DNA of 33,506 nucleotides from a virus, in IMG/VR virus record IMGVR_UViG_3300034104_004197, positions 1 through 33,506 of that record. One strand, written 5' to 3'. How positions within the stretch are numbered: the stretch's first letter is position 1; the number at the start of each line of letters is the position of its first letter. A program made the translations under genes and the position numbers. Of this stretch, positions 1 to 33,506 are shown piece by piece. Under the pieces are notes generated by a model, which saw nothing but the letters and a program-made list of their open reading frames with translations, made no database searches and was not told where the DNA came from.

Positions 1-101
1 TCCTCAACACGCTCGGCCACCACCCGAAGCAGCCGAGCCACCTCGCGCTCGCCGCATCCAGCGAATGCGTCGTTGTCCGTTTCGATCCTCACCCGCAGCA
101 T
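1..101 (-). CDS. Small early phage protein, 3' end cut off by the window edge
   Basis: The reading frame starts at the ATG whose first base is 101 and stays open to base 1, giving the first 33 residues (MLRVRIETDNDAF, then an E/R-rich helix). The start is fixed by a GGAGGTG Shine-Dalgarno ending four bases upstream of the ATG. The short beta strand ending in ETDNDAF followed by a helix rich in Arg, Val and Leu is a pattern I recall from small uncharacterised proteins of phage early regions; no function is known to me. The upstream gene stops one base before this start, so the two are probably translationally coupled. Confidence 0.7.
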   Translation of the reverse strand, partial: MLRVRIETDNDAFAGCGEREVARLLRVVAERVE

Positions 102-111
102 GTCACACCTC
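99..111 (-). promoter_or_regulatory. Repeated translation-initiation cassette, copy 1
   Basis: Reads GAGGTGTGACATG on the minus strand: Shine-Dalgarno, stop codon TGA of the 103-330 gene, one spacer base, then the ATG of the next gene. The identical 13-mer recurs at 328-340, 595-607 and 1210-1222. Confidence 0.8.
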
Positions 112-330
112 CCCGTTGGTATTGAGTCGGTACACCAGCTCGCCCTTGTCGTTGCGCCCCACCGCATGCCACTCGCCGGTATTCCGGAACCGCAGGACCA
201 GCGGCTCTAGCTCGCCGTACGTTGCCACCCACCGATCCCAGTCGGCCGGCTCCCAGAAAGCCGTGGAGACAGGCGGCACCGGGAACCGCATCTTGCGCGG
301 CTCAATCGGGCCAAGCTGCTCGGATTGCAT
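103..330 (-). CDS. Hypothetical phage protein, 75 aa
   Basis: Starts at the ATG at 330 behind GGAGGTGTGAC and stops with a TGA that lies inside the next gene's initiation cassette. The protein is soluble, with a central Trp-rich stretch (FWEPADWDRWVATYGELEP) and a C-terminal part that looks beta-stranded (GEWHAVGRNDKGELVYRL). There is no membrane segment or Cys motif. I do not recognise the family. Its place in a run of very small co-oriented genes fits an early accessory or host-takeover gene. Confidence 0.75.
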   Translation of the reverse strand: MQSEQLGPIEPRKMRFPVPPVSTAFWEPADWDRWVATYGELEPLVLRFRNTGEWHAVGRNDKGELVYRLNTNGEV

Positions 331-340
331 GTCACACCTC
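328..340 (-). promoter_or_regulatory. Repeated translation-initiation cassette, copy 2
   Basis: Exact GAGGTGTGACATG on the minus strand, extended to GGAGG upstream. Here the upstream gene stops a few bases earlier with TAA (346-348), so the TGA in the motif is not used as its stop. Confidence 0.8.
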
Positions 341-345
341 CACTG

Positions 346-597
346 TTAGTTGGATTCCAGGCTGGCCTGCTGCACCAGCATGGGGTACTTGCGCTCCATG
401 TCTGCCAGGAGCGCCTTGGCCGTTCGTCCCTTGAATCCCATCTGCTGCGCCACCTTCACGGTGGAGAACTTGCCCGACAGACGCATGCCCGACCGGGCCT
501 GCAGCTTGAGGCCGCTATGCACCATCTTGAGCCGATACAAGGCGATGTGTTCGCCCGTGATCGTCACGCTGCCGTACTCGCTCCGTTCAATCGCCAT
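346..597 (-). CDS. Hypothetical phage protein, 83 aa, possible DNA-binding
   Basis: The frame is open further upstream (to about 639), but the ATG at 597 is chosen because it carries the conserved GAGGTGTGAC leader and because an upstream start would overlap the next gene. The N-terminal half looks beta-stranded (SVTITGEHIALYRL). The C-terminal half has two helices with basic residues (VAQQMGFKGRTAKALLADM) that could form a helix-turn-helix-like pair. That DNA-binding idea is an inference from the pattern alone. No family is recognised. Confidence 0.7.
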   Translation of the reverse strand: MAIERSEYGSVTITGEHIALYRLKMVHSGLKLQARSGMRLSGKFSTVKVAQQMGFKGRTAKALLADMERKYPMLVQQASLESN

Positions 598-607
598 GTC
601 ACACCTC
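595..607 (-). promoter_or_regulatory. Repeated translation-initiation cassette, copy 3
   Basis: Exact GAGGTGTGACATG on the minus strand. The TGA stop of the upstream gene (606-608) overlaps the first bases of the Shine-Dalgarno, so termination places the ribosome directly on the next start. Confidence 0.8.
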
Positions 608-1001
608 ACTCGTAATGCCTGGGGCCAGTTGACGCACACCGGCCCGCGAATGGTTCAACGATCACCTCGTATTCGGACGGGCCGTCCGGCTCGGGCAGGT
701 AGTCCGCTTCCAGGCCGCGGGCCTCGCACCAGTCCAGCTCGGCGCTGCATCGCTCGGACCAGAGACGCTTCGCCTCCGCTGTCAGTTCAGCGGCTCGCAG
801 CTGGACCTGGGCGGCAACCTTCTCCGCTAGCTCCAGTGTTGCGAACCGCTGGTGCCGCAGTAGGATGTAGTCCGTGCCGTACCAGCCGCCCTCCTCTGGG
901 CCGCCGTAGTAGCTGTCCTTCCGGTACAGCGACACGCACACGCCGTCCGCATCACTGGCCTCGCGGCACACATCGCTGTATGCCTGGGATATGAAACTCA
1001 T
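606..1001 (-). CDS. Hypothetical phage protein, 131 aa
   Basis: The frame stays open to 1121, but the ATG at 1001 is preferred: it lies behind GGAGGCATGAC, and the upstream extension would lie across the next gene. The protein has an N-terminal beta/turn region with Gly, Tyr and Trp (YYGGPEEGGWYGTDYILL), then a long Ala/Glu/Leu-rich helix (about residues 55-85), then an acidic Pro-rich tail. Three cysteines are scattered and do not form an obvious metal site. Function unknown. It is part of the same minus-strand operon. Confidence 0.7.
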   Translation of the reverse strand: MSFISQAYSDVCREASDADGVCVSLYRKDSYYGGPEEGGWYGTDYILLRHQRFATLELAEKVAAQVQLRAAELTAEAKRLWSERCSAELDWCEARGLEADYLPEPDGPSEYEVIVEPFAGRCASTGPRHYE

Positions 1002-1011
1002 GTCATGCCTC
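999..1011 (-). promoter_or_regulatory. Repeated translation-initiation cassette, diverged copy 4
   Basis: Reads GAGGCATGACATG, differing from the other copies at two bases, and keeps the TGA-C-ATG stop/start junction with the 1003-1212 gene. Confidence 0.7.
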
Positions 1012-1212
1012 CTGCGGCAGTGTGGGGATCGTCCGCTCGGCCAGCACCTTGCCAAGGCCGCGGCCATCCTCCAATCGCTGCACCACATAAAGGACGCTCC
1101 GCTCGCCGTCAGACTGCACATACACCTCCGGGTCCGTGTTGCCCGCGACGACCAACATGGCCCGCAAATCGCTCACACGCATCGGCGTCGGGATCGGAAT
1201 CTCTCGTCGCAT
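1003..1212 (-). CDS. Hypothetical phage protein, 69 aa
   Basis: Starts at the ATG at 1212 within an exact GAGGTGTGACATG and ends with TGA one base before the next ATG. The sequence has an N-terminal 'MRVSDLRAMLVVAGNTDPEVYV' type pattern (helix, then DPEV before a strand) that I recall from small, widely distributed phage and bacterial proteins of unknown function. These often read as 'dL...L...pddaeV.v..dg'. The middle strands (GERSVLYVVQRLED) fit the same small alpha/beta fold. No enzymatic motif is visible. Confidence 0.75.
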   Translation of the reverse strand: MRREIPIPTPMRVSDLRAMLVVAGNTDPEVYVQSDGERSVLYVVQRLEDGRGLGKVLAERTIPTLPQEA

Positions 1213-1222
1213 GTCACACCTC
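1210..1222 (-). promoter_or_regulatory. Repeated translation-initiation cassette, copy 5
   Basis: Exact GAGGTGTGACATG on the minus strand. The TGA is the stop codon of the 1214-2068 gene and GAG GTG are its last two sense codons (Glu-Val), so the ribosome-binding site is encoded inside the upstream gene. Confidence 0.8.
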
Positions 1223-2068
1223 TTGAAGGATGGGCAGGTGCTTGACGGCGGTCATAATCGCCTTGCCACCATGCCCCGGGATGTAAACGTCCACCATTGC
1301 CAGCCCGGCCTTGCGAGTGCCGGCACCGTCGCACAGACGGCACTGCTCGCAGGTCAGGCGCTTGCCGGCCTCTTTCGACGCCGGGCAGAGAATCTCACCC
1401 GCAGCAGGCAGGCCGTCCCGCATGGTGCGGAAGCACCGCCAGCCGAGAGACTTCGCATGCTCCCGCGACCACGGCCCGGTCAGGCCATGAACGCTTGCCA
1501 TGAGGAACTGCCGGTAGCCGGCATAGGCCAGGTTGCTCCACTGGTGGGTGTAGCCCGTCCAGCCCGCTGACAGGCTGGCCAGATGCTGCACCAGTTCCAG
1601 GGGGATCAGCACCGGTTCCCCATAGGTGCCGAACCTGACCTTGCGGCCCCGAATGAACTCGTCATGCAGGGCAGGCACATAGTCCACATAGCGTCCACGC
1701 TTGAACGCATCGTAGACCATCGCCGGGCCCTGCCCGACGTTGACATAGCAGGCACGGTGACGCTTTTTCTTGGCCTTGCGCCGCTTGCGAGCGACTGAAA
1801 GGTCAACGTAGTCGGGCCGTATCTTGACACCCACTAGCCCACGCATGGGGCAATTGTTGCATATCGCAACGTCGCCCCCATTGCGCACCGCCACCACCGG
1901 ATGCACATGCGACCTAATGATATAGGTCTGTAACATCTTGCCGGTCTTACCATTCTTGGACGGCCTGCCCAGTGGCATGATGACCACATAGGGCGAACCA
2001 TCGAACGGCGACTGGCCTCGGTGCAGAATGACACCGAGCGGTCGGGCGGTGCGTGATCTCGCGACCAT
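1214..2068 (-). CDS. Conserved Cys-rich phage protein, 284 aa
   Basis: The ATG at 2068 is chosen because GGAGGTG ends four bases upstream; the GTG inside that Shine-Dalgarno is in frame but unlikely. I recognise the motif order from a family widespread in tailed phages and known to me only as uncharacterised: CNNCPMRG (about 70-76), CYVNVGQGP (107-115), RFGTYGEPVLIP (145-156), TGYTHQW (171-177), and a Cys cluster CPASKEAGKR..TCEQCRLC (228-246). Eight cysteines, mostly in CxxC arrangement, suggest metal or Fe-S binding; this is inference. A basic KRRKAKKKRHR segment sits near 96-105. It is the largest gene of the leftward operon, so an early metabolic or host-control role is plausible. Confidence 0.85.
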   Translation of the reverse strand: MVARSRTARPLGVILHRGQSPFDGSPYVVIMPLGRPSKNGKTGKMLQTYIIRSHVHPVVAVRNGGDVAICNNCPMRGLVGVKIRPDYVDLSVARKRRKAKKKRHRACYVNVGQGPAMVYDAFKRGRYVDYVPALHDEFIRGRKVRFGTYGEPVLIPLELVQHLASLSAGWTGYTHQWSNLAYAGYRQFLMASVHGLTGPWSREHAKSLGWRCFRTMRDGLPAAGEILCPASKEAGKRLTCEQCRLCDGAGTRKAGLAMVDVYIPGHGGKAIMTAVKHLPILQEV

Positions 2069-2185
2069 ACGCACCTCCGTGAAAGAGAACCGACTACCGA
2101 ACGGCAGCCGAATACGGGCAGGCAGCAGACCTGGTCGCGTATGTCCGACCTGGTCTATGTGCCACCTGCCCGTGATCGGGCGTCG

Positions 2186-2395
2186 TTACTTCACCTTCAC
2201 CGGCCGACCATCTTTCATGGTCACCTGGGCGTACCACCTGTGGGGCTGCGGGTAATGCGGACCCTCCACAGTGAACGTCCCGTTGCGGTAATCGCCACCG
2301 CCGAACGGCCCAGGCTGGTACAGCCCGAACACCATCCCCTGCGCGACTGCCTCTTTCAGTTGCTTTTTGGACTGAAAGTTATGGTCACAGTACAT
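2186..2395 (-). CDS. Hypothetical phage protein, 69 aa
   Basis: Starts at the ATG at 2395 behind GGGAGGTTCGC and stops with TAA at 2186-2188. The protein opens with a helix (NFQSKKQLKEAVAQG) followed by beta-rich sequence (VFGLYQPGPFGGG, TFTVEGPHYPQPHRWYAQVT). This helix-then-'V.vfqPG.fg......G...veGPhyP.pHkWYa.v' pattern is one I recall from small phage and bacterial proteins without a known role. A short GC hairpin (GCCCG/CGGGC, 2168-2181) lies just after the stop but lacks a T-tract, so I do not call it a terminator. The 117-base gap to the next gene (2069-2185) holds nothing else I can support. Confidence 0.8.
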   Translation of the reverse strand: MYCDHNFQSKKQLKEAVAQGMVFGLYQPGPFGGGDYRNGTFTVEGPHYPQPHRWYAQVTMKDGRPVKVK

Positions 2396-2460
2396 GCGAA
2401 CCTCCCGTGTCTAGGGAATGAAAACCGTAGCCCCCTCCCGCAGGAGAGGGTTGGCGGTTG

Positions 2461-2580
2461 TCACTCATGCCTGGATGCAAACACCAGCGCCGTCCACAGC
2501 ACATCCCATGTGTCGGTGTTGTAGGGACGCACTCGCAACCTGTAGTTGACATACAGGTCAAACTTTTCGGGATCGACCAT
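2461..2580 (-). CDS. Small hypothetical protein, 39 aa, first gene of the leftward operon
   Basis: This short frame runs from the ATG at 2580 to a TGA at 2461-2463. It is supported by a very strong Shine-Dalgarno (AAAGGAGG, then TTTC before the ATG), the best in this operon, and by its place just ahead of the 2186-2395 gene. The product is rich in aromatic residues, with alternating pattern (FDLYVNYRLRVRPY, then TWDVLWTALVF) suggesting beta strands followed by a short helix. No homologue is recognised. It is the most promoter-proximal leftward gene and sits immediately downstream of a hairpin in the leader. Confidence 0.65.
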   Translation of the reverse strand: MVDPEKFDLYVNYRLRVRPYNTDTWDVLWTALVFASRHE

Positions 2581-2597
2581 GAAACCTCCTTTGACTG

Positions 2598-2611
2598 CCC
2601 GCATACGCGGG
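2598..2611 (-). promoter_or_regulatory. Leader hairpin of the leftward operon
   Basis: A perfect inverted repeat, CCCGC-ATAC-GCGGG, lies about 10 bases ahead of the AAAGGAGG of the first leftward gene. It is mirrored by a similar hairpin ahead of the rightward gene at 2963. It could stabilise the transcript or modulate ribosome access. Confidence 0.5.
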
Positions 2612-2631
2612 AGTTAAATCGTTCCCCCTTG

Positions 2632-2679
2632 CGGGTTGACGGTTCTATATGCGATTGCGGTTGTACAAAAAAATCCGCG
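2632..2679. repeat. 48-bp control-region repeat, copy 1
   Basis: About 48 bases starting CGGGTTGAC and containing TATATGCGATTGCGGT, GTAC and an A-run. Copy 2 lies at 2819-2866 in the same orientation with about three substitutions and a one-base change in the A-run. On the plus strand TTGACG has no -10 at normal spacing. On the minus strand a TATAGA/TATATA box follows a T-run, so it might drive the leftward operon. Promoter, operator or initiator binding are all possible. Confidence 0.6.
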
Positions 2680-2720
2680 ATTTTTTCGCCCGCTGATCGC
2701 ACACAGAACCGTCGCCACCC

Positions 2721-2739
2721 GCCGACAGTTTCGGCTGTC
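2721..2739. promoter_or_regulatory. Two mutually exclusive small hairpins
   Basis: GCCGA (2721-2725) can pair with TCGGC (2731-2735), or GACAG (2724-2728) can pair with CTGTC (2735-2739). The alternatives share bases, so only one can form at a time. No T-tract follows. Confidence 0.35.
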
Positions 2740-2744
2740 TGCTG

Positions 2745-2781
2745 ACCGTTTGTGTTACGGTCCGCACTGGCCGTAAACGGT
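2745..2781. promoter_or_regulatory. Nested inverted repeat in the divergent control region
   Basis: ACCGTTT (2745-2751) pairs with AAACGGT (2775-2781), and inside them ACGG (2757-2760) pairs with CCGT (2771-2774). This dyad lies between the two 48-bp repeats and could be a repressor-binding site or a cruciform. Confidence 0.45.
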
Positions 2782-2818
2782 TGCCGTTGGCGGCGTCCGT
2801 TTGTCTTCCCGATTGCGT

Positions 2819-2866
2819 CGGGTTGACGCTTATATATGCGATTGCGGTCGTACAAAAAATCTGCGG
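2819..2866. repeat. 48-bp control-region repeat, copy 2
   Basis: Second copy of the module described at 2632-2679, with the same core TATATGCGATTGCGGT. It ends about 17 bases upstream of the -35 box of the sigma70-type promoter at 2883. Confidence 0.6.
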
Positions 2867-2882
2867 CGGTCCGATTTTCTTG

Positions 2883-2911
2883 TTGACAGTACAACCGGCA
2901 CCCGATATTAA
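2883..2911 (+). promoter_or_regulatory. Sigma70-type promoter for the 2963 gene
   Basis: TTGACA (2883-2888), a 17-base spacer, and TATTAA (2906-2911): a perfect -35 and a good -10 at ideal spacing, about 50 bases upstream of the start codon of the plus-strand gene at 2963. This is the best housekeeping-type promoter in the window. Confidence 0.8.
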
Positions 2912-2915
2912 TATC
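2904..2915. promoter_or_regulatory. Perfect 12-bp palindrome over the -10 box, possible operator
   Basis: GATATTAATATC covers the -10 element of the promoter at 2883-2911. A dimeric repressor binding here would block RNA polymerase. No repressor is identified. Confidence 0.45.
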
Positions 2916-2919
2916 AGCA

Positions 2920-2934
2920 CCGGGCAGAACCCGG
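2920..2934 (+). promoter_or_regulatory. Leader hairpin of the 2963 gene
   Basis: CCGGG-CAGAA-CCCGG forms a GC-rich five-base-pair stem about 15 bases upstream of the GGAGGAG ribosome-binding site, mirroring the hairpin at 2598-2611 on the other side of the divergent region. Confidence 0.5.
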
Positions 2935-2962
2935 CGGAGAGTAACCAACGGAGGAGAGAGCG

Positions 2963-3652
2963 ATGTTCATTAACTATGCCGGCCGCGAAGTGTGGCTTTC
3001 GGACGATCAGGCGCGCCAAGTGTCGGAGGCGATTGACCGCTACCTTGGCCGGCACGGGGAGATTCCAAACCCGGCCCCTCTTCCAAGGGACCGCCGCGAA
3101 GACATGCGGCAGACGATCCTGGCCGATGCAATGTCGGCAGACTGGTCCGCGTTGTCGCTCACCCACTACGGGAATACGGGCCGCTGGATTTTCCCAGACG
3201 AGGGAACCCCGATGGATTTCCACCTACGCGCGGCCCGCTTCATGGCCGGACGGGCAAGGGTCAGGCGGTGGCACGGGGAAGACGAGGGGGCGGAACTGTC
3301 CACGCTTCGCCCAAGGGCTTCCACCGATTTCAGCGGGGCCGGCATGGGAAGCCGGACCGCGGCACCCGATACCATCGTTTCTGCGATTGAATCGGCGGCG
3401 GGGGGCTTGTGGGCCGTGCCGGACCGATCACTGCGTTCGCGACGGCGGCAGGTCCGAACCCGCCGCAGTCATAGCTATATCATCACGGTGGTCGCGCGGC
3501 ACCCGGACCGAACCTCAATCCAGATTGAACGGGTGACGGTCCACAACTTTCGGACCGCCGGAAGCGTGCCGAACCGGGAGACGGTGAAAAGCCGGAAGCG
3601 ATTGCCAGAGGGGACCACGCCCGCCGAATTGCGGGAAGCGTTGCAAGGGTAA
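2963..3652 (+). CDS. Hypothetical protein, 229 aa, monocistronic, between the two operons
   Basis: Starts at the ATG at 2963 behind GGAGGAG and ends with TAA at 3650-3652. It has its own promoter (2883-2911) and its own strong terminator (3667-3705), the layout of a moron or regulatory gene. The N-terminus (residues 1-30) looks like a beta hairpin plus helix (LSDDQARQVSEAIDRYL). A middle segment contains ADWSALSLTHYG. The C-terminal half is strongly basic (for example RSLRSRRRQVRTRRSHSY) with likely strands (YIITVVARH, SIQIERVTVH). Basicity and position suggest nucleic-acid binding or regulation, but I see no helix-turn-helix or catalytic motif and do not recognise a family. A competing frame over 2781-3536 lacks a ribosome-binding site. 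Confidence 0.75.
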   Translation: MFINYAGREVWLSDDQARQVSEAIDRYLGRHGEIPNPAPLPRDRREDMRQTILADAMSADWSALSLTHYGNTGRWIFPDEGTPMDFHLRAARFMAGRARVRRWHGEDEGAELSTLRPRASTDFSGAGMGSRTAAPDTIVSAIESAAGGLWAVPDRSLRSRRRQVRTRRSHSYIITVVARHPDRTSIQIERVTVHNFRTAGSVPNRETVKSRKRLPEGTTPAELREALQG

Positions 3653-3666
3653 CGCGGCAGACACCC

Positions 3667-3705
3667 GCCCCCGCCGGGAGGCCTAAGCCCGGCGGGGGCT
3701 TTTTT
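3667..3705 (+). terminator. Rho-independent terminator after the 2963 gene
   Basis: A perfect 12-bp stem, GCCCCCGCCGGG (3667-3678) with CCCGGCGGGGGC (3688-3699), a nine-base loop and six T residues (3700-3705), 15 bases after the stop codon. Confidence 0.95.
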
Positions 3706-4142
3706 ATGCGCCAGCGGGGAACTGTACAAGCGCATACCATTCTCGTTTCCCAAGTGTCCAGTGGGCGGGAGTGTTCAAGGGTACAGTAGGCGGAGGGGGC
3801 AATGCACAGTCTCCCGCCGCGCCGCCGGAATCCATGCCGCCGCCTACCTCCCGGCCCGGCCATTTCCCAAGGTAGCCTACCGCGAATGAGCAAACCCAGC
3901 AGGGGCAACGGGTTCCGGCCGATGGGGACGGGCTGGCGACGGCTAGACCCCCTCCCCTTCCCCCCCAGTAAGTCTGCGGAATCATGTCATATCCACCCCT
4001 GGATTTTTTGCCCCCTCCAGGCGTCAGGCGTTTTCCCCTTGACTCCCCTTCTCCGCCCCCTGTCGCCCGCTCCTGTCGCCGTGCGTTGTCCCCGGGCGTT
4101 TGTAGGTTCGCCAGCGTGGACACTGGTTGATAGGGAGGCACT
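3706..4142. other. 437-bp non-coding gap ahead of the structural genes
   Basis: No frame here has a ribosome-binding site or convincing composition. The second half (about 3945-4082) is strongly pyrimidine-rich on the plus strand. Small elements visible: GGTAGCCTACC near 3872-3882, an inverted repeat CCTGGA (3998-4003) with TCCAGG (4016-4021) around a T6 run, and a direct repeat CCTGTCGCC at 4059-4067 and 4072-4080. I find no clear sigma70 promoter; a TTGACT near 4039 has no -10. It should contain the promoter for the rightward structural genes and may hold a packaging or replication element. Confidence 0.5.
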
Positions 4143-4745
4143 ATGGAACAGGTCGATGCAAGCTGGTGGGGCGACAGGGAAGCGTTCCTTGAGGACATCA
4201 AGGGGCGCATTGAGGCCGGGCAGCGCCCTGGTGCGACTCCGCAGCAGAAGGCAGACGCCGTAGAGGCCCGGCGACTGCTCCAAGCCCAGCGCGTCCGCGC
4301 CCAGCGTGGACGTGACCCGTTCGCCCCTCCGCCAGCCCCCCAGCCGCCACAGCCGCCACAGCAGCAGCCCCAGGACGCTCCAGATGAGCCGCAGGCGCCC
4401 TTTCGGCGTCGGCCCCTGGTGATGGACTCCTATGACCCAAGGGCCGGTCTAATGGCCGCCCACGGCCCCGTAGCGTACTCCCAAGGCAAGCACCTCCAGG
4501 GGATGATCGATCAGACGCTCGGTGCCTTCCAGGACGAGCATGATTCTCGGGTCGCCCAGAACCGCGAGCAGCGGCGCATGGAGCATGAGCTGCAGCTGGA
4601 GGCCATGCGTCAGGAAACCATCCTCAAGCAGCTCCAGGCTGCCCAGGAGGAGAAGAAGAAGGACCGTATTCAGCAGGCGTTACTATCCGGCCAGCCTGTT
4701 ACTAAGCGGCGTATCAACGGGCAATGGGTGCATGACGATGTTTGA
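4143..4745 (+). CDS. Proline/glutamine-linker protein with C-terminal coiled coil, 200 aa
   Basis: Starts at the ATG at 4143 behind AGGGAGG, immediately after the non-coding gap, so it is the first gene of the rightward virion operon. Three parts are visible: an N-terminal acidic/basic helical region (1-60), a proline/glutamine-rich linker (about 61-85, with PPAPQPPQPPQQQP), and a long charged helix rich in Gln, Glu, Arg and Lys (about 125-185), likely a coiled coil. A short C-terminal GQWVHDDV ends the protein. There is no enzyme signature. The composition and position suggest a minor virion or assembly protein; this is inferred only. Confidence 0.7.
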   Translation: MEQVDASWWGDREAFLEDIKGRIEAGQRPGATPQQKADAVEARRLLQAQRVRAQRGRDPFAPPPAPQPPQPPQQQPQDAPDEPQAPFRRRPLVMDSYDPRAGLMAAHGPVAYSQGKHLQGMIDQTLGAFQDEHDSRVAQNREQRRMEHELQLEAMRQETILKQLQAAQEEKKKDRIQQALLSGQPVTKRRINGQWVHDDV

Positions 4746-4771
4746 CTTCCTCTTTGACGATGACTGGGACG

Positions 4772-5047
4772 ATGGATACTGAAGGCGACAAGATACGGAA
4801 TCTGTTACCGAATCGTCCCGTCAAGGACGTGCAGGGCGGCAAGAAGTTTGTAGTGCGGGCCAAGGTGGGCGACGAGGAGCGGTTAGTACGCTTCGGGGAC
4901 GCTTCCATGGAGCATTACAAAGAGGGTGGTTCCGACCGGGGGCATGGCGATGAGGGCCGGCGGGCCAACTTTAAGTCCCGCCATAACTGCTCCGAGAAGA
5001 CCGACAAGCTGACGCCCGGCTATTGGTCCTGTAACTGGAGCTGGTAA
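4772..5047 (+). CDS. Small phage protein with RHNC...YWSC motif, about 91 aa
   Basis: The frame opens at 4742; likely starts are the ATG at 4772 or at 4760, and neither has a strong ribosome-binding site, so the start is uncertain. The core (KKFVVRAKVGDEERLVRFGD, then RRANFKSRHNC, then PGYWSCNWSW at the C-terminus) matches a small family I recall from tailed phages, often encoded near capsid and portal genes. It has beta strands followed by a basic helix and two conserved Cys in RHNC and YWSC. A structural or capsid-assembly role is inferred from neighbourhood. The TAA stop overlaps the next ATG by one base (TAATG). Confidence 0.75.
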   Translation: MDTEGDKIRNLLPNRPVKDVQGGKKFVVRAKVGDEERLVRFGDASMEHYKEGGSDRGHGDEGRRANFKSRHNCSEKTDKLTPGYWSCNWSW

Positions 5048-6435
5048 TGGCTTCACCGAGCCAGGTTGATACTGCCGGCCGTACTATCGCCGGACTCCTG
5101 GGGTATAACCCTGGCCCTGGTATCTACTCCCGCATGGAGCGTGCCGTCCAGGCAATGCCTGAGAACGTCCGTGTCCAGGAACTCCCCGGCCTGCTCAAGC
5201 GGTACAAGGACGGCGTCCCAGGCTGGGAGCTGAAGGCCGCCGACTTGGACGGCCTCGTCGCAGGCCGGGATGTGATCTCCCGAGACGAGCTGTTGGCGCG
5301 CGTGCGTGAGCGCAGCCCAGTGTACACACACAAAGAGGTAGTTCTTGGTGGCACGCCTCCGAGGCTATACGACACAGAACTGGTGTTCAACAACCAAGGC
5401 GTTGGCGTGCCAACGGAACTGCAAGCAGACGATTTTGCGGAAGCGCCGTCGCGGCTAGGATCGCAGGAAGTTCACGGCTGGCCAAAATACAAGCCGTACG
5501 GGCAGGGGGGCGATGCGTATACGGAACTCCTGCTCCTGCAGCCAAACTCTCCTGGGCAAGAGTTTGGTAATCACTGGAGGCTTGGAAGATACGCAGCATT
5601 CAGTGCTGTGGACCGCGCTGCTTCAGAGCGGGCAGTCGCCCACGCTCGCTTCGACACACACGGCGATGCGCTGCGGATCAACGAACTCCAATCGGACCTG
5701 GGCATTCACAACCGAAAGGCGAGGGAGTTTGCGGAACAAAACCCACAAACGGCACTGGTGAATGGGCAGCACGTTGTTCAGAACGCTCCAAGAGAACAGG
5801 GGCTCCCATTCCCGCTAGAAGATGCCTGGGCCGACATCCTAATAAAGCGGCTCGCCTTGGAAACCGCCCGGCAAGGCCATCGGGCTATCGAAGTTGCCTC
5901 ACCAAGAGCCATCGCAGACAAGGTCGGCGGCAACATCGACAACTACGAACACTTCTACGGCAAGGTAGTCCCGGGTGCGCTAGAGCGTCTCGGCAGGAAG
6001 ATGGGTGGGCTAACGGAAGACACTGTGTCCAGTCATAGTGGGTGGACGATGCAGCCGTGGGAGAGCGAGCTGTCGCGCATCCGTAATGAGGCGCTGCAAG
6101 CTGTTCCGGCCTCGCTGGACGGCCCGTATCGGAATCTAGTCCGCGCATATAGCAGCAACGAAAGGCCGCACATAATCGCTGGCTACGCGCAGGAGCTGGC
6201 GGCCCAGTCCCCTAATTCATTTGCCGACGAAATGCCTCTGTGGGTGAGTTTAGCGGAACGGGAGGGGGCAGCCAGGAGAGCGTGGCGGAATGTGAAGTCG
6301 GAATATGACGTGTCCGACGGCGCGCCGCAGCCAGCCAAGCGCTACATCATGTCCGACGAGATGCGTAGACGCCTCATTGAGCAGGGCGTGGGCGCGTCCC
6401 TCCTGGCTCCGTTGCTCATGCAGGGCGAGGAGTAA
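5047..6435 (+). CDS. Polyvalent-protein-type domain protein, 462 aa
   Basis: Starts at the ATG within TAATG, with GGAG seven bases upstream. The motif order matches a domain I know from large 'polyvalent' proteins of phages and conjugative elements: SRMERAVQAMPENVRVQELP (28-47), a P..W.L...DLDGLV region (58-71), VISRDELLARV (76-86), YTELLLLQP (158-166), HARFDTHGDALRINELQSDLG (199-219, with the ELQSD signature at 213-217), PFPLEDAWADILIKRLALETA (254-274) and YGKVVPGALERLGRK (304-318). In those proteins the domain is thought to be delivered with the DNA, but its activity is not established. The first 11 residues (MASPSQVDTAG) resemble those of the 7301 gene product. It probably travels inside the virion. 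Confidence 0.8.
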   Translation: MASPSQVDTAGRTIAGLLGYNPGPGIYSRMERAVQAMPENVRVQELPGLLKRYKDGVPGWELKAADLDGLVAGRDVISRDELLARVRERSPVYTHKEVVLGGTPPRLYDTELVFNNQGVGVPTELQADDFAEAPSRLGSQEVHGWPKYKPYGQGGDAYTELLLLQPNSPGQEFGNHWRLGRYAAFSAVDRAASERAVAHARFDTHGDALRINELQSDLGIHNRKAREFAEQNPQTALVNGQHVVQNAPREQGLPFPLEDAWADILIKRLALETARQGHRAIEVASPRAIADKVGGNIDNYEHFYGKVVPGALERLGRKMGGLTEDTVSSHSGWTMQPWESELSRIRNEALQAVPASLDGPYRNLVRAYSSNERPHIIAGYAQELAAQSPNSFADEMPLWVSLAEREGAARRAWRNVKSEYDVSDGAPQPAKRYIMSDEMRRRLIEQGVGASLLAPLLMQGEE

Positions 6436-7301
6436 TGCCAGACACCCAAGAGTCTCTGTACAACATCCCCGGCCGCCTGGCCCGAAACGTCTTTGGCTAC
6501 GAACTGGACTCCGACAAGGAGCGACAGGAAGACCAGAGGCAGGTTGCTCTCCTGGAGCGTCTCGCCAAGCAGTACCCCACGGGCGCCGACCGGACCAAGC
6601 TAGACCCGCGTCTCGCTGCCGACATCGGTTCCTATGAGCGTGGCGAGCTGGGGGATATACAGTCGCCCTACCATTACCGCGGTTGGTGGACGCCGGGCGC
6701 GCCGCTCTATGACGTGGTGCAGAACTTTGCATCAGTCCCGCAGATGGCCGTGGCAGGCAGCCAGCGTCTCGCCAACTGGGTGGACCCCGAAGCCACCCCC
6801 TACCCCAAGGCCAAGCAGCAGTTTGACTCGGCCCTCAACAGCTTCACAGGCTACGGTGCGGAAGCGATGGGCCTCGTCCCCAAGGGCACGCCCACCATGG
6901 CGGATGTGGCGGAAGAAGCCCGTGCCATGCGTGGCAACCGACCCGAGGGCTACTGGCCAGGGGCGTGGAATGATGCCGTGTCTGGCTATGCCTCGCAGCG
7001 CGGTGGCGAACTCCAGCTCTCGGCTGCTGATTCCCTGGAGGCCGCCGGTGTTCCCAGGACGCCAGCCCTTATCGCCGGCACGGCCATGGACAGTGTCCTG
7101 GATCCCTGGAATGGGCTAGGCGGCGCCGTGAAGGCCGCGCGAGCCGGCAAGCGGGCCTTGGGTTCCCTGGTCGGGGAGTTTGGCCTGGGGCAAGCCATGG
7201 TGGCCCCGTCTTACGGCGGCCCCGTCCTGGCGGGACTCCTCCCCGCCCCACAGCCGGCCGAGTACCGCACTCGTCCTGGCGACTACACGCGAGGGTACTG
7301 A
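6435..7301 (+). CDS. Hypothetical virion-associated protein, 288 aa
   Basis: ATG overlaps the previous stop by one base (TAATG) with GAGGAG just upstream, so it is translationally coupled between two polyvalent-type genes. The protein is mostly helical, with an N-terminal charged helix (DSDKERQEDQRQVALLERLAKQ), a Trp/Tyr/Pro-rich stretch (SPYHYRGWWTPGAPLYDVV), and an Ala/Gly-rich C-terminal half. A weakly hydrophobic segment lies near 245-265 (SLVGEFGLGQAMVAPSYGGP), followed by a proline-containing tail. No catalytic motif is visible. Its place between an ELQSD-domain gene and an ADP-ribosyltransferase-like gene suggests the three act together, perhaps as internal or ejected proteins. I do not recognise the family. 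Confidence 0.7.
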   Translation: MPDTQESLYNIPGRLARNVFGYELDSDKERQEDQRQVALLERLAKQYPTGADRTKLDPRLAADIGSYERGELGDIQSPYHYRGWWTPGAPLYDVVQNFASVPQMAVAGSQRLANWVDPEATPYPKAKQQFDSALNSFTGYGAEAMGLVPKGTPTMADVAEEARAMRGNRPEGYWPGAWNDAVSGYASQRGGELQLSAADSLEAAGVPRTPALIAGTAMDSVLDPWNGLGGAVKAARAGKRALGSLVGEFGLGQAMVAPSYGGPVLAGLLPAPQPAEYRTRPGDYTRGY

Positions 7302-8143
7302 TGCCAAGCCCCAGCCAGATCGACAAAGCCGGTGACGCTGTTCGCCAGGTGATTCGGGCCTACCACGGCAGCCCCTACGACTTTGACCGCTTCGACGCCA
7401 GCAAGATAGGTGCTGGCGAGGGGGCGCAAACATACGGGCATGGCTTGTACTTTGCGGGCAACGAGGCGGTGGCCGATGGCTATCGGACGAGGCTCGCCGG
7501 CACGTACGCGGGCGCCTTGGCAGACCCCGAAGACCTGCCAAAGTATTTTGCGCCCGGCAATGTGGTTGCTGGTTACGGAGGCCAGGACCGCGTGTTGGAT
7601 TTCATACCGGGTCCAGACGGCCCGTGGGACTGGCGCGTCAAAGTGGTGGCTGTTGGCCCCGATGGGAATCCGCTTCCGGGCGAGCGTCCGCGTTTTCACA
7701 GCACCGTGCCGGACCGCGCCAAGGTCGATAAGTTTTTTGGTCGCGAGCCTGTCAGGCCAGGCCATACCTACGAAGTTGAGCTAGGCGTTCCGGAGCGCGC
7801 ATTGCTGGATTGGGACGCACCAATCGGAGGCCAGCCTGCCGCTGTGCGGGAGATGCTCAACAATCGCCTTGGCGGCGGGTATTTCTCTATGATTGGCCAG
7901 CCTGGCGACGGGCGGCGAATGTGGCATCACTTCGTTGACAGCTATGGCCCACAAAAGGCAGCGGGGCGACTGCTGGATGCTGGCATACCTGGGGTTCGCT
8001 ATTTAGACGCCGGCTCGCGACACGCTGGCGACGGCACCCGCAACTACGTCATGTTCCCAGGCACCGAAGACTCCATCCGTATCCTGCGGAAGTACGGCCT
8101 TCTAGCTCCGGTGGCGGCGGGCGCCGCCGCCCAAGATCAGTGA
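7301..8143 (+). CDS. ADP-ribosyltransferase-like protein (ART-PolyVal type), 280 aa
   Basis: Starts at the ATG in TGATG behind GAGGG. The protein carries the hallmarks of the ADP-ribosyltransferase-like domain found in phage polyvalent proteins: YHGSP (21-25; first strand with the His that contacts NAD), GEGAQTYGHGLYFA (39-52; the Tyr-containing second motif), a TYEVELGVPERALLDWDAP stretch (156-174), AAGRLLDAGIPGVRYLDAGS (220-239) and GTRNYVMF (245-252). The classical third-motif glutamate is not obvious; related phage sequences carry the same RNYV.F pattern. The predicted role is transfer of ADP-ribose from NAD to a host target. The length fits a single-domain enzyme rather than a giant polyvalent protein. 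Residues 1-11 (MPSPSQIDKAG) resemble the start of the 5047 gene product. Confidence 0.85.
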   Translation: MPSPSQIDKAGDAVRQVIRAYHGSPYDFDRFDASKIGAGEGAQTYGHGLYFAGNEAVADGYRTRLAGTYAGALADPEDLPKYFAPGNVVAGYGGQDRVLDFIPGPDGPWDWRVKVVAVGPDGNPLPGERPRFHSTVPDRAKVDKFFGREPVRPGHTYEVELGVPERALLDWDAPIGGQPAAVREMLNNRLGGGYFSMIGQPGDGRRMWHHFVDSYGPQKAAGRLLDAGIPGVRYLDAGSRHAGDGTRNYVMFPGTEDSIRILRKYGLLAPVAAGAAAQDQ

Positions 8144-8172
8144 CTTTCGCAATTCGCGAATCGCGAAAGTCA
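8141..8172. promoter_or_regulatory. Long inverted repeat between ART-like and scaffold genes
   Basis: TGACTTTCGC (8141-8150) and GCGAAAGTCA (8163-8172) form a perfect 10-bp stem around a 12-base loop that itself contains the palindrome ATTCGCGAAT. The arm begins with the TGA stop codon of the upstream gene. With no T-run after it, it is more likely a 3'-end stabiliser, processing site, attenuator or operator ahead of the capsid genes than a simple terminator. Confidence 0.7.
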
Positions 8173-8210
8173 TAAATCCTGCACGCGATTCGGCTTAGAA
8201 GGACAGTGAC

Positions 8211-8216
8211 ATGTAG
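8211..8216 (+). promoter_or_regulatory. Minimal start-stop uORF (ATGTAG) in the scaffold leader
   Basis: AAGGACAGTGAC precedes ATG followed directly by TAG, 24 bases ahead of the scaffold start. The AAGGA gives it a credible ribosome-binding site, so ribosomes may assemble on a one-codon frame here. Confidence 0.4.
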
Positions 8217-8239
8217 ACCCATCCCCCGATGAGGATTAC

Positions 8240-9256
8240 ATGTCAGACGAAATCAACGATCTTCCTGAGTCCGTAGCGGCCGATGCGGCGCCGGAAACAT
8301 CCGCGCCTGTTGCGGAATCGCAGCCTGTAGCCTCGCAGGGCAGCGGTTTCGGAACACCGTGGGAAGCGTTTAAGCACCTCCCCGAGTACAACGGTGCCGA
8401 CGATCTGTCCATCGCACAGGACTTGTACCGGGCCAAGCAGGGTTACCTGGAGAGCCAGCGGCAGCTCCAGCAGTACCAGCAGATCGTCCCGTACGCCCAG
8501 GAATATCTGAAGAACCAGCAGGCGTTCGCCGCCTGGCAGAAGGCCCAGGCCGAGGCGTCCCAGCCCAAGCCCCAGGAAGCGCCGAAGTGGTGGAACCCTC
8601 CCCAGGTCAAAGACACCTGGCGGTCCTACATCATCCGCGACCCGCAGACGGGCAAGGAAGTCATCGCCCCCGACGCTCCGTTTGAGGCCCAGCAGGCTCT
8701 GCGGGAGTACCAGGCGTACACGGCCGACTTCGCCCGCAAGTTCGTCACCGACCCCGAATCGACGCTTAAGCCGTTCGTTGAGCAGGTCGCGATGCAGAAG
8801 GCCCAGGAGCTTGTCCAGCAGCAGCTGGGCCAGTACCAGGCCAAGAACTTCGTCTCCGACCTGGAGCGGCAGAACGCGGACTGGCTCTATGACCAGCAGG
8901 GCAACGTGAGCCGCGAGGGCCAGGCCATCCAGGCATACATCCAGCAGGCCAGCGAGATCGGCATCTCGTCACCAGAGGCCCGTTGGAAGTACGCCACCGG
9001 CATGCTGCAGCGCGACCTGCTCCAGCTGCGATACCAGCAAATGGCGCAGGGTCAAGCCGGGGCTGTCGCGCCGCAGCCAGCGCCGATGGCGCCGCCGGCC
9101 GACCCAGTGGCTGAACAGAACATGCAGTTCCTTCGGGAGCGTGCAGTGCGAACCCCCAACCGTAGTGCAGGGACCACCGAGCCGCGGGCGCCGCGCCAGC
9201 GGATGAGTTTTGAAGAGCGGCTGCGAAGCCAACTTGCAACAGATGGAGTAATCTGA
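8240..9256 (+). CDS. Scaffolding protein, 338 aa
   Basis: Starts at the ATG at 8240 behind GAGGA. It lies directly upstream of the major capsid gene, separated by one base. The composition is typical of phage scaffolds: an acidic, disordered N-terminus (SDEINDLPESVAADAAPE), long Gln/Ala/Glu helices likely to form coiled coils (about 65-105 and 170-230), proline-rich linkers, and a basic C-terminal helix (RQRMSFEERLRSQLATDGVI). A C-terminal basic helix that docks on the capsid protein is usual in this class. The protein would direct procapsid assembly and be lost from mature heads. No protease signature is visible. The assignment rests on position and composition. Confidence 0.8.
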   Translation: MSDEINDLPESVAADAAPETSAPVAESQPVASQGSGFGTPWEAFKHLPEYNGADDLSIAQDLYRAKQGYLESQRQLQQYQQIVPYAQEYLKNQQAFAAWQKAQAEASQPKPQEAPKWWNPPQVKDTWRSYIIRDPQTGKEVIAPDAPFEAQQALREYQAYTADFARKFVTDPESTLKPFVEQVAMQKAQELVQQQLGQYQAKNFVSDLERQNADWLYDQQGNVSREGQAIQAYIQQASEIGISSPEARWKYATGMLQRDLLQLRYQQMAQGQAGAVAPQPAPMAPPADPVAEQNMQFLRERAVRTPNRSAGTTEPRAPRQRMSFEERLRSQLATDGVI

Positions 9257-9257
9257 C

Positions 9258-10364
9258 ATGGCGTCATCGACCGATTGGGCGAGGTCTATTGCAACGACGA
9301 TTGTTAATCATCTCCGTGAGGAGGAGATTGCGTCGTTGCGGAAGTACAAGGTGTTTGCGGCCCTGGAGGGCAGCGGTAACATTCGTACCAACGTCTCGGG
9401 CCGTGGTTTCGACTGGGAAATCCAGTACCGTAATCACACTCCGAGCGGCAACAATGGTGAGACTCCTCGCACCTTCTCGCGCCAGAACCTCTGGAAGCGT
9501 TTGGAGCTGGAGTTCCGCGGCGCACAAGTCTCCGACGCGATTTATAAAAAGGAGATGCTTGAGAACCGAAGCGCTCAGGCTCTTGTAAACGTCGCCGGTA
9601 AGATGTCCTCGCGTCTGATCACGTCGATGGAACAGTACCTCGCGCGTGAGTGGATCGTCGACGGGTACGCTGCTGGCAACGAGCTGCGGTTTCACGGCAT
9701 TGAGTCCTTTATGGGCGTCAACGGCAGTGTGAACATCGCTGACGGCTCGCAGCGGTCGAAGAACGCGGCCGATCCGTTCCTGTACCCGTCCGACACCTAC
9801 GCTGGTCTTTCGACCACGCTGGGTGCCTACGGCGGCTCGCAGGTCACTGGTGTGTGGCCCAACGGCTACGCCGAGCCTGAGTTTGACTTCTTCACTCCGG
9901 TGATCGTCAACGCGGTGAGCAGCTACTTCGGCACCACCGCGTGGAAGGACAACTGCGTGAAGGCTGTGCGTGAGGCGATCCACCAGACCCGCCGCAACGA
10001 CAGCAAGGAAGACCAGGTGGACATGCTGCTGCTTGATCGCCGCAGCTACATCGACTTCCTCAACACGCTGGACTCCAAGGAGCGGGTGATCGTCAGCCGC
10101 ACCAACGGCCTGCGGAGCTATGGTTTTACCGATGTATTTGAGCTGGACGGCATCGAAGTCAGCTCTGAGGGTAGTGTTCCCGCCAACACCGGCTACGGCC
10201 TGTCGATTGGCAACATGGAGCTGCTCTGCATGGAAGGCCAGCTGATGACCAGCGAGGGTCCGTTCTACGACGAAACCACGCAGCAGTACCGCTACGTGGT
10301 GTCGACGCTCGGCAACCTCAAGTTCAAGTCGCCCCGTAACTTCTTTAAGCTCGTCACCGCCTGA
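9258..10364 (+). CDS. Major capsid protein, 368 aa
   Basis: Starts at the ATG following the scaffold stop (TGA-C-ATG), with GGAG about ten bases upstream. I recognise the pattern of a phage major capsid family: an N-terminal helix (ATTIVNHLREEEIASLRKYKVF), GSGNIRTNVSGRGFDWEIQYR (38-58), RTFSRQNLWKRLELEFRG (71-88), ITSMEQYLAREW (120-131), and a C-terminal region with DMLLLDRRSYIDFLNTLD and YRYVVSTLGNLKFKSPRNFF. The length suits an HK97-fold subunit. There is no long N-terminal delta domain, which agrees with a separate scaffold gene. Codon use looks optimised, as expected for the most abundant virion protein. Confidence 0.88.
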   Translation: MASSTDWARSIATTIVNHLREEEIASLRKYKVFAALEGSGNIRTNVSGRGFDWEIQYRNHTPSGNNGETPRTFSRQNLWKRLELEFRGAQVSDAIYKKEMLENRSAQALVNVAGKMSSRLITSMEQYLAREWIVDGYAAGNELRFHGIESFMGVNGSVNIADGSQRSKNAADPFLYPSDTYAGLSTTLGAYGGSQVTGVWPNGYAEPEFDFFTPVIVNAVSSYFGTTAWKDNCVKAVREAIHQTRRNDSKEDQVDMLLLDRRSYIDFLNTLDSKERVIVSRTNGLRSYGFTDVFELDGIEVSSEGSVPANTGYGLSIGNMELLCMEGQLMTSEGPFYDETTQQYRYVVSTLGNLKFKSPRNFFKLVTA

Positions 10365-10382
10365 GAAAGGACTAGATCAGAG

Positions 10383-10994
10383 ATGGGACTTCAGTGTGAT
10401 CCGCCGTTCGGCCTTGGTCAGACCCTTGGGGTCATCGGGGTCAACGACAGTCTGTATGGTGCCACGGGCACCTACGGTGACAACTGGATTGGCGTTGTGA
10501 AGGAGTTCGCGGATGTGAACCCCATCACGGGCGTCGTTCGGTCGAATCGCCGGAAGGTGTGCGTGGCAGTTCGTAACAAGACGGGTGCGGCCGTTCTGCC
10601 CAAGCGGGTTGTCCGGCTGGCCGGCTCGGGAACGAAGCTGTTCGGGGAAGTCGACGGCTACGCCGCGACGGCCAACGAGGAGCTGGTGGGTGTGGTGGAC
10701 GAGTTCCTCCCCGCCTCTGGCGTTGCCGCTGATGACGTGTTCTGGGTGACCATTGAGGGTCCGACCGAGGTTGCGGTCGCTCTCTCGGGCACGGACGTGG
10801 CGGTGCGGGACCGTCTGTCGGTTGTGGCTGCCGCGACGAGCGGTGCCACCTCCGCGGGCCGGGTCACCGTGTCGCCGCTGAGTGCCTCCACCGCGGCTGC
10901 CAACAACAACGGCCGTGGCGTGATCGGCTTCGCCGCCAGTGCGGGTGCTACCACCGGCTCGGCGGTCCTGGCCCTGGTCCGGACGCCCGTCTAG
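10383..10994 (+). CDS. Capsid decoration / head-associated protein, 203 aa
   Basis: Starts at the ATG at 10383 with AAAGGA about 13 bases upstream, 18 bases after the capsid stop, and ends with TAG just ahead of a strong terminator. So scaffold, capsid and this gene form one unit. The N-terminus (MGLQCDPPFGLGQTLG) is followed by beta-rich sequence. The middle and C-terminal parts are rich in Val, Gly, Ala and Thr (for example RKVCVAVRNKTGAAVLPKRVVRLAG, DDVFWVTIEGPTEVAVALSG, GVIGFAASAGATTGSAVLALVRTPV), a style I associate with head decoration proteins. High expression next to the capsid gene agrees. It could also be a head fibre base. Confidence 0.75.
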   Translation: MGLQCDPPFGLGQTLGVIGVNDSLYGATGTYGDNWIGVVKEFADVNPITGVVRSNRRKVCVAVRNKTGAAVLPKRVVRLAGSGTKLFGEVDGYAATANEELVGVVDEFLPASGVAADDVFWVTIEGPTEVAVALSGTDVAVRDRLSVVAAATSGATSAGRVTVSPLSASTAAANNNGRGVIGFAASAGATTGSAVLALVRTPV

Positions 10995-11024
10995 TCGAAT
11001 GCCCTACGGGGGCTATCGGGGGAA

Positions 11025-11059
11025 GCCTCTGACCTGGGCAACTGGGTCAGAGGCTTTTT
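11025..11059 (+). terminator. Rho-independent terminator closing the capsid block
   Basis: GCCTCTGACC (11025-11034) pairs with GGTCAGAGGC (11045-11054) around a ten-base loop and is followed by five T residues (11055-11059). It separates the capsid-decoration genes from the genes leading to terminase. Confidence 0.93.
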
Positions 11060-11084
11060 CCATTTTCCAGAAAGAGGAATGCGC

Positions 11085-11237
11085 ATGGACGGGGCAGCCA
11101 TCCAGAACCTGGACTTCCTTCGCCGTCTGATCGAAGAGGCTCGCCAGAGCGAGGAGTTCCGCGACACCCTGCGGCTGCGCATGCTCCAGGGCTACGGTGT
11201 CGGCACTGACGCTACGACGAACGAGCAGGAGGGGTGA
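11085..11237 (+). CDS. Small helical protein, 50 aa
   Basis: Starts at the ATG at 11085, seven bases after AGAGGA; an in-frame ATG at 11079 sits directly on the Shine-Dalgarno and is unlikely. The product is one amphipathic helix with repeated Leu/Arg/Glu (NLDFLRRLIEEARQSEEF, then TLRLRMLQGYG) and a short polar tail. The TGA stop overlaps the next ATG by one base (TGATG), with GGAGG inside its last codons. It follows the capsid-block terminator, so it is the first gene of the next segment, yet I see no clear promoter for it. Function unknown. Confidence 0.7.
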   Translation: MDGAAIQNLDFLRRLIEEARQSEEFRDTLRLRMLQGYGVGTDATTNEQEG

Positions 11238-11482
11238 TGGCGGCCTTTAACTATCAGGCGCCCAAGGGCCAGCAGGCCGCGTTTGGCCAGCCGCAGTGGT
11301 CGCCGCCGCAGCAGCCAGTCACCAAGTCCTCTGCGCCCGACATGTCGGTATACAACCAGCGTGTCGGCAGCGTGCAGATTCCGCAGGGCGCGCAGGTCAA
11401 CGACATGTCCAAGCCGCAGGGCTACAACATGTGGGGCGCCCAGGCGGCCTACGGTGCCTCGCAGCAGATGGGGACGCCATAG
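11237..11482 (+). CDS. Q/P/G-rich virion-like protein, 81 aa, ends at an in-frame amber codon
   Basis: Starts at the ATG in TGATG behind GGAGG. The product is low in charge and rich in Gln, Pro, Gly and Ala (FNYQAPKGQQAAFGQPQWSP at the start). It ends at TAG (11480-11482), followed in the same frame by CAG CAG CCG ATG and the long 11492-12460 frame of the same composition. The most economical reading is that this is the N-terminal part of a 407-residue protein interrupted by an amber codon, probably from CAG by one C-to-T change, with either read-through or re-initiation giving the rest. A virion structural or ejection role is guessed from composition. Confidence 0.65.
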   Translation: MAAFNYQAPKGQQAAFGQPQWSPPQQPVTKSSAPDMSVYNQRVGSVQIPQGAQVNDMSKPQGYNMWGAQAAYGASQQMGTP

Positions 11483-11491
11483 CAGCAGCCG

Positions 11492-12460
11492 ATGTCCTAC
11501 ACGCTCCCTGGATCGGCCCAGTCCTTCAATATGCTGACGGGCCAGCCGCTGGCGCCGGCCATGCCGAGCTTCGACGGCAACCTCGCCTACCAGCCTCCCG
11601 CTAATCGACCAGGCCCGGTCAGCTGGGACACGCAGGGGCTGGACGGCCAGCAGTATGCCGGCCAGCAGGGTTGGCAGCAGGCCGCCATGCAGCGGGATGC
11701 GTTTTCGCAGGGTCTGATCGGCCGGCTCGGGGAGTATGCAGGCGGCCAGGCCACGGGAGCGCCGGCGTTCGACTTCAACAGCATCCTTGGCCAGGCCAAC
11801 CAGTCGCTCCAGAACACCAACTGGCAGAACCCCTTCATGGACCCGATGGCGTACAACGCCCTCCCCTCCATGAATCAGCCAGCGTATGACCCGACGCCGG
11901 CTGCGTGGCAGGCCCAGAAGCAACAGCCCCTCCTCCCGCCCTCACAGCCGCAGGAACCTGTCCGCGAGCAGCCCCGACCGCAGTGGATGCGGGAACGCAT
12001 GGCCCGGCCGGCGGAGAACCCTCTGGACACCGTGACGAACTCCCCGTCGCAGCGGATGTACCAGGATGACTTCATGGCGGCCGTCAGCCGGGCGCCCACC
12101 CAGGAGCGGCGCAACTGGATGATGGACCAGGTGCGTGAGCGGCCCTACCTCACGCCCGATGACATTGAGATGGCCAATTACTGGGCCAACCCCAACGGCT
12201 ACCAGCCGTCACGCCCTGAGATCACTCGGGGCGGCTATGCCCAGCCGATTCTGCCATCGGCGCCAGGCGATCCGTATAACCCGCAGGCGTCGGCGGAGTC
12301 GCTGCCGGAAGTGCCCGGCGAACCGGCCCGGCGTGCAAGCGTGCCGTATCCGTGGCGGGCGAGGAACAACCGCCCCGTGGAGAGCCAGCGTCCCGCCCCC
12401 GAAGAGTCCGAGGATACGCCCAAGCGGCCCAACCGCTACCCGTGGCGAGTTCGCGGCTGA
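11492..12460 (+). CDS. Q/P-rich virion-like protein, 322 aa, in frame with the gene before the amber
   Basis: The first ATG after the amber codon is at 11492, but no Shine-Dalgarno precedes it, unlike nearly every other gene here. This argues that it is normally translated by continuing from 11237. The protein is disordered-looking, with Gln/Pro/Asn/Gly-rich stretches (for example QQYAGQQGWQQAAMQ), a helical patch with RNWMMDQVRERPYLTPDD near 205-222, and two similar short basic motifs, VPYPWRARNNRP and NRYPWRVRG, the second at the extreme C-terminus. The repeated (R/V)xYPWR(A/V)R motif may be an anchoring or interaction tag. No family is recognised. Confidence 0.65.
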   Translation: MSYTLPGSAQSFNMLTGQPLAPAMPSFDGNLAYQPPANRPGPVSWDTQGLDGQQYAGQQGWQQAAMQRDAFSQGLIGRLGEYAGGQATGAPAFDFNSILGQANQSLQNTNWQNPFMDPMAYNALPSMNQPAYDPTPAAWQAQKQQPLLPPSQPQEPVREQPRPQWMRERMARPAENPLDTVTNSPSQRMYQDDFMAAVSRAPTQERRNWMMDQVRERPYLTPDDIEMANYWANPNGYQPSRPEITRGGYAQPILPSAPGDPYNPQASAESLPEVPGEPARRASVPYPWRARNNRPVESQRPAPEESEDTPKRPNRYPWRVRG

Positions 12461-12462
12461 TA

Positions 12463-12478
12463 GTGTACAATTATACAC
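12463..12478. other. Small AT-rich inverted repeat before the glycosyltransferase gene
   Basis: GTGTA-CAATTA-TACAC forms a weak five-bp stem between the 12460 stop and the 12497 start. It contains TACAAT, which resembles a -10 box, but no convincing -35 lies at the right distance. Confidence 0.3.
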
Positions 12479-12496
12479 CTACCCCCGAGGTGTTCC

Positions 12497-13360
12497 ATGC
12501 AGCAAAAGTTCATCGTCGGTTTCTGCACCTTCTCCTACGGCGGCAACGGCGGCATCTCCTCCGAGGTGCCTGACATCCGGGAGTGGATGACCCCCTTGGT
12601 GACGCAGATCGCCAAGGACGAGCGCATCCAGGACATCCGCATCTGGAACCTGTCCGACACGCCCATCACCATGACCCGCAACCGGGCGGTGCTGATGGCT
12701 CGCGAGTACGGCGTGGACGTGCTTGTGATGGTGGACTCGGACATGAAGCCCGATATGTGCGCACCGGAAGGGAAGCCGTTCTTCCAGTCCTCGTTCGACT
12801 TCCTGGTCAACCACTACGCCAAGGGGCCGGTGGTGATCGGCGCTCCGTATTGCGGCCCGCCGCCGACCGAGAACGTCTACGTGTTCCGGTGGCAGAACCA
12901 GCAGTCCGAGAGTGCGAATCCCGACTTCCAGCTGGAGATGTATGACCGGCACACGGCCGCCAAGATGAGCGGCATCCAGGAGTGCGCCGCCCTGCCGACC
13001 GGCCTCATCATGTATGACATGCGGGCCTTTGACCTGACCGAGCCAAAGACCGCGGACGATCGTCCCTGGTTCTACTACGAATGGTCCGACATGTACGCCG
13101 CCCACAAGGCGTCCACGGAGGACGTGACGATGACCCGCGACCTCTCGCTCGTTGGCACCCAGCGGCTGGGCTACAACCCGGTCTTCTGCAACTGGGACGC
13201 CTGGGCGGGGCACTGGAAGCCCAAGTGCGTGGGCAAGCCGGTCTTCATTGCCGCCAAGGATGTGGGGGCCAAGATGAAGCAGAACTGGGAAGCCAACTAT
13301 GACCCCGGCGTGAAGCTCATGGAGCTGCGACCGCGGTGGAGCGTGCGGCCGACCGCGTGA
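12497..13360 (+). CDS. GT-A-fold glycosyltransferase-like protein, 287 aa
   Basis: Starts at the ATG at 12497 behind GAGGTG. The sequence shows the glycosyltransferase family A pattern: an N-terminal beta strand (KFIVGFCTFSYGG), a helix, then TPITMTRNRAVLMAREYGVDVLVMVDSDMKPD (55-86) containing the metal/nucleotide-sugar-binding DxD motif as DSD at 80-82. A conserved acceptor-side region (GIQECAALPTGLIMYDMRAF) and a WSDMYAAHKASTEDVTMTRD segment follow, in which E/D residues are likely catalytic. Phages encode such enzymes to modify virion proteins, DNA or host polysaccharide. Its place among structural genes favours virion glycosylation, which is inferred. The GTG of the next gene overlaps its stop. 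Confidence 0.85.
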   Translation: MQQKFIVGFCTFSYGGNGGISSEVPDIREWMTPLVTQIAKDERIQDIRIWNLSDTPITMTRNRAVLMAREYGVDVLVMVDSDMKPDMCAPEGKPFFQSSFDFLVNHYAKGPVVIGAPYCGPPPTENVYVFRWQNQQSESANPDFQLEMYDRHTAAKMSGIQECAALPTGLIMYDMRAFDLTEPKTADDRPWFYYEWSDMYAAHKASTEDVTMTRDLSLVGTQRLGYNPVFCNWDAWAGHWKPKCVGKPVFIAAKDVGAKMKQNWEANYDPGVKLMELRPRWSVRPTA

Positions 13361-14010
13361 GCGACACCAAAGCCTGCACCCAGTGTGGCACCAGCTACCC
13401 GCTGACAAGCGAACACTGGCACAAGAGCAAGGACGGCTGGCACGCCAAGTGCCGCAAGTGCCGGAACTCCGTGGACAAGCGGGGCCGAGACAAGAAGCGG
13501 CAGAAGAAGCTGGCGGAGATTGAACGCGGGGCCGTGGATTACTTCCTCGCCTCCGCCCGCATCGGCGGCGCCAACATCCCTCACTCCTCCGAGCTGCTGG
13601 AGGTGCTGCTGCGGTACTTCGGCGGCGTGGAGGGTTTCGGGCGGGCGTTTATGAAGCAGATATATGACGCCCCTCCCGGCGGTGCGTTCCGCACCAAGCT
13701 CTTGGATAGCGTGCTGCGGTTGATCGTCAACAACACTGCCATGGGCGGCTCCAAGAAACCCCTGGAGCTGATGACCGAGGAAGAGCTGGAGGCGCAGTAC
13801 AGGCGGGACGTTCTCGCCGCCGCCCTGGCCTATCACCAGAAGCTGGAGGTGAAGAATGAGATGCGATCTGTGCCGGCACTACCGGCAGGACAAGGAGATG
13901 AAGGATCGGGGGGAGTGCCGCCGGTTTCCGCCGGGGGCCAGCCAGACCCTCAAGGGCAAGGGGGAGATCCTGCACCACATGGCGTTCGGCTTCCCGATGG
14001 TGTTCGGTGA
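13357..14010 (+). CDS. Zinc-ribbon protein upstream of terminase, 217 aa; possible small terminase
   Basis: The GTG at 13357 is chosen because it overlaps the previous TGA (GTGA junction); GGAG lies about 13 bases upstream. An earlier in-frame GTG at 13336 has no ribosome-binding site. Residues 7-35 form a zinc ribbon, CxxC-x21-CxxC (C7, C10, C32, C35). A helical domain follows with SSELLEVLLRYFGGVEGFG, LLDSVLRLIVNN and KPLELMTEEELEAQY. The domain and its place just before the large terminase suggest a DNA-recognition role such as the small terminase subunit; this is inference. The last ~50 residues lie over the 13856 gene in another frame and are low-complexity, so the original C-terminus may have been near 13855. 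Confidence 0.65.
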   Translation: MSDTKACTQCGTSYPLTSEHWHKSKDGWHAKCRKCRNSVDKRGRDKKRQKKLAEIERGAVDYFLASARIGGANIPHSSELLEVLLRYFGGVEGFGRAFMKQIYDAPPGGAFRTKLLDSVLRLIVNNTAMGGSKKPLELMTEEELEAQYRRDVLAAALAYHQKLEVKNEMRSVPALPAGQGDEGSGGVPPVSAGGQPDPQGQGGDPAPHGVRLPDGVR

Positions 14011-14077
14011 ATGGCACTGTGGTGAGTTCGATGCGGCGACACCCGAAGATCGAAATCCCGAATCCGCCCGAGGCTGA
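13856..14077 (+). CDS. Small four-cysteine zinc-finger-like protein, 73 aa
   Basis: Starts at the ATG at 13856 with GGAGGTGA six bases upstream, one of the best ribosome-binding sites in the region. The pattern CDLCRHYRQ (C3, C6), GECRRFPPG (C21) and WHCGEF (C55) is a known small family in phages and bacteria in which four cysteines presumably bind a metal and CR.(F/Y)PP and W.CGEF are conserved. The biochemical role is unknown. It overlaps the end of the previous frame by 155 bases and the start of the terminase gene by 47 bases, giving an unusually dense stretch. Confidence 0.75.
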   Translation: MRCDLCRHYRQDKEMKDRGECRRFPPGASQTLKGKGEILHHMAFGFPMVFGEWHCGEFDAATPEDRNPESARG

Positions 14078-15710
14078 ATCCCAGCCCCTGACGCAGCACG
14101 CTCTCCAGCAGCTGCGGGAGGTGCAGGCCGAGCTTGCGGCACGCCGCCTGGAGGCATTGCGGCTGTACCAGCCCATGCCACACCAGGAGGAGTTCCATCG
14201 GTGCATCTCCAGCGAGCGGATCGTCCTGGGCGGCAACCGAGGCGGCAAGAGCTTGGCGGTGGCGGTGGAGGCCGCGCGTGCCGCAACGGGGTGCGATCCG
14301 TACGGCAAATACCCAGAGACAGACGGCAACCTCGCCATCGTCGGCCGGAACTGGCCGCACATCGGTCTGGTGATCTACCCCATCCTGTTTAAGGCCGGGG
14401 CGTTCCGGATCACCAAGGATGAGGCCACGGGCGAGTGGCGTGCCTTGCGTCCCGGGGAGAGTCGCGTCGGGAGCAAGCCAGCGCCGCCCCTCATCCCGCC
14501 CCGGATGATTAAGGACATGTCCTGGGTGCTGAAGAACGCCGGCTATCTGAACAAGGTGGAGTTGATTAACGGCTGGACGATCTGGTGCTTCTCCAGCGAA
14601 GGCGAACCGCCGCAGGGCTACCAGGCCGATCTCATTTGGCTGGACGAGGACTTGAACAACGAGCGGTGGGTGGGCGAGTGCCAGGCCCGACTCGCGGATC
14701 GCAAGGGCCGCTTTGTTTGGTCCGCGATGCCGCACTCCAAGAACGACGCCCTCATTGGACTCTGCGAGCGTGCCGACCAGGCGGCCGAGCGTGGCGACGA
14801 GAAGCCGCTCATCAAGAAGTTCACCTTCCGCTTCCTGGACAACCAGTTCATCGATGACGAGGAGAAGAAGAAGAACATTGAGCGGTGGTCGGCTCTCGGG
14901 GTCGAAGAGCTGCGGATGCGGGCCGAGGGTGAGTTCACCACCGAAAGCACGCTCATGTATCCCACGTTCAACACGTCGGTACACATCCATCCGCGGTCGG
15001 AGCTGCCGGCTGGCCTCGTCCCGCCCGACTGGACGCGGTACGTGGCGATTGACCCGGGCCATGCAGTGATGGCGTGCGTCTTCGGGGCCGTGCCGCCAGA
15101 CGAGAAGTTCCTACTGCTCTATGACGAGCTGTACATCCGGCAGTGCAATGCGCTGATCTTCGGAGAGCAGTTTGCCGCCAAGGCCGATGGGCAGCACTTC
15201 TACAACTTCATCATGGATATGCACGGCGGCATGCTCCGCGACCTGGGGTCCGGCCGTCTGCCGCATGAGCTGTACAGCGAGGAGCTGAAGAAGCGTGGCA
15301 TCCGCTCCCAGATTAGCGGCCACGGGTTCATGCCCGGCTCTGATGACATTCCGGCGCGCACTGCGATGGTGCGGCAGATGCTGCACATCCGCGGAGACGG
15401 CAGCGTGCGGCTCAAGATTCTAGAGGGAGCCTGCCCCAATCTCCTCCGCGAGCTGAAGCGGTATCGGAAGAAGACGACCACGGTCAACGGGCAGGTCTAC
15501 GTGACCGACGAGCCGCAGACCCGAGGCGACGTGCATGCCGTGCAGACGTGCGAGTACCTCTGCGCCTACGAACCGAAATACCACAAGCCCCCAAAGTCAT
15601 TTGGCCCAGAGCCGTGGTGGGTGAAGTGGCTGTCCGACAAGAAGAAGAGGCAGGGGTCCGAAGACTCCTGCGTGATCCTTGGCCCGTTAGGGAGCAGACC
15701 CCGTGAGTGA
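14031..15710 (+). CDS. terL: Terminase large subunit, 559 aa
   Basis: The ATG at 14031 is preferred, with GGTGAG just upstream; GTG codons further upstream are in frame but weaker. The ATPase domain has Walker A GGNRGGKS (67-74) and Walker B LIWLDED (201-207, catalytic Glu in DED). The C-terminal RNase H-like nuclease has AIDPG (Asp 341), FIMDMHGG (Asp 396) and GDVHAVQTCEYL (Asp 500) as the likely metal-binding acidic residues. The protein translocates phage DNA into the procapsid through the portal and cuts concatemers. The basic C-terminal tail (SDKKKRQGS) may contact the portal or DNA. The gene overlaps the preceding zinc-finger gene and, by eight bases, the next gene. Confidence 0.95.
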   Translation: MRRHPKIEIPNPPEAESQPLTQHALQQLREVQAELAARRLEALRLYQPMPHQEEFHRCISSERIVLGGNRGGKSLAVAVEAARAATGCDPYGKYPETDGNLAIVGRNWPHIGLVIYPILFKAGAFRITKDEATGEWRALRPGESRVGSKPAPPLIPPRMIKDMSWVLKNAGYLNKVELINGWTIWCFSSEGEPPQGYQADLIWLDEDLNNERWVGECQARLADRKGRFVWSAMPHSKNDALIGLCERADQAAERGDEKPLIKKFTFRFLDNQFIDDEEKKKNIERWSALGVEELRMRAEGEFTTESTLMYPTFNTSVHIHPRSELPAGLVPPDWTRYVAIDPGHAVMACVFGAVPPDEKFLLLYDELYIRQCNALIFGEQFAAKADGQHFYNFIMDMHGGMLRDLGSGRLPHELYSEELKKRGIRSQISGHGFMPGSDDIPARTAMVRQMLHIRGDGSVRLKILEGACPNLLRELKRYRKKTTTVNGQVYVTDEPQTRGDVHAVQTCEYLCAYEPKYHKPPKSFGPEPWWVKWLSDKKKRQGSEDSCVILGPLGSRPRE

Positions 15711-16026
15711 TTATCGCATGCCCGTCGCCGCGCTTGGCGAGTTCGTCCTGTACTTCCGCCATGAGGGTGCCGACCCCGTCCCGGCCTTGGTGACGCACGT
15801 CTCCTCCAGGACGCTGACCCTGTGGGCCATCGCCCCCGGCTACGGCGGCACGGAGAAGGCGTCGGTCCACCACCTCTCCGACCCCGGGGTCAATGAGTTC
15901 CCGGCGTGGAAGGAATACGGCTTCTGGGATCACAAGCCCCAGGACGCCCGGCTGGCCATCCTGAGCGAGAAAGTGGCCCTTCTCCAGCAGAAAGTGGCCG
16001 ACTTGGAGGGGCGGAAGGGGAAGTAG
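15703..16026 (+). CDS. SH3-like/coiled-coil protein, 107 aa, between terminase and portal
   Basis: A GTG start at 15703 is preferred because GGGAG lies eight bases upstream and the gene then overlaps the terminase stop; an in-frame ATG at 15718 is the alternative. The N-terminal part looks like a small beta barrel (GEFVLYFRHEGADPVPALVT, TLTLWAIAPG), a pattern I recall from small phage proteins of similar context. A linker follows with HHLSDPGVNEFPAWKEYGFWD. The last 25 residues form a clear heptad coiled coil (LAILSEKVALLQQKVADLEG). After the TAG, the same frame continues four codons to a second TAG. Role unknown; possibly a head-tail or packaging accessory. Confidence 0.75.
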   Translation: MSDYRMPVAALGEFVLYFRHEGADPVPALVTHVSSRTLTLWAIAPGYGGTEKASVHHLSDPGVNEFPAWKEYGFWDHKPQDARLAILSEKVALLQQKVADLEGRKGK

Positions 16027-16049
16027 GGCAATAGTCAGTAGGAGACAAC

Positions 16050-18047
16050 ATGCCCGACGAAAACCCCCTGCGCCCCATCGTTTCGCGGTGGCTTGAGTGC
16101 ATCCGGCAAGCCGAAAAACACAAGCGGCCCTTCCAGGCAGATGCGGAAGAGGCGATGCAGTTCTTCGCTGGCGACCCGGATTACATGTGGCAGGACAAGT
16201 ACGCGCGTGGGGAACGCGGCTACAACCGCGGCATGAATCCCCCGGCCTTCCGGATGCAGGTCAACCGGGTGTGGGAGGCCGTGCGTCTGTTCGCGGCCGT
16301 CATTCATCACCGGAATCCGACGCGGACGGTGCTGCCCAAGGAGTACCCGGTCATCGGGCCGGCGCTGCTGGGAATCTTTCCGCAGCCCCCCGTGCCGCAG
16401 ATGGGTCCGGACGGGCAGCCCGTCATCGGGCCGGATGGCCAGCCGGTGATGATGCCGGACCCCGGGATGATGGCCTACCAGCAGGGCTTGCAGCAGCAGC
16501 AGGCACTCTTTGAGAAGCGGAAGGTTGTCTCCAAGCTCCTGGAGGACTACCTCAACTACACGCCCAATGAGCTGGACCTGAAGCGGCACTCCCGCAAGGT
16601 AGTCGAAGAGGCGCTCATCAAGGGCGCCGGCGTGTGGTGGCATGAGCTGTATTCGCCGCCAGGCTCCACGGTGAGGATGGCCGGGAGCTTCTATGACACC
16701 ATCGACAACCTCCTGTGGGATCCCGACGCCGACGAGTATGAGGACATCCGCTGGGCCGCCCGCAAGCGTATCCAGCCCATCGATGAGGTGGCGGCCAAGT
16801 TCGGCCTGCAACGAGAAGACCTCAAGGGCCACATCGAAAGCTACTACGCCCGCTCCGAGCAGGGCGACCGCGGCTACGAACACCGCAAGAAGAACGGCCA
16901 GACCAACGACCTCATCTGCTACTGGGAGATATACAGCAAGACCGGCTTTGGGGATCGCCTCAAGGATGGCAACAAGGAGCTGCAGGGCAAGTTTGATGCG
17001 CTCGGTGCCAACTGCTACATCGTTGTGGCCGAGGGCGTGGACTTCCCGCTGAACCTGCCGCCGGCCATCCTCCAGGAGGAAGTGGACGAGTCCGGCCTGC
17101 CGCAGTCGCTGTTCATGGCGGCGCAGTGGCCGATCCCCTTCTGGGCCGAGCCGCACGGCTGGCCCTTCACCGTCCTCGCCTGGCACGGCAAGCCGGGCTA
17201 CTCCTGGCCGATCTCGCTGATCCGGCCTGGCATCGGGGAATTGCGGTTCATCAATTGGGCGATGAGCTTCCTCGCCACCAGGATCGCCACCGCCTCGCAG
17301 ACCCTCATCGGCGTGGCGAAGTCAGCGGACCCCGATATAAAAGCCAAAATCCTGGAGAAGGACGAGGGTGGCCTAAAGATCGTCGAAATCTCCGAGGCCA
17401 TCGGCCGGTCGGTCAACGACGTGATCTCGGTCTTCCAGATGCCGGGCGTCACGTCCGACATGTACCAGATCATCTCCGAGGTCACCGCTCTCTTCGACCG
17501 GCGAGTCGGTTTGACCGAGCTGATTTACGGCATGACGCGGAATCAGTTCCGGTCGGCGGCCGAGGCCCAGGTGAAGGCCGAGCAGATTTCGGTGCGGCCG
17601 GATGACTACGCCGACATCCTGGAGAACGCCCTGTCGGACGTGGCCCGCAAGGAAGCGTTGCTGGCCCGCTGGCTCGTCAACCCCGAGGACGTTGCCCCGT
17701 TGCTTGGCCCGATGGCCGCCCAGGCGTGGCAACTGCATGTGCGTGCCGAGGCGCCGGACACCATCGTCCGCGAGTACGACTACCGCGTGGAGGCCGGCAG
17801 CACCAAGAAGCCCAACGTGGCGACCAAGATCGAAAACATGAACTCGTTCATGCAGATCATCATGCCGGTCGCGCAGGGTCTGCTGCAGGCGGGTCGCCCC
17901 GAGCTGTTCAACGCGATCATGAAGAACTGGGGCCAGAACATGCAGATGGACGTGACCGACTTCCTGGTCCCGCCGCCTCCTCCGCCTCCGCCCGGTCCTC
18001 CCCCTGGACAACAGCCTGGCACCCCCCCGCAGGAACCGCCGCAATGA
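16050..18047 (+). CDS. Portal protein, 665 aa
   Basis: Starts at the ATG at 16050 behind AGGAGA. Length, position after terminase and internal pattern fit a podovirus-type portal: an N-terminal helical region with AMQFFAGDPDYMWQ (35-48), FRMQVNRVWEAVRLFAAVI, a Pro/Gly/Gln insertion (about 110-150), the wing-like segment with FYDTIDNLLWDPDADEYEDI, the hydrophobic WPFTVLAWHGKPGYSW and LIRPGIGELRFINWAMSFLATRIA, and long C-terminal helices (GMTRNQFRSAAEAQVKAEQI). It ends in a proline run (PPPPPPPPGPPPG) and Gln/Pro tail. Twelve copies would form the vertex ring for DNA entry and tail attachment. The ATG of the next gene overlaps its TGA (ATGA). Confidence 0.88.
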   Translation: MPDENPLRPIVSRWLECIRQAEKHKRPFQADAEEAMQFFAGDPDYMWQDKYARGERGYNRGMNPPAFRMQVNRVWEAVRLFAAVIHHRNPTRTVLPKEYPVIGPALLGIFPQPPVPQMGPDGQPVIGPDGQPVMMPDPGMMAYQQGLQQQQALFEKRKVVSKLLEDYLNYTPNELDLKRHSRKVVEEALIKGAGVWWHELYSPPGSTVRMAGSFYDTIDNLLWDPDADEYEDIRWAARKRIQPIDEVAAKFGLQREDLKGHIESYYARSEQGDRGYEHRKKNGQTNDLICYWEIYSKTGFGDRLKDGNKELQGKFDALGANCYIVVAEGVDFPLNLPPAILQEEVDESGLPQSLFMAAQWPIPFWAEPHGWPFTVLAWHGKPGYSWPISLIRPGIGELRFINWAMSFLATRIATASQTLIGVAKSADPDIKAKILEKDEGGLKIVEISEAIGRSVNDVISVFQMPGVTSDMYQIISEVTALFDRRVGLTELIYGMTRNQFRSAAEAQVKAEQISVRPDDYADILENALSDVARKEALLARWLVNPEDVAPLLGPMAAQAWQLHVRAEAPDTIVREYDYRVEAGSTKKPNVATKIENMNSFMQIIMPVAQGLLQAGRPELFNAIMKNWGQNMQMDVTDFLVPPPPPPPPGPPPGQQPGTPPQEPPQ

Positions 18048-18577
18048 ACATCCCCGCTGAAGTGAAGCACGCTGGCCCCGAGGCCGTGAAGACCTACCGG
18101 CAGTCGATTGCGGCGGGTGCCACGGAGAAGTTCGCCGTGATGTGCGCCCTCCAGTGCCCCCCGGGGACGAGCGGCTCCGACCGGGCATTCATGGAGGGCC
18201 GCTACAACAACCAGCAGCTGGACGATCTGCCGGCCCGCCAGGCCAAGTTCATCGTCAAGGAGGCCAAGGCGGCGGGCATCTCCATCAGCGGCAAGCACTA
18301 CGTGGGCGGCATTGCCGACAAGCGTGGCTGGCGTGATCCCAAGGCGTGGGTGTCCTCCAACGACGAGGTGCTGAAGGTCGCCCATGAGCGGCGGCTGGCC
18401 GTGTCGGGGAGCGTGAACTATGACCCCGGCCCTGCCCCGCCGCAGCGGAAGCTCATCAGCGAATCGATTGTCCGCGACGAGGTGGCGCGGGCCAAGCGGC
18501 TGAACCCCCGGGCCAAGACCGCCGACCTCCGCGAGCAGGTGATCGCCAAGCACGCCTACCGCGTGAAGGGGAGATAG
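18044..18577 (+). CDS. Conserved phage protein downstream of portal, 177 aa
   Basis: The frame is open well upstream inside the portal gene, but the ATG at 18044, overlapping the portal stop (ATGA), is the likely start. The pattern TEKFAVMCALQCPPGTSGSD (27-46), RAFMEGRYNNQQLDDLPARQ, a basic helix (AKFIVKEAKAAGISISGKHYV), GWRDPKAWVSSNDEVLKVA and a C-terminal basic helix (RAKRLNPRAKTADLREQVI) matches a family I recall from other podovirus-like genomes, without known function. It is soluble and basic. Its place between portal and fibre genes suggests a virion or assembly protein. Confidence 0.75.
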   Translation: MNIPAEVKHAGPEAVKTYRQSIAAGATEKFAVMCALQCPPGTSGSDRAFMEGRYNNQQLDDLPARQAKFIVKEAKAAGISISGKHYVGGIADKRGWRDPKAWVSSNDEVLKVAHERRLAVSGSVNYDPGPAPPQRKLISESIVRDEVARAKRLNPRAKTADLREQVIAKHAYRVKGR

Positions 18578-18868
18578 ATGCCTCGCATCCAGATTCGTCG
18601 GGACAACGCGAGTGTGTGGGCGCAGATCAATCCCATCCTCTTTGCCGGCGAGTTCGGCCTGGAGCGGGACACGCTCTCCGTGAAGATCGGAGACGGCGTG
18701 ACACGCTGGAACGCACTTCCGTACGTGATGGGGCCAGAGGCATTGCTGATTGCAAACGCCTCCGATGCGGAGCTGACGGCCCTCCAGGACGGCAATCTGC
18801 TGCGGTACGAAAACGGCAAGTGGCGAAACTCTTCGGACGTGGGAAGCATCAACGGGGGTAATTTCTAA
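18578..18868 (+). CDS. Short tail-fibre N-terminal-domain protein, 96 aa
   Basis: Starts at the ATG directly after the previous TAG, with GGGGAGA upstream. The sequence IQIRRDNASVWAQINPILFA then GEFGLERDTLSVKIGDGVT and RWNALPYV (about residues 4-50) is the repeated module seen at the N-termini of phage receptor-binding proteins such as major tropism determinants (Mtd_N-like), where it attaches the fibre to the virion. Here it stands almost alone, with a short helical tail ending NGKWRNSSDVGSINGG. It may be a chaperone, a collar subunit or the trimerising base for the longer fibres that follow. The TAA overlaps the next ATG. Confidence 0.75.
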   Translation: MPRIQIRRDNASVWAQINPILFAGEFGLERDTLSVKIGDGVTRWNALPYVMGPEALLIANASDAELTALQDGNLLRYENGKWRNSSDVGSINGGNF

Positions 18869-19869
18869 TGGCAACGATTCAGATCAAGCGGCGCGCAACG
18901 GGCGGCGCGTCAGGGGCGCCGGCGAGCCTTCTCGTCGGGGAGCCTGCCTACTCGGAAGTGGACAACATCGCATACATCGGCGTCACGGGCGGAACCGTGC
19001 TGCCCATCGGCGGTACTGGCGCCTTCTGCACGCTGACCTCCACGCAGACGATCAGTGGCGCCAAGACGTTCAGCGGCGCCTGCAGCTTCTCGTCCAGCGT
19101 CACGGCCCCCACGGCGGCCAACGGAACCAACAACACCACCGTGGCGACCACCGCGTTTGTGGCGAACTACGCCACTGCCCAGGGCTTTATCACCACTGCC
19201 ACGCCGCTGAACAGCCTGGCCACCGCCACCGGCAACTACTCCATGGGGAGCAACCGGCTGACGAACCTGGCCGAGCCGACCAGCGCCCAGGACGCAGCGA
19301 CCAAGAACTACGTGGACAACGTGGCCTTGGGCCTGGACTTCAAGGCGAGCTGCCGCGTGGCCACCACGGCCAACATCACGCTCTCGGGCACGCAGACCAT
19401 CGACGGCGTGGCTGTCGTTGCCGGCGACCGCGTCCTGGTGAAGAACCAGACCACCGCCAGCGCCAACGGCATCTACGTGGTGGCGGCGGGTGCGTGGAGC
19501 CGCTCCGCCGATGCGGACGCCACCGCCGAAGTGCATTCCGGCCTGTTCGTCCTCGTTGAGGAAGGCACCACCAACGCCGATACCGCCTGGGTGCTGTCCA
19601 CCAACAACCCCATCACGCTTGGCACCACGGCACTGGCGTTCACGCAGTTCTCCAGTGGCGCGGGCAGCGGCTCCACGTCCATCACCACGCTGGGAACGAT
19701 CACCACCGGCACCTGGAATGCGACCACCATCGCCGTGTCGCGGGGAGGTACGGGGGCCACAACCCTCACCGGCATCGTCAAGGGGAACGGCACTAGCGCG
19801 TTCACTGCCGCCGTGGCCGGCACGGACTATCTGGCGCCGGATTCGACCGTGGACGGGGGCACGTACTGA
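18868..19869 (+). CDS. Tail fibre protein, 333 aa
   Basis: Starts in TAATG. The N-terminus (ATIQIKRRATGGASGAP, LLVGEPAYSE) is a short copy of the fibre-attachment module of the previous gene. The rest is Thr/Ser/Ala/Gly-rich beta sequence typical of fibre shafts: TLTSTQTISGAKTFSGA, TATGNYSMGSNRLTNLAEPT, then AATKNYVDN, which I recognise as a common tail-fibre repeat unit ending in a helix. A second unit follows around VKNQTTASANGIYVVAAGA and the C-terminal TAVAVSRGGTGATTLTGI-like repeat (SRGGTGATTLTGI). Likely a trimeric shaft that binds host surface glycans. No chaperone domain is seen. Confidence 0.85.
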   Translation: MATIQIKRRATGGASGAPASLLVGEPAYSEVDNIAYIGVTGGTVLPIGGTGAFCTLTSTQTISGAKTFSGACSFSSSVTAPTAANGTNNTTVATTAFVANYATAQGFITTATPLNSLATATGNYSMGSNRLTNLAEPTSAQDAATKNYVDNVALGLDFKASCRVATTANITLSGTQTIDGVAVVAGDRVLVKNQTTASANGIYVVAAGAWSRSADADATAEVHSGLFVLVEEGTTNADTAWVLSTNNPITLGTTALAFTQFSSGAGSGSTSITTLGTITTGTWNATTIAVSRGGTGATTLTGIVKGNGTSAFTAAVAGTDYLAPDSTVDGGTY

Positions 19870-21782
19870 TGCCTCGCGGCAACGACATCCGCATCCGCAG
19901 CGGCACCACCACACCATCGGCCGCCGACTTCAATGTGGGCGAGCCGGCGTGGGACAAGTCTGCGGGCAAGCTGTATGTCAAGAATGCCGCCGGGTCGATG
20001 GTGGAGATCGGGTCCGGCGGTGGCGGCAGCTCCATCGTCATGGAGGACACGCCGGCCGCGTTCCCTGCGACCGGAAACAGCGCCTACCTGTACGTGGCGC
20101 GGGATAGCGGTCAGCTCTTTCGCTGGGAGACATCTGCGTACGTGGAGCTTGGCCCGAGTGGCAGCCTAGACCCGCGTTGGAGCTACCTCCTTCCGGCCGC
20201 CCCAACGGGCGTGACGGCCACAGCCGCCAACGCCCAAGCCACCGTCTCATGGCCGGCGCCGGCAAGCGCGGCGCCGATCACGGACTACTACGTTCAGTAT
20301 TCGTCCAACAGCGGGTCGACGTGGCAGACGTTCTCGGAAGGCACGTCGGCCGAGACGAGTGCGACGGTGTCGGGTTTGCAGAACGGGACAACCTACATCT
20401 TCCGCGTTGCGGCGATCAGCGGCATCGGGCAGGGGGCGTACAGCATCACCTCCGTTGACCCCAACTGGTCCAATGTTGCGTTGCTGGCTCACTTCGACGG
20501 CGGCTTCACGGACTCAGGTCCGGCTGGGCTGTCTGCTTCTGTCGGCGGATCGGCCGCCGTTTCGACTCAAGCGAAAAAGTTTGGCTCTGGCAGTGCGTAT
20601 TTTCCGAGCGGCAATAACAGCACAACAAACGTCGTAAACTACGGCAGCGGGTCTGCATGGAACATTATGCAGAATGACTTCACTATTGAGTGCTGGGCAT
20701 ACGCAACGGCCGTTAACAACTATGCAGGCATCATTGCGAGAGACAACCAGTCCGACAGGCGTAACTGGGCGCTTCTGGTGTCCTTTGACGGCGTGAAACC
20801 GCTGTCGTTTGTAACGTACAACACTTCCGGGTCTGCGTTCCTGGCCCTGGAGGACACGGCAGCCTTCCCGGTCAACCAGTGGGTGCATGTCGCTGTTGTC
20901 CGAGACGGCGGCACATTTCGCCTCTACCGAAACGGAGTCCAGGTCGCGTCCGCGGCAGCAGCAGGAGGGACAGGCACGCTCGCCACTGCCAGCGGGCCTT
21001 TGGGCATCGGCGCCCTGAACGAGAACGGCAACTATGGATGGCAAGGGTACATCGATGAGGTGCGCGTCACCAGGGCGTGCCTCTATCCGAGCGGCGCGAC
21101 CTTCACCCCATCCGCGACGGCATTTGCGGACTACGCGACAGCCACGCCTGGCGGCGATTCCTACTTCAGCAGCGTATACGCCCTGCTGCACATGGACGGC
21201 AGCGGCGCTACGTTCACCGATAGCAGCGGCTCTCCGAAGACGATCACCGTCTACGGCAATGCCACACAGACGACGGCACAGAGCAAGTTTGGCGGCAAGA
21301 GCGGATACTTCGACGGAAGCGGCGACTACCTCGCGCTGTCTTCGGTAGACCTATCGTCCACCAATTGCGTAATCGAAGGGTTCTTCCGCGTAGCGGACTC
21401 CAGCGCATTTCAGACGCTTGTCGCGCTGTTTAACATCAATGGCGCACCGGGCCTGCACATTCACACCTTCACTGGCGCGCAACTGCATTTCAATAACGGC
21501 GTTGCTGCTGCCATATACGGCGGGACAGTTCCATCAAACCAGTGGTTTCACGTTGCCGCCGTCAGTTCGTCCGGCACACTGAGGCTATATCTTGATGGAT
21601 CACTCATTGGGACAGCCTCGCAGTCGCTCGGCAGCGGAACGGTTCAGATTGGATGGCCTGGCGGCGCTGGCTCTTCATACCTAAACGGCTACGCCGACGA
21701 AATCCGGATCACCATCGGCAGCGACCGTGGGTACACAGGGTCTACGATCCCTGTCCCAACGGCACCGTACCCAAACTCATGA
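19869..21782 (+). CDS. Tail fibre/spike with FN3 and two LamG-type domains, 637 aa
   Basis: Starts in TGATG. Domains in order: an attachment module (residues 1-50: DIRIRSGTTTPSAADFNVGE, WDKSAGKLYVKNAAG), a fibronectin type III domain (about 110-195: APTGVTATAANAQATVSW then GTTYIFRVAAISGIGQGAYS), a first concanavalin A/LamG-like domain (about 200-410, with SNVALLAHFDGGFTDSG, FTIECWAYATAV, NQWVHVAVVRDGGTFRLYRNG and GYIDEVRVTRACLYP) and a second one (about 430-625, with VYALLHMDGSGATFTDSSG, NQWFHVAAVSSSGTLRLYLDG and GYADEIRITIG). Such domains bind surface polysaccharides, so this is a strong candidate receptor-binding protein. The two LamG domains look like an internal duplication. Confidence 0.9.
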   Translation: MPRGNDIRIRSGTTTPSAADFNVGEPAWDKSAGKLYVKNAAGSMVEIGSGGGGSSIVMEDTPAAFPATGNSAYLYVARDSGQLFRWETSAYVELGPSGSLDPRWSYLLPAAPTGVTATAANAQATVSWPAPASAAPITDYYVQYSSNSGSTWQTFSEGTSAETSATVSGLQNGTTYIFRVAAISGIGQGAYSITSVDPNWSNVALLAHFDGGFTDSGPAGLSASVGGSAAVSTQAKKFGSGSAYFPSGNNSTTNVVNYGSGSAWNIMQNDFTIECWAYATAVNNYAGIIARDNQSDRRNWALLVSFDGVKPLSFVTYNTSGSAFLALEDTAAFPVNQWVHVAVVRDGGTFRLYRNGVQVASAAAAGGTGTLATASGPLGIGALNENGNYGWQGYIDEVRVTRACLYPSGATFTPSATAFADYATATPGGDSYFSSVYALLHMDGSGATFTDSSGSPKTITVYGNATQTTAQSKFGGKSGYFDGSGDYLALSSVDLSSTNCVIEGFFRVADSSAFQTLVALFNINGAPGLHIHTFTGAQLHFNNGVAAAIYGGTVPSNQWFHVAAVSSSGTLRLYLDGSLIGTASQSLGSGTVQIGWPGGAGSSYLNGYADEIRITIGSDRGYTGSTIPVPTAPYPNS

Positions 21783-21839
21783 TCGCCCCCAGCAGCCCCG
21801 CCGCCCACGTCTCTTCTCGTTGGTTGCAGGAGTAGCCAA

Positions 21840-23273
21840 GTGCCATTCTCGTTCCCGTCTTCGCCGTCAGTCGGGCAAACCAGCACCCAGAACGGGCGCA
21901 CCTACGTTTGGTCTGGGTCGGCATGGACCTTGTCCGCTGGCTCGGGGACGATTGCGCCGGCCGACATTGGGGCGGCGACCAGTGACAGCCCGACGTTCAC
22001 TGGCGTTGTGACTGTGTCGGCGGGGTCCAATGCCGCGCCGGCGATTGTGTCGGCTACAGGTACGGCAGATACCGGCTTGTATTTTCCAGCCGCGGACACC
22101 ATCGCGATTGCGACGGCGGGCGCGCAGCGTGTGCGCATCTCGTCCACTGGGAACGTCGGCGTTGGCAGCTCGCCAACCACACTGGCGCGACTGATTTCGA
22201 CCCTAGACACAACCCCAAATGTCAATGGCGGGGGCAGCGTGCGGGCCTTAGCCGAGCCGCAGGCCACTGCGACAGGTACGTACAACACGTACGCCGGGCA
22301 CTTCCAGGCATACCCAAACATCGGCTCGGGCGTCAGCAACACAGGCACAACGCGCGGTTTGCTAGTGGAATCCACGCGGAATGCTGTGGTGCAAACCGAC
22401 GCCGGAACGCAGACTGCCCTGCGAGGCGTCGACATTCTGTACGGCCACAGCAACATCAACGCTGCCCTGACGCCGACCACCGCTCAAGCGATGGGCATCA
22501 ATATCACGCCGCTCCTTGGCCCTGGAACGGTGACCGATATGTACGATTTGTACATCGGCGCCGACGCCCACGGGACCGGCACGGCCACTAATCGCTGGTC
22601 CATCTACCAAGCCTCCGCCACTTCCAAGAATTATTTCCGGAGCGGGGTTGGCATCGGCGCGAGCCGCACAAGCCCCGCGTCGGCGTTGGATGTGAACGGC
22701 GTGATTACGGTCGCCGCCGGCAGCAGCACGGCGCCCGCTATCACCGCAACAGGCGACTCTAACACAGGAATCTACTTTGCCGCTGCCGACACAGTGGCGA
22801 TCACCACTGGCGGGCTGGCCCGGCTGACGGTGCAGTCTGGCGGCAACATCGTCATGGGGCAAGACAACAGCGCCACGGCTTCTTCGCAGTTCATCCTCCT
22901 CCGCACGGCCAACGGATCGGGCACTGACATCGCGGGGGCTGAATTGCGGCTTCAGCCTGGCCGCGGCACAGGCACGGCCGCTGGCGGGTCAGTTCGATTT
23001 TTGACAACCCCGGCCGGCGGCTCGTCCAACGCAACGCTGAATACGGCAGTGGACCGGATGATTATTACGCCGGACGGCTACGTCGGCATCGGGACATTGT
23101 CGCCATCTGTGCCGCTGGATGTGTCTGGCGACAGCATCCGCGTCCGCACGGCCAAGACGCCGGCCAGCGCGTCGGCTGCCGGGGACGCCGGAACCATCGC
23201 CTGGGATAGCAATTACTTATACGTGTGCGTGGCTTCCGGAACCTGGAAGCGCGCGGCCCTCACCACCTGGTAG
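21840..23273 (+). CDS. Tail fibre protein, GTG start, 477 aa
   Basis: The start is a GTG at 21840 with CAGGAG eight bases upstream; no in-frame ATG gives the N-terminal MPFSFPSSPSVGQT, which resembles the SSPS-VG-Q-..Y.W.G..W module found in phage fibre and head-decoration proteins. The middle contains at least two copies of a repeat: AGSNAAPAIVSATGTADTGL near 62-81 and AGSSTAPAITATGDSNTGI near 296-314, each followed by a (P/A)AADT(I/V)AI strand. These are beta-structured fibre repeats. The C-terminus (GDAGTIAWDSNYLYVCVASG then TWKRAALTTW) is a known fibre end module. There is no intramolecular chaperone or peptidase domain. Confidence 0.83.
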   Translation: MPFSFPSSPSVGQTSTQNGRTYVWSGSAWTLSAGSGTIAPADIGAATSDSPTFTGVVTVSAGSNAAPAIVSATGTADTGLYFPAADTIAIATAGAQRVRISSTGNVGVGSSPTTLARLISTLDTTPNVNGGGSVRALAEPQATATGTYNTYAGHFQAYPNIGSGVSNTGTTRGLLVESTRNAVVQTDAGTQTALRGVDILYGHSNINAALTPTTAQAMGINITPLLGPGTVTDMYDLYIGADAHGTGTATNRWSIYQASATSKNYFRSGVGIGASRTSPASALDVNGVITVAAGSSTAPAITATGDSNTGIYFAAADTVAITTGGLARLTVQSGGNIVMGQDNSATASSQFILLRTANGSGTDIAGAELRLQPGRGTGTAAGGSVRFLTTPAGGSSNATLNTAVDRMIITPDGYVGIGTLSPSVPLDVSGDSIRVRTAKTPASASAAGDAGTIAWDSNYLYVCVASGTWKRAALTTW

Positions 23274-23281
23274 GAGTGACC

Positions 23282-23599
23282 ATGCCCGTTCCCGTCTTGC
23301 AAGCTGCCGATCCGCTGACGATCCCGGCCAAGGTCTATGACAAGGTGTGGGTGGAGGAGGTCATCATCTCCGCGCCAGACCCCAACGGCGAGGTCAACGG
23401 CCGCGTGCGGCTGCGTCGGTTTACGGTAGTAGAAGGGGTGGCGGAGCTGGAGCCAGAGCAGGGCCAGTGGGTGGAGGTCAAGGACGTGCTGGCCGGGTCT
23501 GAGGCTGACGCCGACCTGGCGGCCGTCATGTCATCGCTGCTGACCTACATCGCCAAGATTGGTGTGGAAGAAGGAGTGGTGGCCCCGCCGACCGCATGA
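23282..23599 (+). CDS. Small tail-associated protein, 105 aa
   Basis: The ATG at 23282 is chosen because AGGAG lies about seven bases upstream; the frame extends a little further but only into the fibre gene. The protein is beta-rich (IPAKVYDKVWVEEVIISAPD, NGRVRLRRFTVVEGVAELEP) and then has a hydrophobic C-terminal helix (LAAVMSSLLTYIAKIGVEEG). The layout, strands with interleaved acidic turns after a fibre gene, fits a small baseplate, tail or chaperone protein. No specific family is recognised. The next gene's ATG overlaps its TGA (ATGA). Confidence 0.7.
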   Translation: MPVPVLQAADPLTIPAKVYDKVWVEEVIISAPDPNGEVNGRVRLRRFTVVEGVAELEPEQGQWVEVKDVLAGSEADADLAAVMSSLLTYIAKIGVEEGVVAPPTA

Positions 23600-24738
23600 C
23601 ATACCTGACCTACCAAGACATCGTTGAGCATCTCATCGTCGCCAGCTACGGCGGCCCGCAGGATGCCGAGCAGAAAGATATTCGCACGGCCGTCCAGCGA
23701 GCCTACCGCGAGCTGACCACCATGCGGGACTGGAAGTATTACAACACCCAGTGCCGCATCAAGTTCAATCCGGCCTGGATCGGGACGGTCACGTACTCGT
23801 CCGACACCGGGCAGTTCACGCTGGAGAATGGCGACCCGTTCCCGCTGTACGCCGCGAGCTGCCACATCCGGATCGAAAACACGGTCAGCCGGATCGCCAC
23901 CCGGAACAGCAACACCGTCCTGACGGCCGACCCGATCATCCGGCCGACCGATGACATCCTGGAGCCGACCACGGCCAGCTTGTACCAGAACACGTATCCG
24001 CTTCCGGATGACTTCCGGAACATGGACACGCCCATCGATCAGTACAAGTGGTCCTACTTCGTCTACGTGACGCCGGACGAGGCGATGAAGCTGGAGTCGG
24101 CCCGCGACGTGCAGGGGCCGCCCAACTGCTGGACCGTCACCAAAGACCCGTATGGGCCTGGGTGGGTGGTCAAAGTGATCGGCTACCCCAAGACCATCAC
24201 CAGCCTGGACTTCAGCTATCGCCGGTATGCCCGGCTGCTGCGGCTGTCGGGCCATGAGGCGGCGGCACGCCAGGGGACCATCACGGCGTCCGGCACTTCG
24301 GTCACGGGGGTGGGCACGGCCTTCACCTCGTCCATGGTGGGCAGCGTGCTGCGAGTGGGCACTGCCTCCGCGGTGCCTGACACGCTGGGGTCGCTCAACC
24401 CATACGTGGACGAGGCGATTGTTCGGTCGGTGGCCAGTGCCACGTCGCTCACCTTAGAGACGGCCGTCACGGCGTCGGGCGCCAAGTACGTTGTCACCGA
24501 CCCGGCAGACATGCCCATGTCGATGCACAACGCCCTGTTGAGCTGTGCGGAGTATTGGCTCTCCCGGCTCCGCGGCTCCAAGCCCGACAATGCGTTCGCC
24601 ATGTATCAGCGTGACCTGCGTCTGGCGATGGAGGCCGACCAGCTGACGCCGATCAACACCCATCCGCAGGTGGTCTATGACACGGGCGGATGGCGGTCGC
24701 CGCTGCAGCCCGACAACTACGATGGAGGTGCCGCATAG
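23596..24738 (+). CDS. Head-tail adaptor / tail-tube-A-like protein, 380 aa
   Basis: Starts in ATGA. The N-terminal helical part (MTYLTYQDIVEHLIVASYGG, IRTAVQRAYRELTTMRDWKY) is typical of podovirus head-tail adaptors or tail tubular A-like proteins, in which such helices contact the portal ring. A beta-rich middle follows (GTVTYSSDTGQFTLENGDP, TVLTADPIIRPTDDILEP). A later insertion (about 225-300: GTITASGTSVTGVGTAFTSS, VGSVLRVGTASAVP) reads like a beta domain found in other phage adaptors. The C-terminus has helices (LLSCAEYWLSRLRGSKPDNA) and a polar tail. The name is inferred from pattern and position, not a firm family match. Confidence 0.7.
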   Translation: MTYLTYQDIVEHLIVASYGGPQDAEQKDIRTAVQRAYRELTTMRDWKYYNTQCRIKFNPAWIGTVTYSSDTGQFTLENGDPFPLYAASCHIRIENTVSRIATRNSNTVLTADPIIRPTDDILEPTTASLYQNTYPLPDDFRNMDTPIDQYKWSYFVYVTPDEAMKLESARDVQGPPNCWTVTKDPYGPGWVVKVIGYPKTITSLDFSYRRYARLLRLSGHEAAARQGTITASGTSVTGVGTAFTSSMVGSVLRVGTASAVPDTLGSLNPYVDEAIVRSVASATSLTLETAVTASGAKYVVTDPADMPMSMHNALLSCAEYWLSRLRGSKPDNAFAMYQRDLRLAMEADQLTPINTHPQVVYDTGGWRSPLQPDNYDGGAA

Positions 24739-25010
24739 TCACCCTAGAGAAGTGGGCTGGCCTCGTCACCAACGCTTCGCCGTACGCCCTTCCGCCCGGG
24801 GCGATGCAATACCAGCTGAACGTGCAGTGCCTGTCGCCAGGGCAGCTGACGGTGCGGCCCGGGACCGCGTCGATTGCCATCACGGCTCAAGACACCACCA
24901 ACCAGCCCGTAGTGTCCGTGTTTCGCTACCAGCTTGGGGTGGGTGAACACCTGGTCTACCAGGACGCTCTCGGGCGTATTTTCTCCACCGTCGTTACCGG
25001 GGGCGCGTGA
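24735..25010 (+). CDS. N-terminal part of a split tail protein, 91 aa, apparent AUA start
   Basis: GGAGG at 24724-24728 is spaced six bases from ATA (24735-24737), which overlaps the upstream TAG in the way ATGA does elsewhere. No ATG, GTG or TTG in frame fits that ribosome-binding site; an ATG at 24690 is in frame but has only a weak site and overlaps the previous gene. The first residues after ATA are VTLEKWAGLVTNASPYALPP, then LNVQCLSPGQLTVRPGTASI and YQLGVGEHLVYQDALGRI. This is the start of a large podovirus tail protein pattern (W.GG....P..LP.GA....N......G.L..RPG) usually continuous with a propeller-like body. Its stop overlaps the 25010 ATG (TGATG). Confidence 0.6.
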   Translation: MVTLEKWAGLVTNASPYALPPGAMQYQLNVQCLSPGQLTVRPGTASIAITAQDTTNQPVVSVFRYQLGVGEHLVYQDALGRIFSTVVTGGA

Positions 25011-27610
25011 TGCTCGCAAGCCGGCAGTCTGGTGCTGTGGTGTCCATCTCTCTGTCCACGGGGGGCAGCGGCTACACATCGCAGCCGTCTGTCTCGCTCT
25101 CGGGCGGCGGTGGCACGGGGGCCGTGGCGGTGGCCCACATGGCCGGCACGCAGATCGACTCCATTGTGCTGACCGCAGGCGGCACAGGGTACACGTCGAA
25201 CCCCACGGTGACGATCAGCGGCGGCTCCGGAGCGGGGGCCGCGGCGACGGCATACGCCCACACGGCGACCAGGCGGCCCGCGAGCTTTGTCCGCTCACGC
25301 TTCAACGACATGTACGTGTTTGACGGTGCCGGCCGTGGACTGCGGTGGGATGGCACGGCGAACAAGATGCAGCCCGTGGGAATCCAGAAGCCCGCCCTTG
25401 GCCCGGTGGTGACCGTGGCCAACTCGGGGATGGCCGGCTACGTGGATGCCGTCAACATCGTCTCGGGTGGCGCGGGCTACTCCACGCCTCCCACGGTGAC
25501 GTTTACGGGCGGCTCTGCCACCAAGGCCGCCAAGGGGCGTGCCGAGGTTACGGGTGGCCGGGTCACGGGCGTGATGATCTCGGAGGCTGGGGCTGGCTAC
25601 CAAACCGCACCGTCCATCTCGTTCAGCGGCGGCAATGCCACGGCCGCGTCCTTCCAGGTCGGCGTCCTGGGGTCCGTGGGGTCGCTGGCTGTGGCGAATG
25701 TCGGGTCGGGCTACACCTCCGAGCCTACGGTGGTGTTCTCCACCAAGGAGGGTCTGACCCAGGCCAACGCTACCGTCAGCGTGTCGGACGGCAAGGTGTC
25801 TTCCGTGACGCTCCTGTCGGCCGGCACGGGCGCAACGACAGACGTGACGGCAACGCTCTCTGGGGGCGGAGGCACGGGGGCGTCACTGGGCGTCACCATG
25901 TCCTACCGCGTGAACGCCGTCACCGTCTCCTCTGGCGGGACCGGCCAGTACGTGGCCCCCATCATCACGTTCACGCCGGCCGTGTCGGACGTTGGGGCTT
26001 CGCCCGCGGCGGCCACCGCCACCGTCAACTCCACGGGTGCGGTGACCAAGGTCACGGTGTACGCGGGCGGCAGCTACTCCGCCCCGCCCACGGCGGAGAT
26101 CGCTGACTCCAACGCCAAGGCGTACGCCACACTGGCCAATGCCATGCAGGGCATCTACAAGTGCGCCATCCGCTACCTGGACAACACGCCACGTACGGCC
26201 AGAGGTCCGATCCCCAGTTCCATCAGCGAGCTGGTGGAGGTCGATGTGACCGCCGGTGCCTCGTCGCTGACCTGGTCCTTCGCCAATCGACATGTCGGGC
26301 TGGATGACCGCGTCTATGCCATGGAGCTGTACCGTACCACCGCTGACCAGAGCGTTCTGCTCTACCGGGTGGCGACGATCTACCGCACGGACGCCGCGTG
26401 GACCGGCACGTACACGGACTCCTTGAGCGATGACCAGCTGATCGACACGGATCGCCTGGATTACGGCCTGCTCCCCGTGACGCTGCCGTCCGGCCAGCTC
26501 AACGCCCGCCGCTTCGGCGTGCCGCCCGGCAACTACGCCGTGGCCTGCATGTTCCAGGATCGACTGTGGATGGCCGTGGACACCAGCGGCAAGTCGCCCA
26601 ACAGTCTCATGTTCTCCGAGATTGACGAGCCCGAGTCGGTGCCGATGGAGAACGAGCTTGTTGTGCAGGAGAGCGCGGGCGACTCCGACGCCGTGGTCGC
26701 ATTGATCCCGCTGGGGTCAGCCCTCATCGTCGCCCAGAGCCGCCACCTCTATAAGCTGCAATACGTAGCCCAGCCGGTGATCGATGCCAGCATTCTCCTG
26801 GCTGGCTACCGCGGCATTCTCAATAGTCAGTGCTGGGCCGTCCTGGGGGGCGTGGCGTTCATTGCGGACGGCTATGGCATGTACGCCTTCGACGGCACCC
26901 GGGAAGACCCGATCTCCGTGCCAGTGGATGACTTCTGGCGGGACGGTGCCATCGACTTCACCAAGGCACACCTGTGCCACGTCCACGCCGATGCGATGAC
27001 CAAGGTGGTGCGGTTCTTCTACTGCACTTCTGCGAACACCTACCCCGTCCAGGCTCTGTGCTACGGCGTCCTGTCGAAGGCATGGTGGCAGGAGCAGTAC
27101 CCGGTGCCGATGACTGCCGGTGCGCCGACCGTCGTTGGTGGCAAGCAGGCTGTGGCATACGGCACATCCACGGGAGGCTTCGTCTCGCACAGTGGTTTCT
27201 CGGACTCCGGGACGGCCATTACGTGGGGCTTTCGCACCGGCAACATGGCCCTGACGAACGAGAAGGGCGACCGCTCCGTGACGCTGACCTACAAGCCCAC
27301 GGACCTAGATACAGACTACCGGCTGCGGCTGCACTTCAATGGCTCGTCCACCGGACGCAATAACGCCATTGTCTCCGACCGCGGGCAGGCCGGCGTGTCC
27401 ATCCAGGCCGGCGGCGTGGCCGTCAATACCAAGAAGGCGCTCTCGGCTCTTGGCGATTCGACCGGCGTGGCCCGCGTCTACTTCTCCGGTCGCGTCGATG
27501 ACCGCTCGGCGGGAGCCGACAAGCACCTGGCAATTGCCATGGCGGGCACGCAGTCCTCGTCCGGAGACGCTCCGGTCATTCACTCCATCACGGTTGCCGG
27601 CGTAACGTAA
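25010..27610 (+). CDS. Large tail protein with Gly-rich beta repeats, 866 aa
   Basis: Starts at the ATG in TGATG; the ribosome is probably coupled from the 91-aa gene. Residues 1-85 and about 140-390 contain repeated units of the form GG(S/T/A)GY(T/S)(S/T)xPTVT(I/F)SGG followed by an Ala-rich strand; I see about eight diverged copies. The intervening stretch (ASFVRSRFNDMYVFDGAGRG, LRWDGTANKM) and the rest (RHVGLDDRVYAMELYRTTAD, FIADGYGMYAFDGTREDP, SHSGFSDSG) look like blades of a tail tube/nozzle protein of the podovirus type. Its start matches the point where related proteins continue directly from the RPG-type N-terminus, so the gene pair appears to be one ancestral gene. Confidence 0.75.
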   Translation: MLASRQSGAVVSISLSTGGSGYTSQPSVSLSGGGGTGAVAVAHMAGTQIDSIVLTAGGTGYTSNPTVTISGGSGAGAAATAYAHTATRRPASFVRSRFNDMYVFDGAGRGLRWDGTANKMQPVGIQKPALGPVVTVANSGMAGYVDAVNIVSGGAGYSTPPTVTFTGGSATKAAKGRAEVTGGRVTGVMISEAGAGYQTAPSISFSGGNATAASFQVGVLGSVGSLAVANVGSGYTSEPTVVFSTKEGLTQANATVSVSDGKVSSVTLLSAGTGATTDVTATLSGGGGTGASLGVTMSYRVNAVTVSSGGTGQYVAPIITFTPAVSDVGASPAAATATVNSTGAVTKVTVYAGGSYSAPPTAEIADSNAKAYATLANAMQGIYKCAIRYLDNTPRTARGPIPSSISELVEVDVTAGASSLTWSFANRHVGLDDRVYAMELYRTTADQSVLLYRVATIYRTDAAWTGTYTDSLSDDQLIDTDRLDYGLLPVTLPSGQLNARRFGVPPGNYAVACMFQDRLWMAVDTSGKSPNSLMFSEIDEPESVPMENELVVQESAGDSDAVVALIPLGSALIVAQSRHLYKLQYVAQPVIDASILLAGYRGILNSQCWAVLGGVAFIADGYGMYAFDGTREDPISVPVDDFWRDGAIDFTKAHLCHVHADAMTKVVRFFYCTSANTYPVQALCYGVLSKAWWQEQYPVPMTAGAPTVVGGKQAVAYGTSTGGFVSHSGFSDSGTAITWGFRTGNMALTNEKGDRSVTLTYKPTDLDTDYRLRLHFNGSSTGRNNAIVSDRGQAGVSIQAGGVAVNTKKALSALGDSTGVARVYFSGRVDDRSAGADKHLAIAMAGTQSSSGDAPVIHSITVAGVT

Positions 27611-29874
27611 TGCTGACACAAGCGATGCCGGCGCTGGCTCAAGCCCTAACGGGCGTGCTGCCAGACGCCGCCCTGCGGCAGCTGATGCAGGCACTGGGGA
27701 ATTGCCAGCAGTCCCTGGCGCACCGCGGCAGCACGCAGTTCAGCAACGAGCGGCAGACGCTCCCGAATGGACTCGCACGCGGGGGCAGCTGGAACCCCGC
27801 GTCCTACGCCGAGCTGCTGCCGTCCGCAGGCCAGAACGTGTTTGTGGACGTGCCATCTGGCGGCAGCGGCGGCTACCCGGGCGCCGGCAACTACCAGTAC
27901 CGCAACGGGTTCCAGTTCCCGATCAACAGCACCTTCAACAACAACCAGTATTACGGCGGCCCGACGTTCACGGTGTTCGGGGACACCAACCTGGGCAACC
28001 TGTCGGTGCAGAACATATACGCCCAGACCATCAACAACATCCCCGTCGCACGGCCTCGCCCGCAGGACAGCCCAGAGTCCGGCAATCCGGATGGTGGCCC
28101 GGCTGGCGGCGGTGGCGCTAACATCAACGTCAACCAGATCGGAGGAGGTGGCGGATTTGGTGGAGCCGGGCCGGGGTTGCTCTTCACGCCGGCCGTCGAA
28201 AAGAAGGCCATCGTCACCAACATCCGCGCCAACAACCCCGACATCACCGTGACGAAGGTCACCAAGGTCGGCTATCCGAGCAAGGATATTGCCGTCTCGC
28301 TCACGCAGTGGGACACGCCGTCCATCGACCTGAGCGTGAAGGGCAGCACGTCGGTGGCGATACCAACGTCTGCCGCGCTCACCAAGTTCACCGGCACTGG
28401 CGCCGGGACCGTTCAGATACCCACCAAGGCAGAACTGAGCGGCATGAAGTTGTCGTTCAGCGGCAACGTCGCTGTGCCGAATAAGCTGTCCATCGCTGAA
28501 ATTGCAGCGACATGCACGGTGCCGGTTGCCATCCCCACAGTCGGAACGCTCTCGTCGCTGACGCTCGGCAGCACGGCGGTGTCCTTTAACATCCCGACCT
28601 CCGTGACCCTGCCGACATACACGGGTTCCTCAAATGTGTCCATACCTGACACCTGCGACGTTTCGTTTAATGGAACACCGTCGCTTCCGGCGCTGTCTGC
28701 CACAAGCTCGCCTGTCGCGTTTGACATTCCAACGAGCATCACCCTGCCGCAGTATTCCGGCAGCACCTCGCTGGCGATCCCAGATAAATGTGAGGTGGTG
28801 TTTGACGGAGTGCCGTCGCTTCCGGCGCTGTCTGCCACAAGCTCGGTGATTTCAATCGCCGTGCCGACCACTGTCGATCTGTCGGAATATAAGTACAAGG
28901 CGACGTGCAGTTCGTTTGACAGCATTCTGTCGGGCAAGACGGCGTCCGGGCAAACCGTGACGTTCAACGTCCCAGTTGTCACGGGTGGAAGCCTGGACGA
29001 GAACTGCAAGTTCGTCCCCACCACCGGCACGCAGTCCGTAACCATCACGCTGCCGCAGCTGACCGTGGACTTCACCAAGGGGACAGTTACGCCCACCGTC
29101 AACGTCACACCGGCCTTTCTTGCCCCGGTGGGGCTTGGTGGTGTTGTCGCGCAGAACGTGACCCCGACAATTACTCCATCTTACAAGACCGCATTCTCGC
29201 TGCCGGCCCTAAAGGCGAACCTGTCGACCGTCACTTCCACACTCTTGACCCTCACGTCGGACGCCAAGGCCGCTGCCACGCTCAACACTGTCTCTAAGTC
29301 CGTCACGCCGGTCATTACGCCGGAATACAAGAGCAACTTCTCGCTGCCGGCCTTGCAGGCCAAGCTGTCAACGCTGACCAAGACAAGCGTCAGCATCACA
29401 TCTAAGGCGGATTCGGCGGCTACGTTTACCACCTCGCAGCAGTCGGTCACGCCAACCATCAATGCGACCTCTATTGGTCCCGTCAACCTGACGCCGGGCG
29501 TGTCCAAGGACATCGGCGGAACCGTCAAGCTGTCGTCGCCCGCGTCCGTTTCTGTAGATGGAACGGAGAGCAAGGCCGTGTCTGGCACGGTGGAGGTGAC
29601 CAGCTACGGCTCCATCGCCCTCACCACCACGGCCCAGCCTCTTGAGGTCACGCTGAACGCTACGGACACGTCCATCACGCTGACCACTACGCCGACCACC
29701 GTAGAGATTCAGTCCACCGGCACTGCGAAGTACAGCAAGCTGTCATCGGCAAGCGTGAACCCGGCGAACGACGAGCTGACCCTGACCAACGGGACCGACA
29801 ACATCACCGTGGACGTTGATAAGTCGCTCAAGGTGAGCAAGGACTTCCTCATCTACTACAGGCCGCGGTTCTGA
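27610..29874 (+). CDS. Long beta-repeat tail fibre/spike, 754 aa
   Basis: Starts in TAATG. A short helical N-terminus (MLTQAMPALAQALTGVLPDA then LRQLMQALGNCQQSL) is followed by a Gly/Asn/Tyr region (GAGNYQYRNGFQFPINSTFN), a fibre-type strand (NLSVQNIYAQTINN) and a Gly-rich linker (GGGGANINVNQIGGGGG). The remaining ~550 residues are almost entirely Thr/Ser/Val/Pro-rich strands with repeats such as IPTSVTLPTYTGSSNVSIPD, and IPTSITLPQYSGSTSLAIPD. Two repeats are encoded by an identical 33-base DNA segment. This fits a long trimeric fibre that could contact host surface or other virion proteins. No enzymatic depolymerase motif is seen. Confidence 0.8.
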   Translation: MLTQAMPALAQALTGVLPDAALRQLMQALGNCQQSLAHRGSTQFSNERQTLPNGLARGGSWNPASYAELLPSAGQNVFVDVPSGGSGGYPGAGNYQYRNGFQFPINSTFNNNQYYGGPTFTVFGDTNLGNLSVQNIYAQTINNIPVARPRPQDSPESGNPDGGPAGGGGANINVNQIGGGGGFGGAGPGLLFTPAVEKKAIVTNIRANNPDITVTKVTKVGYPSKDIAVSLTQWDTPSIDLSVKGSTSVAIPTSAALTKFTGTGAGTVQIPTKAELSGMKLSFSGNVAVPNKLSIAEIAATCTVPVAIPTVGTLSSLTLGSTAVSFNIPTSVTLPTYTGSSNVSIPDTCDVSFNGTPSLPALSATSSPVAFDIPTSITLPQYSGSTSLAIPDKCEVVFDGVPSLPALSATSSVISIAVPTTVDLSEYKYKATCSSFDSILSGKTASGQTVTFNVPVVTGGSLDENCKFVPTTGTQSVTITLPQLTVDFTKGTVTPTVNVTPAFLAPVGLGGVVAQNVTPTITPSYKTAFSLPALKANLSTVTSTLLTLTSDAKAAATLNTVSKSVTPVITPEYKSNFSLPALQAKLSTLTKTSVSITSKADSAATFTTSQQSVTPTINATSIGPVNLTPGVSKDIGGTVKLSSPASVSVDGTESKAVSGTVEVTSYGSIALTTTAQPLEVTLNATDTSITLTTTPTTVEIQSTGTAKYSKLSSASVNPANDELTLTNGTDNITVDVDKSLKVSKDFLIYYRPRF
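28678..28710 (+). repeat. Exact 33-bp direct repeat inside the fibre gene, copy 1
   Basis: The segment starts CCGTCGCTTCCGGCG and encodes (P)SLPALSATSS. It is identical to 28813-28845, 135 bases (45 codons) downstream, so the reading frame is kept. Confidence 0.9.
28813..28845 (+). repeat. Exact 33-bp direct repeat inside the fibre gene, copy 2
   Basis: Second copy of the segment at 28678-28710. Flanking codons have diverged while this core is unchanged, suggesting recent duplication or gene conversion. Confidence 0.9.
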
Positions 29875-31115
29875 TGGCCGTTTGCACGCAGACTACGGAC
29901 GGCAGCTGCTGCGTCGGGACAACCTGCTTCTCCGTGAAGGAGTGCAAGTGCGCCTGCCTGGGCGGCAGCTTCCGATCCGACCGCACCTGCGCCACCAGCA
30001 ACTGCTACCGCATCTCGGACGGCGCGTGCTTTACCGCCAACCATTGCGCCTGCACCGTCACCTATAACGGCGTGTGGTACGCGACGGGAACCTGCGACTG
30101 CCGCACGCACCCCAACCCGAATGTGTGCGACCCGTCCCGCTGCCGGGCGTGCAGCGCCTCTTTTGGTACGTGCTACAGCACATGCCTGTACCCGCGGGAC
30201 TGCTGCTACAACTCCACCACCCTCACGGTGGCCTGTTGCTTGGAGTCGCAGGAGTGCCAGGGCGGGACGTGCGTCAATCGCTGCGCCGCCGGCCAGACCT
30301 ACTGCCGCACCTCGCTGAATCCGTTCACGTACACCTGCTGCCCATCGGGGCAGGACTGCTGCAACGGCCAGTGCATCGGGATCACCAGCACCAACACTGT
30401 CCAGTTCGACCTTGGAATCAACGACTGGACCGGCGGGCCAACGGTGACGGCCGGCAAGTACATCTCCGTGACGGCCACCGCCCAAGGCAGTGCGTACGGC
30501 ACGCCGGGGCGAGCATCTTGGAACAACAGCGGCGGCGAGACTACGCCGGATGGCGTTGGCCTGTGCTGCGCCGGATGCAACGTCGATGCCACCATCAGCC
30601 ACATGGCCCTGATCGGGAAGATCGGCGCCGGCGGGACGCCATTCCTGCTCGGCGCCAGCGGCGGAGCTGACGCCACCGCATCGGGCCAGCTCTTCGTTCG
30701 GCACAACGGTACGTGCGTTGGCGATTACACCGGGCAGTACGTGGTGACGATTGTCGTTCGCGGCTGTAATCCCGTGACGCCGAGCGAGGCCGAGGCCGTT
30801 TCCACGCCGGCCGTGCGGCAGTCGCAGGACAAGCCACAAGCCGGCCCGGGCACGGAGCTGAAGGCACTCCTGAAGTACATCGGCATCGTCGCCAAGCCCG
30901 ACTGCCCTTGTAATACGCGGGCGGCCATCATGGACGAGATGGAGGACCGGGAGCCTGGGTGGTGCCTGGCGAACATCGACACCATCCTGGATTGGCTCAA
31001 GGAACAGGCGGAAAACCGCGGCCTGCCGTTCGTCCGGGCGGCGGCAAAACTGCTGGTAAAGCGGGCTATTTCCAACGCGAAACGGAAATCCGCCCGCGAG
31101 GGCAATAGTAAGTAG
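29874..31115 (+). CDS. Cys-rich protein with LecA-like lectin domain, 413 aa
   Basis: Starts in TGATG. Three regions are visible. Residues 1-168 contain 32 cysteines by my count, many as CC or CxC (SCCVGTTC, CKCAC, CTCDC-type, CPSGQDCCNGQC), like a knot- or EGF-type disulfide-rich module. Residues about 175-296 match the PA-IL (LecA) galactose-binding fold pattern: W.GG.TVTAG.YISVTA, SHMALIGKIGAGGTPFLLG (242-260) and GQLFVRHNGT...GDYTGQYV (271-290), where LecA has its calcium/sugar ligands. Residues 326-405 are a helical domain (GTELKALLKYIGI, CPCNTRAAIMDEM, WCLANIDTILDWLKEQA) that I recall, tentatively, from planctomycete and related phage proteins. Likely a surface-exposed virion lectin; the disulfides would need an oxidising environment. 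Confidence 0.8.
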   Translation: MAVCTQTTDGSCCVGTTCFSVKECKCACLGGSFRSDRTCATSNCYRISDGACFTANHCACTVTYNGVWYATGTCDCRTHPNPNVCDPSRCRACSASFGTCYSTCLYPRDCCYNSTTLTVACCLESQECQGGTCVNRCAAGQTYCRTSLNPFTYTCCPSGQDCCNGQCIGITSTNTVQFDLGINDWTGGPTVTAGKYISVTATAQGSAYGTPGRASWNNSGGETTPDGVGLCCAGCNVDATISHMALIGKIGAGGTPFLLGASGGADATASGQLFVRHNGTCVGDYTGQYVVTIVVRGCNPVTPSEAEAVSTPAVRQSQDKPQAGPGTELKALLKYIGIVAKPDCPCNTRAAIMDEMEDREPGWCLANIDTILDWLKEQAENRGLPFVRAAAKLLVKRAISNAKRKSAREGNSK

Positions 31116-31126
31116 CAGGAGGACGC

Positions 31127-32368
31127 ATGGCCGGATTCAGAGATTTCGTCGCCCCGTGGGGCGGAGCCACCGACCCCGGGTTCGCCACGTCCATGGGCAA
31201 CACGCTCATGTCGGCGCCCGGCCAGTTCGCGAACACGTACGGCCAGATGTATGACTCCTTCAACAAGGGGTACGGCACGTACAACCAGGGTCTGGCAAGC
31301 CTTGGTAATAGCTACGCCCAGAACTACGGTTCCATGGCGGGCGGGATTGGTCAGCTGGCCAACGCACTGGGGAATACCTGGAACAACGCCCAGTCCAACA
31401 ACCCCTACGCATCGTCCGCGGAGGCTGCACGCCAGATGGCTGTCGCCAATCTCGGCACGGCGGCCATGAGCAACTATGGCAACATCGGCGTGGCCGGCAT
31501 GGACGCCTGGGCCAAGAACCAGAACGGCTACCAGAACGCCCTGGCCGGCATGACCACGGCCAACCAGACCGCCTTGGGTGGGCTGGGCCAGGCCCGCTTG
31601 GGTGCCCTGTCCAATCTGGGCGGGTCGGCGGCGAAGTACGGCATCGGTGAGGCGGTGGCGGGCGCGATGCCCGGCCTGCTGTCCGAGGGCGGCTACAGCG
31701 GCCCCACTAGCGTCGGTGGCGGAGGCTCTGGATGGGGTGTCCTCAACGGACTTCGCGGTGACATCAACGGCGACCAGGGTGCTGCCCAGCTCCAGGCCGG
31801 GTACACGCAGGGACTGGACGCCCTCAACGCCGACCAGGCCATCGCCCGCAACTATCCGCGCCAGCAGATCGACACCTCGTACGGTCATTTGATGAACATG
31901 AACCGTATGAACCTGGACGAGACGCGGCGTGGCATGGACCAGTTCTATGAGAACTACGGGCCGTACCAGAACAACCGCCCGCGTGACGGGCAGACGATCC
32001 CGACAGGCACTCTCCTGGACGCCCTGGCCGGCGGCTACTCCGACTCCGCAAGGCGGATCGGTGGCGCACAGGCTGACATGCGATCCGGCTGGAGTGACGC
32101 GGGTGCGGCCTATGGTGCCGGCCGCAGCGATGTGAGCGGCATGTGGGACCGCAGCATGGGCAACATGGGCGTGTTCGACTCACCGGCCCAAACGCAGCAG
32201 CGTCAGTGGGCCATGGAGGACGAGGCGAAAGCCCGCCGGCAGCAGCAGTTCACGGATCAACTGCTGGCCCAGCCGATGGCCCCGACCATCGCAGCTCTGT
32301 ACCGCCGCGCTGACCCGCAGAACCTGGCCTACGCTTCACCTCGCACCGGAGGCTGGCGAGACGCATGA
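31127..32368 (+). CDS. Gly/Ala/Asn/Gln-rich virion or ejection-type protein, 413 aa
   Basis: Starts at the ATG at 31127 behind AGGAGG. The composition (repeated G, A, N, Q, Y, M with almost no Cys) and helical patches (SAEAARQMAVANLGTAAMSN, TTANQTALGGLGQARLGAL, AGAMPGLLSEGGYSG) resemble internal or ejection proteins of short-tailed phages, which may insert into the host envelope. The N-terminus begins MAGFRDFVAPWGGATDP. A charged C-terminal helix follows (QRQWAMEDEAKARRQQQFTD). It is the first of a run of small co-oriented, overlapping genes with similar composition. The role is inferred from composition and context. Confidence 0.7.
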   Translation: MAGFRDFVAPWGGATDPGFATSMGNTLMSAPGQFANTYGQMYDSFNKGYGTYNQGLASLGNSYAQNYGSMAGGIGQLANALGNTWNNAQSNNPYASSAEAARQMAVANLGTAAMSNYGNIGVAGMDAWAKNQNGYQNALAGMTTANQTALGGLGQARLGALSNLGGSAAKYGIGEAVAGAMPGLLSEGGYSGPTSVGGGGSGWGVLNGLRGDINGDQGAAQLQAGYTQGLDALNADQAIARNYPRQQIDTSYGHLMNMNRMNLDETRRGMDQFYENYGPYQNNRPRDGQTIPTGTLLDALAGGYSDSARRIGGAQADMRSGWSDAGAAYGAGRSDVSGMWDRSMGNMGVFDSPAQTQQRQWAMEDEAKARRQQQFTDQLLAQPMAPTIAALYRRADPQNLAYASPRTGGWRDA

Positions 32369-32625
32369 TGCCCTACCAGTACCAAGGGGCCGCCGCTGAC
32401 GTTCTCCGCGGCCTCACGCAGGCCGCCAAGGCCCGCAATGACTTTGAGCTTCAGAAGGGCGATGACGAGCTGGCGAACAAGAAGCGGGAGTTCGCCCAGC
32501 AGTACGCCCTCCAGGGCATGCGGAACCAAGTAGACCAGAGGCAGCAGGCCAACCAGCTGCAGCTCACGCGGCTGCAGGGCTTGTACGGCTCGGTCGGCAA
32601 CCTGCTGCAGGGGCTGTATAGCTGA
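32365..32625 (+). CDS. Small Gln-rich helical protein, 86 aa
   Basis: Starts at the ATG at 32365, overlapping the previous TGA (ATGA); a second ATG follows at 32368. The product begins MMPYQYQGAAADVLRGLTQA and is one long charged/Gln-rich helix (NDFELQKGDDELANKKREFA, NQVDQRQQANQLQLTRLQGL) with a hydrophobic end (YGSVGNLLQGLYS). Its composition resembles the next gene product, and both begin with M(M/I)PYQ. Likely part of the same internal-virion assembly. No family is recognised. Confidence 0.7.
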   Translation: MMPYQYQGAAADVLRGLTQAAKARNDFELQKGDDELANKKREFAQQYALQGMRNQVDQRQQANQLQLTRLQGLYGSVGNLLQGLYS

Positions 32626-33002
32626 TGATTCCCTACCAGACCTCACGCGCACTGTTCAACAACCAGTACGCCCAGGCGGCCATTGAAGGCGATCCGAGGT
32701 TCCAGGCCAAGCAGATGGACCGCGGCGGCGTCTCTCGCGGCGCTGGCACACAGAGCCAGGCCGGCATCCAGGGCGCCAGCAAGTTGGCCGAGGGCGTGGC
32801 GGAAGCCTACAAGCAACGCGCCCAGGCAAATCAATACAACGTCGGCCAGGCTCTCCAGATTCAGCAGGCGAACGACCTGCAGAGCCAGGCCATGACCGCG
32901 CTGCAGCAGCAGCAGGCTTATCAAGACGCCATGGCCCGCACGCAGAAGCGGAACATGGGCATGGACTTCGCGACTTCTATCCTTGGGGGACTCTTGCGCT
33001 AA
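32625..33002 (+). CDS. Gln/Ala-rich helical protein, 125 aa
   Basis: Starts in TGATG. The N-terminus (MIPYQTSRALFNNQYAQAAI) is like that of the previous gene product. The body is rich in Gln and Ala (EGVAEAYKQRAQANQYNVGQ, ALQIQQANDLQSQAMTALQQ), consistent with an alpha-helical bundle or coiled coil, and ends in a short hydrophobic segment, MGMDFATSILGGLLR. Such soluble, Gln/Ala-rich proteins with a terminal hydrophobic segment are common among ejection proteins. The function is inferred. Confidence 0.7.
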   Translation: MIPYQTSRALFNNQYAQAAIEGDPRFQAKQMDRGGVSRGAGTQSQAGIQGASKLAEGVAEAYKQRAQANQYNVGQALQIQQANDLQSQAMTALQQQQAYQDAMARTQKRNMGMDFATSILGGLLR

Positions 33003-33292
33003 TGGCACGCCTCAATCTGGACCTGGACGATCTGACGCCCACGGCGCTCAAGCGTCTTGTGAAGCAGCTCCTTGCCGCCGACGAGGCCGAGGAACGGAAG
33101 ATCGCCGCCAGGATTGGCAAGCACTCCGCCTCCGAGGAGCGTGCCGAGGGCAAGCCGCATCGTCCGAAGAACGACCTCGCTGACCTGGACGAGGAGATGC
33201 ACGGCAAGCCGAATACGCCGATGGTGGAAGACGATGACCTCTCCAGCGACGGCGACCTCCCAGACATTCCCAAGAAGAAGGGACGCAAGTAA
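33002..33292 (+). CDS. Small acidic/basic hypothetical protein, 96 aa
   Basis: Starts in TAATG. The N-terminal part is a helix (LTPTALKRLVKQLLAADEAE), followed by an acidic, probably disordered tail (DLADLDEEMHGKPN, VEDDDLSSDGDLPDIP) ending KKKGRK. This split, helix plus acidic tail with a terminal basic patch, is common in small assembly or chaperone proteins, but no family is recognised. The TAA overlaps the next ATG by one base. Confidence 0.7.
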   Translation: MARLNLDLDDLTPTALKRLVKQLLAADEAEERKIAARIGKHSASEERAEGKPHRPKNDLADLDEEMHGKPNTPMVEDDDLSSDGDLPDIPKKKGRK

Positions 33293-33506
33293 TGCCTACC
33301 GGTCGATCCAATGTCGATGACCTCCTCCGCCGCCTGGGCCTGGTCCTGCCGGACCCAAGCGCCGCTCCTCCCATGCCGCGCCGGTCGGTTGAGCTGCCGA
33401 TGCCGGGCGAGGCAGGCGATCCGACCTATCTGCAGCGGATGCAGGCCGCGCATCTCATTGACGAAGCGCAGGCGCCGCCCACCACGTTTCGCGGGCCGCG
33501 CAATGG
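33292..33506 (+). CDS. Hypothetical protein, 5' part only, cut by the window edge
   Basis: Starts in TAATG and stays open to the last base (71 complete codons). The N-terminus MPTGRSNVDDLLRRLGL is an amphipathic helix, followed by Pro-rich sequence (LPDPSAAPPMPRRSVELPMP) and DPTYLQRMQAAHLIDEAQAP. It may be the start of another virion protein in this run. No function can be assigned. Confidence 0.65.
   Translation, partial: MPTGRSNVDDLLRRLGLVLPDPSAAPPMPRRSVELPMPGEAGDPTYLQRMQAAHLIDEAQAPPTTFRGPRN

Follow-up and report, generated by a model that had tools for sequence, protein, structure and literature searches.

The internal proteins of bacteriophage T4 are diverse and conserved only in their targeting sequence (PMC3012670), which comprises 10–20 residues (PMC5694885), and the packaged T4 protein Alt is an ADP-ribosyltransferase (PMC5512222). 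The locus described here resembles the T4 capsid-targeting sequence (CTS) of the internal proteins and Alt in that a short N-terminal peptide, hereafter the tag, is found on otherwise unrelated phage proteins, including a putative ADP-ribosyltransferase, and we count the position of the tag next to head genes as a further likeness. The two systems also differ. The tag occurs at C-termini as well, which is not the case for the T4 type, and the phage has a P22-like portal rather than a T4-like head gene set. We claim no sequence relationship, and packaging is presumed here. Moreover, neither a sign of cleavage nor a prohead protease was found: the contigs of eight relatives gave no family match to S78 or ClpP-type proteases (in the S77 search, the control gave no match); hence, there would probably be no T4-like removal of the tag.

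A second likeness is to polyvalent proteins (Iyer et al. 2017, PMC5512222), which is based on the presence of an ART-PolyVal-like domain, and of domains resembling other polyvalent effectors, in genes beside head genes, and on genuinely fused versions in a sister clade. In the clade of the sequence studied here, however, these domains are separate, end-tagged proteins and not one multidomain chain. In the literature, of which our coverage was incomplete, we found no description of such a tag in phages related to this one.

Encapsulin cargo-loading peptides are short terminal peptides that bring unrelated enzymes into a capsid-type shell, and the docking helices of modular polyketide synthases are short terminal helices that replace covalent fusion of modules. 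By description only, the tag resembles the former in being short, terminal, and carried by unrelated enzymes, whereas the shell differs and the tag occurs at either end. The likeness to the latter, again descriptive, is that of short end helices that would replace fusion, but the tag has the same consensus at both ends.

Tagged genes upstream of the scaffold gene

The window, i.e., the whole stretch of DNA analyzed, is the 33.5-kb virus record IMGVR_UViG_3300034104_004197 (33,506 nucleotides); the longest relatives are contigs of approximately 56–62 kb. Profile searches identified genes for TerL, a P22-like portal, and the major capsid protein (positions 9258–10364; phrog_9953 major head protein, E = 5e-8). 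A search of 50,697 phage records gave no match to the capsid protein, and neither a capsid relative nor an ELQSD relative was found among cultured phage records. Directly 5′ of the capsid gene lies the gene for a scaffold-like protein (8240–9256), named for its position, which is kept in 75 of the capsid-anchored loci and the window. This gene forms the right border of the tagged zone, and gene 4143 (4143–4745), encoding a glutamine-rich and probably helical protein, heads it. The product of gene 4143 gave coiled-coil-type Pfam matches at chance level and nothing else, and homologues occur in 36 of 41 genomes of the window clade versus none of 22 sister-clade genomes. Gene 4143 and the scaffold and capsid genes, like genes 4742, 5047, 6435, and 7301 described below, lie on the plus strand.

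Other features of the window include the gene directly before the large terminase gene (13336–14010), whose product matches HNH and endonuclease VII families and not small terminases, and an 867-residue protein (25007–27610) with Gly/Ser/Thr-rich repeats of the GGTGYTSxPTVTISGG type that matches several families of virion structural and head-closure proteins. At 29874–31115, the window encodes protein sequence that is extremely rich in cysteine (of the type MACCKCCCENGTPPGECCG); in the relatives L117, L119, L125, and L129, such proteins are often encoded just 5′ of the tagged zone.

A sequence-only reading of the window had pointed out that the products of genes 5047 and 7301 begin with similar peptides, MASPSQVDTAG and MPSPSQIDKAG, and then diverge. 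Both peptides are present, on MASPSQVDTAGRTIAGLL (5047–5100) and MPSPSQIDKAGDAVRQVI (7301–7354), and when their common peptide was searched for as a degenerate DNA pattern, the window matched at these two genes only, with no match in 100 shuffled windows, which rules out a chance origin. Both starts touch or overlap the preceding stop codon (TAATG and TGATG), and each is preceded by a Shine-Dalgarno-like stretch. The tag is not confined to these two genes: gene 4742 (4742–5047) likely starts at the ATG at 4772, from which it begins with MDTEGDKIRNLL (4772–4807), scoring equally well or better (motif score of 13.2 at the N-terminus). As for gene 6435 (6435–7301; 288 residues), which had been described as lacking the tag, this holds for its N-terminus, but relatives of the protein are tagged at the N- or C-terminus, and the end of the window protein, RPGDYTRGY, is a degenerate version of the TxPGDYIRxY that ends its nearest relatives.

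The bodies behind these tags indeed diverge. Profile comparison of the 5047 and 7301 products showed no shared domain except for a weak C-terminal alignment, and common descent of the two bodies was rejected. Gene 7301 (7301–8143; 280 residues) encodes a putative ADP-ribosyltransferase of the polyvalent-protein type, matching ART-PolyVal (PF18760) with E = 1.8e-5 and 25.9 bits, which is below the curated cut-off of 31.2. The structure matches of its predicted model include ART-PolyVal proteins, whereas a Foldseek search of the model against the PDB gave no significant match; by profile and model, we consider this body ART-PolyVal-like. The ELQSD protein encoded by gene 5047 (5047–6435; 462 residues; 19 homologues aligned) has a model (pLDDT 71) for which nearly all VIA-align rows were GNAT (highest Z of 9.0, rmsd of 3.5 across 124 residues), with Foldseek E-values above 0.1, giving moderate support for a GNAT-like body. 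A known polyvalent-protein domain is probably present in the 7301 product, but the tagged proteins of the window clade are single short chains rather than chains of several domains.

Tagged bodies in relatives look, by eye, kinase-like (L103; weak profile match to ABC1, E = 0.019), methyltransferase-like (L105; weak profile match, E = 0.07), and peptidase-like (L107; HEIMH), and Pfam and PHROGs annotation of the other tagged families was mostly empty. The tagged proteins are probably cell-modifying. The HVA1-type body of gene 4742 is untagged in three other phages that were read. Short bodies of this IPNRPV type and of the KAGAWSRKEGQDPDGGLNA type (families 6 and 7, e.g., L108 and L109) both follow the start MDxEGDKIRxL and seem to substitute for one another between genomes. 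A second common end was also seen, namely, Ala/Gly-rich C-terminal tails on different bodies, such as YGLLAPVAAGAAAQDQ in the 7301 product (8072–8140), YGFTAPVAAGAAQGGE in the kinase-like protein (L103:2534–3241), and VAPVAAGAASQQEQQK in L197, as well as at L096:8163–8864.

A portable terminal motif in the window clade

Relatives were picked by capsid protein alone, blind to the tag, and had to have more than 2.5 kb 5′ of the scaffold gene, yielding 41 non-redundant genomes including the window. Many contigs are fragments, genes were called with a simple script, and most body annotation is weak; gene starts were set by Shine-Dalgarno match, start codon, and gene overlap, and the tag was not used. 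The contigs of two relatives with 78–80% identical capsid proteins (L187 and L188) were binned to Pirellulaceae and Ignavibacteriales metagenome-assembled genomes, which is at most a weak host hint because bins may hold stray phage contigs.

Applied to 224 genes, which fall into 47 body families, an unsupervised EM motif search yielded DxxGDx[IV]RxL. In leave-family-out testing, where a family passes if its median N-terminal score exceeds 95% of its internal windows, 15 of the 47 families were above the test level versus 2.35 expected (binomial p = 5e-9). The families are single-linkage BLAST clusters, and spurious open reading frames may be among the singletons counted. The count of different bodies is more likely too low than too high because the largest cluster unites three of them, those of 5047, 7301, and a kinase-like protein, apparently via similar C-terminal tails. 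Protein counts given below ignore relatedness except where families are named.

A short common start on unrelated bodies near capsid genes thus holds across the relatives. SPSQxDxAG is not supported as the conserved unit: across families, DxxGDx[IV]RxL is best kept, and the SPSQ prefix is specific to the sub-lineage of the window. An exact-peptide scan of IMG/VR gave three matches, of which one was relevant (the ELQSD protein of L094) and two were in unrelated contexts, whereas a regular-expression scan of 79 loci gave none because the prefix is lineage-specific and the pattern was too strict. The starts of 7301 and 5047 homologues are related to each other without being identical, e.g., MPTPSQLDASGDAIRQVI, MPNPIRYVDDAGDSVRQVI, MAGPGTVDAAGRAIAGLL, and MGKLDDAGRAIAGLL, and unrelated neighbors use the start of their own genome (MGKIDDLIARLG next to MGKIDDLIAAVG; MPNPVRFVDQAGDAIR next to MPNPVRFADQAGDAVR); this within-genome similarity exceeds a permutation null (p = 0.0005). 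Some homologues in the same gene order do have divergent N-termini (the ADP-ribosyltransferase MGGPLRPSLLPRLAGQ in L033 and the ELQSD protein of L092) while others are tagged, so the tag is common but not universal.

Conservation acts at the protein level. In 11 within-genome pairs with unrelated bodies (after exclusion of one pair of paralogues), different codons encode 40 of the 76 residues that are shared, including serine TCN/AGY changes, which indicates selection on the peptide and disfavors a DNA-level repeat or recombination site. The tags are amphipathic, with a helical moment of 0.485, compared with 0.268 within proteins and 0.288 when the tag residues are shuffled, and a peak at 100 degrees. 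They are also predicted to be helical: AlphaFold2 placed a helix at residues 4–17 of 5047 with low confidence and at residues 4–15 of 7301, where confidence was fair (pLDDT 72–86 across the tag).

A signal restricted to N-termini is not supported, as C-terminal copies exist too. The motif trained on N-termini matched 33 of 1,790 windows at the first ten start positions, 2 of 26,885 in protein middles, and 11 of 1,790 at the last ten positions (6.2 versus 0.07 per 1000 windows in the middles). Pooling of the last 40 positions gave 19 of 7,160 (Fisher p = 1.8e-11 for C-terminal enrichment, relatives counted separately, with about half of the listed C-terminal cases belonging to one family). C-terminal examples come from seven body families and include VDKAGDAIRRLRNAQ (L142), VDDAGEVIRRLR (L117), and DQAGQAIRRLV (L171). 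Among 143 proteins of at least 150 residues, 43 had the motif at the N-terminus only, 19 at the C-terminus only, and one at both (threshold of 6; Fisher p = 0.007), so that a protein nearly always bears the tag at a single end.

Within whole contigs, the tag is essentially confined to the zone between gene 4143 and the scaffold gene. There, across three contigs of ~60 kb, a terminal score of at least 8 was found for 8 of 21 genes versus 1 of 238 genes elsewhere (Fisher p = 4e-9); the single match outside is an internal GTG start, and one of the eight inside is a small HNH-like protein that perhaps matches by chance. Eight structural and packaging genes had the motif at 1 of 289 N-termini and 8 of 289 C-termini (threshold of 6), and these controls, together with the sister-clade proteins described below, disfavor an origin in the general composition of protein starts.

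Fused and split architectures

The sister clade, which was gathered with L049 as query, has a capsid protein that is ~55% identical and comprises 22 non-redundant genomes. Most of these have one long protein in the slot 5′ of the scaffold gene. The longest slot protein has 492–1389 residues in 21 of the 22 genomes, versus 196–585 residues per genome in the window clade; L197 shows a partial split, and in L235 and L236 the slot is occupied by other genes. For ten of these long proteins, we found matches to tagged window-clade families, including the ADP-ribosyltransferase, ELQSD, and kinase-like bodies. Behind a variable effector domain, 20 of the 21 long proteins share a C-terminal region of ~440 residues, which presumably serves packaging. 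No convincing homologue of this region was found in the window clade, and the idea that the window clade has the domain as a separate protein, in the form of 6435 (or families 0 and 5), was rejected, as no similarity was found.

At a score of at least 6, the motif is present at none of the N-termini and one of the C-termini of the 21 long proteins. A few start with MSELIRRL or MSELARKLI, possibly a shortened form of the tag. In L207 and L210, the ELQSD domain is N-terminal in proteins of 1355 and 1389 residues, and their start, MATPxAxRxALRANxIxGLLEYKPGPGIYS, resembles the tagged start of 5047.

Possible roles of the tag

The sequence-only reading proposed that the shared start is a delivery or packaging signal. 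Given that the relatives bear out the shared start and that the nameable bodies belong to the polyvalent-effector type, the peptide is best read as a tag for loading or targeting, without the restriction to N-termini and with a different conserved unit. We consider it fairly probable that the tag is a portable docking helix that loads separate polyvalent-type effectors into the virion, in place of the C-terminal domain of the sister clade. The tag would sit at one end of each effector, usually the N-terminus and sometimes the C-terminus, with the genes just 5′ of those for scaffold and capsid, and would bind a component of the assembling head, such as the scaffold, a portal-proximal core, or the helical 4143 protein; 4143 and the scaffold are both candidate partners. 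Each effector would thereby be built into the virion and delivered along with the DNA, and, in the simplest account, the tag would stand in, non-covalently, for the fusion to the C-terminal domain seen in the sister clade, both of which would bring effectors into the particle. A bolder form, to which we give slightly less than an even chance, is an end-independent virion-loading code, in which interchangeable single-domain effectors carry a helix of ~12 residues at either terminus, the sister clade has one fused injected protein, and new effectors are gained by adding the peptide.

The main rival, which we regard as unlikely, is homotypic docking, whereby the helices bind each other and the split polyvalent modules reassemble non-covalently into a complex that is packaged or active in the infected cell. 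Such docking would fit the occurrence of one consensus at the N-termini of some neighbors and the C-termini of others, the match of tags within a genome, and the covalent fusion of the modules in the sister clade; yet 8 of 37 genomes have a single tagged protein at the threshold used, and the tags are mostly N-terminal rather than N-terminal paired with C-terminal. Improbable in our judgment is a regulatory or delivery helix without a packaging role, maintaining effectors in an inactive or soluble state while they are in the producing cell or helping them across a membrane after ejection. The amphipathic nature of the tag speaks for such a role, as does a possible need to silence effectors that would be active in the producing cell. 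Against it, membrane-active helices do not typically show a charge pattern like D..GD..R, two short non-enzyme-like proteins (the 4742 type) are tagged as well, and a shared carrier is a simpler account than one common regulator for so many different bodies at either end.

It is more improbable still that the peptide is a functionless residue of recent duplication or recombination, with bodies swapped behind an existing 5′ end. The two tags of L107 are nearly identical in DNA (32 of 36 bases), and similar tags have clearly had their bodies swapped, e.g., in the two 4742-type families, but most pairs differ in the codons for about half of the residues they share, meaning that the peptide was kept while the DNA diverged, and 5′ ends cannot explain the C-terminal copies. 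Finally, the tag may conceivably have a common role in transcription or folding.

If the tag is a docking helix for virion loading, it would mark injected effectors from sequence alone, in a group for which the capsid protein revealed no cultured relative. It would also show how one fused polyvalent protein can give way to several that are encoded and addressed individually, and it would provide a short handle on how phages load proteins into heads, making the packaging of polyvalent-type effectors directly testable.
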